A DNA stretch of 64,000 nt. Origin: Nocardioides sp. QY071. Lineage in GTDB: Bacteria; Actinomycetota; Actinomycetes; Propionibacteriales; Nocardioidaceae. The stretch lies in the NCBI RefSeq assembly GCF_029961765.1, contig NZ_CP124681.1, positions 4,030,001-4,094,000 of the forward strand. Direction: 5' to 3'. The notes under the pieces are model-generated. The model searched no databases. It was not told where the DNA came from and saw only the letters and a program-made list of their open reading frames with translations. The first letter of the stretch is position 1. Every line of letters begins with the position of its first letter. Of this stretch, positions 1 through 64,000 are shown piece after piece. The position numbers and the translations under genes are program-made.

Positions 1-1
1 G

Positions 2-703
2 TACGGCGCGCCCGGAGCGACCTCCTGGAGCCAGCCGACGCCGCCGAAGAAGTCCGGCACCGGGTTCATCGTCGGCGCGATCGCGGTGGCGCTGGTCGTC
101 GTCGTGGCCGGCATCATCGGCATCATCGCGGTCGCGAACAGCGGGAGCGACAAGAAGGCCGACGACACGAAGAGCAAGTCGACCGAGGCCACCAGCGCCT
201 CCGCGGACCCGACCGACGACACGACCGACGAGCCGAGCGGCAACGTCGCCACCGGCACCGGCTACGAGACCGAGCTGCCCTCCGGCTGGATCGACGGCAC
301 CGACGACTTCACGTCGCAGAACCCCGGCCTGAGCACGCTCGACCGGGTGTTCATCTGGGGCTCGACCTTCAACACCGCCCGCGGCAACGTGATCGTGGAG
401 ACCCAGTCGTCGTACGGCAGCACCGACCCCTCCGACCTCGCCGACGACTGGAAGACGGCGCTGGTCGCCGACGACGACACCGCCACCACCAACGACATCG
501 ACGACACCACCATCGGTGGCGAGACGGCGCTCGGCGTCGACATCAGCCGGACCAACGACAACGGCATCGACGTCTCGCAGCGGTCCTACCTCGTGATCAG
601 CGGCGACACGGCGTACTCCATCACCGTCTCCCTCAAGGACGGCGACGACGACGTGCTCACCAAGTTCGACGACATCCTCAGCGCCTGGACGTGGACGGAC
701 TGA
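2..703 (+). CDS. Membrane-anchored secreted protein, C-terminal part (5' partial)
   Basis: The reading frame is open from the left edge of the window, so the start is missing. The visible N-terminal part is Pro/Ser-rich (cytoplasmic side), followed by one strongly hydrophobic membrane segment (GAIAVALVVVVAGIIGIIAV), then a Lys/Asp/Ser/Thr-rich linker, then an Asp-rich extracellular domain of about 150 residues starting near YETELPSGWIDGTDDF. This layout is common for actinobacterial secreted proteins with a short cytoplasmic tail. No enzymatic motif or named family was recognised. A GTG at position 86 would begin inside the membrane helix and is unlikely to be the real start. The next gene begins 25 bp downstream on the same strand. 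Confidence 0.7.
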   Translation, partial: YGAPGATSWSQPTPPKKSGTGFIVGAIAVALVVVVAGIIGIIAVANSGSDKKADDTKSKSTEATSASADPTDDTTDEPSGNVATGTGYETELPSGWIDGTDDFTSQNPGLSTLDRVFIWGSTFNTARGNVIVETQSSYGSTDPSDLADDWKTALVADDDTATTNDIDDTTIGGETALGVDISRTNDNGIDVSQRSYLVISGDTAYSITVSLKDGDDDVLTKFDDILSAWTWTD

Positions 704-728
704 GGGCCGGGCTCAGGGTCGGGCTGAG

Positions 729-2663
729 GTGAGCCCGCGGGGTCGGCGGCTGCTCCGCTGCCTGCTGGCCGCGCCGGTGCTCACCCTGCTGTTCGCGGCA
801 GCGCCCGCCCGCGCCGACGCGGACGACGACCCCGCCGCGGAGCAGGCGCTGGCGGAGAGGTTCGCGCCGGTCCTGATGCTGGTGCGCCAGGACCATGCCT
901 GCGGTCCGGGCGAGCCCTACTCCCCCAGCGCCGTCGAGGTGCTCTTCGACAACCCGACGGTCGCGCTGCGCGGGCCGTGGACCTCGCGTGACCTCGTGAA
1001 GGTCGGCCCGTCGGCCGAGGACGTGTCGGCCGGGCTGCCGGGCTACGAGCTCGACCTGCCGGGCAACCCGCTGACGCCGGACTGCGACTACGAGCGCTGG
1101 GCCGAGCGGCAGTGGCGCGGCACGAAGCCGACCATCTATGCGCACGTCGCGACCCAGAAGGGCATCGGGGACCGGATCGCGCTGCAGTACTTCTTCTTCT
1201 ACGCGTTCAACGACTACAACAACAAGCACGAGACCGACTGGGAGCGGATCCAGCTCGAGTTCGCGGCGCCTGACGCCGCGTCCGCGCTGGCCGAGGACCT
1301 CGACCCCGACCTGGTCGTCTACTCCCAGCACTACGGCTCGGAGAAGGCCCGCTGGGGCGAGGAGAAGCTCGAGGTCGACGACGCGACCCACCCGGTGGTC
1401 TACGTCTCGGCCGGCTCGCACGCCAACCAGTTCTCCGCCGGTGTGTTCATGGGCAACACCGCCAACACCGGGTTCGGGTGCGACACCACGGCCGGCGAGC
1501 ACGACGCCGTACGAGCGGAGGTGCGCTCGATCCCGTCCGACCCGGCACTGGCCCGGTCGGCGTACCCGTGGATCTCCTACGAGGGCCACTACGGCGAGGT
1601 CGGGCCGAAGCGGTTCTACGCCGGGCCGACCGGGCCGAACCGCAAGCAGTCCTGGGCGAAGCCGTTCTCGTGGTCGGCCAAGGCGCGCGACTCCTCGATC
1701 GAGGTGCCCGGCGGCGGCGCCACCAGCAGTGCGGTCGCCGAGACCTACTGCGACCTGGTCGGCAAGGGCAGCGACCTGTTTCGCGGATACGTCGACGACC
1801 CGTGGCGCGGCCTGGTCGTGCTGGTCGCCGCGCTGCTCGCGGTCGGCTGGCTGGTGCGTCGTACGTCGTGGGCGACGACCGCGCTGCCGCTGCGGATCCG
1901 CCGCTCGGCCGGGCAGGTGGTCGCCGCGTCGCTCGACGTGCTGCGCGAGCGGCCCGGGCTGTTCGCGCTGGCGATGGCTCCCCCGGCACTGTTCAACGTG
2001 CTCGCTGCGGTGCTCCAGGGCGTCACCGTCTCCAGCCCCGTCCCGGGCTGGGTCGGTGCCCTGGCTGTGCTGATCGGCACCGCCTCACTGCCGGTGTCGG
2101 CCGGCGCGCTGGCGGCGGTGGTGCAGGTCCTCGACGAGGAGGGCCTCGGGGCGCGGGTGAACCTGCGCGCGGCGTACCGCACCAGTCTGCGGCGGCTCGG
2201 CGCAGGCCTGCCCGCGCTGCTGGTGACCGCGCTGCTCGTGGTCGGCCTCACGACCTCGATCGTGCTCGCGCCGCTGGCGCTGGTGGTGCTGACGGCCGGG
2301 GTGCTGCTGGTGCCGGTGGTCGTGCTGGAGCGGCGGCGCGGCTTCGCCGGCCTGCCCCGCAGCGTCCGGCTGATCCGGCACTCCTTCGCCACGTTGGTGC
2401 CGGTCCTGGCACTCGGCCTGCTGCTGCTCACGACCATCGGCGCGGTGGTCGCGGCGCTGTTGTTCGTGGTGGTCCCGGTGCCGTTCGTCGTGCTCAACAC
2501 CGTGCCCTCGGTGGTGCTCGGCGTGGTGTGGCCGTTCGTGGCGCTGATGTGCGTCTACGCGTACGCCGCCGCGGTGGCGCGCGCTCAGGACAGCCAGGAA
2601 CGGGCCGCAGTCACCAGTGCGGCGACGCCGGACTCCAGCGTGGGACCGGCGAGCGGGGCATAG
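729..2663 (+). CDS. Secreted Vps62-like domain fused to a multi-pass membrane domain
   Basis: A 644-residue protein starting at GTG 729. It has a signal peptide (about 1-29, ending near APARADA). The extracellular region (about 35-350) carries YFFFYAFNDYNNKHETDWER and HPVVYVSAGSHANQF, which resemble the Vps62/DUF946 family. From about residue 365 there is one membrane helix after an RGYVDDPWRG linker, then a cytoplasmic stretch and about five more helices (residues 400-620) resembling the membrane regions often attached to glycerophosphodiesterases. The molecular function is unknown; Vps62 itself is a yeast vacuolar-sorting factor with no settled activity. The family match is from memory of conserved residues, so moderate confidence applies to the name and high confidence to the gene. 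The 3' end overlaps the convergent M20 gene by 79 bp. Confidence 0.8.
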   Translation: MSPRGRRLLRCLLAAPVLTLLFAAAPARADADDDPAAEQALAERFAPVLMLVRQDHACGPGEPYSPSAVEVLFDNPTVALRGPWTSRDLVKVGPSAEDVSAGLPGYELDLPGNPLTPDCDYERWAERQWRGTKPTIYAHVATQKGIGDRIALQYFFFYAFNDYNNKHETDWERIQLEFAAPDAASALAEDLDPDLVVYSQHYGSEKARWGEEKLEVDDATHPVVYVSAGSHANQFSAGVFMGNTANTGFGCDTTAGEHDAVRAEVRSIPSDPALARSAYPWISYEGHYGEVGPKRFYAGPTGPNRKQSWAKPFSWSAKARDSSIEVPGGGATSSAVAETYCDLVGKGSDLFRGYVDDPWRGLVVLVAALLAVGWLVRRTSWATTALPLRIRRSAGQVVAASLDVLRERPGLFALAMAPPALFNVLAAVLQGVTVSSPVPGWVGALAVLIGTASLPVSAGALAAVVQVLDEEGLGARVNLRAAYRTSLRRLGAGLPALLVTALLVVGLTTSIVLAPLALVVLTAGVLLVPVVVLERRRGFAGLPRSVRLIRHSFATLVPVLALGLLLLTTIGAVVAALLFVVVPVPFVVLNTVPSVVLGVVWPFVALMCVYAYAAAVARAQDSQERAAVTSAATPDSSVGPASGA

Positions 2664-3811
2664 CGCGGCGAGTGGTTCGAGGGCAGGTCAGCGACCAGGT
2701 CGCGGATCTGCTCGACGCTCGTCGCGCCCGCGAACAGGGCCGGGTCGGCGCCGCCGAGCAGCCAGTAGGCGCAGGGCGCCCCCGCGGCCTCGGCCAGGAT
2801 CCCGACGTCCTCGCTGCCGGTGACCGGTCCCGGGTCGACCACGACCCAGCGGGCCGCGGCGCCGAACGCCTCCCGGACCCGCTCGCACGCCGCCTCGTCG
2901 TTGACGACGGGCGGGAACGACGTGAGCGCCTCGATCTCGGGCTCCCGGGTCGCCCCTACCGCCACTGCCTCGGCCCGGATCATCCGCTCGATCGTGGCCA
3001 GCACCTTCGCGCGCACCCGCTCGTCGGCGGTGCGCACGCTCAGCCCGAGCACCGCGCTGTCGGGGATGACGTTGGGCGCGGACCCCGCGTGGAAGGAGCC
3101 GACCGTGACGACCACGGTGTCGGTGGCCGCGACCTCGCGCGAGACCACCGTCTGCAACCGCTGCACGAGCCCGGCCCCCATCACGATCGGATCGATGGTG
3201 GCCTCGGGCCGCGAGCCGTGCCCGCCCGAGCCGTACAGGGTGATCCGCAGCGCGTCGGACGCGGCGAACGCCGGGCCGGCGCGTACGCCGAGCACCCCGA
3301 CCGGGACGGGCGCCACGTGCTGCCCGAGCACCACGTCCGGCGTACCGAACCGCTCGAACAGGCCGTCGTCGACCATCGCCTGCGCCCCGCCCCCACCCTC
3401 CTCGTCGGGCTGGAACACCAGGAGCAGCCGGCCCTGCCATCCCTCGTCACCGGCCAGCTCGGCCGCCGCACCCAGCAGGCACGTCGTGTGGATGTCGTGC
3501 CCGCAGGCGTGCATCACCGGCACCGTCTCGTCGGCGGCGTTGGTCGCCGTCGCCGTGCTGGCGTAGGCCAGCCCGGTGTCCTCGAGCACCGGCAACGCGT
3601 CCATGTCGGCCCGCAGCAGCACCGTGCTCCCCTGGCCCCGCTCGAGCACGCCCACGACGCCGGTGCCGCCGACACCGGCGGTGACGTCGTACCCGAGGGC
3701 GCGCAACTGCTCGGCCACGATCCCGGACGTGCGGTGCTCCTGCCGGCCGAGCTCGGGGTGGCGGTGCAGGTCCTCGTAGGTCGCGACGAGGGCGTCGAGG
3801 TCAGTCGGCAT
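2585..3811 (-). CDS. M20D-family amidohydrolase (hippurate/IAA-amino acid hydrolase-like)
   Basis: A 408-residue cytosolic metallo-amidohydrolase starting at ATG 3811. The M20 landmarks are present: LLRADMDALP (metal-binding Asp near residue 69/71), MHACGHDIH (His/Cys/His/Asp, residues 100-108) and QPDEEGGGG (catalytic Glu pair). The MHACGHD signature puts it in subfamily M20D with hippurate hydrolases, N-acyl-amino-acid amidohydrolases and IAA-amino acid hydrolases. These enzymes cleave an N-acyl or amide bond to free an amino acid. The substrate cannot be read from sequence. The length is typical for the family. It is divergently placed from tRNA-Leu and converges with the Vps62-like gene, overlapping its end. 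Confidence 0.9.
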   Translation of the reverse strand: MPTDLDALVATYEDLHRHPELGRQEHRTSGIVAEQLRALGYDVTAGVGGTGVVGVLERGQGSTVLLRADMDALPVLEDTGLAYASTATATNAADETVPVMHACGHDIHTTCLLGAAAELAGDEGWQGRLLLVFQPDEEGGGGAQAMVDDGLFERFGTPDVVLGQHVAPVPVGVLGVRAGPAFAASDALRITLYGSGGHGSRPEATIDPIVMGAGLVQRLQTVVSREVAATDTVVVTVGSFHAGSAPNVIPDSAVLGLSVRTADERVRAKVLATIERMIRAEAVAVGATREPEIEALTSFPPVVNDEAACERVREAFGAAARWVVVDPGPVTGSEDVGILAEAAGAPCAYWLLGGADPALFAGATSVEQIRDLVADLPSNHSPRYAPLAGPTLESGVAALVTAARSWLS

Positions 3812-3821
3812 GTCCGCACCC

Positions 3822-3827
3822 TAGACT
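3822..3827 (+). promoter_or_regulatory. Candidate -10 box for tRNA-Leu
   Basis: TAGACT lies 13 bp upstream of the tRNA-Leu 5' end, a plausible -10 hexamer. The same hexamer occurs upstream of ssrA (54959-54964). No convincing -35 box was found 16-18 bp upstream, so this is only a candidate. Confidence 0.35.
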
Positions 3828-3839
3828 CGTCCCGCTCAC

Positions 3840-3921
3840 GCCGGAGTGGTGGAACTGGCAGACACGCGGCACTTAGGATGCCGTGCCTTCGGGTGTGCGG
3901 GTTCGAGTCCCGCCTTCGGCA
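3840..3921 (+). tRNA. tRNA-Leu (anticodon UAG)
   Basis: The cloverleaf can be folded by eye. The acceptor stem GCCGGAG pairs with CTTCGGC (one G-T). The anticodon stem CGGCA/TGCCG encloses the loop CTTAGGA, giving anticodon TAG that reads CUA leucine codons. There is a long variable arm (class II) and a T stem GCGGG/CCCGC around TTCGAGT. The discriminator base is A at 3921. The 3' CCA is not encoded (CGA follows), so CCA must be added after transcription. Confidence 0.95.
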
Positions 3922-3924
3922 CGA

Positions 3925-3952
3925 GGCTCGGCCCGCCTCAGCAGGCCGAGCC
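3925..3952. terminator. Bidirectional hairpin between tRNA-Leu and the giant gene
   Basis: A perfect 9-bp stem GGCTCGGCC/GGCCGAGCC with a 10-nt loop. The stop codon of the convergent giant gene (3938-3940) lies in the loop. It is placed to end both the tRNA transcript and the giant mRNA. There is no U-tract, as is usual for high-GC actinobacterial terminators. Confidence 0.6.
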
Positions 3953-6900
3953 CACCGATCCGAGGGCGGTTGTGACCGTCGCGTGGGCGGCTGTCCGGCT
4001 CTTCTTCAGCTTCGCGACCTTCTTCTTCAACTTGGTCACCTGCGCTGTCCTGCGCGCCTTCCTGGCCTTCTTGAGCTTGGCCTTGGCGCTCTTGAGCCGC
4101 TGACTGACGTCGGCGAGGACGGCCTGTGCGGTGCTCAGGGCTTGGGTCGCCGCCGTGCACGCCGCGCTGCCCGGGCCGGCGGTGGGCCCAACGCCACCGC
4201 CGCCACCACCCGCCGCGCGCACCGCCGGCGTGCCCACCGTCGTCACGGCCTGGGACACGTCGCCGACGGTCGCCGTGACCCGCACCGTGATCACCGCGTC
4301 CTGCTGCGCCGCGGTGAGCAGCAGGCTGGTGGCGGTGGGTCCGCTGGCGCCCGGGATCGGGGACGCGCCCGCGAACCAGGCATAGCTGAGTACGACGTCC
4401 GCCGGCGTCCAGGAGCCCGGCGACACGGTCAGGGTCTGCCCGACAGCTGGAGTGCCGCTGATGACCGGCAGGACGGTGTTGGTGACGGTCGGCTCGACCG
4501 GCTCCTCGGGTACGGCGAGCGCCGCGCTCCGGGCCTCGCCCGGCTCGAAGCCCTCACGGCTGGCCGTGATCTCGACCCGCAGGGCATGGCCGGCATCTTG
4601 GGCGGTGACCCGGTAGGTGGACGCCGTGGCTCCGGAGATCGGGTCGCCGTCGCGCAGCCAGCGGAAGGTCGTGCCGGCGGGTTGCGGGATCCAGTCGCCC
4701 GAAGCGGTGAGCACGACACCGGGAACGACCGGGTCGCCCTCCGCCACGTCGGCCGTCACCGACGGGTCGCCCACGGGCACCAGCGCGGGCGCCGGGGGTG
4801 GGGCAAGGGTGACGTCGACCGAGGCCGACCGACCGTCGGCGGTGGTGACGGTGAGCAGGGCCGAGGGCTCGATGCCGGCGGCGAAGGCGTGGTCGACGAC
4901 GCGGCCCGTGGCGGTGGCGCCGTCGGCGAACAACCAGTCGACGCTCAGCTGCTCGTCGCCGCGGCCGTGGGAGCCCGAGGCGTCGAAGCGGTAGCTCCCG
5001 CTCGTCGGCCCGGTGAGGGTCGCCGACGCGACCGGAGCGTCCGGCGACGCCTCGACCGACAGCTCGACCTCGACCAGCGTGGGTGCCACCGGCTCGTCCG
5101 CGGCGAGGGCAGTCGCGAGCAGGCCGCGCTCGCTCGCCCCCTTCGCCGCCGGGGCCGGGTCCGCGAGCTCGACCTCGACCCGCCACAGTCCGGGCGCCGG
5201 GTCCGCCAGCCGGAGCCAGGTGACGCCGTTCTCGTCACCCGAGGTGGTGCCGGGGTCACCCGCGTGGACGACCTGGCCGTCGGGGCCGAGCAGCGAGATC
5301 GCGACCGGCGTCACCTCGGCATGGCGGACCCGGGCGACGACACCGTCGGTGAAGGGCGGCACCTCGCTCTGCGCCGGGGTGATCGAGGACGTCTCCATCT
5401 CGACCAGCTTGCGGGTCTGACCGGTCATCGCCTGCCGGAACGCATCGCGATACAGCTCCTGACCGAGCGCGTTGGGGTGGAAGGAGTAGGCGACCTTGCC
5501 GTACGCGTCGGGCCAGCTCAGCACGTCGTTGATCAGCGGGTTGAAGGCGCTGTCGGGGTTCAGCTCGCCGTCGACGCACAGCTCGTGGCCGGCGAACTCC
5601 TCCGCCACGGGCACGTAGATCACCGACCGGTCCGGGTGTCGCGCGCGCACGTTCTCGAGCGCCTCCGCGATCTCCTCGTTGAGCTGGTCCACGAAGCCGT
5701 TGAGCAGCACGCCCTCGACCGGGTCGATCACGCTCAGATCGCCGAAGGGCGTCACCTCGCACGCCTTCGACGCGCGGCCCGCTCTCAGCTGCCTGGGATA
5801 GTCGGCGACGTAGAGGGTGGCGTTGGGCGCCTCCGCGAGGACCTTCTCGTACGACGCCTCGAGCCTCTTGCGCAACACGTCGGCGTACACGAACAGGGCC
5901 GACGCGTCCCGGTCGCGGTCGCCCGTGGCCCGCTTGAGGGCGAGGTAGTAGTCACGGATCGCCATGCCGCACTTGGCCATGCCGATGACGCTCGCCGTCT
6001 CGAGCGGGCACTCCGCCAGCACGTCGGCCGCGCTGGTGACCACGTCAAAGCCCTTGTTCAGCTCGACCTCGGTGCGCGCCAGCCACTCCCAGCGCACGCC
6101 GGAGTTGCCGTACAGGTCTGCCGCGCACGACTGCAGGGGGTTCAGGCAGGCCTTGATGATGCCGCCGAAGTCGGCGTCGTTGCCTCCCATGGTCATCGTC
6201 ACCGCGCGGGTGGCCTCGCTGAGGGAGTCGGTCTGCGCAGGCTCGTTCTCGTTGTCGGGGTTCGGCTCCACGAGGTCCTTGGTGACCGCGCCGCTGCAAG
6301 CCGCGAACCGCGCCGGCGCCAGCCACGACGAGAGCTCGGGTTCGGCGGACAGCAGCCGGGAGTAGGAGCCACGGCTGGAGCGGTGGCAGGTGTTGCCCGC
6401 CTGGTCGCCGGTGACCAGCGCCCAGGCCTTCTCCCAGGTCGCGGGCCCGCCCGTGGAGTCGATGTCGGTGGCCGAGCCCGCACTGAACTCGGGCACGCCC
6501 TCGCCCGCACTGAAGGAGTCGCCCAGGGCGACGTACTTCGCGGGCCCGAACACCAGCCGGTGCGTGGCCAGGGTGCCGCCGGCGTAGACCGCGATGACGG
6601 TGAAGTAGCCGCCCAGGCCCGGCGTCCCCAACGGATACGACGCCTGCGTGGTCCCGGCGGGCCAGGTCGTCGAGCTGACGCCCGCGGGCAGCACCCGCCA
6701 GGATCCGCCGGTGAGCGAGTCGCGGGTGTAGACGCGGTAGCCGGTCACCGTCTTCCCCGGCAGGCTCACCGGGTCCCAGTCGAGCTCGATCCGCTCCTCG
6801 GCGCCGTCGTCGACCTTGTCGATGTCGAGGCGGGTGTGCGGCGTCAGGCCGTCGTGGACATGGATCTCGTCATCGATGTTGATCGGGGTGCCAGCGGTCT

Positions 6901-9900
6901 GAGTCAGCATGCTCTGCGCCGTGTCGAGCTGCATCACCCGCACGACCTTCTCCTTGATCGCCTCGACGTCGCCGATGGGCGCTCCGGCGGGATCGTCGTC
7001 GTCGGTGCCGATACCGGGCATGACGATCGTGTCGACCTGGACGGACGCCCCGGGCGGCAGGATCATCGCGGCGTCCTGGGTCTGCTCGTTCGGTCCGTAC
7101 ACGTAGCGGGCCTGGTCGGCCGGGGCGTTCTCGGGTCGCTCTCCGAGGGCGAGTCGCACGTTGTAGAGCGTCGGCCCGACCTCGTCGCAACCGGGGCCGA
7201 TCGCGGCGCAGGTGCTGTTGGTCAGGGTCGTGGTGACCCGGTACGGCATCCAGCGCTCCACCTCGCCGTCGACCGTGACGCTGAGCGTCAGGGCGGATCC
7301 CGCCCACACGTGCAGCGGATGCTCACTGCGGGCGACCAGGGTGAGCGGCGCGTCGAACGGGTCCAGCACCGAGTCGTAGGTCGCCTCGAGGTCGTAGAAC
7401 CCCTCCTCGTCGCCGCGCACGGTCCAGCTGATCGTCTGGCTGCCGCCGGCCGGAATGGCCGGAACCGTGCGGGTCAGGGTCTGCTGCTGGCCGTCCCAGG
7501 TGGTCGCGAGAGCGAGCCCGGACGGGAGGTCGAGGGTCGCCAGGCCGGGACGGAAGGTGGCTCCGCCGGTCCCGAGGTTCTGCACGATCATCGAGACGTC
7601 GAAGAACTCCTTGGCCCACGATCCCCGCACCGGGATCACCAGCCACTCGATGATCGGGGCGCCCTCGACGACGGTGATCCGCGGCGTGTACGTCGAGCCG
7701 CCCAGCACCAGCGAGCCACCGCCACCGCCGCCACCGCCCGGGCAGCCGCCCGAGCAGCCCAGGTAGTAGCCGCCGCCCTCGACCGCCGTGAGCGTGACCG
7801 GCAGGGACTGCGGCTGGTAGGTGCCGGGCTCGTCGGGCTCCTCCACGACGAAGTGGAGCCGGATCTCGGCCTCGAAGATGTGCTGGTTCTCCGCGGCGTC
7901 CAGGTCGATGCCGCGGTCCCAGAGCTCGTCGAGGGTCAGCGGGTGGGACTCGAGCACCGCCGAGCCGACGTCCCCGCGGACCAGGGAGACGTCGAGGCTG
8001 CCGCCACCGTCGCTCAGCGTCGCCGTGACTGTCGCGGGCAGGTAGCCCGGCGCCCAGACGTCGACGGCCGTCGACCCGTCGGGCAGGCCGTGCAGGGTCA
8101 TGCCCCCGGAGCCGTCGGTGACGCCGCTGATCCGGGTGCCGTCGGGCATCCGCACCGAGGCCTGGGCCCCCGACAGCAGGGCGTCGCCGTCCCGGATCGT
8201 GACCTGGAGTCCCGGCGTGACCGGTGTCTTGCTGACCGTCACCGTCGTGGTGGCGGTGGCGACCTCAGTGCCGGCCGTCACGGTGAGGGTGACCGGGAAG
8301 GTGCCCGCGCTCGCGTAGGTGTGCCGTGCGGCGACGCCGCTGCCATGGGCGCCGTCGCCGAAGTCCCACTCGTAGGAGTCGATCAGCGCGGCCGGCCGGG
8401 AGGCGCCCGCGTCCAGGGTGACCGGCGTTCCGGCAACCGCGGCGACCGGCTCACCCCCGACCGCCACGAGCGGCTCGGGCAACAGCGAGGTGACCCTCAC
8501 GATCCGGGTCGTGGTGTTCTCACCATCGCTGACCAGCACCCGGACCGCGAAGGAGCCGACGGTCGCGAAGACGTGGTCGACAGCCTGCACCGGCTCCACG
8601 ATGCCGCCGGTCAGCGCGCCGCTGCCGTCCCCCGGCTCGACCCGGTAGGTCAACGGGTCGTGCTCCGGGTCGTCGGCTGCGATCTCGATCCGGGCTGCGT
8701 ACGGCGCCGCCCCGGTCAGTCCGGGCGCAACCGTCACCTCGACGGTCGGGGCGTGGTCGGCCGGCCGGATCGCGGACGTCGGCGGCGCGGTCGCCGTTGC
8801 GGAGTCGTAGCCGGCCTTCGACGCGGTGACCCGCAGGCCGATCTCGGCGTCCAGGTCGTCGTCGGTGAGGACGTAGGTCGCGTCGGTGGCGCCGTCGATC
8901 GCGCTGCCGTCGCGCAGCCACTGGTAGGCATAGCCCTCGACCGAGACTGGCGCCCAGGTCCCGGGGTCGACGGTCAGGGTCCGCTCCACCCGGGTGCTGC
9001 CGAGGATCGTGGGCGCGGTCACATTGGCCAGCGCACCGGGCGTCACGGCGACGGTCTCCTCGGAGGTGGCCCGGGCCGGGTCGTACTGGTCCCGCGACGC
9101 GGTCACCTCGACGCTGATCCGGGCGCCGAGGTCCGCAGCGCGCAGCACCCGGGTACGGGCGGTGGCCCCCGGGATCGGGGTGCCGTCACGCAGCCACTGG
9201 AAGGCCGGCGTGGTGCCGGTCGGGGTCCAGGTGCCGTCGGTGGCACTCAGCGTCTCGCCGACGCGCGCGGTGCCGGTGACCGTCGGGCGGGTGACATTGG
9301 CGACGACATCGTAGGTGACCGGCGCGGTCGCGGCGCTCGCCGACTCCGCGGGCGCATATCCGGCCAGGGTGGCGGTGACCGCCACCGTGATCCGGGCGTT
9401 CGCGTCGGCCGGGACCAAGGGGTACGTCGCCGCGGTGGCGCCGGGGATCGGCGCGCCGTCACGGCGCCACTGGTAGGTCGTCGTGACGCCGTCCGGAGCC
9501 CAGCCGCCGGCCGTCGCGCTCAGCGTCTCGCCGACCCGCGCGGTGCCGCTGACCTCGGGCACGGCGGTGTTGTCGAGCGCGCCGAGCGCCACCGGAGCCG
9601 ACTCGACACTGCGCAGCACGGCCGGCTCGTAGGCATCGCTGCTCACGCTGACCTCGACCGCGATCCGGCCGTCGACGTCCACGGGCCCGGGCACGTACGA
9701 CGTGCCGGTGGCCCCGGCTATCGGCGTCCCGTCACGCAGCCACTGGTAGGCGGTCTCCTCCGGCGTCGGGTCCCAGCCATTGCCGGCGATGGTCAGCCGG
9801 ACCCCGACCTGCGGGGTGCCTTCGACCGCGGGCGCGGCCACGCTGGTGAACTGTCCGGGCGCGATCGGGCCGACCTCGGCCGTGGTCGCGAAGCCGGGGT

Positions 9901-12900
9901 CGTAGTCGGCACGGGTGGCGTCGATCCGGACCGAGATCCGGTGCTCGAGGTCGGCCGCCCGGAGCCGGTAGGTCGCCCCGGTCGCGCCGATCGGCTCGCC
10001 GTCGCGCAGCCACTGATAGGCCAGGCTGAGGTCGGCGGTGTTCCAGGTGCCGGAGTCGACGCTGAGCTCCTCGCCGACCCGGGTCACGCCGCTGACGGAC
10101 GGGCTCGTCGTGGCGGCGATCAGGCCGTGGGTCACTCGTGCGCTCTGTGGAGAGGTCGAGCTGGTGGGCGCGTACGCCGTCTTGGTCGCGGTGACCTCGA
10201 CCGCGACCCGGTGGGTCGCGTCGGCCTCGGTGAGCAGGTACGTCGGTCCGGTCGCGCCGGCGACCGGCTCGCCGTCGCGCAGCCACCGGTACTCCGGCGT
10301 GACCTCGGCGGGACGCCAGCTGCCGACGTCCGCGGTCAGGGTCTCGCCGGAGCGCGGGATCCCGGTGACCGTCGCCGGGCTCAGGTTGTCGATGACGCCG
10401 AGGGCCACCGGGTCGGTCTCGGCGCTGTCCTGCGAGGTGGTGACGTACGCGTCCTTGGCGACCGTGGTCCGCACCGAGATCCGTGCGCCGAGGTCGGCGG
10501 CCGCGAGCGGGTAGCTGGTCCCGGTGACGCCGGTGGGCTGGCCGTCGCGCAGCCAGGTGTAGCTCCGGCTCACCGATCCCGGCTGCCAGGTGTCGCCTGC
10601 GACGCTCAGCGTCTCCCCCACCCGGACCGTGCCGCTGATCGCGGGCGGCGTGAGGTGGGTGATGATGCCCTTCTGCACCGGTCCGACCGCCGCCGCCCAG
10701 GCCTCGCGCGGGAGGTGGCCGAGCTTGGTCGCGGTGACCCGGACGCTGATCTGGGCGTCGAGGTCGGTGCCGTAGAACCAGGCGTTGTCATTGGTGGGTG
10801 TGTACGTCGAGCCGGTCGCCGACGACAGCACGGACCCGTTCCGGTACCACTGGTAGGTGTAGCTCGCGTCCGGGTAGCTCCAGGTGCCGACGTCGACGCT
10901 CAGCGGCTCGCCGATCCGCGCGACGCCCTGGATCGTCGGCGGCGTGAGGTTCTCGATCCGGGGCGCGAGGACCGCGTTCGCGGTGCCCGTCTGTCCCAGG
11001 GCGAGCACCAGGTCCTCGGCGTCACCGAGAGAGCCGGCGTCGTCGAAGTACTCGGCGGCGTGGGTCTCCTCGAGCCGGTAGCCGACCCGGTACGTGCCGG
11101 CGGGCAGCGCGCCGATCCGGAAGGTGCCGTCCGCCGACGTGTACCTGGTGAGCAACGCCTCAGGAGCGCCGGTGTCAGGGTCGACCCGGTAGGCGGTGAC
11201 ACCCACATCCTCGAGTGGCTCGCTCGCGGAGCCGGTCACGACGCCGCTGATCGCCGCGCCGACCGGGAGGCTGGTCTCGATGGTCGTCACCTCACCGAGC
11301 CGCAGCACCACGTCACTGGCCCCGGCCAGGTCCGCGCCACCGTGGAAGGCGGCCAGGTGGACGTCGTCGTTCGGGGCGAGCCCGACGCGGTAGGTGCCCT
11401 CGGGCTGCCGGCGGAAGCGGTAGCGGCCCTCGAAGTCGGTCGAGCTCCAGGCCACGGAGTTCCACGAGCCGCCGTCGTCGCGGTAGAGGATCGCCGTGGC
11501 GCCGCGCAGGGGTGTGCCGTCGGGATCGCGAACGGTCCCGGCGAGGGCGCCGCCGACGACCGCCAGGCTCGCGTCGGCCGTGGCGGTCGCGCCGAGCGTG
11601 ACGGCGACCGGCGTGGCCTGGTCGTAGCCCTCCGCGTCGTCGTAGTACTCCGGGCTGTGGAAGTCCTCGTTGCTGACGTCGAAGTACAGCAGGTAGTCGG
11701 CAGGCGGCAGCTGGTCGATCCGGTACCGCCCGTCCTCGTCGGTCAGCGCCGAGCGGTAGGCGCCGGACGACTGGGCGCTCACCCAGATGCCGGCGAGCGG
11801 TCCGCTGTCGTCGGACACGACGCCCGAGATCGCGCCGTACCGCAGCTCGAGCACGGCGTCGACCGTGGTGTCCTGACCCACGACGACGCTCACGTCGTCG
11901 TACTGCTCGGTGCCGTGGAGCCCGTCGCTGGGCGCGAACTCGACCCGGTAGGTACCCGAGCCGAGACCACCGACCGCATAGTTGCCGTCCGAGCTCCAGG
12001 CGTTGCCCGCCCACGACCAGTCGTCGCCGGTCGTGGCCTGTCGGTAGACGGAGACCGAGACATCGCCGAGCAGGTCGCCGGCCTCGTCCCGGATGGTGCC
12101 GGTGACCCGCCCCGCCGTGCTCAGCTCGGCGTCCGCGGTGAACGTCTCGTGCTCGCCGAGCACGATGTCGGTGGCCTCCTCGAGACTGGTCCGGTCGTCG
12201 AAGTACTCGTCGACGTGCTGGCCGTCGGTGGCGTGGAAGCGCAACCGGTAGGGCGTGCTGGGGGTGAGGTCGCCGATCGCGTAGTGCCCTTGCGCGTCGG
12301 TGTGGGTCCTGTCCCACCAGTACCAGTAGTCGTAGACGGGCTCGTAGCGGTAGACGGTCACGGAGGTGTCGCCGAGCGGCATGCCGCCCTGGGCGGTCAC
12401 GGTGCCGGTGACCGAGGAGCCCAGCGCGAGCCGGGCGTCGGCGACGACGGTCTCGTCGCCGGCCACCACGACCCCGGTGGCCTGCTCCAGGCTCGGCTGG
12501 TCGTCGTAGAACTCGCTGACGTGGACGCCGCTGTGGTCCTCGAACTCGAGTGCGTAGCGGCCAGGGTCGACCGGGATCCGGTACCTGCCGTCGGCCTCGG
12601 TCTCCCAGCAGCAGCTCGTCGAGCCCCCGTCGTCGCCCCCGGGGACGCCGGTGTGCAGTTGCACCGAGATGCCCCCCAGCGGCGTGCCGTCCTCGTCGGT
12701 GACCTGGCCCGTGATCGAGCCGCGCAGTCCCAGCTCGGCGTCCGCGACGACGCTCGAGCCACCGGCCAGGTGCAGCACCTCGGCCTGCGCGAGGGTGGGC
12801 TGGTCGTCGTAGTACTCGCTGGCGTGGATGTCGTCCCACGGCAGGAAGGCGACCCGGTAGTCGCCGTCGGGCAGCCCGCCGACCTCGTAGGAGCCGTTCT

Positions 12901-14083
12901 CGTCGGTGTAGCCGTAGAACTCCTCCGCCACGACCTCTCCGGAGACCTCGCGGTAGACCTCGACGCTGATATCCGACAACGGCTCCCCGTCGGCGCCGGA
13001 GACCTGACCGGAGATCCGGCCACCGCGCGCGAGCGCGGCGCTCGCCGTGAACTGCTGCTCGTCGGCGAGCACGATGTCGGTGGCCTGCTCGACGCTCTGC
13101 TCGTCGTCGTAGAACTCGCGCACGTGCGCGCCGTCGTAAGCCGAGAAGCCGACACGATAGGTCGTGCCCGGCGTGAGGCGGCGCAGGGCATAGTGCCCCT
13201 CGGCGTCGGTGGAGGTCGAGCGGGTCCAGTCCCAGTAGTCGTAGTCCGCGTCGTACTCGTAGAGCCGCACCTGGATGTCCTCCAGCGGCGCAGCCGTCTC
13301 GTCGGTCACGATGCCGGAGATCGAGGCGCCGGGGCTCAGCACCGCGTCGGCGGTCAGCGTCGCGGCATCCGCCACGGTGAGCGGATCGGCCGCCTGCAGG
13401 CTCGACCGGTCGTCGTAGTACTCGCTCACGTGATCCCACGCGAAGAAGCCGACGCGGTACTCGCCGTCCGGCAGCGGACCGACCGAGTAGCTGCCGTCCT
13501 CCTCGGTGTAGCCGTAGTACTCGTCGTACGCGAGGTCGCCGTCGTTCTCGCGGTAGACCTCGACGTCCGCCTCGGCGAGCGGCTGGCCGTCGGAGCTCGT
13601 GAGCGTGCCCGAGATCAGACCGCCCCAGTGCAGGGCGGCGTCGATGCCCGGCACGAGAGCACCCGCCGCGACGAGGAGGTCGTCGGCCTCGCCGACGCGG
13701 TCGGCCTGCGGGTGGTAGCTGGTGAGGTAGCGCTGCTGCGGGTCCTCGAAGCCGATCCGGTAGGTCCCGGCCGGCACGGCCAGCTGGTAGCTGCCGTCGC
13801 TGCCCGTCAAGGTCGTGACGGAGTCCTCGGTGACCGCGTCCCAGCACCAGTCCCAGTACGGATAGCCGTCGCCGTCGTCGTCGTAGTGGCACCAGGCGAT
13901 GACCTGGATGCCGGCGAGCGCCCCGCCGGTGTCGGCGTCGGTCACGGTGCCGGAGATCGTGCCCGGGACGTCGGCCGGCGCCGCGGCGGCTGCGGCGGGC
14001 GCGCTCAGGGAGGCGCCGAGGCCGAGCGTCAGCAGGAGCGAGCAGACGACCGCCAGGATCCGCCGCGCGGTCGCGGTGCTCAT
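3938..14083 (-). CDS. Giant secreted modular surface protein with embedded SGNH/GDSL hydrolase
   Basis: A 3,381-residue protein. ATG 14083 was chosen because it overlaps the upstream lipoprotein stop (ATGA) and begins a clear signal peptide (about 1-33, ending in an Ala run). In order: ten carboxypeptidase-regulatory/Cna-B-like repeats of about 100 residues (38-1041), most carrying a variant of the (E/D)(Y/F)(Y/F)DD motif; eight Ig-like repeats of about 91 residues (1042-1775) with YQWLRDG cores; two PKD-like domains (about 1780-1952, one with YEWDFGDG); another Cna-B-like unit (to 2035); a glycine run near 2119; a fibronectin-III-like unit (about 2434-2505); an SGNH hydrolase (about 2513-2890) with ALGDSFSAGEG, MGGNDADF and FHPNALG; a PKD-like domain; two more Ig-like repeats; and a lysine-rich coiled coil (about 3314-3381) bracketed by two Cys. 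No LPXTG sorting signal was seen, so attachment to the surface is inferred. Likely an extracellular esterase/lipase or carbohydrate esterase on a long stalk. Confidence 0.88.
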   Translation of the reverse strand: MSTATARRILAVVCSLLLTLGLGASLSAPAAAAAAPADVPGTISGTVTDADTGGALAGIQVIAWCHYDDDGDGYPYWDWCWDAVTEDSVTTLTGSDGSYQLAVPAGTYRIGFEDPQQRYLTSYHPQADRVGEADDLLVAAGALVPGIDAALHWGGLISGTLTSSDGQPLAEADVEVYRENDGDLAYDEYYGYTEEDGSYSVGPLPDGEYRVGFFAWDHVSEYYDDRSSLQAADPLTVADAATLTADAVLSPGASISGIVTDETAAPLEDIQVRLYEYDADYDYWDWTRSTSTDAEGHYALRRLTPGTTYRVGFSAYDGAHVREFYDDEQSVEQATDIVLADEQQFTASAALARGGRISGQVSGADGEPLSDISVEVYREVSGEVVAEEFYGYTDENGSYEVGGLPDGDYRVAFLPWDDIHASEYYDDQPTLAQAEVLHLAGGSSVVADAELGLRGSITGQVTDEDGTPLGGISVQLHTGVPGGDDGGSTSCCWETEADGRYRIPVDPGRYALEFEDHSGVHVSEFYDDQPSLEQATGVVVAGDETVVADARLALGSSVTGTVTAQGGMPLGDTSVTVYRYEPVYDYWYWWDRTHTDAQGHYAIGDLTPSTPYRLRFHATDGQHVDEYFDDRTSLEEATDIVLGEHETFTADAELSTAGRVTGTIRDEAGDLLGDVSVSVYRQATTGDDWSWAGNAWSSDGNYAVGGLGSGTYRVEFAPSDGLHGTEQYDDVSVVVGQDTTVDAVLELRYGAISGVVSDDSGPLAGIWVSAQSSGAYRSALTDEDGRYRIDQLPPADYLLYFDVSNEDFHSPEYYDDAEGYDQATPVAVTLGATATADASLAVVGGALAGTVRDPDGTPLRGATAILYRDDGGSWNSVAWSSTDFEGRYRFRRQPEGTYRVGLAPNDDVHLAAFHGGADLAGASDVVLRLGEVTTIETSLPVGAAISGVVTGSASEPLEDVGVTAYRVDPDTGAPEALLTRYTSADGTFRIGALPAGTYRVGYRLEETHAAEYFDDAGSLGDAEDLVLALGQTGTANAVLAPRIENLTPPTIQGVARIGEPLSVDVGTWSYPDASYTYQWYRNGSVLSSATGSTYTPTNDNAWFYGTDLDAQISVRVTATKLGHLPREAWAAAVGPVQKGIITHLTPPAISGTVRVGETLSVAGDTWQPGSVSRSYTWLRDGQPTGVTGTSYPLAAADLGARISVRTTVAKDAYVTTSQDSAETDPVALGVIDNLSPATVTGIPRSGETLTADVGSWRPAEVTPEYRWLRDGEPVAGATGPTYLLTEADATHRVAVEVTATKTAYAPTSSTSPQSARVTHGLIAATTSPSVSGVTRVGEELSVDSGTWNTADLSLAYQWLRDGEPIGATGATYRLRAADLEHRISVRIDATRADYDPGFATTAEVGPIAPGQFTSVAAPAVEGTPQVGVRLTIAGNGWDPTPEETAYQWLRDGTPIAGATGTSYVPGPVDVDGRIAVEVSVSSDAYEPAVLRSVESAPVALGALDNTAVPEVSGTARVGETLSATAGGWAPDGVTTTYQWRRDGAPIPGATAATYPLVPADANARITVAVTATLAGYAPAESASAATAPVTYDVVANVTRPTVTGTARVGETLSATDGTWTPTGTTPAFQWLRDGTPIPGATARTRVLRAADLGARISVEVTASRDQYDPARATSEETVAVTPGALANVTAPTILGSTRVERTLTVDPGTWAPVSVEGYAYQWLRDGSAIDGATDATYVLTDDDLDAEIGLRVTASKAGYDSATATAPPTSAIRPADHAPTVEVTVAPGLTGAAPYAARIEIAADDPEHDPLTYRVEPGDGSGALTGGIVEPVQAVDHVFATVGSFAVRVLVSDGENTTTRIVRVTSLLPEPLVAVGGEPVAAVAGTPVTLDAGASRPAALIDSYEWDFGDGAHGSGVAARHTYASAGTFPVTLTVTAGTEVATATTTVTVSKTPVTPGLQVTIRDGDALLSGAQASVRMPDGTRISGVTDGSGGMTLHGLPDGSTAVDVWAPGYLPATVTATLSDGGGSLDVSLVRGDVGSAVLESHPLTLDELWDRGIDLDAAENQHIFEAEIRLHFVVEEPDEPGTYQPQSLPVTLTAVEGGGYYLGCSGGCPGGGGGGGGSLVLGGSTYTPRITVVEGAPIIEWLVIPVRGSWAKEFFDVSMIVQNLGTGGATFRPGLATLDLPSGLALATTWDGQQQTLTRTVPAIPAGGSQTISWTVRGDEEGFYDLEATYDSVLDPFDAPLTLVARSEHPLHVWAGSALTLSVTVDGEVERWMPYRVTTTLTNSTCAAIGPGCDEVGPTLYNVRLALGERPENAPADQARYVYGPNEQTQDAAMILPPGASVQVDTIVMPGIGTDDDDPAGAPIGDVEAIKEKVVRVMQLDTAQSMLTQTAGTPINIDDEIHVHDGLTPHTRLDIDKVDDGAEERIELDWDPVSLPGKTVTGYRVYTRDSLTGGSWRVLPAGVSSTTWPAGTTQASYPLGTPGLGGYFTVIAVYAGGTLATHRLVFGPAKYVALGDSFSAGEGVPEFSAGSATDIDSTGGPATWEKAWALVTGDQAGNTCHRSSRGSYSRLLSAEPELSSWLAPARFAACSGAVTKDLVEPNPDNENEPAQTDSLSEATRAVTMTMGGNDADFGGIIKACLNPLQSCAADLYGNSGVRWEWLARTEVELNKGFDVVTSAADVLAECPLETASVIGMAKCGMAIRDYYLALKRATGDRDRDASALFVYADVLRKRLEASYEKVLAEAPNATLYVADYPRQLRAGRASKACEVTPFGDLSVIDPVEGVLLNGFVDQLNEEIAEALENVRARHPDRSVIYVPVAEEFAGHELCVDGELNPDSAFNPLINDVLSWPDAYGKVAYSFHPNALGQELYRDAFRQAMTGQTRKLVEMETSSITPAQSEVPPFTDGVVARVRHAEVTPVAISLLGPDGQVVHAGDPGTTSGDENGVTWLRLADPAPGLWRVEVELADPAPAAKGASERGLLATALAADEPVAPTLVEVELSVEASPDAPVASATLTGPTSGSYRFDASGSHGRGDEQLSVDWLFADGATATGRVVDHAFAAGIEPSALLTVTTADGRSASVDVTLAPPPAPALVPVGDPSVTADVAEGDPVVPGVVLTASGDWIPQPAGTTFRWLRDGDPISGATASTYRVTAQDAGHALRVEITASREGFEPGEARSAALAVPEEPVEPTVTNTVLPVISGTPAVGQTLTVSPGSWTPADVVLSYAWFAGASPIPGASGPTATSLLLTAAQQDAVITVRVTATVGDVSQAVTTVGTPAVRAAGGGGGGVGPTAGPGSAACTAATQALSTAQAVLADVSQRLKSAKAKLKKARKARRTAQVTKLKKKVAKLKKSRTAAHATVTTALGSVGSAC
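8756..10958 (-). repeat. Tandem ~273-bp coding repeats (eight Ig-like domains)
   Basis: Eight consecutive 90-92 residue units inside the giant gene. Each follows the pattern P.(V/I).G..RVGE.L(S/T)...G.W, then YQWLRDG.PI.GAT, then a Tyr or Leu-rich stretch ending in RI.V.VTA. The period is about 273 bp. Units are diverged rather than identical, which indicates old duplications rather than recent slippage. Confidence 0.85.
10959..13970 (-). repeat. Tandem ~300-bp coding repeats (ten Cna-B/carboxypeptidase-regulatory-like domains)
   Basis: Ten consecutive units of 93-105 residues. Most begin (I/V)(S/T)G.V.D, contain GSY or GHY followed by P.G.YRVGF, and end with a variant of (E/D)(Y/F)(Y/F)DD...L..A. 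These are beta-sandwich stalk modules typical of surface proteins. Units 3 and 6 carry Trp/Tyr-rich insertions (DYDYWDWT, DYWYWW). Confidence 0.85.
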
Positions 14084-14673
14084 CCTGCCGACCCCTGACC
14101 GGAGACCTCGACCCCTGCGCAGCTGCCCTTCTCCCGGTCGCCCATGCCGTCGACCCGCCACTCGCCGTCCTGCTCCACGACTCCGATCACGACCGGGATC
14201 ACCTCGCGGGGCTCACGCTGCGGATCGGAGGCGGACTTCTGCGACCATCCGGCGATCCAGACGCAGGCGCGGACCAGCGTCACGCCCTTGGCGTTCGGCT
14301 TCGCGATGCCGACGACGGTCACGGGAAGCGGTCCCGGGAAGTACCGCCCCCGCTCCCGCCGGGTGTAGAGCGCCATCCGCTCCAGGCCGGCCTCGGTCAT
14401 CGTCGGTGCGGCGGCCGCGAGGTCGTCCTGATCGGCGTTCACAACCTCCGCGAAGGCCGAGGCCCAGCGCTGTACCGCCTGGGCCTCGGGACGGGCCTGC
14501 AAGTCGCTCGGGGCCGGTGACTGGGCCGTCGTGGCGGGCGCATCCGAGGACGAGACAGCTACCGGCGCGTCCGTGGCGGCATCATCCGAGCACGCGGCGA
14601 GGCTGCCGACGAGCACCACGGCGAGCAGGGTGCCGCCGCCCATCCGTCGCGACAGATGGGACGAGAAGGACAT
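14080..14673 (-). CDS. Small secreted lipoprotein coupled to the giant surface protein
   Basis: A 197-residue protein starting at ATG 14673, with a type II signal peptide whose lipobox is LAAC (Cys near residue 28), so it should be lipid-anchored on the outer face of the membrane. A Ser/Thr/Ala/Pro linker follows, then a domain of about 140 residues: an N-terminal helix (QAVQRWASAFAEVVNADQDD) and an alpha/beta part with RYFPGPLPVTVVGI and RACVWIAGW. The shape recalls actinobacterial lipoproteins with an NTF2/SnoaL-like fold, but no family is claimed. Its stop codon overlaps the start of the giant gene (ATGA, 14080-14083), implying coupled translation and a joint role at the surface. Confidence 0.85.
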   Translation of the reverse strand: MSFSSHLSRRMGGGTLLAVVLVGSLAACSDDAATDAPVAVSSSDAPATTAQSPAPSDLQARPEAQAVQRWASAFAEVVNADQDDLAAAAPTMTEAGLERMALYTRRERGRYFPGPLPVTVVGIAKPNAKGVTLVRACVWIAGWSQKSASDPQREPREVIPVVIGVVEQDGEWRVDGMGDREKGSCAGVEVSGQGSAG

Positions 14674-14774
14674 GCGGCCACCTTGGAGCGAGGGAACCCG
14701 GATCGGATCCGGAGTTTAGGGGCAGCCGCGACGGCGGTGGCGGGCTTTGCGCGTTTCTTGACTATCGACGGTTC

Positions 14775-14800
14775 GTGGTTCAGCTCAGCAGCTGAGCCAC
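14775..14800. terminator. Hairpin at the end of rph-rdgB
   Basis: An 11-bp stem (GTGGTTCAGCT/AGCTGAGCCAC, one G-T) with a 4-nt loop. It overlaps the rdgB stop codon (14780-14782) and is well placed to end the minus-strand transcript. Confidence 0.55.
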
Positions 14801-15378
14801 CAGCGGCGCGACCTCGCGCAGCGCCCTGCCGCGGTGGGAGATGGCGTCCTTGTCGTCGCGGGACAGCTCGGCGGTGGTCAGGCCGGGGCGCTCGGTGGCG
14901 ACGAACAGGACGTCGTACCCGAAGCCGCCGCTGCCCCGCACCTCGCGGATCACGCTGCCGTCCATCCGGCCCTCGACGACGAGCTCGCGGCCGTCGGGGT
15001 GGACCACGGCGACGGCGCAGGCGAAGTGCGCCGAACGACGCTCGTCCGGCACGTCGGCGAGCTGGGCGAGGAGGAGCTCGTTGTTGCGCTCGTCGCTCTT
15101 CGGAGGGCCCGACCAGCGGGCGGAGAGGACGCCGGGCATGCCGTTGAGGGCGTCGACGCAGAGGCCGGAGTCGTCGGCGAGGGTGGGCAGGCCGGTGGCG
15201 GCGACGCCGGCGCGGGCCTTGAGCAGCGCGTTGCCCTCGAAGGTCGGCTGGTCCTCGACCGGCTCGTCGAAGGGCGTGACGTCGTCGAGGCCGACGACCT
15301 CGACGGTGCTCATGTGCTCGGCGAGGATGCGGCGCATCTCCTCGAGCTTCTTGGCGTTGCGCGAGGCGACGAGCACCT

Positions 15379-15382
<4 letters not shown>
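14780..15382 (-). CDS. rdgB: Non-canonical purine NTP pyrophosphatase (RdgB/HAM1)
   Basis: A 200-residue enzyme that hydrolyses dITP, ITP and XTP to the monophosphate and pyrophosphate, keeping deaminated purines out of DNA and RNA. The N-terminal [13 protein letters not shown] substrate loop, the FEGNALLKA segment, the catalytic [11 protein letters not shown] motif and the C-terminal SHRGRALRE segment are all present, and the length is usual. ATG 15382 overlaps the rph stop by 4 bp (ATGA), so rph and rdgB form a translationally coupled pair, as in mycobacteria. Confidence 0.96.
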
Positions 15383-16086
<704 letters not shown>

Positions 16087-16095
16087 GGGCCCAAC

Positions 16096-16854
16096 CTACC
16101 GAGCGGCGGCGAGGGCCCTCCGCACTGCCCAGGGCCCCAGGTCCCGCGCCCGACGGCCGAACCACGGCGCGCCCTCGGTCACCATCCAGGCGACGTCGCG
16201 GCGCCAGCTCGGCTCGCAGCCGCCACCCGGCTCGAGGCTCGGCAACGGGAGGTCCAGACCCACGGCGCGCAGCCGCTCGGCCCATGCCCGGGCCAGCGCT
16301 CGGTGCCCGAGCTCGGAGGGGTGGAAGCGGTCGATCGACCAGCAGGTCCGGTCGACCACCTCGGGCATCAGCGCGAGGTCGAGCCGCAGGCCGCCGTACG
16401 TCGCGTGCAGGTCGTCGTAGACCTCGTTGACGAGGGTGATCCGCTCGGCCATCGGCCGCACGAGCACGCGCGGCAGCCCCAGCAGCGCGGCGTGGTCGTG
16501 CCACCGGACGGTCATCAGGGTCGCCCCGCCGTCGACCAGCGCACCGGCGACGTGGCTCAGGTCGGCGTGCAGCCGGTCCGGGTCCCAGCTGGAGCGGAGC
16601 GTGTCGTTGACCCCGACGAGCAGCGAGGCCAGGTCGGGCCGGTGCGCCAGCGCCTGGTCGAGCTGCTGCTCCCGGACGACTGCAGCCGTCGCCCCCGAGA
16701 GAGCGACGTTGCAGAACGAGACGTCGTACGACGCCTGCAGCGACTCGACCAGGAGCCGGGCCCAGCCCCGCCAGCCGCCGGCCGGGAGCGGATCGCCGAG
16801 GCCGACGGTGGTGCTGTCGCCGAGAGCGGCGAAGCGGAGGTATCCGTTGCCCAC
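16096..16854 (-). CDS. SGNH/GDSL-family hydrolase
   Basis: A 252-residue protein without a signal peptide, so probably cytosolic. It shows all SGNH blocks: block I ALGDSTTVG with nucleophile Ser14, block III VGVNDT with Asn83, and block V DRFHPSELGH with Asp175 and His178. These proteins are esterases, lipases or deacetylases; the substrate is unknown. The C-terminal tail (about 205-252) is Trp/Arg-rich and less typical. The start at ATG 16854 precedes the first motif closely. It sits upstream of rph on the same strand. It is unrelated in length and architecture to the giant SGNH protein nearby. Confidence 0.9.
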   Translation of the reverse strand: MGNGYLRFAALGDSTTVGLGDPLPAGGWRGWARLLVESLQASYDVSFCNVALSGATAAVVREQQLDQALAHRPDLASLLVGVNDTLRSSWDPDRLHADLSHVAGALVDGGATLMTVRWHDHAALLGLPRVLVRPMAERITLVNEVYDDLHATYGGLRLDLALMPEVVDRTCWSIDRFHPSELGHRALARAWAERLRAVGLDLPLPSLEPGGGCEPSWRRDVAWMVTEGAPWFGRRARDLGPWAVRRALAAAR

Positions 16855-16861
16855 GGAACAC

Positions 16862-16902
16862 CACCGTGGCGAAGCCCGCTACGCGCAGGCCCCGCCACGG
16901 TG
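16862..16902. terminator. Inverted repeat downstream of the ABC permease
   Basis: A 10-bp perfect stem CACCGTGGCG/CGCCACGGTG with a 21-nt loop, between the permease stop (16936) and the SGNH gene start (16854). It may be a terminator of the ABC operon, although the loop is long and there is no T-run. Confidence 0.4.
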
Positions 16903-16935
16903 TCGTGTCCGCCAACCTTCGATGAAGGGGTGGGG

Positions 16936-17733
16936 CTACTTGAACTCGATGCGCAGCAGCCGCATGGTGCCGAGGACCAGCGGGACCACGAGCCACAGGA
17001 ATCCGGCCACGGCGAACTGCGCCCACTCCTCGCCGGAGGGCTGGTAGTCGCCGGTGAACAGGGGGGTCTGCGCGGTGTTGAACTCGATCCAGGGCGCGAC
17101 CTTCTCGAAGCCCGAGCTGAGCGCGCTCAGGATGCCGGCGGCGATCGGGAGGATCAGGCTGTAGGCGAAGTAGGCGACGATGCCGGCCGGGGTGTTCATC
17201 AGCAGCATCGCGATGGCGAAGCCGACGAAGATCCCGATCAGGTTGGCCAGCACGAAGCCGTTGAACAGCAGGTTGCCGTCGACCGACCACTCCGGCGAGC
17301 TGCCGGTGAGCGCGCCGATCGCGGTGAACACGACCGCGAGCAGGCCGGCCAGCACCATCACGACCGCGCCGAGGCTGATGCCGGCGAGGAACTTCGCGGC
17401 CACGACCCGCGATCGCTTCGGCTCGAGGGTGAAGGTGACCAGGCCGTTGCGCTGGGACTGCTCGCTGGTGACCAGCATGATGATCAGGATCGGCAGGAAG
17501 TAGCCGAGCACACCGCCGGCGACCGGCAGCATGTCGCCGAGGTCCTTGGAGTCGTCCGGGGCGACGAGGGTGTAGATCAGCAGCACGACCGAGACCAGGC
17601 CGACGATCGAGGTGGCGAACCAGAAGCCAGCACGGGTGTCGATCGCCTTGCGCAGCTCGACGCCGACCAAGCGGCTCAGCGGGGTGCGCGGCGTACCCGA
17701 GATGTCCAGGGTGGGGACGGCGGTGGTGCTCAT
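16936..17733 (-). CDS. ABC-2 type transporter permease
   Basis: A 265-residue integral membrane protein with six predicted helices, typical of ABC-2 exporter permeases that partner one ATPase subunit. A cytoplasmic N-terminus with a LVGVELRKAIDTRAGFW amphipathic segment precedes helix 1, and QRNGLVTFTLEPKRSRVVAAKF forms the cytosolic loop expected to contact the ATPase. Its start (ATG 17733) overlaps the ATPase stop by 4 bp. Such pairs export antibiotics, lipids or peptides. The neighbouring NarL-type two-component system suggests stress or antimicrobial-responsive export, which is inference. Confidence 0.9.
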   Translation of the reverse strand: MSTTAVPTLDISGTPRTPLSRLVGVELRKAIDTRAGFWFATSIVGLVSVVLLIYTLVAPDDSKDLGDMLPVAGGVLGYFLPILIIMLVTSEQSQRNGLVTFTLEPKRSRVVAAKFLAGISLGAVVMVLAGLLAVVFTAIGALTGSSPEWSVDGNLLFNGFVLANLIGIFVGFAIAMLLMNTPAGIVAYFAYSLILPIAAGILSALSSGFEKVAPWIEFNTAQTPLFTGDYQPSGEEWAQFAVAGFLWLVVPLVLGTMRLLRIEFK

Positions 17734-18668
17734 GCGGGGATACCTCCGGGGGTCGGGGCGCCGAAGCCGGGGACGGCCTCTCGGGCGTCGGCCGAGGTCA
17801 GCTCGAGGAACAGGTCCTCCAGGCCGGCGCCGCCGGACCGGAGGTCGGTGAGGACGACACCGGCCGACAGGGCGGCGCGACCGACCTGCTCCGGGCTCGC
17901 CTGCACCTTGAGGCCGGGGCCGGCGGGCTCGACCGCGTGACCGGCGTGAGTCAGCGCCGCGCCGAGAGCGGCGTTGTCGAGCGAGGTGACCATGGTGACC
18001 GGGGTGCCGTTGGCACCGGCCAGCAGCGTCTCGCGGTCACCCTGGGCGACGATCTTGCCGCGGCCGATGAGGATCATCTCGTCGGCGATCTGCTCGACCT
18101 CGTGGAGCAGGTGGCTGGACAGCAGCACGGTGCCGCCCCGGTCGGCGTACCCCTTGAGCAGGCCACGCATCCAGCGGATGCCCGCCGGGTCGAGGCCGTT
18201 GGCCGGCTCGTCGAGGATGAGCACCGACGGGTCGCCGAGCAGCGCGTGCGCGATGCCGAGGCGCTGCTTCATGCCGAGCGAGTAGTTGCGCAGGCGGCGC
18301 CCGGCCTCGTCGTCGTTGAGCCCGACCAGCGCGAGCATCTCGTCGACGCGGGTCTTCGGCAGGCCCATGGTCTGCGCGGCGATCGAGAGGATCTCGCGGC
18401 CGGTGCGGCCCACGTGCTGCGCCGACGCGTCGAGCAGGGTGCCGACGTGGCGCCCCGGGTTGGGGATGTCGTGGTAGCGCAGGCCGCCGATGGTGACGGT
18501 GCCGTGGGTCGGCAGGGTGAGGCCGACCATGACGCGCATGGTGGTGGTCTTGCCCGCGCCGTTGGGGCCGAGGAAGCCCGTGACGCGACCGGGCTGGCAC
18601 ACGAAGCTGACGTCGTCCACGGCTGTGTACGCGCCGTAGGTCTTGGTGAGTCGATCGACGGTGATCAT
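17730..18668 (-). CDS. ABC transporter ATP-binding protein (ABC-2 exporter)
   Basis: A 312-residue ATPase starting at ATG 18668, just before the family N-terminus (ITVDRLTKTYG). Walker A is GPNGAGKTT (about 34-42), the signature is YSLGMKQRLGIAHALLGDP, Walker B is VLILDEPANGLD, and the switch His lies in LLSSHLLHEVEQ. The extra C-terminal domain of about 90 residues is typical of DRI/NatA/BcrA-like exporters. It is the first gene of a two-gene operon with the permease. Longer upstream frames run through the inverted-repeat element and are not supported. Confidence 0.93.
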   Translation of the reverse strand: MITVDRLTKTYGAYTAVDDVSFVCQPGRVTGFLGPNGAGKTTTMRVMVGLTLPTHGTVTIGGLRYHDIPNPGRHVGTLLDASAQHVGRTGREILSIAAQTMGLPKTRVDEMLALVGLNDDEAGRRLRNYSLGMKQRLGIAHALLGDPSVLILDEPANGLDPAGIRWMRGLLKGYADRGGTVLLSSHLLHEVEQIADEMILIGRGKIVAQGDRETLLAGANGTPVTMVTSLDNAALGAALTHAGHAVEPAGPGLKVQASPEQVGRAALSAGVVLTDLRSGGAGLEDLFLELTSADAREAVPGFGAPTPGGIPA

Positions 18669-18775
18669 GGCTCCAGCCTGCCCGAACCGAAGGGCGGCCA
18701 CATCGAACCCGCGTCGCGAGTCGCCCCGACCAAAGTAGGTGTCGTCCCGGTCCCGGGGCGCTGCACCTACCGGTT
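18669..18775. other. Intergenic region upstream of the ABC operon
   Basis: About 107 bp holding the presumed promoter of the minus-strand ABC operon. Short G/C-rich inverted repeats (CCGGTCCCGG) are visible, but no clear -35/-10 pair was identified. Confidence 0.3.
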
Positions 18776-18958
18776 CCCGAGGCCCTAGTGGCACGTCCGA
18801 GAAGTTCTGAAGCGCTTCGCGCACCCACAGCACCCACCTCGCGGCGTTGCCGACGCTTGCGAGACGACCCGGTATGGCTGCGCGCCGGCGCCTTGCGATG
18901 CACGCACCGTGAGCACGCCAACCGTTCCACAACTTCACGGACGCACCACTAGCCTCGG
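18776..18958. mobile_element. MITE-like element or IS remnant with ~33-bp imperfect terminal inverted repeats
   Basis: The left end (18776-18811) and the reverse complement of the right end (18925-18958) share CCGAGG, CTAGTGG, CGTCCG, GAAGTT and TG.A in register, with a few substitutions and a 2-nt indel. About 113 bp lie between them with no transposase frame. The right end stops 3 bp before the histidine kinase GTG start, so the element contributes that gene's upstream region. Perfect target-site duplications are not obvious. It could instead be a diverged regulatory palindrome; the arm length and spacing favour a transposon-derived origin. Confidence 0.45.
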
Positions 18959-18961
18959 ACC

Positions 18962-20176
18962 GTGGACACGCCGGACGACTACCAGCCGCGCCTGCGCTGG
19001 TACAACCAGCTGTGGCGCTACGTCCTGGCCCTCGCGCTCGGACTGCTCGTCTGGGGGCCGGTGATGGACGCCCAGGTCGACGAGAACCCGCTGCTGTTCT
19101 GGGCCGATCTCGTCGTCGGCCTGCTGGCCTTCGTGCTCGTCTGGTTCCGCCGGCGCTGGCCGTTCACCATCGCCGTGGTGACCATCCTGATGGCACCGAT
19201 CAGCTCGCTCTCCGCGGGTCCGGCCGCCCTGGCCACCGTCTCGCTGGCGACCCGGCGGCGCTGGTGGCAGGTGATCACCGTCGGCGCCCTCAACGTGGTG
19301 TTCAGCCTCGTCTACTACGCGGTCCAGCCCAGCGAGTCGGTCGACCCGTGGTGGGTCAACCTGTCGGTCACTGTCGCGGTCGTGCTCGCCATCACCGCCT
19401 GGGGCATGTACATCGGCTCGCGCCGCGAGCTGATCTGGACCCTGCGGCAGCGCGCCGAGACGGCCGAGGCCGAGCGCGACCTGCGCGCCACGCAGGCACG
19501 CTCCACCGAGCGCGCCCGCATCGCCCGCGAGATGCACGACGTGCTCGCCCACCGGATCTCGCAGATCTCCATGCACGCCGGCGCGTTGACCTACCGCGAG
19601 GACCTCTCTGCCGACGAGATGCGCAGCAGTGTCGCCGTGATCCAGGCCAAGGCCCACGAGGCGCTCACCGACCTGCGCGAGGTGCTCGGCGTACTGCGAG
19701 ACGTCGACGGCGCTGCCGCCACCGGTCCGCTCACCGGCCCCCAGCCGACGTACGGCGACCTCGAGGCGCTGGTCGCCGACGCCCGCGACGCCGGCGCCGC
19801 GATCGAGTACGACGACGGCCTGGCCGGCGGCGAGCCGCTTCCCGACGCCGTGGGCCGCACGGTCTACCGGATCGTGCAGGAGGGCATCACCAACGCCGGC
19901 AAGCACGCCCCCGCGGCCACCCTGCGGATCTCGGTCAGCGGCTCCCCCGCCGACGGCGTCGACGTCGTGCTGCGCAACGCGCTGGGCTTCGGACCGACGC
20001 GCACCCCGGGCGCCGGTCTCGGCCTGGTCGGGCTCACCGAGCGGGCCGAGCTGCGCGGCGGGACGCTCACGCACCGCTTCGAGCACGCCCCCGGCGGGAC
20101 CGGCGCCGAGGTCTTCGTGCTGCACGCATGGCTACCGTGGGCCGCCGAGCCCGGCCAGGGAGAGGACCACCCGTGA
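18962..20176 (+). CDS. Sensor histidine kinase, NarL/DesK type (HisKA_3)
   Basis: A 404-residue membrane kinase starting at GTG 18962. Five or so membrane helices span residues 20-152 with no large extracellular sensor loop, so it probably senses signals in the membrane. The dimerisation/phosphoacceptor segment is ARIAREMHDVLAHRISQIS with phospho-His near residue 192. The ATP-binding domain shows VYRIVQEGITNAGKHA (N box) and PGAGLGLVGLTERAEL (G box). It is translationally coupled to the response regulator (GTGA overlap). The pair is divergent from the ABC-2 exporter operon, a common arrangement in which the regulator controls the exporter (inferred). Confidence 0.94.
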   Translation: MDTPDDYQPRLRWYNQLWRYVLALALGLLVWGPVMDAQVDENPLLFWADLVVGLLAFVLVWFRRRWPFTIAVVTILMAPISSLSAGPAALATVSLATRRRWWQVITVGALNVVFSLVYYAVQPSESVDPWWVNLSVTVAVVLAITAWGMYIGSRRELIWTLRQRAETAEAERDLRATQARSTERARIAREMHDVLAHRISQISMHAGALTYREDLSADEMRSSVAVIQAKAHEALTDLREVLGVLRDVDGAAATGPLTGPQPTYGDLEALVADARDAGAAIEYDDGLAGGEPLPDAVGRTVYRIVQEGITNAGKHAPAATLRISVSGSPADGVDVVLRNALGFGPTRTPGAGLGLVGLTERAELRGGTLTHRFEHAPGGTGAEVFVLHAWLPWAAEPGQGEDHP

Positions 20177-20838
20177 CCGACCAGATCCGCGTCATCGTCG
20201 TCGACGACGACCCGTTGGTGCGCTCCGCGCTGACCCTGATGCTCGGCGGACAGGCCGACATCGCGGTCGTCGGCGAGGCCTCGGACGGCCGCGCCGGCAT
20301 CGCCCTGGCCCGCGAGCTGGCCCCCGACGTCGTCCTGATGGACATCCGGATGCCCGTCCTCGACGGCCTTGCCGCCACCCGGATCCTGCACTCCGACCCC
20401 CGGCCGCCGCGGGTGATCGTGCTGACCACCTTCGACGCCAACGACTACGTCGTGGGCGCCCTCGCCGCCGGCGCCGACGGCTTCCTGCTCAAGGACACCG
20501 CTCCGCCCGAGATCGTCGCCGCCCTCCGCAAGGTGGCCGACGGCGACCCGATGCTGTCGCCCTCGGTCACCCGCACCCTCATCGAGCGGGTCCGCACCAC
20601 GTCCGGCGACAGCCGCGCCGCCGACGCCCAGCGCCGCCTCGACCGGCTGACCGAGCGCGAGCTCGAGGTCGCCGGCGCGGTCGGGCGCGGACTGTCGAAC
20701 GCCGAGATCGCCCGCGAGCTGCACCTGTCCGTGCCGACGGTGAAGGGGCACGTGTCCAAGCTGTTCGAGAAGCTGGAGACCACGAACCGGGTCCAGATCG
20801 CGCTGACGATCAGGGATGCGGGGCACCCGGTGGAGTGA
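20173..20838 (+). CDS. Response regulator, NarL/FixJ family
   Basis: A 221-residue regulator starting at GTG 20173, overlapping the kinase stop. The receiver domain has the acidic pocket VVDDD (11-13), phospho-Asp57 in VLMDIRMPVLDG, Thr in VLTTFD and Lys in LLKDTAPP. The C-terminal LuxR-type helix-turn-helix reads LTERELEVAGAVGRGLSNAE and continues through VPTVKGHVSKLFEKL. It is the partner of the upstream kinase. It converges with the MBL-fold gene with 2 bp between the stop codons. Confidence 0.96.
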   Translation: MTDQIRVIVVDDDPLVRSALTLMLGGQADIAVVGEASDGRAGIALARELAPDVVLMDIRMPVLDGLAATRILHSDPRPPRVIVLTTFDANDYVVGALAAGADGFLLKDTAPPEIVAALRKVADGDPMLSPSVTRTLIERVRTTSGDSRAADAQRRLDRLTERELEVAGAVGRGLSNAEIARELHLSVPTVKGHVSKLFEKLETTNRVQIALTIRDAGHPVE

Positions 20839-20840
20839 GC

Positions 20841-21671
20841 TCAGAGCTCGTAGACCGTCCCCTGCACCGCCAGCTCCGTCGGCCCGTCGTACGCCGCCTC
20901 CGCCTCGGCCAGCATCGTCGCGGCGTCGTGCCACGGCGGGACGTGGGTGACCACGAGCCGCTTCGCGCCGGCCTTGGCGGCGACCTCGCCGGCCTCGGTC
21001 CCGGTGAGGTGGAGGTTGGGCGGGTTGTCGTCGCAGGAGCGGAAGGACGCCTCGCACAGGAACAGGTCCGCGTCGGCGGCGATGTCGCCGAGGGCCGCGG
21101 TCGGGCCGGTGTCGCCGCTGTAGGCGAGCACCTTGCCGAAGGCCGAGACCCGCAGGCCGTACGCCGGGACGGGGTGGTCGACCTCGTAGGGCTCGATCAG
21201 GAACGGGCCGATCTCGATCGGGTCGGCGTAGACGCGGAAGGAGAACTCCTCGCGCATGCCGGGCTTGCGGGGCAGGTCGTAGGCCTTGGCCAGCCGCTTG
21301 GCGGTGCCCTTGGGCCCCCAGACGGGGATCTTCGGCTGGGTGCCGGTGGGGTGGTACTTGCGCAGCACGTAGTAGCTGGTCATGTCGACGCAGTGGTCGG
21401 CGTGCAGGTGGCTGATGAACACGGCGTCGACCTGCAGCGGGTCGACGTAGCGCTGCAGCGCGCCGAGCGCGCCGTTGCCCATGTCGAGCACCAGGCTCCA
21501 GGTGCGCAGCGAGTCGACGGCCTGGACGAGGTAGCAGCTCGCGGGCGAGTCCGGTCCCGGGTAGGAGCCGGAGCAGCCGACGATCGTCACCTTCACCGTG
21601 TTGGGCGCCGGTGGCACCCGCAGCACCGTCGTCGCCGGCGCCACCACCGCTGCGCTCTCCTCGTCACCCAT
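20841..21671 (-). CDS. MBL-fold metallohydrolase, Rv1339-like (cyclic-nucleotide phosphodiesterase-like)
   Basis: A 276-residue metallo-beta-lactamase-fold protein starting at ATG 21671, which overlaps the last base of the murI coding region. The metal site HLHADHCVD is at residues 88-96, further ligands lie in YSGDTG and LCEAS, and VTHVPPW is near the C-terminus. The position directly after murI and before rph matches M. tuberculosis Rv1339, reported to hydrolyse cAMP as an atypical class II-like phosphodiesterase. That activity is inferred here from synteny and motifs; RNase Z-like activity would be the alternative. Cytosolic. Confidence 0.9.
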   Translation of the reverse strand: MGDEESAAVVAPATTVLRVPPAPNTVKVTIVGCSGSYPGPDSPASCYLVQAVDSLRTWSLVLDMGNGALGALQRYVDPLQVDAVFISHLHADHCVDMTSYYVLRKYHPTGTQPKIPVWGPKGTAKRLAKAYDLPRKPGMREEFSFRVYADPIEIGPFLIEPYEVDHPVPAYGLRVSAFGKVLAYSGDTGPTAALGDIAADADLFLCEASFRSCDDNPPNLHLTGTEAGEVAAKAGAKRLVVTHVPPWHDAATMLAEAEAAYDGPTELAVQGTVYEL

Positions 21672-22501
21672 CAACGCACACCCCCTGCGAACTGACCTGC
21701 CGCGACGAGCTCGGGTCCGAGGAACCGACGCCCGATCGTCTCGAACTCCGCCGGGGAGCCCGTCGTCGTGAAGGTGTACGACGGGTCGCCGGTCGGCCGC
21801 ATGAGGCCGGAGTCGGCCAGCATCCGGTAGACGTCCTTGGCGCACTCCTCCGCGCTGCTCACCAGCGTGACGTCGTCGCCCATCACGTAGGAGATGACGC
21901 CGGTGAGCAGCGGGTAGTGCGTGCAGCCGAGGATCAGGGTGTCGATGCCGAGCTCGGTGAGCGGGTCGAGGTACTCGTGGGCCACCGCGATGAGCTCGTC
22001 GCCGCCGGTCACCCCCGCCTCCACGAAGTCGACGAAGCGCGGGCAGGCGCGCGTGGTGAGGGAGATCTGGGGGGCCGCGGCGAACGCGTCGTCGTAGGCC
22101 ATCGACTCGGCCGTGGCGCGGGTCGAGATGACGCCGATCCGGCCGTTGCGGGTGGCGGCGACGGCGCGCCGGGCGGCCGGGTAGATCACCTCGACCACGG
22201 GGACGTCGTACCGCTCCCGGGCGTCGCGCAGCATCGCGGCCGACGCGGAGTTGCAGGCGATGACGAGAGCCTTGACGCCCTGGTGGACGAGGTGGTCGAG
22301 ACACTCCAGGGCGTACTCGCGCACCTCGCCGATGGGCTTGGGGCCGTAGGGCTGGCGGGCGGTGTCGCCGACGTAGGTGATCGACTCGTGGGGCAGCTGG
22401 TCGATCACCGACCGCGCGACGGTGAGGCCCCCGAAGCCCGAGTCGAAGATCCCGATCGGAGCATCGAGATCCGACCCTCCGCGATGGTTCACCTGCCGCA
22501 C
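21671..22501 (-). CDS. murI: Glutamate racemase
   Basis: A 276-residue enzyme converting L- to D-glutamate for peptidoglycan. The two catalytic cysteines are in VIACNSASA (Cys83) and LGCTHYPLL (Cys193), and the substrate loops [13 protein letters not shown] and [11 protein letters not shown] are present. The start at GTG 22501 gives about 15 residues before the conserved core; an in-frame GTG nine bases downstream (22492) is an equally possible start. The stop overlaps the MBL gene start, indicating an operon. Essential in most bacteria. Confidence 0.97.
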
Positions 22502-22540
22502 CCGGTCAGACTACGGCGTCGTGGTGTCCGCAGTCGGCAT

Positions 22541-22570
22541 TCCGGGACCGAGATCACGTCGGTCCCCGGA
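22541..22570. promoter_or_regulatory. Inverted repeat in the murI/phosphodiesterase divergent region
   Basis: TCCGGGACCG and CGGTCCCCGGA form a 10-bp stem with a one-base bulge and a 9-nt loop, centred between the divergent starts at 22501 and 22601. It may be an operator or an RNA hairpin; nothing further can be read. Confidence 0.3.
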
Positions 22571-22600
22571 TCCTGACCCGCGCGACGTAAGGTCGGGCAG

Positions 22601-23626
22601 GTGACTCACCTGCGCCGACCTGCCGCCGTCCTCGCCGCCGCGCTCGCGGCCTCGTTCCTGGCCGCGCCCGGCACCGCCACCGCGGACCGCGGCGAACCGG
22701 CCCGCGCGAGCGTCAACGACAAGCACGTGATCGCGATCTCCGTCGACGGCCTCAACCCGCGTGCGCTCAAGCGGCTCGGCCGCGCCGGTACGCCGAACCT
22801 GCACCGCCTCATCAAGGACGAGGGTGCCGGCACCGTCAACGCCCGCACCCAGCTCGAGATGACGGTGACCCTGCCCAACCACACCAGCATGGTGACCGGG
22901 CGCCGGATCAAGGCGAGCAAGGGTGGGCACGGCGTCACCTGGAACGACGACAAGGTGACCAAGACCGTGCAGCAGGCGGCGGGCCACGACGTCGCCTCGG
23001 TGTTCACGCAGGTGCACGAGGGCGGTGGCACGACCGCGGTGTACGCCACGAAGTCGAAGTTCTGGCTGTTCGAGAACTCCTGGCCCAAGGCCGTCGACGA
23101 CACGTTCATCCGGGTCGAGAAGAACGCCGCCGTCGTCAAGGAGCTGCGCAGCGACCTCGCGTCCGACCCGGCGACGTTCTCCTTCGTCCACCTCGGCCGC
23201 CCCGACCAGATCGGGCACCGTGACGGCTGGATGACGCCGACCTACCTGAAGGCGGTCGCCAAGGTCGACAAGCTGGTCGGCACGATCATGGAACAGGTGA
23301 GGTCGACGCCGGCGCTGCGCGACAACACCGTCATCGTGCTCACCTCCGACCACGGCGGCATCCCCGGGACCCGGAACCACGGCGTCAAGACCAACCGCGA
23401 GGACTACCGGGTGCCGTTCGCGTTCTGGGGCGCCGGCGTGCCGAACACCGACCTCTACGCGCTCAACCCGGGACGCGCGAAGCCCGGCCGGACCCGGCCC
23501 GGCTTCGGTGCCTCGCCGCAGCCGATCCGCAACGGCGAGGTCGCCAACGTCAGCCTCGACATCCTCGGCCTCGGCGCGGTGCCGGACAGCCTGTGGGACC
23601 GCGACCAGGACCTCACCTGGAAGTGA
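22601..23626 (+). CDS. Secreted type I phosphodiesterase/nucleotide pyrophosphatase-like protein
   Basis: A 341-residue exported hydrolase starting at GTG 22601 with a signal peptide (about 1-29, LAAPGTATA cut region). It belongs to the alkaline phosphatase superfamily near PF01663: ISVDGLNPRALKRL gives the first metal Asp, TLPNHTSMVTG carries the Thr/Asn region that normally holds the nucleophile, FSFVHLGRPDQIGHRDG gives metal ligands, and LTSDHGG gives the Asp-His pair. Nucleotide, phospholipid or glycan phosphodiester substrates are possible. Its stop directly abuts the stop of the convergent DUF3152 gene (TGATCA). Confidence 0.88.
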   Translation: MTHLRRPAAVLAAALAASFLAAPGTATADRGEPARASVNDKHVIAISVDGLNPRALKRLGRAGTPNLHRLIKDEGAGTVNARTQLEMTVTLPNHTSMVTGRRIKASKGGHGVTWNDDKVTKTVQQAAGHDVASVFTQVHEGGGTTAVYATKSKFWLFENSWPKAVDDTFIRVEKNAAVVKELRSDLASDPATFSFVHLGRPDQIGHRDGWMTPTYLKAVAKVDKLVGTIMEQVRSTPALRDNTVIVLTSDHGGIPGTRNHGVKTNREDYRVPFAFWGAGVPNTDLYALNPGRAKPGRTRPGFGASPQPIRNGEVANVSLDILGLGAVPDSLWDRDQDLTWK

Positions 23627-24229
23627 TCAGCGCCGGCGCAGCTCGGCCTTCGTCGGCCACGGGTTGAGCCGGCAGCCGCCGGTGCCCTTCGACTGCTGCA
23701 TCATCACGGGGGCGAGGGCGCCGGGTCGCGGGCACGACGCGTGGCGGTAGCCGAGCCAGTGGCCGGTCTCGTGGTTGACGACCATGTGCTGGTAGTCGCG
23801 CAGCGGCAGGTCCGCCTTCTTCCACGCCGGTGACGCACCGCGCCACCGGTCGAGGTTGATGATCACGTTGCGACCCACGCGGCACGACCACTGGGCGCTG
23901 CACGCGCTCGAGAAGCTCGGCACCAGGCGCGCCCGGGACAGCCACAGCGTGAACGCGCCACCGCGCTTCACCTGCTTGAACCGCAGGCCGGGCCGCTTGC
24001 CGGACCAGCCGCGCGGGTCGTCGTACGTCTCCTGCGCGAGGACCCGGAACTCCCGTCGGGTCTTGCGACCGATCTCGCCGCGCACCCGCACCGAGTAGCG
24101 GATCACTCGCGGCTCGGCCTGCTGCTCGACGCGCACCTGCGGGGCGCCGGCGTCGGCGGAGGCGACGGAGACGACGGGTGCGACCAGCCAGGTGGACAGG
24201 GCCAGCAGCAGGCCCAGGAGGATCCTCAC
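23627..24229 (-). CDS. DUF3152 family secreted putative metalloprotease
   Basis: A 200-residue exported protein. GTG 24229 was chosen because it starts a clean signal peptide (RILLGLLLALSTWLVAPVVS). The mature region contains HMVVNHETGHWLGYRH, a zinc-peptidase-like His-Glu-x-x-His motif with a third His, and conserved Cys pairs (SSACSAQWSC; ASCPRPG...GGC), matching the actinobacterial DUF3152 family. Proteolytic activity is suggested by the motif but not established for the family as far as I know. It lies 16 bp downstream of cysM on the same strand. Confidence 0.88.
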   Translation of the reverse strand: MRILLGLLLALSTWLVAPVVSVASADAGAPQVRVEQQAEPRVIRYSVRVRGEIGRKTRREFRVLAQETYDDPRGWSGKRPGLRFKQVKRGGAFTLWLSRARLVPSFSSACSAQWSCRVGRNVIINLDRWRGASPAWKKADLPLRDYQHMVVNHETGHWLGYRHASCPRPGALAPVMMQQSKGTGGCRLNPWPTKAELRRR

Positions 24230-24245
24230 GGGGCCATCATGGACC

Positions 24246-25524
<1,279 letters not shown>

Positions 25525-25525
25525 G

Positions 25526-25972
25526 TCAGCTGCTCTCCTCTGCTGCTTCGGTGCTGCTGGCGACCGTGACCTCTTCCTCGGTCACGACGCCGTCGACGAT
25601 TCTGTAGGACCTGAACTCCACCGGGCCGGGGTTATTCCCGTGCTCGCGCGTGCTGACCAGCACGTAGTGCGCTCCGGGCTCGCTGGCCAGGTTGATGTCG
25701 GTCACGCTGGGGTACGCCTCGGTCGCGGAGTGCGAGTGGTAGATCACCACCGGCTCCTCGTCGCGGTCGTCCAGCTCGCGGTAGAGGCGGAGCAGGTCGG
25801 TCGAGTCGTACTCGTAGAAGGTCGGGCTGCCCGCCGCGTTCACCATCTCGATCAGCCGCGCCGGCCGGTCGCTCCCGATCGGGCCCGCGACCATCCCGCA
25901 CGCCTCGACCGGGTGGTCCCGCTTGGCGTGCTCCACGATGGCGTCGTACGTCGCCTGGTCGATCTGCAACAC
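25526..25972 (-). CDS. mec: JAMM/Mov34 metalloprotease (Mec-type CysO-cysteine peptidase)
   Basis: A 148-residue zinc protease that releases cysteine from the CysO-cysteine adduct. The full JAMM motif is present: Glu23 in HPVEACGM, and H-x-H-x(10)-D as His79, His81 and Asp92 in YHSHSATEAYPSVTD. The length and the start at GTG 25972 are normal. It is the first gene of the mec-cysO-cysM operon. Because CysO carries a Gly-Gly-Ala-Arg tail, this enzyme may also mature the carrier. The C-terminus is Glu/Ser-rich and probably disordered. Confidence 0.94.
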   Translation of the reverse strand: MLQIDQATYDAIVEHAKRDHPVEACGMVAGPIGSDRPARLIEMVNAAGSPTFYEYDSTDLLRLYRELDDRDEEPVVIYHSHSATEAYPSVTDINLASEPGAHYVLVSTREHGNNPGPVEFRSYRIVDGVVTEEEVTVASSTEAAEESS

Positions 25973-26015
25973 GCGGTCAAGGGTATTGCTTCGTCGGTGC
26001 CCACCCGAATCGGGC

Positions 26016-26957
26016 TCACGCCACGGACTTGGCGCGGATCCGCTCGGCCGTCGGCCAGCGCACGTCGCGCGCCCAACCCAGCTTCTCCAGCACCCAGATG
26101 ATGCGCGCCGAGGTGTCGAGCTGGAACCTCTTCACGCCGTGGCGGGCCGAGGTCGGGTCGGCGTGGTGGAGGTTGTGCCAGGACTCGCCGCCGGACGGGA
26201 TGGCGAGCCACCACACGTTGCCGGAGAAGTCGCGGGAGGCGAACGGCCGCTCACCGAGGGTGTGGCAGATCGAGTTGATCGACCACGTGACGTGGTGGAT
26301 CAGGCCGATGCGCACCACCGTGCCCCAGAAGAAGGCGGTCAGCGCGCCCTGCCACGACCAGGTGAGCAGGGCACCGAGGACCGGCGGGAGCAGGATCGAG
26401 GTCAGCACCCACAGCCAGAACAGCCGGGAGATGCGCAGCAGGTCGCGGTCCTTGGCGAGGTCGGGGGCGTACTTGTCGATCGGGGTCTGCTCGGGGTCGA
26501 ACAGCCAGCCGACATGCGCCCACACGAAGCCCTTGGTGAGACCGCGCAGGCTGTTGCCGTAGCGCCACGGCGAGTGCGGGTCGCCGTCCTTGTCGGAGTA
26601 CTTGTGGTGCTTGCGGTGGTCGGCGACCCAGCGGATCACGGGCCCCTCGATCGCCATCGAGCCCAGGACCGCGAGCGTGATCTTCACGGCCCGGTTGGGC
26701 TTGAACGACTTGTGCGTGAAGAGCCGGTGGTAGCCGACCGTGACGCCGTGCAGGGTCAGGCCGTACATCACGAAGGTGATCACGACGTCGCTCCAGCCGA
26801 GCCAACCGCCCCACGCGACGGGGATGGCGGCCAGGAAGGCGACGAACGGGACGGCGATGAACAGCCCGAGCGCGAGCCGTTCCCAGAAGCCCTGGGTGTC
26901 GCCACCCATGGTGGCCCTGGGGGTCGGCGGCTGCGGACGCTCGTCGATCGCGGTCAC
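26016..26957 (-). CDS. Membrane fatty acid (acyl-CoA) desaturase
   Basis: A 313-residue di-iron desaturase with three histidine boxes: HRLFTH (77-82), HRKHH (114-118) and HNLHH (261-265). Two hydrophobic hairpins (about 30-70 and 180-225) anchor it in the membrane. It resembles stearoyl-CoA delta-9 desaturases, which insert a cis double bond into long acyl chains to adjust membrane fluidity; chain position is inferred from the family. It is 9 bp downstream of the DcuR-type regulator gene on the same strand and 43 bp upstream of mec. Confidence 0.94.
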   Translation of the reverse strand: MTAIDERPQPPTPRATMGGDTQGFWERLALGLFIAVPFVAFLAAIPVAWGGWLGWSDVVITFVMYGLTLHGVTVGYHRLFTHKSFKPNRAVKITLAVLGSMAIEGPVIRWVADHRKHHKYSDKDGDPHSPWRYGNSLRGLTKGFVWAHVGWLFDPEQTPIDKYAPDLAKDRDLLRISRLFWLWVLTSILLPPVLGALLTWSWQGALTAFFWGTVVRIGLIHHVTWSINSICHTLGERPFASRDFSGNVWWLAIPSGGESWHNLHHADPTSARHGVKRFQLDTSARIIWVLEKLGWARDVRWPTAERIRAKSVA

Positions 26958-26966
26958 ACGACCAGC

Positions 26967-27677
26967 CTACGTGGGGATCCGGTACCTGCGCTCGGGCCGT
27001 CCAGTGCCGCCGTACTGCAGCCGGACCTCGGCGGTGCCGATGTCGACGAAGTGCTCGAGATAGCGCCGCGCGGTCACCCGCGACAGGCCCACCGCGTCCG
27101 CGGTCTCCGACGCCGAGATCTCCCCCGCCGCCCGCGCCGCCTCGAGCACGAGGTCGGCGGTCTCGGGGCTCAGTCCCTTCGGCAGTCCCTGCGGTACGAC
27201 GCCCTGCGGACCCGCCCCGAAGGCCCGGTCGATCGTCGCCTGGTCGACCTCCTCCTCGTGCCCGCCGCCACCGCCGCCCGGCAGGGTGGCCAGCGTGGCC
27301 GCGACCCGGCGCAGGCGGTCGGCGAGGTCGTCGTACTCGAAGGGCTTGACGAGGTACTGCATGGCGCCGCCGTGGAGGGCGGCGCGGACGGCGGCGGCGC
27401 CGCGTTCGGCGGTGACCATGACGACCGCGACGTCGCGGCCCTGCTCGCGGGACTGGCCGCGCAGCCGCTCGAGCACCTCGAGGCCGGACAGGTCGGGCAG
27501 GTGCACGTCGAGGAGCACCAGGTCGGGCTGCAGTGCGGCGGCGAGCTCGAGCGCCTCGCCGCCGGTGCGGGCGGTGCCGACGACCTCGAATCCGTCGGTC
27601 TGCTCGACGAACCGGCCGTGGATGCGCGCGACCATGAAGTCGTCGTCGACGACGAGGACCTGCAGCGCCCGGTTCAC
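26967..27677 (-). CDS. Response regulator, CitB/DcuR type
   Basis: A 236-residue regulator starting at GTG 27677, overlapping the kinase stop by 4 bp. The receiver has VVDDD (11-13), phospho-Asp57 in VLLDVHLPDLSG and Lys in YLVKPFEYDD. A glycine linker (PGGGGGG) leads to a C-terminal helix-turn-helix (ASETADAVGLSRVTARRYLE) typical of CitB/DcuR regulators that switch on carboxylate transport. It is divergent from the TTT transporter operon, the likely target. Confidence 0.94.
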   Translation of the reverse strand: MNRALQVLVVDDDFMVARIHGRFVEQTDGFEVVGTARTGGEALELAAALQPDLVLLDVHLPDLSGLEVLERLRGQSREQGRDVAVVMVTAERGAAAVRAALHGGAMQYLVKPFEYDDLADRLRRVAATLATLPGGGGGGHEEEVDQATIDRAFGAGPQGVVPQGLPKGLSPETADLVLEAARAAGEISASETADAVGLSRVTARRYLEHFVDIGTAEVRLQYGGTGRPERRYRIPT

Positions 27678-29365
27678 GGTCGCCCATCCTGACCGATGGC
27701 GCCGCCGATGGGGAGCACCACGCGGAACTCGGCGCCGCTGTCGTGCTCGCCGTCCTCCTCGGGATCGGCGTCGTCGACGACGACCTCGCCGCCGCGCTGG
27801 GCACAGATCAGCCGGACCAGCGGCAGCCCGATGCCGCGCCCGCCGAGCACCTCCTCCTTGGTGGAGAAGCCGCGCACGAAGATCGCGTCGCGCAGCTCGT
27901 CGGGGATGCCGGGGCCGTTGTCGCGGACCCGCACGTGGACCGCGCCGGCCTCGGCGTGCACCCACACCTCGACCAGCGGGTCCGGCCGGCCGGCACACGC
28001 GTCGACCGCGTTGTCGACCAGGTTGCCGAGGACCGTGGTCAGGTCGGCACTCTCGTCGGGCGCCAGCGCGGGCAGCCGGGAGCCGGGGTCGAGCTCGAGG
28101 GCGACCCCGCGCTCCTCGGCGACCGCGTGCTTGGCGACCACCAGGGCCGCGACCGCGGGATCGGCGAGCCGCTTCGCGACGTGCTCGCCCACCTCGGCGC
28201 GGTGCCTGGTGAGGGTGCCGACCAGGGTCGCCACCTCGTCGTACTCCCCCAGCTGGACCAGTCCGGAGATCGTGTGCAGCCGGTTGTCGAACTCGTGGGT
28301 CTGCGCCCGCAGGGTGTCGGTGATCGACAGGTTGGAGCTGAGCTGGCTCTGCAGCGACACCAGCTCGGTGCGGTCGCGCAGCGTGGTGACGGTGCCGATG
28401 CCGCGCCCCCCGGAGGAGGCGTCGCCGCGGTTGAACACGACCACGCGGGTGCCGACGAGGGCGAGCGCGTCGCGGACCTCTGCTCCCTCGCCGGTCAGCA
28501 GGGCGACGACGTGGGGGTCGAGGCCGAGCTCGTCGACGCCGCGCCCGACCGGGTCGGGGCCGGCGTCCAGCCCGAGCGTGGCGCGGGCCGCGTCGTTCAT
28601 CGCGGTCACCCGGCCGTCGGTGCCGACGCCGACGACGCCTTCGCGGATGGCGTGCAGCAGCGCCTCGCGGTGGTCGGCGAGGTGGGCCAGCTCGGTGGTG
28701 CCGAGGCCCCGCGTCGAGCGCCGTACGACGCGCGCGACCAGCCAGGTGCCGACCAGGCCGAGCAGCGCGCCGAGCCCCAGGAACAGGCCCAGCTCGGGGA
28801 CCGCCTCAGCGAGCTGGTCACCCAGGGAGGGGTACGCCGCCTCCGCCACGATCGCGCCGACCGCGCCGTTGTCGCCGGGCAGATCCGCGATGACGGGTGC
28901 GTACGCCGCCACCCGCCGCTCTCCGCCGGCCACGACGTCGACGGTGCCCCCGCGGCCGGCCGCCACGTCGCCGCGCCCCAGGTCGGCCTGCTTCCCGACC
29001 CGGCTCGCGTCGGTGGCGGCGAGGACGGTGCCGTCGGGACCGACCACGAGCACGTCGGTCGCACCGGACAGGCGCACCCCGCGCTCGGCGTACGACGTGA
29101 GGTCGGCCGTCACCTGCCACAGCTCGGTGCCGCCGCGGACCTCCTCGAGCGCGGTGCGGACGAAGTCCTGCACGGCGACGTACTCCGCCAGCGAGCGCAT
29201 CTGCGCACCGCGCTCCTCGGCGAAGTCGGCGTTCGACTGGCGGATGCTCAGCACGCCGACGGCCGTGAGCAGCACGACGATCACGAGCAGCTGCAGGAGC
29301 AGCACCTTCGCCGCCAGGGTCAGCTCTCCGCGACGCCAGCGCAGCGGGTTCATCGGCGTGACCAC
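27674..29365 (-). CDS. Sensor histidine kinase, CitA/DcuS type
   Basis: A 563-residue kinase. GTG 29365 has a GGAGG 11 bp upstream; ATG 29353 (559 residues) is the alternative but lacks a spaced ribosome-binding site. It shows a membrane helix (about 19-42), an extracellular PAS-like sensor domain with VLVVGPDGTVLAATDASRVG, a second helix (about 190-215), a cytoplasmic PAS (GVVGVGTDGRVTAMNDAA), then the SpoOB-like phosphoacceptor segment QTHEFDNRLHTISGL (phospho-His near 357) and an HATPase domain (LVDNAVDA; RDNGPGIP; GRGIGLPLV). The class senses citrate, C4-dicarboxylates or tricarboxylates outside the cell. Confidence 0.93.
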   Translation of the reverse strand: MVTPMNPLRWRRGELTLAAKVLLLQLLVIVVLLTAVGVLSIRQSNADFAEERGAQMRSLAEYVAVQDFVRTALEEVRGGTELWQVTADLTSYAERGVRLSGATDVLVVGPDGTVLAATDASRVGKQADLGRGDVAAGRGGTVDVVAGGERRVAAYAPVIADLPGDNGAVGAIVAEAAYPSLGDQLAEAVPELGLFLGLGALLGLVGTWLVARVVRRSTRGLGTTELAHLADHREALLHAIREGVVGVGTDGRVTAMNDAARATLGLDAGPDPVGRGVDELGLDPHVVALLTGEGAEVRDALALVGTRVVVFNRGDASSGGRGIGTVTTLRDRTELVSLQSQLSSNLSITDTLRAQTHEFDNRLHTISGLVQLGEYDEVATLVGTLTRHRAEVGEHVAKRLADPAVAALVVAKHAVAEERGVALELDPGSRLPALAPDESADLTTVLGNLVDNAVDACAGRPDPLVEVWVHAEAGAVHVRVRDNGPGIPDELRDAIFVRGFSTKEEVLGGRGIGLPLVRLICAQRGGEVVVDDADPEEDGEHDSGAEFRVVLPIGGAIGQDGRP

Positions 29366-29475
29366 AACGACCACAACCTCCTTTGCGTCCGCAAGCGTGA
29401 CGGCCGCCACAGGCCACGGACATGCTGGCACGGATCGCCCGTGACGGCGGTCACCACCCAACCCGGAGGTACCCC
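29354..29475. promoter_or_regulatory. Divergent control region between the DcuSR-type system and the TTT operon
   Basis: Two tandem copies of the 9-mer GACCACAAC (29360-29368, 29369-29377) and the palindrome TTGCGTCCGCAA (29383-29394) lie between the kinase and tctC. These are candidate sites for the DcuR-type regulator. The 9-mers overlap the predicted kinase translation start, so part of the repeat may be coding. A strong ribosome-binding site GGAGGT (29465-29470) sits 5 bp before the tctC ATG. Confidence 0.45.
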
Positions 29476-30462
29476 ATGCATCGCCCAGGACGTGCGCTCG
29501 TCGCGCTCCTCGTCGCGCTGGCGCTCGCGGTCGTCGCGAGCGGGTGCGGCGTCACCCGCGGCTCGGACGACCCGAGCAACCGGCGGCTGCGGATGATGAT
29601 CCCCAACAGCGTCGGCGGCGGCTACGACCTCACCGGCCGTGCCGCGGCGCGCGCCATGGAGGACAACGATCTCACCGGCCGCTTCGAGATCACCAACGTG
29701 CAGGGCGCGAGCGGCACGGTCGCGATGCAGCGCCTGGTCAACGAGAAGGGCGCCGACGACCTCATGATGATCATGGGGCTCGGCGTGGTCGGCGCGGTCT
29801 ACACCAACAAGTCCAGCGCCACCCCGCTGAAGATGACGCCGATCGCCCGGCTCGTCGAGGAGCAGGAGGGCATCCTGGTGCCCGCCGACTCGCCGTTCAA
29901 GACGGTCGACGACCTGGTGGCGGCCTGGAAGAAGGACCCGGGCGGCCTCACCGTCGGCGGCGGCTCCAGCAACGGCGGGCCCGACCACCTGTTCCCGATG
30001 CAGCTGGCCGACACGATCGGGGTCGACCCGAAGCAGGTCAACTACATCTCCTACGACGGCGGCGGCCCCCTCACGACCGCGCTCCTGGGCGCCAAGATCG
30101 ATGTCGGCATGTCCGGCCTCGGCGAGTTCGAGGGCCAGATCAAGGACGGCAAGCTGCGTGTCCTCGCCGTCTCGGGCGCCGAGCGCCTCGACGGCGTCGA
30201 CGCGCCGACCCTCACCGAGTCGGGCGTCGACCTGGTGTTCACCAACTGGCGCGGGGTGCTCGCTCCGCCCGGGATCTCCGAGGCCCAGCGGGACTACCTC
30301 ACCGAGCTGTTGACCGAGATGCACGACACGGCCGAGTGGAAGGACGCCCTCGAGGCCAACGGCTGGACCGACAACTTCGCCACCGGCAAGGAGTTCGAGG
30401 ACTTCCTCGCCGAGCAGGACGACCGCGTCGCCGACACCCTGAAGGAGCTGGGACTCGCATGA
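29476..30462 (+). CDS. tctC: Tripartite tricarboxylate transporter substrate-binding lipoprotein (TctC)
   Basis: A 328-residue extracytoplasmic binding protein with a lipobox VASGC (Cys24), so lipid-anchored outside the membrane. Family features: [20 protein letters not shown] ligand loop, [33 protein letters not shown] and [11 protein letters not shown]. The ligand is a carboxylate in characterised homologues; the exact one cannot be told. ATG 29476 has GGAGGT 5 bp upstream. The stop overlaps the tctB start (ATGA). Confidence 0.93.
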
Positions 30463-30968
30463 GCGCGACCACCAACGAACCCACCCGCCTGGTCGACAAG
30501 GCCCAGTACGGCCTGGCCGCCTTCCTCGGCCTCGCCGGGGGCTACGTCCTCCTCGACGCCGCAGGGCTCGAGGACGGCTTCGCCGACCAGCCGGTCCAGC
30601 CCTACACGCTGCCGTACGTCGTCGGCGCCGGGCTGGTGATCCTCGGGATCCTGCTCGCCGTCGCCACCGCGCGCGGCGACCGGCCCGAGGCCGAGGAGGG
30701 CGAGGACATCGACCTCACCCAGGGCACCGACGTGCGCACGGTGGGGCTGCTGGCCCTCGTGCTCGTGGCCAACATCGCGCTGATCGACGTCCTTGGCTGG
30801 GCCATCACCGGCGCGCTGCTGTTCGCCGGCTCCGCCGTCGTCCTCGGCAGCCGCAGCTGGGTGCGCGACCTCGCCGTCGGCGTCGCCCTGTCGGTCGGCA
30901 GCTGGTACGGCTTCTACGTCGGCCTCGGGATCCCGATCCCCGCCGGCATCCTGGACGGAGTGCTCTGA
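30459..30968 (+). CDS. tctB: Tripartite tricarboxylate transporter small membrane subunit (TctB)
   Basis: A 169-residue protein with four predicted membrane helices (about 18-38, 52-68, 90-108, 115-160) and an acidic cytoplasmic loop ([12 protein letters not shown]). Sequence conservation in this family is low; the assignment rests mainly on size, topology and position between tctC and tctA. It overlaps tctC by 4 bp and tctA by 1 bp. Confidence 0.9.
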
Positions 30969-32476
30969 TGGACCTGCTGCTCGACGGCTTCCAGACCGCC
31001 CTCACTCCGGAGAACCTGCTCTTCGCCGCCCTCGGCGTGCTGCTCGGCACCGCCGTCGGCGTGCTGCCCGGCATCGGCCCGGCGATGACCCTGGCCCTGC
31101 TGCTGCCGGTGACCTACAGCGTCGGCGCCGACAGCGCGATCATCATGTTCGCAGGCATCTACTACGGCGGCATGTACGGCGGATCGACCACCTCGATCCT
31201 GCTCAACACCCCCGGCGAGTCCTCGTCGGTCATCACGGCGATCGAGGGCAACAAGATGGCGAAGGCGGGTCGAGCGGCCCAAGCCCTCGCCACCGCCGCG
31301 ATCGGCTCGTTCGTGGCCGGCAGCATCGCGACGGTGCTGCTGTGGATCGTGACCCCGCAGGTGGCCGACATCGTCGTCACGCTCGGCTCGCCGTCGTACT
31401 TCGCCCTGATGGTGCTGGCCCTCTTCGCCGTCACCGCGGTGCTCGGATCCTCCAAGCTGCGCGGCTTCATCGCGCTCTTCCTCGGCCTGGCGATCGGCCT
31501 GGTCGGCACCAGCACCGGCCAGGCACGACTGACCTTCGGCGAGCCGCTGCTGGCCGACGGCATCGACATCGTCGTGGTCGCCGTCGCGCTGTTCGCGATC
31601 GGCGAGGCGCTGTGGGTCGCCGCCCACCTGCGCCGCAAGCCGCTGGAGATCATCCCCGTCGGCCAGCCGTGGATGAGCCGGTCCGACTGGGCACGGTCGT
31701 GGAAGCCGTGGCTGCGCGGCACCGCCTTCGGCTTCCCGTTCGGCGCGCTTCCGGCCGGTGGCGCCGAGCTGCCGACCTTCCTGTCGTACGCCACCGAGAA
31801 GAAGCTGACCAAGCACCCGGAGGAGTTCGGCAAGGGCGCGATCGAGGGCGTCGCCGGCCCGGAGGCCGCCAACAACGCCTCCGCTGCGGGCACCCTGGTC
31901 CCGCTGCTCGCGCTCGGCCTGCCGACCACGGCGACCGCCGCGATCATGCTCGTCGCCCTGCAGGGCTACGGGTTCCAGACCGGTCCGACCCTGATGGACG
32001 ACCACCCCGACCTGGTCTGGGGCCTGCTCGCCAGCCTGTTCGTCGCCAACGCGCTGCTGCTCGTCCTCAACCTGCCGATGGCCCCGCTGTGGGCGCGACT
32101 GCTGCGGATCCCCCGGCCCTACCTGTACGCCGGCATCCTCTTCTTCGCCTCGCTCGGCGCCTACAGCGTGAACTTCCAGGCGTTCGACCTGGCGCTGCTG
32201 CTGGCGATCGGCGTGCTCGGCTTCTTCATGCGCCGCTTCGGGATCCCGGTGCTGCCGCTGATCATCGGGGTCATCCTCGGCCCCAAGCTCGAGGACCAGC
32301 TGACCACCGCGCTGAAGATCTCCCAGGGCGACGTCAGCACCCTGTGGAGCGAACCGGTGGCCGTCGTCGTCTACGTGGTGATGGCCCTGCTGCTCGTCGC
32401 CATGACCGTCGCCGGTCTCCGCAAGCCCGCCGACACCACCCACCCGCAGGACGAGAAGGAGCTGGTCGAGCGATGA
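30968..32476 (+). CDS. tctA: Tripartite tricarboxylate transporter large membrane subunit (TctA)
   Basis: A 502-residue transporter with about 11-12 helices. The conserved TctA motifs [17 protein letters not shown] (about 31-47), [20 protein letters not shown], the mid-protein [21 protein letters not shown] and [15 protein letters not shown] are all present. It forms the ion-coupled permease that accepts substrate from TctC. It starts at ATG 30968, sharing one base with the tctB stop, and its own stop overlaps the universal stress protein start. Confidence 0.96.
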
Positions 32477-32865
32477 GCATCGTGGTCGCCTACAGCGCGG
32501 ACCGGTACGGCGCAGCTGCCCTCGAGCACGCCGCCGACCTCGCCCGCAAGGACCGCACCCGCCTGGTCGTCGTCAACGCGACGCTCGGCAGCAGCCTGGT
32601 CGACAACCGCTTCGCGCACGACGCGGACATCGCCGCGCTGCGGGACCGGCTCGTCGCGGACGGTCTCGACGTCGTCGTACGCCACGACGTCGTGGACGAC
32701 GTCGCCGAGGCGGTCGTCGCCGCGGCCGACGAGGAGCAGGCCACGCTGATCGTGGTCGGCATCCGGCACCGTACGCCGGTCGGGAAGCTGCTGCTCGGCA
32801 GCGTGGCGCAGCGGATCATCCTGGAGGCGCACTGTCCGGTGCTGGCGGTGAAGCCGGCGGGCTGA
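32473..32865 (+). CDS. Universal stress protein (UspA family) co-translated with the TTT transporter
   Basis: A 130-residue cytosolic protein with the Usp fold (N-terminal [20 protein letters not shown]-terminal [11 protein letters not shown]). The ATP-binding signature G-2x-G-9x-G(S/T) appears as [15 protein letters not shown], with His in place of the second Gly, so nucleotide binding may be altered. ATG 32473 overlaps the tctA stop (ATGA), so it is made with the transporter. A parallel is TeaD, a Usp encoded with the TeaABC TRAP transporter and reported to regulate it; an equivalent role here is inference. Confidence 0.92.
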
Positions 32866-32871
32866 CGCCGG

Positions 32872-33456
32872 TCAGCGCACCGCGGCGACCAGCGTCTCCT
32901 GCAGGAAGCCCAGCCACTCGTAGATGTGGTGCGCCTGGGCGCGCGGGTCGTCGTCGGGCAGGTCGTACCAGTAGTCCTCGTCGCCCTCCTCGACCTCGAG
33001 GCGGGTGCCGAGGGCGAGGCGCAGGTCGGTGAAGGAGCGCATCCAGACCAGCGCGGTCTCGGGGTCGAGCTCGACGTCGATGGTGAGGTCCTCGCCGGTG
33101 GGCTCGGGCGGCAACCCGGCCTCCTCGAGGACGTCGATGACCGACGCCGCGGCGCGGGCCTTGCCGTCGCGCAGCGCGCCCTCGGTGTAGCGGCGGAACT
33201 CGCCGGCCGCCTCGTCGTCGCCCTGGTAGGCGTTGGGGAAGAGCCGGCGCAGCACCGGGTCCTCGGGCTCGGTGGTGGGGCCGGAGAAGTCGAGGAGCGC
33301 CTCGAGCGGGTCACGCTCGGTGGCGGCGACGGCCGACTCGTTGTGCAGCAGCTCGACCAGCTGGCCGGCCAGGGAGCGCAGCAGGTCGGCCTCGAACACC
33401 GAGAAGGTCGCGATGGCGCGCTTGCTCCGGCGGTGCCGGACGAATCCAGAGGTCAC
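32872..33456 (-). CDS. DUF2017 family protein
   Basis: A 194-residue cytosolic protein of unknown function found in actinobacteria next to clpS. Features: basic N-terminus (VRHRRSKRAIATFSVFEADLLRSLA), a helical middle (LVELLHNESA) and an acidic C-terminal half (EEGDEDYWYDLPDDDP). It starts at ATG 33456, 6 bp after clpS. A link to ClpS or N-degron proteolysis is suggested only by constant neighbourhood. Confidence 0.9.
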   Translation of the reverse strand: MTSGFVRHRRSKRAIATFSVFEADLLRSLAGQLVELLHNESAVAATERDPLEALLDFSGPTTEPEDPVLRRLFPNAYQGDDEAAGEFRRYTEGALRDGKARAAASVIDVLEEAGLPPEPTGEDLTIDVELDPETALVWMRSFTDLRLALGTRLEVEEGDEDYWYDLPDDDPRAQAHHIYEWLGFLQETLVAAVR

Positions 33457-33462
33457 GTCAGC

Positions 33463-33771
33463 TCATTCGGCTTTCGACAGGGTCGCCCACAGGCCGTACT
33501 CGTGCATGGCCTGCACGTCGCGCTCCATCTCCTCGCGGGTGCCGCTGCTGACGACGGACCTGCCGTCCTCGTGGACCTCCATCATCAGCTTCTCGGCCTT
33601 CTTCTTGCCGTAGCCGAAGTGCTTCTGGAAGACGAAGGTGACGTACGACATCAGGTTCACGGGGTCGTTCCACACCACCGTCACCCAGGGGGTGTCGGCG
33701 AGCGTGATCGATTCCGGGGTGAGGTCCTGCTGGACTCCCGGATCGACCTTCTCCGGGCTCGCGGTCGTCAC
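33463..33771 (-). CDS. clpS: ATP-dependent Clp protease adaptor ClpS
   Basis: A 102-residue adaptor that delivers N-degron substrates to ClpC/ClpA. The conserved core is visible: WVTVVWNDPVNLMSYVTFVF (substrate pocket Asn-Asp), GYGKKKAEKLMMEVHEDGRS, and a C-terminal GLWATL. The unstructured N-terminus (about 1-22) is normal. It is the first gene of a pair with the DUF2017 gene, as in mycobacteria. Confidence 0.96.
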   Translation of the reverse strand: MTTASPEKVDPGVQQDLTPESITLADTPWVTVVWNDPVNLMSYVTFVFQKHFGYGKKKAEKLMMEVHEDGRSVVSSGTREEMERDVQAMHEYGLWATLSKAE

Positions 33772-33800
33772 GGCTCCATGGTGTCACAGGGCATCGGCGC

Positions 33801-34343
33801 TCACGAGCACCACTTGTCGGCCAGAGTCGTGACGACGTTGAAGTTCCGGTTGGTGGCCACCACCTGCAGCGCCTTCTCGCACTTGAACGGGTCCACCGCG
33901 CCTGCCTGGTAGCCCGGGCCGAGCAGCAGGTGCACCGCCCGGTGTCGTACGACGGCCGCGTTGACCTCGTCGCTGCGCGCCTCCAGCTCGGCGACCCGGG
34001 CAGGGGCGGGCTCGCCCTTGAGCAGGTAGACGTAGTGCCGCTCCACGTCCGGGCGGGACGCCGTCAGCTCCCGCGCATCCGCCGCGACGGCCCTGAGCTC
34101 GGCCGGCGTGTAGACGATGGTCGGCACCTCGAACCCGGCCTGCGCCAGGTAGGCCTTCTCCAGCGCGGCCTCCACCTTGGCGCGCGAGCGCAGCGGCGTG
34201 GTCAGCCGGACGTTGCCGGTGTTGATGTGGGTCAGCACGTCGGCGCCGCCGGCGGCCTCGGTCGCGGCGACGATGTCGGCCTTGGCGAACTTGCGGTTCG
34301 GCCCGAGGTTGATGGCGCGCAGGAAGGCGACGTAGGTCGGCAT
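33801..34343 (-). CDS. DUF1697 family protein
   Basis: A 180-residue cytosolic protein. The family N-terminus PTYVAFLRAINLGPNRKFAK fixes the start at ATG 34343. HINTGNVRL and SRAKVEAALEKAYLAQAGFEVPTIV follow, as is usual. Function is unknown; some structures show an alpha/beta fold without a proven activity. It is divergent from the marR-MFS operon. Confidence 0.92.
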   Translation of the reverse strand: MPTYVAFLRAINLGPNRKFAKADIVAATEAAGGADVLTHINTGNVRLTTPLRSRAKVEAALEKAYLAQAGFEVPTIVYTPAELRAVAADARELTASRPDVERHYVYLLKGEPAPARVAELEARSDEVNAAVVRHRAVHLLLGPGYQAGAVDPFKCEKALQVVATNRNFNVVTTLADKWCS

Positions 34344-34372
34344 GCGCTCATTGTGTCGTGCACCACCCTCGC

Positions 34373-34401
34373 TCGACATGCATAGGTTTCCTATGTATAT
34401 T
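34373..34401 (+). promoter_or_regulatory. marR promoter with palindromic operator in the spacer
   Basis: A -35 box TCGACA (34373-34378) and a -10 box TATATT (34396-34401) are separated by 17 bp. The perfect inverted repeat CATAGG-TTT-CCTATG (34381-34395) lies wholly in that spacer. Repressor binding there would block RNA polymerase directly. The GTG start at 34410 is only 9 bp from the -10 box, so the mRNA is probably leaderless. Confidence 0.7.
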
Positions 34402-34409
34402 CGAACGAC

Positions 34410-34856
34410 GTGAGCACCCCCGACGTCGACGACCTCAGCAGCGACCTCACGGTGTACGCCGCCCGGCTGGTCCGGCTGGTGCGCCGCGAGCACGCTCCGT
34501 CGGCCGGCATCCGGGTGCTCTCGATCCTCGACGAGACCGGCCCCCTCGCGATCACCGCACTCGCCCAGATCGACCGCTGCTCGCAGCCGACGATGACCGG
34601 CCAGGTCAACCAGCTGGTCGAGGCCGGGTGGTCCACCAAGGAGCCCAACCCCGCCGACGCACGCAGCAGCCTGGTCTACCTCACCGACGCCGGCCGGGCC
34701 GAGCTGGCCCGGATCCGGCAGCTCAGCGCCGCGCTCGTGTCCGAGCGCCTCGCCCGTCGTACCGAGCTCTCCACGAACGACCTCGCGACCGCCGTGGCCG
34801 TGCTCCAGGCCGTCCTCGAACCCGCACCCCCGACCACTCCGGAAGGAAACTCGTGA
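34410..34856 (+). CDS. MarR-family transcriptional regulator
   Basis: A 148-residue winged-helix repressor starting at GTG 34410. The DNA-binding region reads LAITALAQIDRCSQPTMTGQ followed by VNQLVEAGW, and the wing is ADARSSLVYLTDAGRAEL. It is the first gene of an operon with the MFS exporter (GTGA overlap). MarR proteins usually repress their own operon until a small ligand, often the exporter substrate, binds. The palindrome at 34381-34395 is the predicted operator. Confidence 0.95.
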   Translation: MSTPDVDDLSSDLTVYAARLVRLVRREHAPSAGIRVLSILDETGPLAITALAQIDRCSQPTMTGQVNQLVEAGWSTKEPNPADARSSLVYLTDAGRAELARIRQLSAALVSERLARRTELSTNDLATAVAVLQAVLEPAPPTTPEGNS

Positions 34857-36109
34857 CCACCGCCCTCCACGCCGAGACCGACACCGGTTCCGGCTCGTTC
34901 CTCCACCAGCCGCGCGCAGTGTGGGCCGTCGCCTTCGCCTGCGTCATCGCCTTCATGGGCATCGGCCTGGTCGACCCGATCCTCAAGGAGATCGCGGCCA
35001 AGCTCGAGGCGACGCCGAGCCAGGTGTCGCTGCTGTTCACCAGCTACATGGCGGTGATGGGCGTCGCGATGCTGGTCACCGGCGTCGTCTCGACCCGGAT
35101 CGGCGCCAAGTTGACCCTGCTCACCGGACTGGTCCTGATCATCGTGTTCGCCGGCCTGGCCGGCATGTCCGGCTCGGTCGGCGCCGTGATCGGCTTCCGT
35201 GCCGGCTGGGGGCTGGGCAACGCGCTGTTCATCGCGACCGCGCTGTCCACCATCGTCAGTGCGTCCAAGGGCTCGCTGGCCCAGGCGATCATCCTCTTCG
35301 AGGCCGCCCTCGGCCTCGGCATCGCGTCGGGCCCGCTCGTCGGCGGACTGCTCGGCGAGCAGTCGTGGCGCGGCCCGTTCTTCGGGGTCTCGGTGCTGAT
35401 GACGATCGCGCTCGTGGCGACCGCGGTCTTCCTGCCCGCGACCCCGCCGGCCGCCCGTCGTACGACACTCGCGGACCCGTTCAAGGCCCTCGCCTACCCC
35501 GCGCTCGCCGTGATGGCCGCGGTCGCGGTCTGCTACAACCTCGGCTTCTTCTCACTGCTCGCCGCCGGCCCGTTCGCGCTGCCCGAGGCCGGGATCATGC
35601 AGATCGGCTGGATCTTCTTCGGCTGGGGCGTGCTGCTCGCCGTCGCGTCGGTCGCGCTCGCGCCGTGGGTACAGCGCAAGGTCGGCACGGTGCCCGCGCT
35701 GATCGGGGCGCTGACCCTGTTCGCGCTCGACCTGCTGCTGATGGCCGTCGGCGCCTCCACGTCGACCGTCGTGATCGTGGGCATCGTCATCGCCGGCGCC
35801 TTCCTCGGCGTCATCAACACCCTGGTCACCGAGGCCGTCATGGGCGCCGCGCCCGTCGAGCGGCCGGTCGCCTCGGCGGCGTACTCCTTCGTCCGCTTCA
35901 CCGGCGGCGCCGTCGGCCCGTACGTCGCCCTCAAGCTCGCCGAGCACCAGGGTTCGGCCGCGCCGTTCTGGTTCGGCGGGATCGCGGTCGCAGTCGGTGT
36001 CGTGGTCCTCGTGGCCGGCGCCCGCACCATCCACACCGCTCTCCACGGCGCCCCCGCCGCCCACTCCCCCGAGGAGGCGGAGGCCGAGGCACTCGGCGAC
36101 CTCAGCTGA
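34853..36109 (+). CDS. MFS transporter (probable drug/metabolite exporter)
   Basis: A 418-residue, 12-helix major facilitator starting at GTG 34853. Helix 1 carries the DHA1-like AFMGIGLVDPILKEIAAKLEAT, the loop 2-3 motif is VVSTRIGAKLTLLTG, and helix 5 has the antiporter-type GLGIASGPLVGGLLGE motif C. Cotranscription with a MarR repressor points to inducible efflux. The last codons and stop fall in the left arm of the nested palindrome at 36102-36223. Confidence 0.94.
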   Translation: MTTALHAETDTGSGSFLHQPRAVWAVAFACVIAFMGIGLVDPILKEIAAKLEATPSQVSLLFTSYMAVMGVAMLVTGVVSTRIGAKLTLLTGLVLIIVFAGLAGMSGSVGAVIGFRAGWGLGNALFIATALSTIVSASKGSLAQAIILFEAALGLGIASGPLVGGLLGEQSWRGPFFGVSVLMTIALVATAVFLPATPPAARRTTLADPFKALAYPALAVMAAVAVCYNLGFFSLLAAGPFALPEAGIMQIGWIFFGWGVLLAVASVALAPWVQRKVGTVPALIGALTLFALDLLLMAVGASTSTVVIVGIVIAGAFLGVINTLVTEAVMGAAPVERPVASAAYSFVRFTGGAVGPYVALKLAEHQGSAAPFWFGGIAVAVGVVVLVAGARTIHTALHGAPAAHSPEEAEAEALGDLS

Positions 36110-36223
36110 CCCGGCCCGAAGTGGCCCGCAGACTCAGCCGACCCGGCAGAAAGTGTCGCTCGTGACCGTCACTTTCTGCCGGGTCGGCGGAGTTTCGGAG
36201 CTACTTCGGGCCGGGTCAGCTGA
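36102..36223. repeat. 122-bp nested palindrome between convergent genes
   Basis: The outer arms (36102-36122 and 36203-36223) are a perfect 21-bp inverted repeat. A symmetric 9/9-nt internal loop follows, then inner arms (36132-36155 and 36170-36193) of 24 bp with one mismatch, closing a 14-nt loop. The inner stem contains CCGACCCGGCAGAAAGTG. Both convergent stop codons (MFS at 36107-36109, thioesterase at 36216-36218) lie inside the outer arms, so both proteins end Ser-stop from the same CAGCTGA. It would act as a strong bidirectional terminator, and may be a dispersed palindromic repeat. Confidence 0.85.
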
Positions 36224-36680
36224 AGATCATGCAGCTGGAGCTCGCGTAGGCGACCAGCTTGCCGCGGCCGTCGTACAGCTTCGCCTCGGCGAGGGCGGTA
36301 CGGCGGCCGCGCTGCAGCACCGTGCCGACGGCACGCAGCCGGCCGGAGTCGACGGTGACCGGCTTGAGGAACTTCACGGTGAGGTCGAGGGAGGTGTAGG
36401 CCTCGCCGACGGCGAGCGTGGAGTGGACCGCGCAGCCGCAGGCGGAGTCGAGCAGGGTGGCGAAGACCCCGCCGTGCACGCTGCCGATCGGGTTGTAGTG
36501 GCGCAGCTCGGGGTCGAGCTCGAAGATCGCAGTCCCCCGCTCGGGCACCTCGAAGCCCACGAACCCGAGGGTGTCGGCGATCGGCGCTGCCGGGAGGTGG
36601 CCGTCGAGGATGGCGTGCAGTTGCTCGAACCCGTCGAGCGCGCCGGGGTCGATCTGGGTCTGGATCGCGGACTCAGTCAT
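36216..36680 (-). CDS. PaaI-type acyl-CoA thioesterase (hotdog fold)
   Basis: A 154-residue hotdog-fold protein starting at ATG 36680. The family motif NPIGSVHGGVFATLLDSACG carries the catalytic-region His-Gly-Gly and Asp, followed by TSLDLTVKFLKPV. These enzymes hydrolyse CoA thioesters, often aryl-CoAs. An ATG 36 bp upstream would add a Ser/Gly-rich extension that is less typical. Convergent with the MFS gene. Confidence 0.92.
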   Translation of the reverse strand: MTESAIQTQIDPGALDGFEQLHAILDGHLPAAPIADTLGFVGFEVPERGTAIFELDPELRHYNPIGSVHGGVFATLLDSACGCAVHSTLAVGEAYTSLDLTVKFLKPVTVDSGRLRAVGTVLQRGRRTALAEAKLYDGRGKLVAYASSSCMIFS

Positions 36681-36744
36681 GGCCCCATCAGACCAACCCG
36701 AGGCTGAGTCTGTCAATGAGACCTGGGTCGCCTATGCTGGCACG

Positions 36745-37251
36745 ATGGACACCCCGCCGGCGCTGGCCTGGTCGGTCGACAACTGCACGCTCGGCCGGGC
36801 GATGGCGATCCTGGGCGAGCGGTGGACGGTGGTCGTGCTGCGCGAGGTCTTCCTCGGGATCCGTCGCTTCGACGACATCCGCCGGCACGCCGGCATCCCT
36901 CGCCAGGTGCTGACCGACCGCCTCGCCTCGCTCGTCGAGGAGGGCATCCTGCGCAAGGAGCCCTACCGCGAGGACGGCGCGCGCACCCGCCACGAGTACC
37001 GGCTCACCGAGAAGGGCCTCGAGCTCCAGCCGATCCTGCTCGCGATCAGCCACTGGGGCGACCGCCACCTCGCCGACCCCGGCGGCCCACCCACCGTGTT
37101 CGTGCACCGCGACTGCGAGCAGCCGGTCCACGTCGAGGTCCGCTGCACCGCGGGCCACACCGTCGAGCCGCGCGGGGTGGCCACGCGGCCCGGTCCGGGG
37201 GTGCGACCGTTCGAGGGACCGGGTCAGGCGCGCGAGCGGGCCAGCAGGTAG
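36745..37251 (+). CDS. HxlR-family transcriptional regulator
   Basis: A 168-residue winged-helix protein starting at ATG 36745. The family N-terminus CTLGRAMAILGERWTVVVLRE, the recognition region RRFDDIRRHAGIPRQVLTDR and the wing DGARTRHEYRLTEKG are clear. A C-terminal extension of about 60 residues has three Cys (RDCEQP; RCTAGH) and may bind a metal or thiol signal. It is divergent from the thioesterase gene, a possible target. The 3' end overlaps the convergent permease by 28 bp. Confidence 0.93.
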   Translation: MDTPPALAWSVDNCTLGRAMAILGERWTVVVLREVFLGIRRFDDIRRHAGIPRQVLTDRLASLVEEGILRKEPYREDGARTRHEYRLTEKGLELQPILLAISHWGDRHLADPGGPPTVFVHRDCEQPVHVEVRCTAGHTVEPRGVATRPGPGVRPFEGPGQARERASR

Positions 37252-39350
37252 ACGAAGTACGGCGCACCGATCAGCGCCACGACCAGCCCGGCCGGGACCT
37301 GCGCCGGCGCGATGACCGTCCGGCCGACGAGGTCGGCCAGCCCGAGCAGCACCGCGCCGACGAGTACGGCGACCGGCACCGAGCGGGCGTGGCGGCCACC
37401 GACCAGCGCCCGGGCCAGGTGAGGCGCGACCAGTCCGACGAAGCCGACGACGCCGACCGCGGCCACGCTGGTCGCCGCCAGCAGGGCGGCGGTGACCAGG
37501 ACGACCAGGCGGACCGTCTCGAGGCGCACCCCGACCAGGCGCGGGGTGTCCTCGTCGAGCGCGAGCAGGTCGAGCTCGCGACGCACCAGCCAGGCCAGCG
37601 GCAGGGCGAGGGCGAGCACCACGGCGACGGGCAGGACCTGCTCGAAGGTGCGGCCGTACGTCGTACCCGACATCCAGGTGTAGATCCGCGGCGTGTCCCA
37701 GGGGTTCGAGCGCACCAGCAGGAACGTGGTGAGCGCGGCGGCGCCGTACCAGGTACCGATGCCGATGAGCAGCAGCCGGTCGGCGTTGAGGCCGTGGCGC
37801 CAGGACAGGCCGTAGACGAGGGCGAAGGAGACCAGGGCGCCCACGACGGCGCCGACCAGGATCGTGCCGTTGCTCGCGGCCTGGGAGACGCCGGCGCCGG
37901 TCACCACGACGACGGCGCCGACGCCCGCGCCGCCGGTGATGCCGAGGATCCCCGGCTCGGCGAGCGGGTTGCGACAGGTCGCCTGGACGAGAGCGCCCGA
38001 GAGCGCGAGCGCGGCCCCGCCGAGCACGGCCGCAGCGACGCGCGGCGCCCGCTCGTCGAGCGCGAACTGGATCAGTGGCGCCGCCTCACCGTTCAGCCAC
38101 AGGGAGATGTCGCCGGCCTTGAGCCAGGTGTCGCCGGCGAGCAGCCCGACCAGCGTGATCGCGACCGCGGCGGCGAGTACCACCGCGAGGACGACCGCGA
38201 AGCGCAGCCGGGTGCCGACCCGCACCCTCGCGGCGGCCGGCTGCTGGGTCGGGCCGGAGTCACGGCTACGGCGGGCCAGCGCGATCATCACGACCGCGCC
38301 GAGGAGGGTGGTGGTGATGCCGGTCGGGATCGAGATCGCCTCGTCCGCGCCGAGGACCGCGCGGATCAGGGCGTCGGCGAGGATGACGACCACCGCGCCG
38401 GTCAGGCCGGCGGCGGGGATCAGCACCGCGTGCCGGTTCAGCGCCGGCACGAGGCGACCCGTGAGCCGCACGATCACGGGGGCGAACAGGCCGACGAAGC
38501 CGATCGGTCCGGCGAGGGTGACCGACGCCGCCGTCAGCAGTACGGCGAGCACGGTGCCGGCCGCGCGCGTCGAGCGGACAGGTACGCCGAGCACGGCCGC
38601 GCTGTCGTCGCCGAGGCCGAGCAGGTCGAGCCGGCGCGCGAGCAGCAGCGCGGCGAGGGTGCACACGACCACGACCGGCGCCGCCTGCTGGAAGGCGCGC
38701 ATCCCGAGCTGGCTGAGCGAGCCGCTCCCCCAGGCGAACAGGCTGGTGGTCTCCTCGTCGAACAGGATGAGCAGCGTCGAGGTGGCGGCCTGCAGGGCCA
38801 GTGCGACGGCGGAGCCGGCGAGCACGAGCCGGGTGGTCGCCGTACCGGCGCCGCCGGCGAGGCCGAGCACCAGGAACGCGGCGAGCGAGCCGCCGGCGAA
38901 GGCGGTCAGGCCCGAGGCCCAGATCGGCACGGTGAGCCCGAAGGCGGCGACGACGGTCACCGCGAGGTAGGCACCGCCGGTGACCGCGAGGGTGTCGGGC
39001 GAGGCGAGCGCGTTGCGGGCCAGCGACTGGAACAGCGCGCCCGCCACGCCGAGCGCGAAGCCGACCGCGATGCCGGCGGCCAGCCGCGGCATGCGCGAGC
39101 CGATCAGGACGTCGCCGGCGTCGGCTCCGGTTCCGGCACCGGACCCGCCGCCGAGCAGCCAGCGGACGAGGTCGCCGGCACCGACGGCGGACGTGCCCTG
39201 CGTCAGGTGCCAGGCGGAGACGCCCAGCAGGGTGACGACGAGCAGCAGCAGCGCGCCGGTGGCGCTGGTGACACCGGCCCGCCCGAGGCGTGGCGTAGCC
39301 CCTGACGTCCCGGGACGCGCGGTGGTGCGCTGCTGCTGCTCGACGCTCAT
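37224..39350 (-). CDS. Iron-siderophore ABC transporter permease, fused FecCD-type double domain
   Basis: A 708-residue protein holding two complete FecCD permease domains (about 30-365 and 380-708), like FhuB, so one gene replaces two subunits. Each half ends with the family GFVGLFAPVIVR or GFVGLVAPHLAR ATPase-coupling loop and a long-helix region (FALGVAGALFQSLARNALASP; ALSGALVQATCRNPLAEPG). About 20 helices in total. It is the third gene of an uptake operon after the ATPase and the binding protein, 15 bp downstream of the latter. Confidence 0.94.
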   Translation of the reverse strand: MSVEQQQRTTARPGTSGATPRLGRAGVTSATGALLLLVVTLLGVSAWHLTQGTSAVGAGDLVRWLLGGGSGAGTGADAGDVLIGSRMPRLAAGIAVGFALGVAGALFQSLARNALASPDTLAVTGGAYLAVTVVAAFGLTVPIWASGLTAFAGGSLAAFLVLGLAGGAGTATTRLVLAGSAVALALQAATSTLLILFDEETTSLFAWGSGSLSQLGMRAFQQAAPVVVVCTLAALLLARRLDLLGLGDDSAAVLGVPVRSTRAAGTVLAVLLTAASVTLAGPIGFVGLFAPVIVRLTGRLVPALNRHAVLIPAAGLTGAVVVILADALIRAVLGADEAISIPTGITTTLLGAVVMIALARRSRDSGPTQQPAAARVRVGTRLRFAVVLAVVLAAAVAITLVGLLAGDTWLKAGDISLWLNGEAAPLIQFALDERAPRVAAAVLGGAALALSGALVQATCRNPLAEPGILGITGGAGVGAVVVVTGAGVSQAASNGTILVGAVVGALVSFALVYGLSWRHGLNADRLLLIGIGTWYGAAALTTFLLVRSNPWDTPRIYTWMSGTTYGRTFEQVLPVAVVLALALPLAWLVRRELDLLALDEDTPRLVGVRLETVRLVVLVTAALLAATSVAAVGVVGFVGLVAPHLARALVGGRHARSVPVAVLVGAVLLGLADLVGRTVIAPAQVPAGLVVALIGAPYFVYLLARSRA

Positions 39351-39365
39351 GGCACTACCCGTCGG

Positions 39366-40394
39366 CTACTTGGTCAGCAGGTCGACGTACGCGTCGATGA
39401 CCTGCTCGGCCGTGCGCGGGCCGCCGAAGGTCCACACCCCGGCCGGGAACGCGTGCGCGCGGCCCTCGGCGACGGCGGGGATCTTCTGCCACACGGCGTT
39501 CTCGGCGAGCGCGGCGTTGACGTCGCCCTCGGGGTCGACGGTGCCGGTGTAGAAGAAGGTGGCGTCGCCGAGCTCGCTCATGCCCTCGATGTCGGTCTGG
39601 CCGAGGCCGTACGCCGGGTCGACCTTGCCGGTCCAGGCGTTCTCCAGGCCCAGCTCCTCGCCGAGCTCACCCATCAGCGAGCCCTGGCCGAACGGGCGGA
39701 TCGAGACGTTGCCGCCCTGGATCCAGCCGTCGAAGTAGACGAACTTCCCGGCGTCGGTCGCGGCGACCTTCTCCTTGGCCTCGGCCAGGTGGGCGTTGAA
39801 GTCGTCGACGACGACCTTGGCCCGCTCCTCGCGGCCGGTCGCCTGGGCGATCAGCTCGAAGGTGTCGATCATGTTGGCGACCGGGTCGGCGGCGTCGGCG
39901 CCCTTGGTGGCGAGCACCGGGACGTCGTACTTCGCCAGCTGCTTGAGGATCTCGTCGTCGGGCGTGTAGGCCTCGACGATGACCAGGTCGGGGTTGGTGC
40001 CGAACAGCGTCTCGAGGTTCGGCTCGCCGCGGGTACCGACATCGGTCACGCCGTCGGGCAGCTTCTCAGCGGTGTCCCAGGTCGTGTAGCCCTCGGCGTC
40101 GGCGACGGCGACCGGCGCGACGCACAGGGAGAGCACGTCCTCGACCTGCTGCCACTCCAGGACGGCGACCCGCTCGGCCGGCTTGTCCAGCTCGACCGTG
40201 CGGCCGTAGCTGTCGGTCAGCTTCACCGGACCGGTCGAGGTCGCGGTCTCGTCGGCGGAGCACTCGGCCGAGTCGGCGGCCTTCGGGGCCGGCTTGTCAC
40301 CGGCGTCGGCGTCGGTCGTGCCGCAGGCGGCCAGCAGCAGGCCGAGCGGCAGCACCGCCATGGGAGCCAGGGCAGCGATCGGTCGGGTCTTCAT
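39366..40394 (-). CDS. Iron-siderophore ABC transporter substrate-binding lipoprotein
   Basis: A 342-residue class III binding protein with lipobox LAACG (Cys24). Features: TDSYGRTVELDKPAERVAVLEW after an acidic linker, GTRGEPNLETLFGTNPDLVIV, and a C-terminal WTFGGPRTAEQVIDAYVDLL. It captures ferric siderophores at the membrane surface and passes them to the fused permease. Gene order ATPase, binding protein, permease on the minus strand. Confidence 0.94.
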   Translation of the reverse strand: MKTRPIAALAPMAVLPLGLLLAACGTTDADAGDKPAPKAADSAECSADETATSTGPVKLTDSYGRTVELDKPAERVAVLEWQQVEDVLSLCVAPVAVADAEGYTTWDTAEKLPDGVTDVGTRGEPNLETLFGTNPDLVIVEAYTPDDEILKQLAKYDVPVLATKGADAADPVANMIDTFELIAQATGREERAKVVVDDFNAHLAEAKEKVAATDAGKFVYFDGWIQGGNVSIRPFGQGSLMGELGEELGLENAWTGKVDPAYGLGQTDIEGMSELGDATFFYTGTVDPEGDVNAALAENAVWQKIPAVAEGRAHAFPAGVWTFGGPRTAEQVIDAYVDLLTK

Positions 40395-40428
40395 CGGGTT
40401 CCTCACTGGTGGGTGGTCGGACGCGGTG

Positions 40429-41229
40429 TCAGCGGCGTCGTTGGTGGTGCCTGCCCTGGGCCTCCACCCGCACCGCGCCCGTGTCCGGGTCGACGAAGCA
40501 GCGGATGGGCAGTCCGTAGACGGCGGAGAGGTGCTCCCCCGTGAGTACGTCGGCGGGTGTGCCGACCGCGTGGACCGCGCCCTGGTGCAGCAGCACGACC
40601 TGGTCGGCCACGGTGGCGGCATGGTTCAGGTCGTGCAGGACGACGCCGAGCGCCGTCCCGTGCCGGTCCGCGAGGTCGCGGACCAGGTCGAGCGTCTCGA
40701 CCTGGTAGCGCAGGTCGAGGTGGTTGGTGGGCTCGTCGAGCAGGACGACGGCGGTGTCCTGGGCGAGGCAGGTGGCCAGCCAGACCCGCTGGAGCTCGCC
40801 GCCGGAGAGCTGGTCGACGGGCCGGTCGGCCATCGCGTCGATGCCGGTGACGGCCATCGCGTGGTCGATCGCGGCCCGGTCGGCATCGGTGACACCGGCG
40901 AACCGGCCGCGGTGCGGGTGCCGGCCGAAGGCGACGACGTCGCGGACCTCGAGGCCGGACGGGTGCGGTCGCGACTGGGAGAGCAGCGTGACCCGGCGCG
41001 CGAACTCCTTCGCGCTCAGCGGCGCGGTGTCGTCCTCGTCGAGGGTGATCCGGCCCTCGGTCACCGGGTGCAGCCGGGCGAGCGAGCGCAGCACCGTCGA
41101 CTTGCCGCTGCCGTTGGGCCCGATCAGCGCGGTCACCTCGCCGGGCACGAGGCGCACGGAGACGCCGTGCACCACCGTGCTGCGCTGGTAGCCCAGCACC
41201 AGGTCGCGTCCTTCGAGAACTGTCGTCAC
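40429..41229 (-). CDS. Iron-siderophore ABC transporter ATP-binding protein (FecE/FepC-like)
   Basis: A 266-residue ATPase starting at GTG 41229. Walker A is GPNGSGKST (37-45), the signature is LSGGELQRVWLATCLAQD, Walker B is VVLLDEPTNHLD, and the switch His is in VVLHDLNHA. This subclass drives iron-siderophore or cobalamin uptake. It is the first gene of the operon, with an iron-box-like sequence immediately upstream. Confidence 0.95.
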   Translation of the reverse strand: MTTVLEGRDLVLGYQRSTVVHGVSVRLVPGEVTALIGPNGSGKSTVLRSLARLHPVTEGRITLDEDDTAPLSAKEFARRVTLLSQSRPHPSGLEVRDVVAFGRHPHRGRFAGVTDADRAAIDHAMAVTGIDAMADRPVDQLSGGELQRVWLATCLAQDTAVVLLDEPTNHLDLRYQVETLDLVRDLADRHGTALGVVLHDLNHAATVADQVVLLHQGAVHAVGTPADVLTGEHLSAVYGLPIRCFVDPDTGAVRVEAQGRHHQRRR

Positions 41230-41264
41230 GAAAGGCAGCCTAGCCTAAGTTAGGCCAGCCTTTC
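41230..41264 (-). promoter_or_regulatory. DtxR/IdeR-like iron box upstream of the siderophore uptake operon
   Basis: On the minus strand, TTAGGCTAGGCTGCCTTTC (41230-41248) matches 13 of 19 positions of the IdeR/DtxR consensus TTAGGTTAGGCTAACCTAA. The overlapping GCCTAAGTTAGGC (41243-41255) is a perfect 13-bp palindrome, and the whole stretch has AAAGGC...GCCTAA/TTAGGC...GCCTTT symmetry. It touches the ATPase start codon, so repression by iron-loaded DtxR/IdeR would block initiation. Confidence 0.65.
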
Positions 41265-41284
41265 CTATGGGGTGCCTCACGGCG

Positions 41285-43063
41285 TCAGGACGTCTTGCGC
41301 ACCGCCCACTCCCGGATCCGGTCGATCCGCTTCTGCAGCTGGTCGGCGTTGGCGACGGCGGCCGCCGGTCCCCCGCACTCCTTGCGCAGCGCGGCGTGGG
41401 TGATGCCGTGGGCCTGACCGGTGCGGTGGTTCCAGGAGGCGACGAGCGAGTTGAGCTCGCGGCGCAGCAGGCCGAGGTGCTCGTGGGTGGTGACCTCGGC
41501 GAGGGTGTCGGCGGCCCGCTCGTGCTCGGACTGCCCGGCAGCCTCCGGCCGTCGCGTACGACGACGGTCGGCCTGCCGCTGCTGGAGCAGGGCGCTGACC
41601 TGGTCGGGCTCGAGCAGGCCGGGGATGCCGAGGAAGTCCATCTCCTCGTCGGACCCGACGTGGACCTCGCCCTCGTGGCCGAACTGTGCGCCGTCGTACA
41701 GCGCGTGGTCGAAGCGGGCCTCGGAGCCGAGCGCCTCGAAGGGCCCCAGCTCGAGCTCCTCGGAGGCCGACTCGGAGGCGTTGGCCTGGTTCATCAGGTC
41801 TTCCTCGGCGGCGAAGATGTCGCCGTCCTCGCTGACCTTGCGCTTGAGCACGTGGTCGCGCTGCGCCTCCAGCTCTGCCGCGAAGGAGAGCAGGTTGGGC
41901 ACCGACGGGAGGAAGACCGAGGCGATCTCGCCGCGCTTGCGTGCGCGCACGAAGCGGCCGACGGCCTGGGCGAAGAACAGCGGGGTCGACGTCGTGGTCG
42001 CCCACACGCCGACCGCCAGCCGCGGGACGTCGACGCCCTCGGAGACCATCCGGACCGCGACCATCCAGCGCGAGTCGCTCTCGGAGAACGCCGAGATCTT
42101 CTTGGATGACGCCTTCTCGTCGGAGAGCACGACGGTCACCGACTCGCCGCTGATCTGCTTGAGCAGCTTGGCGTAGGCCCGGGCACTGTCCTGGTCGGAC
42201 GCGATCACCAGGCCGCCGGCGTCGGGGACGTGGCGGCGCACCTCCGAGAGGCGCTTGTCGGCCGCCTCGAGCACCGACGGCATCCAGGAGCCGTTGGGGT
42301 CGAGCGCGGTGCGCAGCGCCTGGGAGGTCATGTCCTTGGTGAGCGGCTCCCCCAGGGACGCGGCGACCTCGTCGCCGGCCCGGGTGCGCCAGCTCATCTG
42401 GCCGGAGTAGGCCAGGAACAGCACGGGCCGCACGACGTGGTCGGCGAGCGCCTCGGAGTAGCCGTAGGTGTAGTCGGCCACCGAGGTCGGTACGCCGCCC
42501 TCCCCGGGGGCGTAGGTGACGAACGGGATCGGGTTGATGTCGGAGCGGAACGGCGTGCCGGTCAGCGCCAGGCGGCGGGCGGCCGGCTCGAACGCCTCGC
42601 GCACGCCCTCGCCCCAGCTCAGCGAGTCGCCGGCGTGGTGGATCTCGTCGAGGATCACGAGCGTCTTGAACCGCTCGGTGCGGATCCGCATGGCGAGGGG
42701 GTTCACGCCGACACCGGCGTAGGTGACCGCGACGCCGACGTAGTCGCTGGCGATCTTGCCCGAGCCCGCGGAGTACGTCGGGTCGATCGGGATGCCGGCG
42801 CGGGCCGCCGCCTCGGCCCACTGGAGCTTGAGGTGCTCGGTGGGCGCGACGATGATCAGCCGGTCGACGAGACGCCGGCCGAGCAGCTCCGCGGCCACGG
42901 TGAGCGCGAAGGTGGTCTTGCCGGCGCCCGGGGTCGCGACGGCGAGGAAGTCACGCGGGTTGCGGGCGAGGTAGTCGGTGAGCGCAGCGGACTGCCAGGC
43001 ACGCAACGACGGCGCCGTGCCCCAGGCTGCCCGCTCCGGCCACGCCGGACCGAGCGAGGTCAT
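41285..43063 (-). CDS. SF2 DEAD/DEAH-box helicase (SSL2/XPB-like), paired with DUF3039
   Basis: A 592-residue helicase. ATG 43063 overlaps the DUF3039 stop (ATGA). Motif I is ATPGAGKTT (43-51), motif II DEIHHA (139-144), motif III LTGTPFRSD, and the second RecA domain has ASDQDSARAY, VSEGVDVPRLAVGVWATTTST and QAVGRFVRA (motif VI). The C-terminal part (about 450-592) is Glu-rich, then has a conserved-looking SWNHRTGQAHGITHAALRK segment that may bind nucleic acid. A DNA-repair or transcription-coupled role is possible but not shown. Confidence 0.92.
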   Translation of the reverse strand: MTSLGPAWPERAAWGTAPSLRAWQSAALTDYLARNPRDFLAVATPGAGKTTFALTVAAELLGRRLVDRLIIVAPTEHLKLQWAEAAARAGIPIDPTYSAGSGKIASDYVGVAVTYAGVGVNPLAMRIRTERFKTLVILDEIHHAGDSLSWGEGVREAFEPAARRLALTGTPFRSDINPIPFVTYAPGEGGVPTSVADYTYGYSEALADHVVRPVLFLAYSGQMSWRTRAGDEVAASLGEPLTKDMTSQALRTALDPNGSWMPSVLEAADKRLSEVRRHVPDAGGLVIASDQDSARAYAKLLKQISGESVTVVLSDEKASSKKISAFSESDSRWMVAVRMVSEGVDVPRLAVGVWATTTSTPLFFAQAVGRFVRARKRGEIASVFLPSVPNLLSFAAELEAQRDHVLKRKVSEDGDIFAAEEDLMNQANASESASEELELGPFEALGSEARFDHALYDGAQFGHEGEVHVGSDEEMDFLGIPGLLEPDQVSALLQQRQADRRRTRRPEAAGQSEHERAADTLAEVTTHEHLGLLRRELNSLVASWNHRTGQAHGITHAALRKECGGPAAAVANADQLQKRIDRIREWAVRKTS

Positions 43064-43347
43064 GCGTCGGGACCGGACCCTTCCGGGCCGTTGCCGCCCG
43101 GCTTGTCGTCGGACAGACCCTCCCAGATCTCCTTGCAGTCCGGGCAGACCGGGAACTTCTCGGGCGCCCGGCTGGGCACCCAGACCTTCCCGCACAGGGC
43201 CACGACCGGGGTGCCCATGACCATCGCCTCGGTCAGCTTGTCCTTCTCCACGTAGTGGGAGAAGCGCTCGTGGTCGCCCTCGTCGGTCGGGACGGTACGG
43301 CGGTCCTCACGGACGTCCGTGTCTGTCGAGAATCCGATCGTGGTCAC
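43060..43347 (-). CDS. DUF3039 family small putative zinc-binding protein
   Basis: A 95-residue protein starting at GTG 43347. It carries H31, C52 and CPDC (68-71), spaced like a zinc ribbon, and the family core TPVVALCGKVWVPSRAPEK. DUF3039 proteins sit next to this helicase type in many actinobacteria, and here the two are translationally coupled. Function unknown; a helicase accessory factor is the simplest idea. Confidence 0.88.
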   Translation of the reverse strand: MTTIGFSTDTDVREDRRTVPTDEGDHERFSHYVEKDKLTEAMVMGTPVVALCGKVWVPSRAPEKFPVCPDCKEIWEGLSDDKPGGNGPEGSGPDA

Positions 43348-43366
43348 CTGGCCAGTCTAGTGGTCC

Positions 43367-44851
43367 TCAGTGGCCACCGGAGACATCGACGTCCTCCGGG
43401 AGCCCGCGCCACACCACGATCGCGACCAGCAGCGTGATCACCGCGCCGGCGAGGCCGACGATCCCGAACGCGTCGGTGTACGACGCCAGCGCGGCCGGCT
43501 CCACCGCGGTCCCCAGCGCACCGGTGACCGACTCCACAGCAGCGTCCGGCGCGCCGACCGGGAGGCCGTGGCGGTAGACGACACCGGCGAGGCTGCCGAG
43601 CAGCGCGATCCCGAGCACCCCGCCGACCTCGTAGGACATCTCCTCGACCGCGGCCGCCGACCCGGCCTGGTGGGCGGGCGCGGCGCCCATGATCAACGCG
43701 GACGCCAAGCCCAGGGCCGCCGTACCGAAGCCGACGAGGAGCAGGGAGACCGCGACGCCGGCGTACGGCATCGGGCGGGGCAGCAGCCACAGCACCAGCA
43801 GGCCGGCAGCGAGCACGACCAGGCCCGCGACGACCACGTTGCGTGCGCCGCACCGGGCGGCGACCGCGGGCGCCAGCGGCGGGCCGACCAAGCCGCCCAA
43901 CGCCATCGGCAGCAGCGCGACGCCAGCCGTCAGCGGGCTCCAGCCCTGGACCAGCTGCAGCCACTGCGAGCCGACGAACAGCAGCGCCATCATCGCGGTG
44001 CTGCTCACCAGCGCGGTGACCACGCCGGAGCGGAAGACGGGGTTCGCGAAGAGTCGTACGGCGAGCATCGGCTCGTCCTGGCGCAGGCAGCGCAGCACGA
44101 ACCCGGCGAGCATCGCGACACCGGCGACCAGCACCAGGAGGGTCGCGACGTCGACGTCGCCCTTGCCGAGGTGCTTGACGCCGTAGACGGCAGCGACCAT
44201 GCCGGCGACCGAGAGGACGGTGCCGATCGCGTCGACCCGGCCGGGCCTCTCCGAGCGGCTCTCGGGAAGCAGCTGGAGGCCGGCGACGAGCGCCACGACC
44301 ATGAGCGGCACGTTGACGAGGAAGGCCGCGTGCCAGCTGAACGCGCTGAGCAGCGCGCCGCCGACGATCGGGCCGACGGCGCCACCCACGGCGGCGGTCG
44401 CGGCCCACAGCCCGAGCGCGAACGCGCGCTCGCGGGCATCGGGGAAGAGCGCCCGGATCAGCGACAGCGTGGCCGGCATGATCATCGCGCCGCCGACACC
44501 CAGCAGGGCGCGCACGGCGATCACGTCGCCAGGACTGCGCGCGACCAGCGCGGCAAGCGAGGCGACGGCGAAGATCGTGAAGCCGGTGAGCAGCATCCGG
44601 CGCCGGCCCCAGCGGTCGGCGATCGCCGCGACCGGGACGAGCAGGCCGGCGAGGACGAGTGAGTAGACGTCGACGATCCACAGCTGGGCGAGCGCGCCCG
44701 CGTGCAGGTCCTCGGTCAGGTCCGGCAGCGCGACGTTGAGGACGGTCATGTCCATCACGACGACGAGCAGGCTGGCCGCGAGGACGGCCAGTCCACCCCA
44801 GCGGCGGCGGCCCTGCACCTCGGCGGACTGCGGGCCGATCGTGGTGGTCAT
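43367..44851 (-). CDS. MFS drug efflux transporter, DHA2 (EmrB/QacA) family
   Basis: A 494-residue, 14-helix exporter. Helix 1 has the DHA2 signature VVVMDMTVLNVALPDL, loop 2-3 is AAIADRWGRRRMLLTGF, and helix 5 has AVGGAVGPIVGGALLSAFSW (motif C of antiporters). These pumps export cationic or hydrophobic drugs using the proton gradient. Its start overlaps the TetR stop by 4 bp, and twin operators lie upstream of that regulator. Confidence 0.95.
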   Translation of the reverse strand: MTTTIGPQSAEVQGRRRWGGLAVLAASLLVVVMDMTVLNVALPDLTEDLHAGALAQLWIVDVYSLVLAGLLVPVAAIADRWGRRRMLLTGFTIFAVASLAALVARSPGDVIAVRALLGVGGAMIMPATLSLIRALFPDARERAFALGLWAATAAVGGAVGPIVGGALLSAFSWHAAFLVNVPLMVVALVAGLQLLPESRSERPGRVDAIGTVLSVAGMVAAVYGVKHLGKGDVDVATLLVLVAGVAMLAGFVLRCLRQDEPMLAVRLFANPVFRSGVVTALVSSTAMMALLFVGSQWLQLVQGWSPLTAGVALLPMALGGLVGPPLAPAVAARCGARNVVVAGLVVLAAGLLVLWLLPRPMPYAGVAVSLLLVGFGTAALGLASALIMGAAPAHQAGSAAAVEEMSYEVGGVLGIALLGSLAGVVYRHGLPVGAPDAAVESVTGALGTAVEPAALASYTDAFGIVGLAGAVITLLVAIVVWRGLPEDVDVSGGH

Positions 44852-45408
44852 CGGGCAGCACCGCCCTCGAGGAAGGTGGAGCGGACCAGGGCCTGGGCGT
44901 CGTTGCGGGCGATGTCGCCGGCGACGAGAGCGTCGCGGGCGGCGACGAGGAGGCCGTAGACGCTGTGCCCCAGCCAGCGGGCGGGCACGTCGGAGCGGAG
45001 GACGCCGGCCGCCTGCGCGGCGGCATAGAGCGCGACCTCGTCGGCGAACAGCGCCGCGGCGCGCTCACGCAGATCGGGCGCGTTGAGGACCGTCGGGTCG
45101 GTCAGCGCGATGCCGAGCTCGTCGGCGTCGATCACGAACTGCCCGAGGATCTCGTCGAGGCAGGCCCGGATCCGCGCTGCGTCGCCCGAGGCGACGACCT
45201 CGGCGACGCGGGCCTCGACGAGGGTCTCCTCCCAGCGGTCCAGCGAGCGGCGGCCGATCTCGTGGAGCAGGTCCTCACGGCTGGCGAAGTGGCGGTGGAC
45301 GGTCGCGCGGCCCACGCCGGCCGCGGTCGCGATCTGTGCCATCGACGCGGTCGGATCCGTGGTGAGCAGGCGCTGAGCTGCGGCCAGCACCGTGTCCCGG
45401 GTGGTCAT
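44848..45408 (-). CDS. TetR-family repressor of the DHA2 efflux operon
   Basis: A 186-residue regulator. ATG 45408 has a good AGGAGG ribosome-binding site; the longer frame from 45432 would overlap the operators. The helix-turn-helix is ASMAQIATAAGVGRATVHRH followed by FASREDLL. The C-terminal ligand domain is helical. It is first in the operon with the exporter, so it likely represses both genes until the drug binds. Confidence 0.94.
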   Translation of the reverse strand: MTTRDTVLAAAQRLLTTDPTASMAQIATAAGVGRATVHRHFASREDLLHEIGRRSLDRWEETLVEARVAEVVASGDAARIRACLDEILGQFVIDADELGIALTDPTVLNAPDLRERAAALFADEVALYAAAQAAGVLRSDVPARWLGHSVYGLLVAARDALVAGDIARNDAQALVRSTFLEGGAAR

Positions 45409-45421
45409 GGTTCCTCCTTGC

Positions 45422-45459
45422 TGAGACATCACTGTCTCACATGAGACATTGATGTCTCA
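45422..45459. promoter_or_regulatory. Twin TetR operators upstream of the tetR-MFS operon
   Basis: Two tandem palindromes: TGAGACATCACTGTCTCA (45422-45439) and TGAGACATTGATGTCTCA (45442-45459). Centres are 20 bp apart, about two DNA turns, so two dimers could bind the same face. They lie 14-51 bp upstream of the tetR start codon, where the promoter must be. The second site is a perfect palindrome apart from its central TG. Confidence 0.85.
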
Positions 45460-45474
45460 ACTCTGCAGAGGAGG

Positions 45475-46035
45475 TCAGTTCAGCTCGGGGTCGGCCGGGC
45501 GGGTGGCATGGAACGCGAGGTCGCCGGGCTGGCGGCGCAGCACCTGGCGGCGCAGGTCGCGGGTGTCGCCGAGGAAGGCGTCGTCGACGTGGCTCGGCAC
45601 GACGTACCAGCTGCCCTCCGCGATCTCGGCCTGGAGCTGGCCGGCGCCCCAGCCGGCGTACCCCGCGAAGATCCGCAGCCGGTCGACCGTGCCGTCGACG
45701 AGCTCGCGCGGGGTGTCGAGGTCGAGCAGGCCGACCCGGTCCCACAGTCGCCGGAAGCCGGCGGCGTGCTCACCGCCGGGGGCGGCCAGGGCGACCGCGA
45801 GCGCGCCGTCGGTCGCGACCGGCCCGCCCTGGAAGAGCACCTCGGGCTCCTCGACCACCTCGCCCCACTCCCCCAGCACCTCGGACACCGGGAGCGCGGT
45901 GGGGCGGTTCAGGACGACGCCGAGCGCGCCCTCGTCGTTGACGTCGAGGAGCAGCACGACCGTGTCGACGAAGTTGGGGTCGAGCAGGTCGGGCGACGCC
46001 AGCAGCAGGCGTCCGGCACACAGCTCGCTGGACAT
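45475..46035 (-). CDS. YqgE/AlgH family protein (DUF179)
   Basis: A 186-residue cytosolic protein of unknown function. ATG 46035 begins the family N-terminus (SSELCAGRLLLASPDLLDPNFVDTVV). Other landmarks are LGVVLNRPTALPVSEVL, LFQGGPVATDGALAV and FAGYAGWGAGQLQAEIAEGSWYV. The length matches the family (about 185). It ends just upstream of the TetR operators. Confidence 0.94.
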   Translation of the reverse strand: MSSELCAGRLLLASPDLLDPNFVDTVVLLLDVNDEGALGVVLNRPTALPVSEVLGEWGEVVEEPEVLFQGGPVATDGALAVALAAPGGEHAAGFRRLWDRVGLLDLDTPRELVDGTVDRLRIFAGYAGWGAGQLQAEIAEGSWYVVPSHVDDAFLGDTRDLRRQVLRRQPGDLAFHATRPADPELN

Positions 46036-46078
46036 GGCTCCATCATCCCCCTTCGCCGGCCGCGCGGAAGCAACACAA

Positions 46079-46125
46079 CCCCGGACCCGACGCGAGATTG
46101 GGAGGGAGACGCGTCGGGCCCGGGG
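46079..46125. terminator. Hairpin terminator between the 46147-46692 gene and yqgE
   Basis: A 16-bp stem with one mismatch (46079-46094 and 46110-46125; CCCCGGaCCCGACGCG and its partner) and a 15-nt loop. It follows the minus-strand gene ending at 46147. Confidence 0.6.
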
Positions 46126-46146
46126 CCGCACTCAGGAGGGGCTGGG

Positions 46147-46692
46147 TCAGGCGGCGACCACCGCGCGCAGGCGCTCGAGGAGGGAGCCGCGGACCTCGGG
46201 CTCGGCGTACACCGCGTCCGGGGTGACGACCGGCATGCCGCGGTGGAGCAGGCGGGCCCGCTCCTCGATCTCGGCGCCGATCCGGTGCGCGGCCTCGTCG
46301 CCGATGCTCGTGCGGCCGGCCAGCACGGCGAGCAGGTGGTGCTCCTTGAAGGAGGCGGCCTCCATCGCCGACGCCATGGCGTCGTCGAGCGGGTGGGCCT
46401 GGTAGTGGTCGATGATCATCCGAACGCCGGGCAGCTCGTGGGCGGTGTTGCTCCACGCGATCTCGACGGCCTCGGCGAGGTCCATCGGCTGGTGCGCGAG
46501 CATCCGCTCGATCTGGCCCGACAGGCGGGTGTGCCACTTCAGCGTGAGGGCGGCGAGCAGGTCGAGCTCGTCGCGGAACGCGACGGAGACACCGTCGACG
46601 TCCATGGGCAGCAGGCCGTCGCGGCGCACGGCGGAGGTTGCGATGACGGAGCGGAGGGTCTCGCCCCGGTTGTGAAAGGCCGTCCAGGTCAT
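46147..46692 (-). CDS. Conserved-type hypothetical helical protein
   Basis: A 181-residue protein of unknown function starting at ATG 46692. No signal peptide or membrane helix. It is predicted mostly helical: WHTRLSGQIERMLAHQPMDL, AVEIAWSNTAHELPGVRMII and MASAMEAASFKEHHLLAVLAG, with many Met/His residues in the middle. It is divergent from a TetR gene, a possible regulator. No family was recognised. Base composition and codon use look like its neighbours. Confidence 0.75.
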   Translation of the reverse strand: MTWTAFHNRGETLRSVIATSAVRRDGLLPMDVDGVSVAFRDELDLLAALTLKWHTRLSGQIERMLAHQPMDLAEAVEIAWSNTAHELPGVRMIIDHYQAHPLDDAMASAMEAASFKEHHLLAVLAGRTSIGDEAAHRIGAEIEERARLLHRGMPVVTPDAVYAEPEVRGSLLERLRAVVAA

Positions 46693-46734
46693 GGTCAGCA
46701 CTCCTGTATCGATCGGCGGTCGTCCGGAACTCGG

Positions 46735-46749
46735 GGTATCCGACATACC
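46735..46749. promoter_or_regulatory. Short inverted repeat in the divergent region of the hypothetical and tetR genes
   Basis: GGTAT-CCGAC-ATACC, a 5-bp-arm palindrome, lies 43 bp upstream of the start of the 46147-46692 gene. It is a candidate operator for the divergent TetR protein; the arms are short, so the evidence is weak. Confidence 0.35.
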
Positions 46750-46828
46750 GCTGGTACGTACTACGAGTATGGAGCCGACCACGGGTATGCCCAAGGGCAC
46801 GACACCGTGATCCCGCCCACCCGGCGCA

Positions 46829-46856
46829 GTGACGGGTGTCACGGCGCGCCTATGCT
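46829..46856 (+). promoter_or_regulatory. Candidate promoter of the tetR gene at 46863
   Basis: A -35-like GTGACG (46829-46834) and a -10 TATGCT (46851-46856) with 16 bp between. The GTG start at 46863 follows 7 bp after the -10 box, so a leaderless mRNA is likely. Confidence 0.4.
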
Positions 46857-46862
46857 GAACCG

Positions 46863-47579
46863 GTGGCGAAGGCATCGGTGTCGAAACTCGTCCCCAAGGT
46901 CCCCGTCCCCGGGGTGCCCGGGGCGTCTCGCCGGGCCGCGTACTCCGCCTCCACCAAGCGGGCCCTGGTCGACGTCGCCGAGCAGCTCTTCGCCGAGAAG
47001 GGGTACGCCGGGACCTCGCTGGACGCCATCGTGTCCGGCGCGCGGGTGACCAAGGGCGCGCTCTACCACCACTTCTCCGGCAAGCAGGCGCTCTTCGAGT
47101 CCGTCTTCGAGCGGGTCGAGCAGGAGGCCGCCAAGCGGATCCAGAAGTCGCTGCGCGGCCAGAAGGACCCTTGGCGCAAGGCGACCGAGGGCCTGCGCTC
47201 CTTCCTCGACGTGGTCCAGGAGTCGCCGTACCGCCGGATCGTGATCCAGGACGGGCCGGCCGTGCTCGGCTACGAGCGCTACCGCGAGCAGGAGGAGCGC
47301 TCGACCTTCGCCAACATCGTCGAGATCGTCCGCGCCACGCTCGACGCGGGCTCGTGGGACCTCGACGAGGACATGCTGCAGACGTTCGCGCGGATCTTCT
47401 TCGGCGCGATGTCCTCAGCCGGCGAGTCCGTCGCGACGGCCGCCGACCCGGAGGCCGCGGCCCGCCGGGTCGAGGGGGCGATCGGGTTCCTGCTCGCCGG
47501 CGTGCAGAGCCTGGTCGAGCAGGGCATCGCCATGCCGAGCGCGCTCGGGGCCGACCGCCGGGCGGCCGACCCCGAGTGA
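46863..47579 (+). CDS. TetR-family transcriptional regulator
   Basis: A 238-residue regulator starting at GTG 46863. The helix-turn-helix is AGTSLDAIVSGARVTKGALY followed by HHFSGKQALFESVFERV. A basic, Pro/Val-rich N-terminal arm (KASVSKLVPKVPVPGVPG) precedes the domain and is longer than usual. The C-terminal domain (about 95-225) is a helical ligand pocket with DGPAVLGYERYREQEERSTF. Regulated genes are unknown; the divergent 181-residue gene is a candidate. Confidence 0.93.
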   Translation: MAKASVSKLVPKVPVPGVPGASRRAAYSASTKRALVDVAEQLFAEKGYAGTSLDAIVSGARVTKGALYHHFSGKQALFESVFERVEQEAAKRIQKSLRGQKDPWRKATEGLRSFLDVVQESPYRRIVIQDGPAVLGYERYREQEERSTFANIVEIVRATLDAGSWDLDEDMLQTFARIFFGAMSSAGESVATAADPEAAARRVEGAIGFLLAGVQSLVEQGIAMPSALGADRRAADPE

Positions 47580-47586
47580 GCCCGCG

Positions 47587-48630
47587 TCAGTTGTAGGTGA
47601 CCGAGCCCGGCGACGCGGCACCCTTGCCGGGCACCAGCTCGAGCCAGGTCTTGCCGGCCGGGAGCTCGATCTCGTTGCCGGCGGCGTCCTTGAAGGTCAG
47701 CTCGGCGCCCTCGTCGGCCTTCTCCCAGGTCACGTCGATCGCCTGGCCGCCGTGGAAGATGACCGCCTTGCCCTTGCCCTCGAAGTGCGAGACCGGGACC
47801 GGGTTGCCGGCGGGGTCCGAGTAGGGCGCCAGGCTGGTGCGCACGGTCGCCGCGATGACGGTGTCGGGCTTGAAGACGTCGCCGTCGGCCATGTAGCCGT
47901 TCTGCAGGGCGTACTTCGCGCCGTCGTACTTCCAGTTGGAGGTGCGACCGGGCGACAGCTTGATGGCCATCGTCGTCGCCGGCGCACCGGCCGGGAGCGC
48001 GGCGTCGCCGAACGGGAGGTAGTCGGCAGGGCGGGTCGCGGTGCCGCGCGCCGAGGCGCCGATCTTCTTCAGGTCGGCCATCACGCTGTGCAGCGAGTCG
48101 TGGGTGCCGTCGTTGATGCGCACCACGTGGGGGTTGTTCATGTCGAGGAACTTGATCCCGGCCTTGCGCAGGCCGTTGAGCGTCACCGGCGCGGCGCCCG
48201 AGGTGATGATGGTCGCACCCAGCGGCTTGGCGATGCCGATGTCGGTCAGGCGCATCGAGCGCACCGGGCCGGCCTTGTCGGGCAGCTTCTGGTAGAAGAA
48301 CACCGCGAGCCGGGTGATCCCGCCCTCGACCAGCTCCTCGACCACCAGGTCGGCCTTGCCGACGCCGATCTGCGGGTCGCTGTCGATCGAGTTGTCGATC
48401 TTGACGATGTACGCCGGGTGCTTGCGCGCGGGGTCCGCGCCACCATCGGTCAGCTCACCGGTCAGCGGCCAGGTGGCCGGCGGCGCCGGCGTCTCGCTGG
48501 CCGCCGTCGGGTTGTCGTCGCCGCCGCTGGACTTCTTCCCGCCGTCGTCACCACCCCCGCAGCCGGCGAGCGCGAGGCTCAGCACGACGAGCGAGGCGGG
48601 CAGGGCACGGCGGAGGATCGAGGAACGCAC
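47587..48630 (-). CDS. DUF3048 family lipoprotein (YerB-like)
   Basis: A 347-residue exported lipoprotein with lipobox LAGC (Cys24), a Gly/Lys/Ser linker, then the DUF3048 region (PAYIVKIDNSIDSDPQIGVGKADLVVEE; VRSMRLTDIGIAKPLGATII; PHVVRINDGTHDSLHSVMADLKK) and the C-terminal companion domain. GTG 48630 starts the signal peptide; longer in-frame extensions run antisense through the sigma-factor gene and are not real. Function in the envelope is unknown. Confidence 0.92.
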   Translation of the reverse strand: MRSSILRRALPASLVVLSLALAGCGGGDDGGKKSSGGDDNPTAASETPAPPATWPLTGELTDGGADPARKHPAYIVKIDNSIDSDPQIGVGKADLVVEELVEGGITRLAVFFYQKLPDKAGPVRSMRLTDIGIAKPLGATIITSGAAPVTLNGLRKAGIKFLDMNNPHVVRINDGTHDSLHSVMADLKKIGASARGTATRPADYLPFGDAALPAGAPATTMAIKLSPGRTSNWKYDGAKYALQNGYMADGDVFKPDTVIAATVRTSLAPYSDPAGNPVPVSHFEGKGKAVIFHGGQAIDVTWEKADEGAELTFKDAAGNEIELPAGKTWLELVPGKGAASPGSVTYN

Positions 48631-48747
48631 GCGGCAAGTCTGACCCACGCCGCACCCAGACGACGGAGCCGCCCCCGCGTGTCGGGGTGTGACATGGCGG
48701 GCCGCGGCAGCGTCGTACCGGGAAAGCACACCGTCCCCGGGAGAGAC

Positions 48748-49248
48748 ATGATCGAGCCCGTGCCCGACTCCTTCGACGCGTTCGCGCGCGCCCAGGCCGC
48801 GCGGCTCCACCGCGCGGCGTGGCTGCTGTGCGGTGAGCGGACCCAGGCCGAGGACCTGGTGCAGGACACGCTGGCGAAGGTCTACGTGCGGATGCACCGC
48901 CGGCTCGGGCCGCGGCTGGAGAACCCCGCGGCGTACGCGCAGACGGTGCTGACCCGCACCTACATCAGCGGGCGCCGGCGCCGCAGCAGCACCGAGGTCC
49001 CGTACGCCGACCTGCCGGGTCTCGACGCGGAGGGGAGCGCCGACCACGCCGAGACGACCGACCTCCGGCTCGCGCTCACCGAGGCGCTCGCCGGACTGGC
49101 GCCGGTGGACCGGGCGGTCGTCGTGCTGCGTCACCTCGAGGACCTGTCGGTCGAGGAGGTGGCCGGCGCTCTCGGCCTCACGCCGGGGGCGGTCCGCAAC
49201 CGCAGCATGCGCGCGCTGGCGCGGATGCGGAAGGAGGTACTGCGATGA
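48748..49248 (+). CDS. SigE-family ECF RNA polymerase sigma factor
   Basis: A 166-residue ECF sigma factor starting at ATG 48748. Region 2 covers about 8-75 ([53 protein letters not shown]) and region 4 about 105-160 (LAPVDRAVVVLRHLEDLSVE; LGLTPGAVRNRSMRALARM). It matches the actinobacterial SigE-like group typical of this order. Its stop overlaps the next gene (ATGA), whose membrane product may be its regulator. Confidence 0.94.
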   Translation: MIEPVPDSFDAFARAQAARLHRAAWLLCGERTQAEDLVQDTLAKVYVRMHRRLGPRLENPAAYAQTVLTRTYISGRRRRSSTEVPYADLPGLDAEGSADHAETTDLRLALTEALAGLAPVDRAVVVLRHLEDLSVEEVAGALGLTPGAVRNRSMRALARMRKEVLR

Positions 49249-50054
49249 ACGAGCACGACCTGACCGACGTCCTGACCCGAGCAGGCGGTCGCCTGGACCC
49301 CGATGTCGCTGCCCTGGTGGCCGGCGGGACCCGGCGGGGGCGCCGGCGGATCCGCCGGCGCCGGGGCCTCGCCGTCGCCGTGGGAGGCGCCGCGACCGCG
49401 GCCCTCGTCGGCGCAGTGGCGTGGCAGTCCTCGCTCGGCGCGACCACCGCTCGTGACGTGGCGACGACCCGGCCGACGCCACCCGCACCGACCCCCGCAC
49501 GGGCCGCGGGGCTGACGCCGGACGACCAGCGCTCCCTCGCGCCGGACGACGTGGTGCTGGAACGCTTCCTGCGCCATCTGCCCGGCGGCCGGATCAGCGA
49601 CCTGCGGACGATCCCGGTCGACGACCCCGACCACGTCAGCCAGCACGGCCTGGAGATCAACCTGCGGCTCGACGGCGCCGACGTCGAGGTCCGGCTCTAC
49701 GACATGAGCCCCGACCCCGAGCAGTGGCGGCAGGTCGCGAGCAGGGCGCCGGGGAACGAGCGCTGCGCGGCCTCGCCAGCGTGCACCGCCCGGCGAACCA
49801 CGTACTCGGCCGAGGAGACCTGCGGGGCACCGGAGTGCCGCCCGCTCCCCGACGGCTCGTGGGTGTGGCCGCGCTCCGGTGACGGCGGCGACGGCTCGGA
49901 CACGAGCGGCCTCACCGCCAACTGGTCGGGCGTGTTCGCCCCCGACGGGTGGATGGTCGACGTGTCCGCGACCAACCGGGCCGACGCCGGCGAGCCGCTC
50001 CTCAGCCTCGACCAGCTGACCGAGCTGGCGACCTCCGACATCTGGTTCCGATGA
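49245..50054 (+). CDS. Membrane protein coupled to the ECF sigma factor (possible anti-sigma factor)
   Basis: A 269-residue single-pass protein. The short cytoplasmic part (1-43) has HDLTDVLTRAGGRLDPDVAA and an Arg-rich stretch (RRGRRRIRRRRG), followed by a helix (about 43-60). The extracellular domain (about 60-269) has four Cys in two close pairs (ERCAASPACTARR; EETCGAPECRPL) and Trp-rich segments. No zinc anti-sigma HxxxCxxC motif is present, so the anti-sigma role rests on the overlap with the sigma gene and topology. Confidence 0.85.
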   Translation: MNEHDLTDVLTRAGGRLDPDVAALVAGGTRRGRRRIRRRRGLAVAVGGAATAALVGAVAWQSSLGATTARDVATTRPTPPAPTPARAAGLTPDDQRSLAPDDVVLERFLRHLPGGRISDLRTIPVDDPDHVSQHGLEINLRLDGADVEVRLYDMSPDPEQWRQVASRAPGNERCAASPACTARRTTYSAEETCGAPECRPLPDGSWVWPRSGDGGDGSDTSGLTANWSGVFAPDGWMVDVSATNRADAGEPLLSLDQLTELATSDIWFR

Positions 50055-50055
50055 C

Positions 50056-50103
50056 AGTCGGGTGGGTGAGGGTGACCCAGGGGTCACCCTCACCCACCCG
50101 ACT
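50056..50103 (+). terminator. 23-bp perfect hairpin terminator of the sigma factor operon
   Basis: Arms 50056-50078 and 50081-50103 are perfect complements around 2 nt (effectively a tetraloop CAGG). It begins 2 bp after the operon's last stop codon (50052-50054). Confidence 0.85.
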
Positions 50104-50234
50104 CGGTGGTCTCGTGGCCGTCAGGTTCCTGACGCGTCAGGCGCGTGCGGTGGCAAGGCGGCGGCGCGCAGGCGACCTTGGGGCGAAGCGGTCGTCAAGC
50201 GCCGCCAACGCCGCCAACGTGCGTGCCGGGCGCG
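50104..50234. other. Intergenic region with a 14-bp palindrome
   Basis: About 130 bp between the hairpin and the fabG stop. It contains the perfect palindrome CCTGACGCGTCAGG (50128-50141) and a GCCGCCAAC direct repeat (GCCGCCAACGCCGCCAACG, 50201-50219). No gene was found here. Confidence 0.4.
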
Positions 50235-51005
50235 TCAGGTGCCGAGCGAGATGCCGCCGTCGACGTAGAGCGTCTGACCGGTGATGTAGGACGCCTCGTC
50301 GCTCGACAGGAAGGTCACCGCGGCGGCGATGTCCTCGGGGAATCCCACCCGCTTGACCGGGTTGGCCTCGGCGTTGAGGCGGCGGAACTCGTCGACGTCG
50401 AGCTTGAGCCGCGCCGCGGTGGCGTCGGTCATCTCGGTGGCGATGAAGCCCGGCGCGACGGCGTTGACGTTGATGCCGAACGGACCGAGCTCGATGCCGA
50501 GGGTCCGGGTGAAGCCCTGGATGCCCATCTTGGCGGCCGAGTAGTTGGCCTGGCCACGGTTGCCGAGCGCGGAGATCGAGGAGATGTTCACGACCTTGCC
50601 GTACTTCTGCTCCACGAAGTGCTTCTGCGCGGCCTTGGTCATCAAGAAGGCGCCCTTGAGGTGCACGCCCATGACCAGGTCCCAGTCCTCCTCGGTCATC
50701 TTGAAGAGCAGGTTGTCCCGCGTGATGCCCGCGTTGTTGACCAGGATGTGGATGCCGCCGAGGTCGGCGACGACCCGCTCGACGGCGGCGTCGACCGACG
50801 CGCCGTCGGAGACGTTGGCGCCCACGCCGATGGCCTTGGCGCCCTCGACCAGGGGCAGCTTGGCGGCGGCCTCGGCGGCTGCGGCCTCGTCGAGGTCGAC
50901 GATCGCGACCGATGCGCCCTCCTCGGCGTACCGGCTCGCGGTGCCGAACCCGATCCCTCGTGCGGCTCCGGTGATGACGGCGACTCGCCCGTCGAAACGA
51001 CCCAT
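50235..51005 (-). CDS. SDR-family 3-oxoacyl-ACP reductase-like protein (FabG)
   Basis: A 256-residue short-chain dehydrogenase. Cofactor motif TGAARGIGFG (12-21), Asp37 after AIV suggesting NAD(H) preference, NNAG (90-93), and the catalytic set Ser142, Tyr155, Lys159 in NISSISALGNRGQANYSAAK. The C-terminus GQTLYVDGGISLGT is typical. It reduces a 3-oxoacyl group or oxidises a 3-hydroxyacyl group; the true substrate could differ from fatty acid synthesis. Start at ATG 51005. Confidence 0.94.
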   Translation of the reverse strand: MGRFDGRVAVITGAARGIGFGTASRYAEEGASVAIVDLDEAAAAEAAAKLPLVEGAKAIGVGANVSDGASVDAAVERVVADLGGIHILVNNAGITRDNLLFKMTEEDWDLVMGVHLKGAFLMTKAAQKHFVEQKYGKVVNISSISALGNRGQANYSAAKMGIQGFTRTLGIELGPFGINVNAVAPGFIATEMTDATAARLKLDVDEFRRLNAEANPVKRVGFPEDIAAAVTFLSSDEASYITGQTLYVDGGISLGT

Positions 51006-51045
51006 GGGTGCTGACCTCTCAACTCGGTAGACGATCGGCGGCAGC

Positions 51046-51459
51046 CTACGACGCCAGGGCGGTCCGCAGGCGGGCGGCATACTCCGCGGACTCCCCCGCG
51101 GCGTACTTCGTGCGCGGCCAGAAGAAGCCACGCAGCCCGTCGCCCTTGGTCCGGGGCACGACGTGCAGGTGCAGGTGCGGAACCGACTGGCTGACCACGT
51201 TGTTCATCGCCACGAAGCTGCCCTGCGCCCCGAGGCCGGCGACGACGGCGCTCGCCAGTCGCTGCGCTGCACCCAGGAAGCCGTCACGCTGCCCGGCCGG
51301 GAGGTCGGGCAGCGTGACGACGTGGGTGCGGGGCACCAGCAGGACGTGGCCCTTGAACACCGGGCGCCGGTCGAGGAACGCGAGCAGGTCGGGCTCGTCG
51401 AGGACGACGTCGGCCTCGGTGTCGCCGGCGAGGATGGAGCAGAAGACGCAGTCCGCCAT
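51046..51459 (-). CDS. HIT-family nucleotide hydrolase
   Basis: A 137-residue histidine-triad protein. The active motif HLHLHV is at 95-100, with middle His as nucleophile, and the zinc Cys pair CVFC at 4-7. These proteins hydrolyse nucleoside phosphoramidates or dinucleoside polyphosphates, often removing adenylate from metabolites. ATG 51459. It lies between the phosphodiesterase and fabG genes, all on the minus strand. Confidence 0.95.
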   Translation of the reverse strand: MADCVFCSILAGDTEADVVLDEPDLLAFLDRRPVFKGHVLLVPRTHVVTLPDLPAGQRDGFLGAAQRLASAVVAGLGAQGSFVAMNNVVSQSVPHLHLHVVPRTKGDGLRGFFWPRTKYAAGESAEYAARLRTALAS

Positions 51460-51489
51460 GTCGGCGAATCTAGTCCCCTCCGGGGACGG

Positions 51490-52635
51490 TCAGGCCGCGC
51501 CCTCGCCCGCCAGCCAGCCGTCGCGGGTGGCGACGGCGATGTCCGGGTTGTCGGAGAACAGCGCGTCGACACCGGCGTCGAGGAACGCGTCGACCTCGCC
51601 GGCGAGGTCGCCCTTCGCATTCGGGTCGGTGCCGATGCGGTGGTCGGTCGGCAGGAACTGGTTCTCGACCCGCATCGTCCAGGTCACCACGCGCAGGCCG
51701 ACGGCGTGCGCGTCGGCGACCAGCGAGCTCGGCGCACCGATCGCACCCGAGGCGTCACGCGGGATGACCAGGCTCTTGGTCGGCGCGACCCAGTCGGCGT
51801 ACGTCGCGATGTCGGCCAGGCCGGCGGGCCTCACCAGGTCGGCGTACGTGGTGGTCGAGCCGGCCGCCTTGAGGTCGTACGGCGCACCGCTTCCGTCGAC
51901 GAGCTGGGCCAGCGGCACGCGGGTCATCGTGTCGAGCTGGCGAAGGTTCGCGGTCTCGAAGGACTGGATGACGACCTTGGCGTTGGGCCGGTCGAGACCG
52001 TTGCGGCGCAGGGTGCGCACCAGCGGCTCCTCGAGGGAGAGGCCGATCGAGTCGAAGTACGACGGGTGCTTGGTCTCGGGCGCGATGCCGATGGTGCGAC
52101 CGGTGCGGCCGGACTCGCGCTTGACGAGCCGGATGACCTCCTCCAGGGTCGGGATCTCGAACCGGCCGTCGTAGCGGGTGTTGTCGGGGCGGACCTGCGG
52201 CAGCCGCTCCTTGGCGCGAAGCGTCTTCAGCTCGGCGAGGGTGAAGTCCTCGGTGAACCAACCGGTGACGCTGACGCCGTCGATCGTCCTGGTGGTGCGC
52301 CGGCCGGCGAACTCCGGGTGCGTGGCGACGTCCGTCGTACCGCTGATCTCGTTCTCGTGGCGGGCGACGAGGACGCCGTCCTTGGTGGAGACGAGGTCGG
52401 GCTCGACGTAGTCGGCGCCCATCTCGATGGCGAGGCGGTAGGCCGCGAGGGTGTGCTCGGGCCGGTACCCGGAGGCGCCACGGTGCGCGATCACGATCGG
52501 CTCGGCACCGGGGTGGCGGTCGGGGTGGCCGTTGCCGGGCGCGGCCTGGACGGGGACGGCGGCGGCGCCAAGGGCGACGACGGCAGTGGTGATGGCAGCC
52601 ATGAGGGTCCTCCCGAGGAGGGTCGTCCGGTTCAT
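51490..52635 (-). CDS. Secreted glycerophosphodiester phosphodiesterase
   Basis: A 381-residue exported enzyme with signal peptide (about 1-31, VPVQAAPG). GDPD motifs: IAHRGASGYRPEHT (His51, Arg52) and VEPDLVSTKDGVLVARHE (Glu78, Asp80, His94). The ending VDAFLDAGVDALFSDNPDIA is usual. It cleaves glycerophosphodiesters from phospholipid turnover or teichoic acids to glycerol-3-phosphate and an alcohol. An ATG 9 bp upstream would also be possible; ATG 52635 gives a good signal peptide. Confidence 0.94.
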   Translation of the reverse strand: MNRTTLLGRTLMAAITTAVVALGAAAVPVQAAPGNGHPDRHPGAEPIVIAHRGASGYRPEHTLAAYRLAIEMGADYVEPDLVSTKDGVLVARHENEISGTTDVATHPEFAGRRTTRTIDGVSVTGWFTEDFTLAELKTLRAKERLPQVRPDNTRYDGRFEIPTLEEVIRLVKRESGRTGRTIGIAPETKHPSYFDSIGLSLEEPLVRTLRRNGLDRPNAKVVIQSFETANLRQLDTMTRVPLAQLVDGSGAPYDLKAAGSTTTYADLVRPAGLADIATYADWVAPTKSLVIPRDASGAIGAPSSLVADAHAVGLRVVTWTMRVENQFLPTDHRIGTDPNAKGDLAGEVDAFLDAGVDALFSDNPDIAVATRDGWLAGEGAA

Positions 52636-52687
52636 GACCGCAACCCGACCAGTCACAGGTGGCCCGCCGGGGAGCCACGGGTGAACG

Positions 52688-53122
52688 TCAGTCGGCGAGC
52701 AGGAGGATGCCGCCGGCGAACAGCGCGACGACCTTGACGACCTCGAGCCCGACGTACCAGAGGTGGGCACGGGATCCCGGTCCCTCGACGCCCTCGGGCG
52801 CCGCGAGGACGGCGTCGGAGCGCCGGGTCAGGGCGGGGCGCACGAGCAGCATCTGACCGAGCAGCACGGCGACCGCGACGCCCAGCGCGACCGCGGCGCC
52901 GCGACCGGGCTCGCCGACGAGGAGCGAGATGACGACCAGCACGGCGAGCACCAGCTCGCAGGCGTTCAGCGCCCGGAACACCAGCCGGCCGATGCCCAGC
53001 CCGACCTTCAGCGTCACGCCCGGCGCCCGGAACTTCACCGGCGCCTCGATGAACGAGATCGCCAGCACCATGCCCAGCCAGACGAAGGTGGCGGCGGTGG
53101 CGGTGGCGTGCGAGGCGGGCAT
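52688..53122 (-). CDS. Four-helix integral membrane protein
   Basis: A 144-residue membrane protein starting at ATG 53122. Helices at about 8-26, 55-70, 77-95 and 122-142. The loop FIEAPVKFRAPGVTLKVGLG after helix 1 looks conserved and contains Lys/Arg residues near the membrane. No named family or function is claimed. It is upstream of GDPD on the same strand with a 52-bp gap, and divergent from the thioesterase gene. Confidence 0.82.
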   Translation of the reverse strand: MPASHATATAATFVWLGMVLAISFIEAPVKFRAPGVTLKVGLGIGRLVFRALNACELVLAVLVVISLLVGEPGRGAAVALGVAVAVLLGQMLLVRPALTRRSDAVLAAPEGVEGPGSRAHLWYVGLEVVKVVALFAGGILLLAD

Positions 53123-53186
53123 GTGCTGATCATCCACCCTCCGTTCGGGGGTACGCCGCCGCTGGGCCGCACGTGAGAATGGCCCG

Positions 53187-53954
53187 GTGGCGTACTGGCA
53201 CCGGACCGCACCGCACACCTTCACCCCCACCGAGCACGTCGGTGGCGCCTGGGACCGCGCGACCCAGCACATCGCCCCCGCGCTCGGCGTCCTGGCCCAC
53301 GAGGTCGAGCGCGACCGCGACGCCCGCCGCTCCGACGGGCTGGTCGTCAGCCGGCTGTCCTACGACATCCTCGGCACCGTGCCGATCGAGCCGATCGACG
53401 TGGCCGTGGAGGTGCTCCGGCCGGGCCGGACGATCGAGCTGGTGCAGGCCACGGCGTCGTACGCCGGCCGGGCGGTCGCCGTACTGCGGGCGTGGCTGGT
53501 CGAGCCCTACGACACCGCACCCCTCGCCGGCACCGACCTCCCGTCGATCCCCGGCCCGGACGAGATGGAGCCGTGGGACATGGCCGGGCTGTGGGCCGGC
53601 GGCTTCATCGCCTCGGTCGAGGTGCGCCGCAAGGAGCTCGGCCCGGGCCGCTCGATGGTGTGGGTGCGCACCCCGCACGCGCTGGTCGCCGATGAGCCGG
53701 TCAGCCGGCTGGCCGCGGTCGCCGGGCTGGTCGACATCACCAACGGGATCGCCGTGCGCACCGACCCGGCGAAGGTCGCCTTCCCCAACCTCGACCTCAC
53801 CGCGCACTTCCTGCACCTGCCCGCCGAGGGCTGGCTCGGACTCGACACGACCCAGTCGTACGGCGCCGGCGGGATCGGCGTCACGAGCTCGAAGATGCAC
53901 GACGAGAACGGCCCGCTCGGCACGATCGCGCAGACGCTCACGGTCCGCCCGTAG
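53187..53954 (+). CDS. Double-hotdog acyl-CoA thioesterase family protein (TesB-like)
   Basis: A 255-residue protein starting at GTG 53187. N-terminal half: GGAWDRATQHIAPALGVLAH and SYDILGTVPIEPIDVAVEVLRPGR, a hotdog domain; C-terminal half: FIASVEVRRKELGPGRSMVW through NLDLTAHFLHLPAEGWLGLD, ending in THF-like features of the thioesterase superfamily (4HBT_3). It probably hydrolyses acyl-CoAs in the cytosol; substrates unknown. Next gene follows 10 bp later. Confidence 0.9.
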   Translation: MAYWHRTAPHTFTPTEHVGGAWDRATQHIAPALGVLAHEVERDRDARRSDGLVVSRLSYDILGTVPIEPIDVAVEVLRPGRTIELVQATASYAGRAVAVLRAWLVEPYDTAPLAGTDLPSIPGPDEMEPWDMAGLWAGGFIASVEVRRKELGPGRSMVWVRTPHALVADEPVSRLAAVAGLVDITNGIAVRTDPAKVAFPNLDLTAHFLHLPAEGWLGLDTTQSYGAGGIGVTSSKMHDENGPLGTIAQTLTVRP

Positions 53955-53964
53955 ATTGGACGGC

Positions 53965-54624
53965 ATGCGCGTCGCCGTCGTCGGAGGTCACGGACAGATC
54001 GCCCGCCTGCTGCACCCCCTGCTGGTCGCGGCCGGCCACCACCCTGTGGCGCTGGTACGCCGCGAGGAGCAGCGGACCGCCCTCGAGGCGGTGGGCGCCG
54101 AGGTGCGGCTGCTCGACATCGAGAACGACGACGTCGCGGCGTTCGCCCGAGCGTTCGAGGACTGCGACGCCGTCGTGTTCAGCGCCGGCGGCGGCCCCGA
54201 CGGCAACGTCACCCGCAAGCAGACCGTCGACCTGGAGGGCTCACTGAAGTCCGCGGCCGGCGCGGCGGTCGCGGGCATCCGCCGGTTCGTCCAGGTCTCC
54301 GCGATCGACGTCGACCAACCGGTCGCGCCGGACGCCGGCGAGGTGTGGGCGGCGTACGTCACCGCCAAGCGCGACGCCGACGCCGTCCTGCGTGCCGGCG
54401 CCCTGGACTGGACGATCCTGCGTCCCGGCCGGCTCACCGACGACCCGGCGACCGGCCTGGTCGCCCTGGGCGCCGACGTACCGCGCGGCGACGTGACCCG
54501 GGCCGACGTCGCCTCGGTGATCGCGGCGGTGATCGACCGGCCCGAGAGCGTGCACCACCAGTGGAACCTGGTCGGCGGCGAACTACCGGTCGCCGCGGCG
54601 GTCGCGAGAGCCGCGGCGTCCTAG
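53965..54624 (+). CDS. NAD(P)-binding atypical SDR protein
   Basis: A 219-residue cytosolic protein. The dinucleotide motif GGHGQIA (7-13) follows the first strand (VAVV), and conserved SAGGGPDG, VQVSAIDVDQP and WTILRPGRLTDDP match atypical extended SDR proteins (NmrA/YwnB-like). It lacks a clear Tyr-x-x-x-Lys pair, though AYVTAKRDAD supplies Tyr and Lys four apart. Likely a redox-sensing or reductase protein. It follows the thioesterase as a two-gene unit. Confidence 0.9.
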   Translation: MRVAVVGGHGQIARLLHPLLVAAGHHPVALVRREEQRTALEAVGAEVRLLDIENDDVAAFARAFEDCDAVVFSAGGGPDGNVTRKQTVDLEGSLKSAAGAAVAGIRRFVQVSAIDVDQPVAPDAGEVWAAYVTAKRDADAVLRAGALDWTILRPGRLTDDPATGLVALGADVPRGDVTRADVASVIAAVIDRPESVHHQWNLVGGELPVAAAVARAAAS

Positions 54625-54638
54625 CCGCGGCTCTCGCG
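54603..54638 (+). terminator. Hairpin terminator at the end of the thioesterase-SDR operon
   Basis: A perfect 15-bp stem CGCGAGAGCCGCGGC/GCCGCGGCTCTCGCG with a 6-nt loop GTCCTA; the stop codon (54622-54624) begins in the loop. Confidence 0.8.
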
Positions 54639-54652
54639 TTGCCGTCGCGTGG

Positions 54653-54814
54653 TCAGACGGTGTGACTGCGGCCGTTGAAGATAGAGACACCGCCGGGACC
54701 GACCAGCAGACCGAGAACGATCAGCACGATGCCGAGCACGATGCCGCCCTGCAGCAGGGTGACGATCCCGGCGATCACCAGGACAGCCGCGATGATCCAC
54801 AAGAGCATGCCCAT
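54653..54814 (-). CDS. Small two-helix membrane protein
   Basis: A 53-residue protein starting at ATG 54814 with AAGGAAA upstream as ribosome-binding site. Two hydrophobic helices (GMLLWIIAAVLVIAGIVTLL and GGIVLGIVLIVLGLLVGPGG) make up most of it, with a short SIFNGRSHTV tail. Similar small proteins (GPGG-type) are common in actinobacteria and often stress-related, but the function is not known. Divergent from ssrA. Confidence 0.75.
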   Translation of the reverse strand: MGMLLWIIAAVLVIAGIVTLLQGGIVLGIVLIVLGLLVGPGGVSIFNGRSHTV

Positions 54815-54958
54815 GACTGTTTCCTTTCCCTCGCCCACCGGTTGTGGGGTCTCCGGGAGGTACCCCAGCGCCCGGGTGGCAGACGTCAGGCGGATGCGGC
54901 CCGAGCGCCGACGACGGGGCGCGGGATTATCCGGTGGGCCGGCGTCGTTGGAGGTAGG

Positions 54959-54964
54959 TAGACT
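54959..54964 (+). promoter_or_regulatory. Candidate -10 box for ssrA
   Basis: TAGACT, 20 bp before the mature tmRNA 5' end, identical to the hexamer upstream of tRNA-Leu. No clear -35 box was found. Transcription from here would give a short 5' leader to be removed by RNase P. Confidence 0.35.
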
Positions 54965-54984
54965 GAGGTCGACACAACTCAAGA

Positions 54985-55351
54985 GGGGCTGATCGGTTTC
55001 GACTTGGGACGTTTGTTCCAGGGGAAGCGGGTCGAGAAGCCAGCGTCATCTCGTAAACGATCGCTGGAAACCAATAACTGCCAACGCTAAGCGCAGTTCC
55101 TTCGCTCTCGCTGCCTGAGCAGTGATCGAAGCGTCTGACCGGGCATCCGTCTCCGTCCCGGATCCAGGCGTCATCTAGGAGACTTGCTGCGTCGCTCTCG
55201 CCGGGAGGGTGGCGCGGGACTCAAACCCGGCTGGGCCTGTCGACGACGTGTTCGTGCGAGCGTCGGGGCCGAGAACACGCCAGCACGGACTGCACCCGGA
55301 GAAGACCTGGCTCGGCGCTCGAGGACCGGGGTTCGATTCCCCGCAGCTCCA
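54985..55351 (+). ncRNA. ssrA: Transfer-messenger RNA (tmRNA)
   Basis: The 5' GGGGCTG pairs with the 3' CAGCTCC (one G-T) to form the alanyl acceptor stem; GATCGGTTTCGACTTGGGACG is the conserved 5' tRNA-like segment, and the 3' end has GGTTCGATTCC as T arm. The tag reading frame is 55080-55118: GCC AAC GCT AAG then CGC AGT TCC TTC GCT CTC GCT GCC TGA, encoding ANAKRSSFALAA, with the usual ALAA protease signal. Together with SmpB it frees stalled ribosomes and marks the nascent peptide for degradation. CCA is not encoded. Mature length about 367 nt. Confidence 0.97.
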
Positions 55352-55370
55352 CGACACAGCACGACACACG

Positions 55371-55413
55371 ACGACCGCCGTGGCCCGCGCATCGCGCGGA
55401 CCACGGCGGTCGT
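55371..55413 (+). terminator. Terminator of ssrA
   Basis: A perfect 13-bp stem ACGACCGCCGTGG/CCACGGCGGTCGT with a 17-nt loop, starting 19 bp after the tmRNA 3' end and followed by TCGTGT. It may also serve the convergent protease gene ending at 55431. Confidence 0.8.
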
Positions 55414-55430
55414 TCGTGTCGGTGCGGCGC

Positions 55431-56270
55431 TCAGTCCAGGAAGCCGGCCAGCCAGCTCGCGACGCCCGGGATGTCGATGCGCTGGTAGCCGTCGAGGTAG
55501 CGGCAGTTCTGGGTGTAGCCGTACGACGTCACGCCGACGACCTTGCCGTCGAGCCACAGCGAGCCGCCCGAGTCACCGAAGCAGGTGCCACCGGTGCCGA
55601 ACGGGTCGTTCTCGTTGCCGTTGGTCTGGATGATCTGCGGCGTGATCTTCTGGCCCGGCATCTCGACGTACCGGCGGATGATCGGGTAGCTCATCGGCGT
55701 CGGCTTCTGCGAGCCGGTGTCGGCCTGGCGCACCTCGGTGCCGTAGCCGACGGCGGTGAACAGGGTCTTGCGCGGCTGCTTGACGGCGTCGGCGGCGTTG
55801 AGCCCGGCGAGCGGCGCCGGCGCGATGCCGACGGCGTGGTCGAGCACGACGACGCCCACGTCGTTCCAGTTGTCGAGGTCGGTGAAGTCGCTGTAGTCCG
55901 GGTGCGTGTACGCCGTGCCGGACAGGTAGCCGGCGCCGGTGATGTCGGCGTCGGTGTAGCCGGCGCTCACGTCGCTGGCGACGGGCAGCGGCGACGGCGG
56001 TGCCTCGGCGACCACGCTGTCGAAGGTCACCAGGGTCTTGCCGAGGGTGCCGGAGGTGCAGTGCGCGGCGGTCACCAGGACCGTCGGGCTGACCAGCGTG
56101 GCCGAGCAGCGGAACCGGCCGTCGGCGTCGTAGAAGGCGATCATCGCCACATTCGGATGGGTGTCACCGTCGACGGTGCCACCGGTGCTGGCTGATGCCG
56201 GCGAGGTCGGTACGACGAGTCCGAGGCCGGCCACGGCGGCGACGACCAGGGTCAGGAGACGAGCACGCAT
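55431..56270 (-). CDS. Secreted trypsin-like serine protease (S1 family)
   Basis: A 279-residue exported protease with signal peptide (about 1-28, ending SPASAS). The catalytic triad is His70 in LVTAAHC, Asp137 in NWNDVGVVVLD and Ser234 in CFGDSGGSLW. The Cys pair near His (FRCSA...AHC) and that around Ser form usual disulfides. Activation peptide is short. It works outside the cell; substrates unknown. Start ATG 56270. Confidence 0.95.
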   Translation of the reverse strand: MRARLLTLVVAAVAGLGLVVPTSPASASTGGTVDGDTHPNVAMIAFYDADGRFRCSATLVSPTVLVTAAHCTSGTLGKTLVTFDSVVAEAPPSPLPVASDVSAGYTDADITGAGYLSGTAYTHPDYSDFTDLDNWNDVGVVVLDHAVGIAPAPLAGLNAADAVKQPRKTLFTAVGYGTEVRQADTGSQKPTPMSYPIIRRYVEMPGQKITPQIIQTNGNENDPFGTGGTCFGDSGGSLWLDGKVVGVTSYGYTQNCRYLDGYQRIDIPGVASWLAGFLD

Positions 56271-56342
56271 ATTTTCTTTCCCCCTTGGATGAGCTCGGAC
56301 CTCAGTCCAGCACCGCTGGGCCCGCAGGGGAAGAGGCGCGGC

Positions 56343-57239
56343 TCAAGAACCGGCGACGCCGAAGAGCCGTGCGCCGTTGTGCCAGCACACGTCGCGCAGC
56401 CAGTCGTCGCCGAGGCCGAGGCGCGCGAGTCCCTCGAGCTGGTGGTGGTAGGGGTACGGGATGGTCGGGAAGTCCGAGCCGAGCAGCACCTTGGGCCGCA
56501 GGTCCCGCACCCGCGGCAGCAGTCCGGTCGGGTAGCCGCCGTCGCGGTCGAAGAAGTCGGTGAACACCATGGTGGTGTCGAGGTGCACGTTCGCGTGGCG
56601 CTCGGCCAGCACCAGGAAGTCGTCGTACTCCGGCGCTCCCATGTGGGCGATGATCAGCCGCAGCCGCGGGAAGCGGCGCAGCAGGCGGGCCACCGAGTCG
56701 GGTCCGGTGAACTCGTTGCCGACCGGGCCGGACCCGGCGTGCACGGTCACGGGCGTGCCGGCGTCCTCGAGGATCCCCCAGACCGGGTCGAGGACCGGGT
56801 CGTCGGCGACGAACTCGCCCACCTGCAGGTGGATCTTGAAGATCCGGACGCCGTCGTCGACCAGCTCGGCGACGTACTTCTCCGCCTCGGGCTCGGGGTA
56901 GAACGTGGCCGAGCGCAGGATCTCGGGCGCGGTCGCCGCGAAGTCGCGCGACCAGTCGTTGAGGTACGACGCGACGCCCGGCTTGTGCGCGTAGGGATGG
57001 GTCGGGAACGCCCGGACCCCGAAGGCCCGCAGCAGCGCCACCCGCTCCTCCAGCGACTGCCGGTAGCGGATCGGCCAGGGCCGCCCGATCTTCGGGCCGG
57101 CCTCGTCGAAGACCCGCCACACGGCGCGCTGGATGTTGGGCGGCAGGAAGTGGGTGTGCACGTCGAACAGCCCGGGCAGCCCGAGCGGCTCCCAGAACGC
57201 CCGCACCGCGCGGGCATCCTCCGACCGGTCCTCAGTCAC
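56343..57239 (-). CDS. Amidohydrolase-2 family TIM-barrel metal hydrolase (ACMSD-like)
   Basis: A 298-residue cytosolic protein. Metal ligands: HTH (28-30) in [10 protein letters not shown], His in VTVHAGSG, His in [10 protein letters not shown] and Asp in [12 protein letters not shown]. This superfamily includes decarboxylases such as ACMSD and hydrolases of lactones; the reaction here is unknown. Its start overlaps smpB by 8 bp on the same strand, so it may be the last gene of the ftsEX-smpB cluster. Confidence 0.92.
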
Positions 57240-57735
57240 TCATGCCCTTGAGCCGGCGACCGATCGCCTCCTGCTTCTCGCGGTCGGCCGTGCGCTCGGC
57301 GATGGCCTGGCGCTTGTCCCAGGACTTCTTGCCCTTGGCGAGGCCGATCTCGACCTTGGCCCGGCCCTTGACGAAGTAGAGGGAGAGCGGGATGACGGTG
57401 TGGCCCTTCTCGCTGACCTTGCGCTCGATCTTGTCGATCTCGACCCGGTTGAGCAGCAGCTTGCGCTTGCGACGCGCGGCGTGGTTGGTCCAGGTGCCCT
57501 GCGCGTACTCGGGGATGTGCACACCGTGCAGCCACGCCTCGCCGCCCTCGATGTCGACGAAGCCGTCGACCAGGCTGGCGCGGCCCATCCGCAGCGACTT
57601 CACCTCGGTGCCCTGGAGCACCATGCCGGCCTCGAAGGTGTCCTCGATGTGGTAGTCGTGGCGCGCCTTCTTGTTGGACGCGACGAGCTTGCGCCCGCTC
57701 GCGTCCTCCTGCTTCGCACCCGACTTCTTGGCCAT
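57232..57735 (-). CDS. smpB: SsrA-binding protein SmpB
   Basis: A 167-residue RNA-binding protein that carries tmRNA to stalled ribosomes. Motifs: [38 protein letters not shown] and [20 protein letters not shown], with the basic C-terminal tail ([20 protein letters not shown]) that enters the mRNA channel. Slightly longer N-terminus than average. It lies about 1.9 kb from ssrA. Confidence 0.97.
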
Positions 57736-57821
57736 GCGTCGATTCTCTCAGGGCCGGCAACCGGTTTGGCGGCGGGCGTCTCGTGACGGTCGCTGCACGA
57801 CCTCCTCGACGTCCGTACCGC

Positions 57822-59132
57822 TCAGAGGTAGCCCATCGGGTCGACGGTGTCGCCGTTGCGCATCACGATGAAGTGCAGGTGGCAGCCGGTGGACCAGCCG
57901 GTGGAGCCGGAGTACCCGACGACCTGGCCGCGGGCGACCTTCGCACCCTCGCCCACGGCGTACTTGCTCATGTGGTTGTAGACCAGCACGATGTCGGCGC
58001 CGTTCACCTTGCCGATCGCGAGGTAGAGGCGGTTGCCGTAGACCTCGTCGTAATACTCGTCGATCACGGTGCCGGACTCGCCGGCCCACAGTGCCGCGCC
58101 GCAGCCGGTGCCGAAGTCGGTGCCGTTGTGCAGGCCCCAGTAGCCGTAGATCGGGTGGATCCGGTAGCCGTACGGCGAGGTGACCGGTCCCGGACCGGGA
58201 CGGGCGAGCAGGCCGGCGGTGTCGCCGTTGTAGCTGCCGCCCTGCTTCTTCGACAGCTCGATGATCTTCTGCCGGATCTTCGCCTCACGCTTCTCGAGGC
58301 GGCGCAGCGCCTTGCGGTCGGCCTCCCGCGCGGCGACGACCTCCTTGCGCAGCCCCTTGTTGCGGGCGACGAGGTTCTCGACCTCGGTCTCGGTGGCCGC
58401 GGCCCGGTCGACGAGGGCCTGCACGGTCGCGACGTTGTCGTCGGCGGCCTTCTTGGCGGCGGCGACCTGGTCGCGGGCGGCCCGGACGGCGACCCGCTGC
58501 TGCTCCATCGCGTCCTCGGCGGCCTCGAGCGCGACCAGCGCGTCGTGCTGGCGCCCCATCACGAGGTCGTTGGCGGTCTGCCCCATCAGCACGTCTTCGA
58601 TGCTGCCCGCGTCGGCGTACGCCGCCAGCAGCGCGAGCCGGGTGTCGCCCGCGGTCGCGATGCCGATCACCGTGTCCCGGCTCACGTCACGCTGGGTGGC
58701 GACATCGGCGCGGGCCTGGGCCAGTGCCGCCCGGGCGGTGGTCAGCTGGGTCTGCGCGTCGGCCAGCTGGGTGGCCAGGGTCGCCGCCTGGGCCTGCGCG
58801 TCGGCGAGGTCGGCGCGGACCGAGGCGAGCCGGGTGCGGGCGCCGCCGAGCCGGGCCTTGGCCTTCTCGAGCCGCTTGGCGATCTTGGCGACCTGCTGGC
58901 TGGCCTCGTGGATGTCGCCCTTGACGCTGGCGATCTCGCCCTTGACGTGGTTCTGCTTGTCCTTGAGGTCGTCGCGGTCGTCGGCATGGGCCAGCGGGAC
59001 GGCCAGCCCGGCCACGGCGACGAGGGTGGCGACAGCGGTCACCAGCCACTGGGGGTGGGCCCACACGGGCAGCCTGTCGCGCAGATCGGGCAAGGCACGA
59101 CTCAGCCACGGGGCGCTGGGGAAGAAGCGCAC
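57822..59132 (-). CDS. M23 peptidase with coiled-coil domain, linked to FtsEX
   Basis: A 436-residue exported murein hydrolase. Membrane anchor/signal at about 28-50, a long coiled coil (about 52-300, rich in Ala, Lys, Glu, Asp) and a C-terminal LytM/M23 domain (about 310-436). The zinc site seems complete: HNGTD (His335, Asp339) and HLH (His418, His420). This EnvC-like arrangement beside ftsEX suggests that FtsEX controls its activity in septal wall splitting. Unlike EnvC of E. coli, whose LytM domain is degenerate, this one looks catalytic. Confidence 0.92.
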   Translation of the reverse strand: MRFFPSAPWLSRALPDLRDRLPVWAHPQWLVTAVATLVAVAGLAVPLAHADDRDDLKDKQNHVKGEIASVKGDIHEASQQVAKIAKRLEKAKARLGGARTRLASVRADLADAQAQAATLATQLADAQTQLTTARAALAQARADVATQRDVSRDTVIGIATAGDTRLALLAAYADAGSIEDVLMGQTANDLVMGRQHDALVALEAAEDAMEQQRVAVRAARDQVAAAKKAADDNVATVQALVDRAAATETEVENLVARNKGLRKEVVAAREADRKALRRLEKREAKIRQKIIELSKKQGGSYNGDTAGLLARPGPGPVTSPYGYRIHPIYGYWGLHNGTDFGTGCGAALWAGESGTVIDEYYDEVYGNRLYLAIGKVNGADIVLVYNHMSKYAVGEGAKVARGQVVGYSGSTGWSTGCHLHFIVMRNGDTVDPMGYL

Positions 59133-59187
59133 GGTACGACCAATCGGTGTTCGGGGAAGTGAACCCCTCGACCGTAGTCGCCGACGA

Positions 59188-60123
59188 TCAGACTTTGACG
59201 TATTTGCGGGTCAGCAGGAGTGTCGGGATCAGCGTCAGCGCCGGGCCGAGCAGCACGATGCCCGGCGGGAAGAGCCCGAACAGCGCATGGGTGTAGTCGC
59301 CCCAGTCGACCCACGGCAGGAACGAGACGTGGTCGGACAGGGCCTGGTCCACGCCCCAGTGCTGGAAGGCAGCCAGCACGCCGGCCGCGAGGGCGACGCC
59401 CACGATGGCGGCCACCAGCGACTCGAGCAGGAACGGCAGCGCGATGTAGAGCGTCGAGGCGCCCACCAGGCGCATGATCGCGATCTCGCGCCGCCGGGCC
59501 AGGGCGGCGAGCCGGATCGTGTTGGTGACCTGCAGCAGCGCCGCGAACAGCAGGAAGCCGGCGCCGATCCAGGAGCCGTACTTCAGCACGGTCATGATCC
59601 CGAAGATCTGGCCCAGCGCCTTGCGCTGGTCCTTGATGCCGGACACCCCGTCGAGGCCCTCCAGCGCGCTGATGATGCCGTCGGCGCGCTCCGGGGTCTT
59701 GAGCGTCACCCAGTACGCCGCGGGCCAGCCCTCGGCGGTCACGATCGGGTCGGGCCCGGAGTACGACGACTCGGGGAGGGTCTCCTTCGCCTTCTCGAAG
59801 CCCTCCTCCTTCGACTGGTAGGCGAAGGAGCGGACCTCGTCGTTGTCCTTGATCTCCTTCTCGATGCGCTGCTGCTGGTCGGCGGTGACCTCACCGCTCG
59901 CGCAGTTGGGGCTGTGCGAGGGGTCGTCGTCGGTGCACAGGTTGACCAGGATCTTCAGCTCGTCACCGAGGCTGTCGCGGGCGACGGTGGCCTCGCGCTG
60001 GACCAGGATGCCGATGCCGGCCAGCGAGAGGGACACGAAGAGCGTGAGGATCACCGCGAGGTGCATCGACAGGTTGCGGCGCAGGCCGGTGCGGAGCTCG
60101 GTGAAGACGTAGCGAAGCTGCAT
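59188..60123 (-). CDS. ftsX: Cell division protein FtsX
   Basis: A 311-residue membrane protein with four helices (about 20-42, 185-210, 240-260, 280-305) and a large extracellular loop between helices 1 and 2 (about 45-180), which contacts cell wall hydrolases. The N-terminus MQLRYVFTELRTGLRRNLSM and the cytoplasmic RREIAIMRLVGAST are characteristic. It pairs with FtsE, with a 38-bp gap. Confidence 0.96.
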   Translation of the reverse strand: MQLRYVFTELRTGLRRNLSMHLAVILTLFVSLSLAGIGILVQREATVARDSLGDELKILVNLCTDDDPSHSPNCASGEVTADQQQRIEKEIKDNDEVRSFAYQSKEEGFEKAKETLPESSYSGPDPIVTAEGWPAAYWVTLKTPERADGIISALEGLDGVSGIKDQRKALGQIFGIMTVLKYGSWIGAGFLLFAALLQVTNTIRLAALARRREIAIMRLVGASTLYIALPFLLESLVAAIVGVALAAGVLAAFQHWGVDQALSDHVSFLPWVDWGDYTHALFGLFPPGIVLLGPALTLIPTLLLTRKYVKV

Positions 60124-60161
60124 GAGGAAGGCTCTCTGGATCGGGCTGGATCGGATCCGGG

Positions 60162-60851
60162 TCAGTGCTGGAAGCCGTAGCTTCCGGACGCCTCGTCGCG
60201 CACGACCTTCCCGCTGTCGAGCTCGATCACCCGCTTGGTGAACTGGTCGACGATGCCGTGGTCGTGGGTGGCCATCACGACCGTGGTGCCGGTCTCGTTG
60301 ATGTCACCGAGGAGGTTCATGATGCCGACGGAGGTGGCCGGGTCGAGGTTTCCGGTCGGCTCGTCGGCGATGAGGATCATCGGGCGGTTGACGAACGCGC
60401 GGGCGATCGCCACCCGCTGCTGCTCACCGCCGGACAGCTCGTCGGGCATCCGGTCGCCCTTGTCCTTGAGGCCCACCAGCTCGAGCGTCTCGGGGACGAC
60501 CTTGCCGATCTCGCGGCGCGACTTGCCGATCACCTGCTGGGCGAAGGCGACGTTCTCCGTGACCGTCTTGTTGGGCAGCAGCCGGAAGTCCTGGAACACG
60601 GTGCCGATCTGGCGCCGCAGCCGCGGTACCTTCCACCCGGCCATCCGGTTGATCTCCTTGCCGGCGACGTGCACGCGACCGGTGGTCGGGCGCAGCTCGC
60701 GCAGCACCAGCCGCAGCGCGGTGGACTTGCCGGATCCCGACGTACCGACGAGGTAGACGAACTCGCCCTTGTCGATGTCGAGGGTGACCTGGTCCAGCGC
60801 CGGCCGGCCGGGGCCGGGATAGCGCTTGGTGACCTTCTCGAAGCGAATCAC
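60162..60851 (-). CDS. ftsE: Cell division ATP-binding protein FtsE
   Basis: A 229-residue ATPase starting at ATG 60851. Walker [10 protein letters not shown] (36-44), Q-loop [20 protein letters not shown], signature [14 protein letters not shown], Walker [12 protein letters not shown] and switch His in MATHDHGIV. It powers FtsX to regulate peptidoglycan hydrolysis during division. First gene of the ftsE-ftsX-M23-smpB cluster. Confidence 0.97.
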
Positions 60852-60915
60852 TGACCTGACGGTACGCCACCGCCGAAGCCGACCGGTGGACCCGTCGCCG
60901 GTGGGTCGTGGTGGC

Positions 60916-63900
60916 CTACCGCACCTTGACCTTGAACGGCGCGGACGTCGACCCCGTGGTGGTGGCGCTGCCGGTGTAGGTGGCCACCAGCGTGACCTTT
61001 CCCTTCTTCTTGAGCTTCTTGAGCTTGACCTTGGCGACGCCGCCGACGAGGACAGCGGTGCCGACGACCTTCGACCCGATCCGCACGATCACCGTGCCAG
61101 CCGGTACGACGCCCGGCGCCGCTACGGTCACCGTCACGACCGGCCTCGAGCCGACCTTGGCCTTCTTCTTGCCCGTCAGGGTCGTCGTCGTCGCGGCCAG
61201 CGGTGCGGCGAGCCCGGTGACGCTGTTCGCAGTGACGACCTCGAACGCGACGGTGCGGTTCAGCTGTCCCGCGTCCGGTCCGTCGTCGCTCTGCAGGCTC
61301 GGGCGGCGCGCGCTCGAGCGCGCCGTGAACACCGCTCCCTCGTCGCCCGCCTTGAGCGTGTAGGCGGCGGCACCGAGCGGTTGCCCGTTGCGCACCAGCT
61401 CGACCGTGCTCGTCAGCGGCGCCGGCCAGGAGGTGTCGACGGCCGTGATGGTCCGGCCGACCTGCGGCACGCCGGTGATCGTCGGGGAGCCGGCGGCGGT
61501 CGGCGCACCGGCCGAGCACTGCAGCTTGAGGACCAGGTGGGTCCGTGCGGGCGCGATCTGCATCGCGTCCGTCGTGAACTGGGTGCAGCCCGTGGCGGCC
61601 GCCTTGACCTTGTAGAAGCCGGCCTGCACGTCCCACTGGAACATGCCGTCCGCGCCGGTCGTGTCAGGGTTGGACTGGTTGCTTGCGCTCATGATGTCGC
61701 TGCCGTTCGGCACGACGTCGAAGGGCCCGGTGGCCTCCTCCGCGCGGTAGAGCGTCACCGTCGCACCGTCGAGCGGCCGGCCCCACTGGTCGGTGACCAC
61801 GCCGGCCGGGTCGATGTAGATGTTGAACGACGTGCCCGGACCACCGCAGGTCTTCGGGACGTTGGTGGTGATCACGGCGTCGCCGTGGTCCGGGCTGAAG
61901 GGGGCGATGTCCGCTTCGTAGACGCCCGGGGCCGTCAGGGTCAGGGGCAGGCTGTTGCGGAGCACCTGGCCGGTCGTGAGCGCCACGGTGTACGTCGGCG
62001 TGCTGACACCTTCGCAGCCCATGATCCGCAGGTGGACGGGGTCACCGTAGTAGACCGAGGGCACACTCCCGTCGGCGCCGGCGCCGTTCAGCTGCACGTT
62101 GTCCGGCATCGGCACGGGCGCCTGGAGGATCACCACGGGAGCGGTCGTCGTGTCGCCGGTGGTGACGGAGGCGGTCGTGCCTCCGCTGAAGAGGGTGTTG
62201 TCGGGAGGCCACACCTCGACGGCGTAGCTGCCGGCGTTGAGCGCGGTGAAGGCGTAGTCGCCGGACGCGTTGGTGTCGGTGTACGAGCACTGGTACGTGC
62301 CGGTCCGACACGCCTCGACGTACGCCCCGACGACCGGGGCTCCCCCGACCTTCTGGACGTGGCCGGTCAGTCCGCCCAGGGTGGGCTGGAAGCCGTCGTT
62401 GCGGATCTCGAAGTTGTAGCGGCCCGGCTGGGCCGAGTTCTGGGAGCTGGCGACCAGGGCGTGCGGGCCCGCGTCCAGGAGTGCGCCGTTGACGAGGGAG
62501 CCTTCGAGCTGGACGTAGGACCCGGGCGCTCCCGTGCCGGCCGAGAAGCCCGCCGCGGCGGACGTCCCACCGAGGCCGTTCGCGCCGTCCGAGGCGTCAC
62601 CGGTCTCCCAGAGCACCTCGTCGTAGTTGAACCGGACGTCGAAGTCGCCGGCGGTGCGGCCGGAGGCGCCCGTGCGGGAGGTGAGGATGAGCTGGAAGGT
62701 GTTGAGCTTGTCGTCGTGCGACTCGTAGTAGCCGACGTCCGCCCAGTTGACGCAGAACGACTTGCCGTCGGCGGAGGCGCCGTAGGTGACGACGTTCGAA
62801 CCGGTGCCCGTGGTGTCCACGTCGGCGAAGAACGGCGCGATGATCGGCACCGCTGTGGGCCCGTTGAGGGCGCTCGGCGTGTACTCGCTCTGCGGCGACC
62901 CGAAGGTGACGTTGCCGTTGTTGTTGACGTAGAGGCTGCTGAACGGGTTGCCGTAGAACTTCACGTCGAACGGGAGCTCCACCTCGTCGCTGGAGCCGTC
63001 GTCGTTGGCCGGCAGCACGTTGGCGCGACAGTAGGCCAGGTCGTCCTGCCCGGCGACCTTGCCCAGCTGGCTGACGAACGGCGGGAGCTCGGCGTCCGGC
63101 AGCGCCAGGTCGCCACTCGCGGGTACGACGCGGCTGTTGGTCCCGTTCGGGGCGGCCGGCAGGGACGTGCCGCCACCGAGGAAGCGCGCGCTGAACCCGC
63201 CGCGCGAGAACCGGAAGGTGACCGTGTCGCCGGCAGCCGGCAGCCGGACCGCGTAGGTGCCCTGGGCGCCGGTGGTAGCGGTACCCACCTGCTGCCACTC
63301 CACGGCATCGGCGTCCCACCGGTAGGCGACGACACCTCCGTCGGACAGCGGGTTGTGCATCTGGTCGGTGATCCGACCGGTGGCGACCTGCGCCTGCGCG
63401 AGGACCTTGTCCTTCGTCAGCGCGGCCGGCACCGAGGACACCACGAAGGTGCCGGGCGCAGCCGGGCCCGACGGCATGTCGGCGCCCACGAGCCAGGCCG
63501 CGGCTGCCGAGGATGCCTCGGCCGGCTCGAAGTGCAGCGTGTACGTCCCGGCCTCGATGCTGCTGAAGGCGTAGACCCCGGAGTCGTCGGTGAACGCGCT
63601 GTCCTGGCGGACGAAGGCGCCGGCCGTCTCGTCCCACGCGTACAGCGCGACCTGGGTCTCGGACTCGGGTCCGTTCGGTCCGGTCACCGTGCCGCCGAGG
63701 GTCGAGGCCTCCGGCAGCGTGATGTCGGAGAAGGTGTGGTCACCGGCCAGATGGACGTGTTCGAGGCCGGCGGCGTCGAGAGACGCCACGTTGCCGGCGT
63801 ACCGGGTGCCGTGGCCGGTCGCGGAGGCGCGGACCGTGTACTCGTCCCCGGACCGGATGCCCTCGGCCGCGAAGGTGCCGTCCGGGCCGGTGACGGCGTC

Positions 63901-64000
63901 GGCGACCCAGTCGCCGTCGTACCAGCCGCCCTCGCCGTCCGGGATCAGTTGGACGACCTGCACCTCGGCGTCGGCAAGCGGGCCGTCGGCGTCGCGCACC
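60916..64000 (-). CDS. Giant surface protein with nidogen-like domain, C-terminal part (5' partial)
   Basis: The reading frame runs past the right edge, so the N-terminus is missing; at least 1,028 residues are visible. It starts within a Cna-B-like repeat ([17 protein letters not shown]) and holds further such repeats (about 80-280), then a nidogen-like (NIDO) domain (about 300-530: [60 protein letters not shown]), more Cna-B-like repeats, an Ig-like unit with [12 protein letters not shown], and a C-terminal Big_3_5-like Ig domain ([20 protein letters not shown] to the end) with a Lys-rich strand ([19 protein letters not shown]). No sorting signal is seen. It is a large secreted adhesin-like protein by architecture. 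Confidence 0.88.

Follow-up and report, generated by a model that had tools for sequence, protein, structure and literature searches.

Phased mirror-symmetric repeat arrays with a candidate partner nuclease in Nocardioides, a putative analogue of the REP-RAYT systems

The closest described systems are the REP-RAYT systems, for which the accessible part of one source reports that rayt genes are flanked by inverted REPs, that gene and repeat coevolve and that the number of REPs is tied to the presence of rayt (PMC2817692). The REP unit is given, in the available part of a further source, as a palindrome of 20-40 bp with a GTAG or CGTC tag (PMC3733652). In similarly partial sources, EDxHD is the name of a nuclease family (PMC3943268) and MTES_1575 is named as a Vsr-family REase (PMC3710099).

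As in REP/BIME-RAYT (TnpA-REP) and REPINs, a dispersed, extragenic and species-specific repeat stands here in inverted copies on both sides of an enzyme gene, and as in REP-RAYT, enzyme and repeat appear to co-diversify, as far as the accessible portion of PMC2817692 describes those systems. Unlike in REP-RAYT, the enzyme is a Vsr/EDxHD-like nuclease, a Y1 transposase was not found in 9 array-bearing genomes, and the repeats on either side of the helically phased centre keep a strict period (32, 31 or 22 bp). The array unit is directional and, as judged by eye, GCGTC precedes the core in some units and GCGCC in many. In its modelled form, the nuclease has the fold of the catalytic domain of I-Bth0305I (Z 10.8) and Vsr (Z 9.4), together with the conserved E, D, H and D; unlike EDxHD/Vsr-like homing endonucleases it has an AbiEi-like N-terminus, and unlike the EDxHD homing endonucleases its gene lies in an array of genome-wide repeated units rather than within an intron or intein at a single target. 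The N-terminal half is similar to the AbiEi antitoxin (type IV TA) by profile and predicted fold, but it is fused to a nuclease domain, with one gene between the arrays in two intact elements. The C-terminal domain resembles PF18741 (below cut-off) as in the DUF559/REase_MTES_1575 nucleases, but is associated with dispersed phased arrays, an association that was not met in the accessible literature. No published description of dispersed phased arrays with such nucleases was found in a search that reached few subscription papers, and array and nuclease together have the look of a genetic element, selfish or domesticated, of a kind not described before. The reading preferred here, to which a rough probability of 0.6 is given, is a two-part element in which a phased, mirror-symmetric array of ~32-bp units goes with a chromosomal nuclease gene as a nuclease-driven analogue of REP-RAYT, the palindrome at 36102-36223 being a non-coding copy of that element.

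The palindrome and its dispersed family

Within the window (the whole stretch of 64,000 nucleotides that was analysed), the palindrome lies at the facing ends of the genes for an MFS-type transporter (34853..36109, plus strand; own gene call, start uncertain) and a PaaI-type thioesterase (36216..36716, minus strand; longest open reading frame), both named from their translations. Its geometry, as given by a sequence-only reading of this DNA, was exact on re-reading: perfectly complementary outer arms of 21 nt (36102-36122 and 36203-36223), a 9/9 internal loop (36123-36131 and 36194-36202) and inner arms of 24 nt with one mismatch (36132-36155 and 36170-36193). The repeat search returned 87% complementarity over arms of 60 nt (36102-36161 and 36164-36223), and the fold energies were -111.4 kcal/mol (z -14.3) for one strand and -103.4 (z -15.1) for the other, with 0/200 shuffles as good in either case.

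Outer and inner arms each carry a copy of one unit, set 32 bp apart (83% and 76% alike). The "nested palindrome" is therefore made up of a tandem array and its mirror image opposite, with GACCCGGC plus 24 nt occurring twice and then twice more in mirror orientation. On the plus strand, the first direct unit of 32 bp occupies 36108..36139 with its core GACCCGGC at 36108-36115 (seen in the sequence, the repeat search and the core-pair scan), followed at 36140..36155 by the inner half of the second, GACCCGGCAGAAAGTG, an inner form present in most array centres listed for this genome. The centre (36156..36169) has a core-to-core offset of 38 bp, the commonest phase class, and is followed on the minus strand by the inner half of the second inverted unit, CACTTTCTGCCGGGTC (36170..36185), and by the first inverted unit of 32 bp (36186..36217) with its core GCCGGGTC at 36210-36217. 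Copies of TCAGCTGA stand at both ends, the left one (36102..36109) holding the MFS stop codon (TGA, 36107-36109) and the right one (36216..36223) that of the thioesterase (36216-36218, minus strand), confirming that both stops lie inside the outer arms; it is plausible that the repeat has shaped the coding ends of both genes. Two Rfam matches of the hairpin to miRNA precursors stayed below the gathering threshold (29.6 of 49 and 23.8 of 52 bits) and were taken as chance.

The sequence-only reading had doubted a simple terminator and suspected a dispersed element, and both views held, since the genome carries dozens of family copies, the palindrome is one of them, and no intrinsic terminator (a stem-loop and then a T-tract) was found in 35900-36420 (0 sites). 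Its third suggestion, a duplication by inversion, applies at most in part, since n direct units are followed by a phased centre and then by m inverted ones, with n and m often unequal. The genome-wide search that it proposed was run with GACCCGGCAGAAAGT at up to 3 mismatches and gave 308 matches, against 111 for the reversed control. Family members consist of direct copies of the 32-bp unit (the core GACCCGGC and a species-specific part), a centre and inverted copies. Tandem pairs of the form GACCCGGC-N24-GACCCGGC numbered 71+65 = 136 in the window's genome (G000), with 0 in the control, and 41 arrays were called within the fetched stretches of G000, not the whole genome, with each half of one split array taken as an array and a few one-sided arrays among them. 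The usual forms were ++--, +++--- and ++++---- at a spacing of 32 bp, with the inner pair GACCCGGCAGAA...TTCTGCCGGGTC in most of the G000 centres listed. One array (L042 7913-7970; G000:C1:5187913-5187970) showed the core order + - + - with spacings of 18, 14 and 18, resembling two palindromes shifted against each other by a single 32-bp unit. On the 5.59-Mb contig G000:C1, no 32-bp tandem core pair was listed from 2.46 to 3.41 Mb, a stretch in which a 22-bp family does occur.

In the 145 genomes searched, the GACCCGGC tandem pattern was counted 116 times in G014, 38 in G081, 21 in G064, 11 in G083, 7 in G072, 4 in G011 and 0-2 times in the rest. With a second core, CGAGTCGGC, 20 genomes of the genus each showed 10 or more tandem pairs, where the controls gave 0; the control had single matches in 4 other genomes. 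In a scan of genome contigs, at least some matches lay outside Nocardioidaceae (Streptomyces, Chloroflexota and others), and among the matches listed the arrays were one-sided where displayed.

Siting, turnover and phasing of the arrays

By our own gene calls, 27/41 arrays lie between convergent genes, compared with 74/328 background adjacent pairs (Fisher 5e-8), or 26/40 with the split array counted once. The other contexts were tandem (10), divergent (2), inside a gene (1) and unresolved (1). When the inner sides of the split array were excluded, 52 gene 3' ends faced a convergent array, 39 of them within 10 nt of the first or last core, and in 19 of these 39 the stop codon overlapped the core by two bases.

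A total of 26 array pairs had both flanks homologous, and the comparison of the site in relatives, also proposed beforehand, could be made among them. Seven of these pairs were with Nocardioides sp. SLBN-35, a near-identical strain with flanks 100% identical; arm unit number differed in 3 and not in 4. At the window's site the array was ++-- in G000 and ++--- in SLBN-35 (L209), one extra 32-bp unit. Among the other 19 pairs, 17 carried an array (15 when two genomes under two names are counted once, at 11 different G000 sites) and 2 carried none according to the array caller. The units at orthologous sites were of the own genome's type in the G081, G014/carbamazepini, G064 and LHD-245 cases, and those of G083 were close to the units of G000. 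At the level of sequence, arrays are thus seen here to persist at their sites while their units take the local type.

The window's gene pair was kept at 6/22 of the thioesterase loci listed, with arrays in G000 and G014 (where the units are of its own type) and a remnant in G083. The site was array-free in G042, G056 and G081, where the two stops overlapped by 8 bp or lay 0 and 2 bp apart, compared with 106 in G000. At the array-free site of G042, a single TCAGCTGA palindrome holds both overlapping stops, and in G000 a copy of TCAGCTGA stands at either side of the array, so that a target-site duplication, the copying of one arm onto the other (arm conversion) or mere descent may each account for it at the window's site.

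The offset from the last direct to the first inverted core was 17-19, 37-39 or 48 bp in 37/38 centres of G000, with one at 79. Across 105 centres, 67 of them from other genomes and with exceptions such as 24, 53 and 56, the arm-to-arm distance was quantised in steps of ~10.5 bp (Rayleigh length 0.82 at 10.5 bp, best period 10.45). For the 22-bp family of the same genome, the centres fell at 19-20, 29, 32-33, 41-42, 52 and 63-64 (n=17; R 0.70 at 10.5 and 0.74 at 11). These Rayleigh values are not probabilities, because array copies are related by descent and their offsets are not independent draws, though units and centres do differ between genomes. The phasing points to proteins sitting on one face of double-stranded B-DNA. 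The centre is palindromic as well: in 67 centres, the inner positions 16-21 paired more often than shuffled and with several pair types, so hairpin formation may matter too.

Convergent siting with many ends touching stop codons, persistence at orthologous sites, a very stable hairpin and the above-chance pairing of the inner stem would all suit arrays kept by the host as bidirectional terminators or 3'-end stabilisers of convergent genes, with the nuclease a passenger settled in one of them. This explanation is nevertheless considered unlikely, since no intrinsic-terminator-like site was found in 35900-36420, a hairpin requires neither a fixed period of 32 bp (or 22 bp) nor a centre phased at 10.5 bp, the unit type differs between species at the same sites, the repeat period follows the nuclease phylogeny (see below) and the same gene pair occurs without an array in G042, G056 and G081. 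If the two-part element holds, an array may in addition serve both of the genes between which it lies as a bidirectional 3' end.

Helical phasing and a cooperative-looking architecture would also be expected of protein-binding sites for chromosome organisation, serving a nucleoid protein, a topoisomerase or a segregation factor with the nuclease incidental, and the megabase-scale stretch of the contig with no tandem pair listed would agree with this. Such a role appears improbable, as the genus holds several repeat families, each adjoining its own nuclease gene, the units are species-specific and empty sites are tolerated.

The nuclease gene and its repeats

For the two-part element, the coding partner is a gene found in three arrays that are split by about 1.1 kb, in the window's genome (1776474-1777794), Nocardioides sp. 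TF02-7 and Nocardioides sp. LHD-245. Its product of ~320 aa matched AbiEi_4 and MTES_1575 (PF18741) in Pfam, both below cut-off and the latter with the C-terminal domain, and the AbiEi profiles of PADLOC (best E 1.5e-10 and 3.2e-10 for the two proteins); NCBIfam and PDB sequence searches with the nuclease gave no useful match. In Foldseek's own ranking of hits to an AlphaFold model built from five homologues (mean pLDDT 82.8), AbiEi came first (E 0.0057), and re-alignment of the list gave Z 10.8 (rmsd 2.5, 96 aligned) for the catalytic domain of I-Bth0305I (3r3p), Z 9.4 for Vsr (1cw0) and, for the N-terminal part, Z 7.9 (rmsd 9.5) for the AbiEi antitoxin. Conserved residues were E213 (89/90 homologues), D246 (82/90), H264 (89/90) and D273 (86/90), which in the model match the EDxHD signature by order and fold, not by residue-level superposition. 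The gene product is thus predicted to be a nuclease like Vsr and the EDxHD homing endonucleases with an AbiEi-like N-terminus.

In the window's genome, a second array-embedded paralogue lies in a 22-bp array (L396 1642-2800; G000:C1:2841841-2842971), its frame split in two. Both nuclease genes in array centres of this genome are split across two frames, which may mean that its arrays are relics or that there are indels in the assembly; nuclease activity in this genome is doubtful, and other species have intact genes. The third homologue of this genome is more distant (L405; G000:C1:2497000-2501300; E 1.8e-18) and has an open frame of 366 aa, and a scan of its flanks for the 22-bp core reported no array.

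The AbiEi matches of profile and fold could suggest a defence or toxin-antitoxin-like system, the arrays marking self DNA or sequestering an AbiEi-like nuclease. This is very improbable, as the two intact elements (L164 and L180) hold one gene and no second between their arrays and the gene is interrupted in the window's genome.

With regard to the wider distribution, nuclease homologues were found in 130/145 genomes searched, including 88/88 of the genus. The 90 loci taken for examination, a non-random set, were the best match of each of 30 genomes and 60 from further down the list with rows skipped, 89 from the genus and one (G107) from another family; flanks of 330 bp on each side of the matched part were scored for 89 (L283 was left out because of a short flank), with control flanks 390-720 bp away. 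At a z threshold of 4, picked after the scores had been seen, and a null of 60 order-1 Markov resamplings per locus, tandem arrays were found on both sides in 51/89, on at least one side in 78/89, inverted matches between the sides in 78/89 and any of these in 88/89, compared with 0/89, 4/89 and 0/89 for the first three in the control flanks. The periods of significant flanks were 22 (55), 32 (41), 31 (27), 21 (3) and 30, 33 and 34 (1 each), and the repeat sequence varied from homologue to homologue. When 88/90 rows were labelled as 3-turn, 2-turn or inverted only, the period tracked the nuclease tree with 11 class changes, compared with a shuffled mean of 35.4 (0/200 as low). A clade of six (L270, L274, L278, L287, L288 and L290) has inverted repeats outside the gene and no tandem signal over the threshold, and is perhaps a simpler form of the element.

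Across the phylum, homologues were present in 102/296 genomes, and a sample of 29 loci outside the window's genome gave 10 with inverted repeats (3 of them with tandem), 4 with one-sided tandem only and 15 with nothing. At L329 and L355, homologues in other families, the repeats are 37-38 and 28 bp, not whole helical turns. No nuclease homologue was found in phages; plasmids gave 6 weak ones, 2/6 annotated DUF559.

To relate the nuclease to the dispersed arrays, units were compared between the two. In 11/11 testable genomes, the nuclease-adjacent units resembled the own genome's dispersed units above those of other genomes (by core type, 6 and 5 genomes; permutation p 0.0014 and 0.0083), the unit filter having dropped 2/13 (G011 and G014), of which by eye G011 is discordant, its nuclease array being unlike most of its dispersed units, and G014 concordant. 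A 31-bp GACCGGGCA family was dispersed in 9/10 genomes of one nuclease clade and absent from 3/3 others. For the second paralogue of the window's genome, a dispersed 22-bp family was predicted beforehand and then found (41 tandem pairs, 19 arrays); chance was judged there from pattern length, as the core is identical when reversed and the reversed-pattern control is therefore uninformative. In G083, arrays (11 pairs) go with weak nuclease homologues only (best E 2.4e-8) and with a remnant at the window's site, a single case that fits loss of the enzyme followed by decay.

Proposed mechanism and its meaning

We infer, from sequence comparison, that the arrays are mobilised, as well as each step by which this would happen, recognition included. 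The nuclease would recognise and bind the units along one face of the DNA, assembling on the phased array, and would nick or cut the DNA there; recombinational repair from other arrays would copy units, homogenise the family and alter copy number, and would now and then found an array at a new site, such insertions surviving best directly after stop codons. The concordance of units would also be expected if a nuclease did no more than home into arrays already resident. We also lean, on balance, towards a broader claim, that Vsr/EDxHD homing-type nucleases in Nocardioides and relatives took up the REP-RAYT way of life independently a second time, as many enzyme-repeat pairs (32-, 31- and 22-bp), each keeping tens of helically phased mirror arrays at gene 3' ends and rewriting all of them upon a change of specificity.

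REP elements mobilised by a RAYT, a Y1 tyrosine transposase, would share the logic of an enzyme gene set between inverted copies of an extragenic repeat that is dispersed in the genome, as the accessible part of PMC2817692 has it; this is hardly credible here, because Y1_Tnp (PF01797) was found in 0/9 array-bearing genomes and the same search was positive in 5/14 control genomes. Foldback reads can produce palindromes, and such an artefact, named by the sequence-only reading as what would overturn it, can practically be dismissed with the same array in the separate SLBN-35 assembly and related arrays at the site in other species.

If the two-part element is real, bacteria would have a new class of dispersed element, one whose enzyme can be tested, and REP-RAYT-like systems would have arisen more than once, from unrelated enzymes. 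It would also explain how non-coding repeats at fixed sites evolve in concert throughout a genome, and would provide many natural pairs of enzyme and target in which the recognised DNA is long and periodic, as well as a lead to the function of the AbiEi/DUF559-like genes that are carried by 88/88 genomes of the genus searched.
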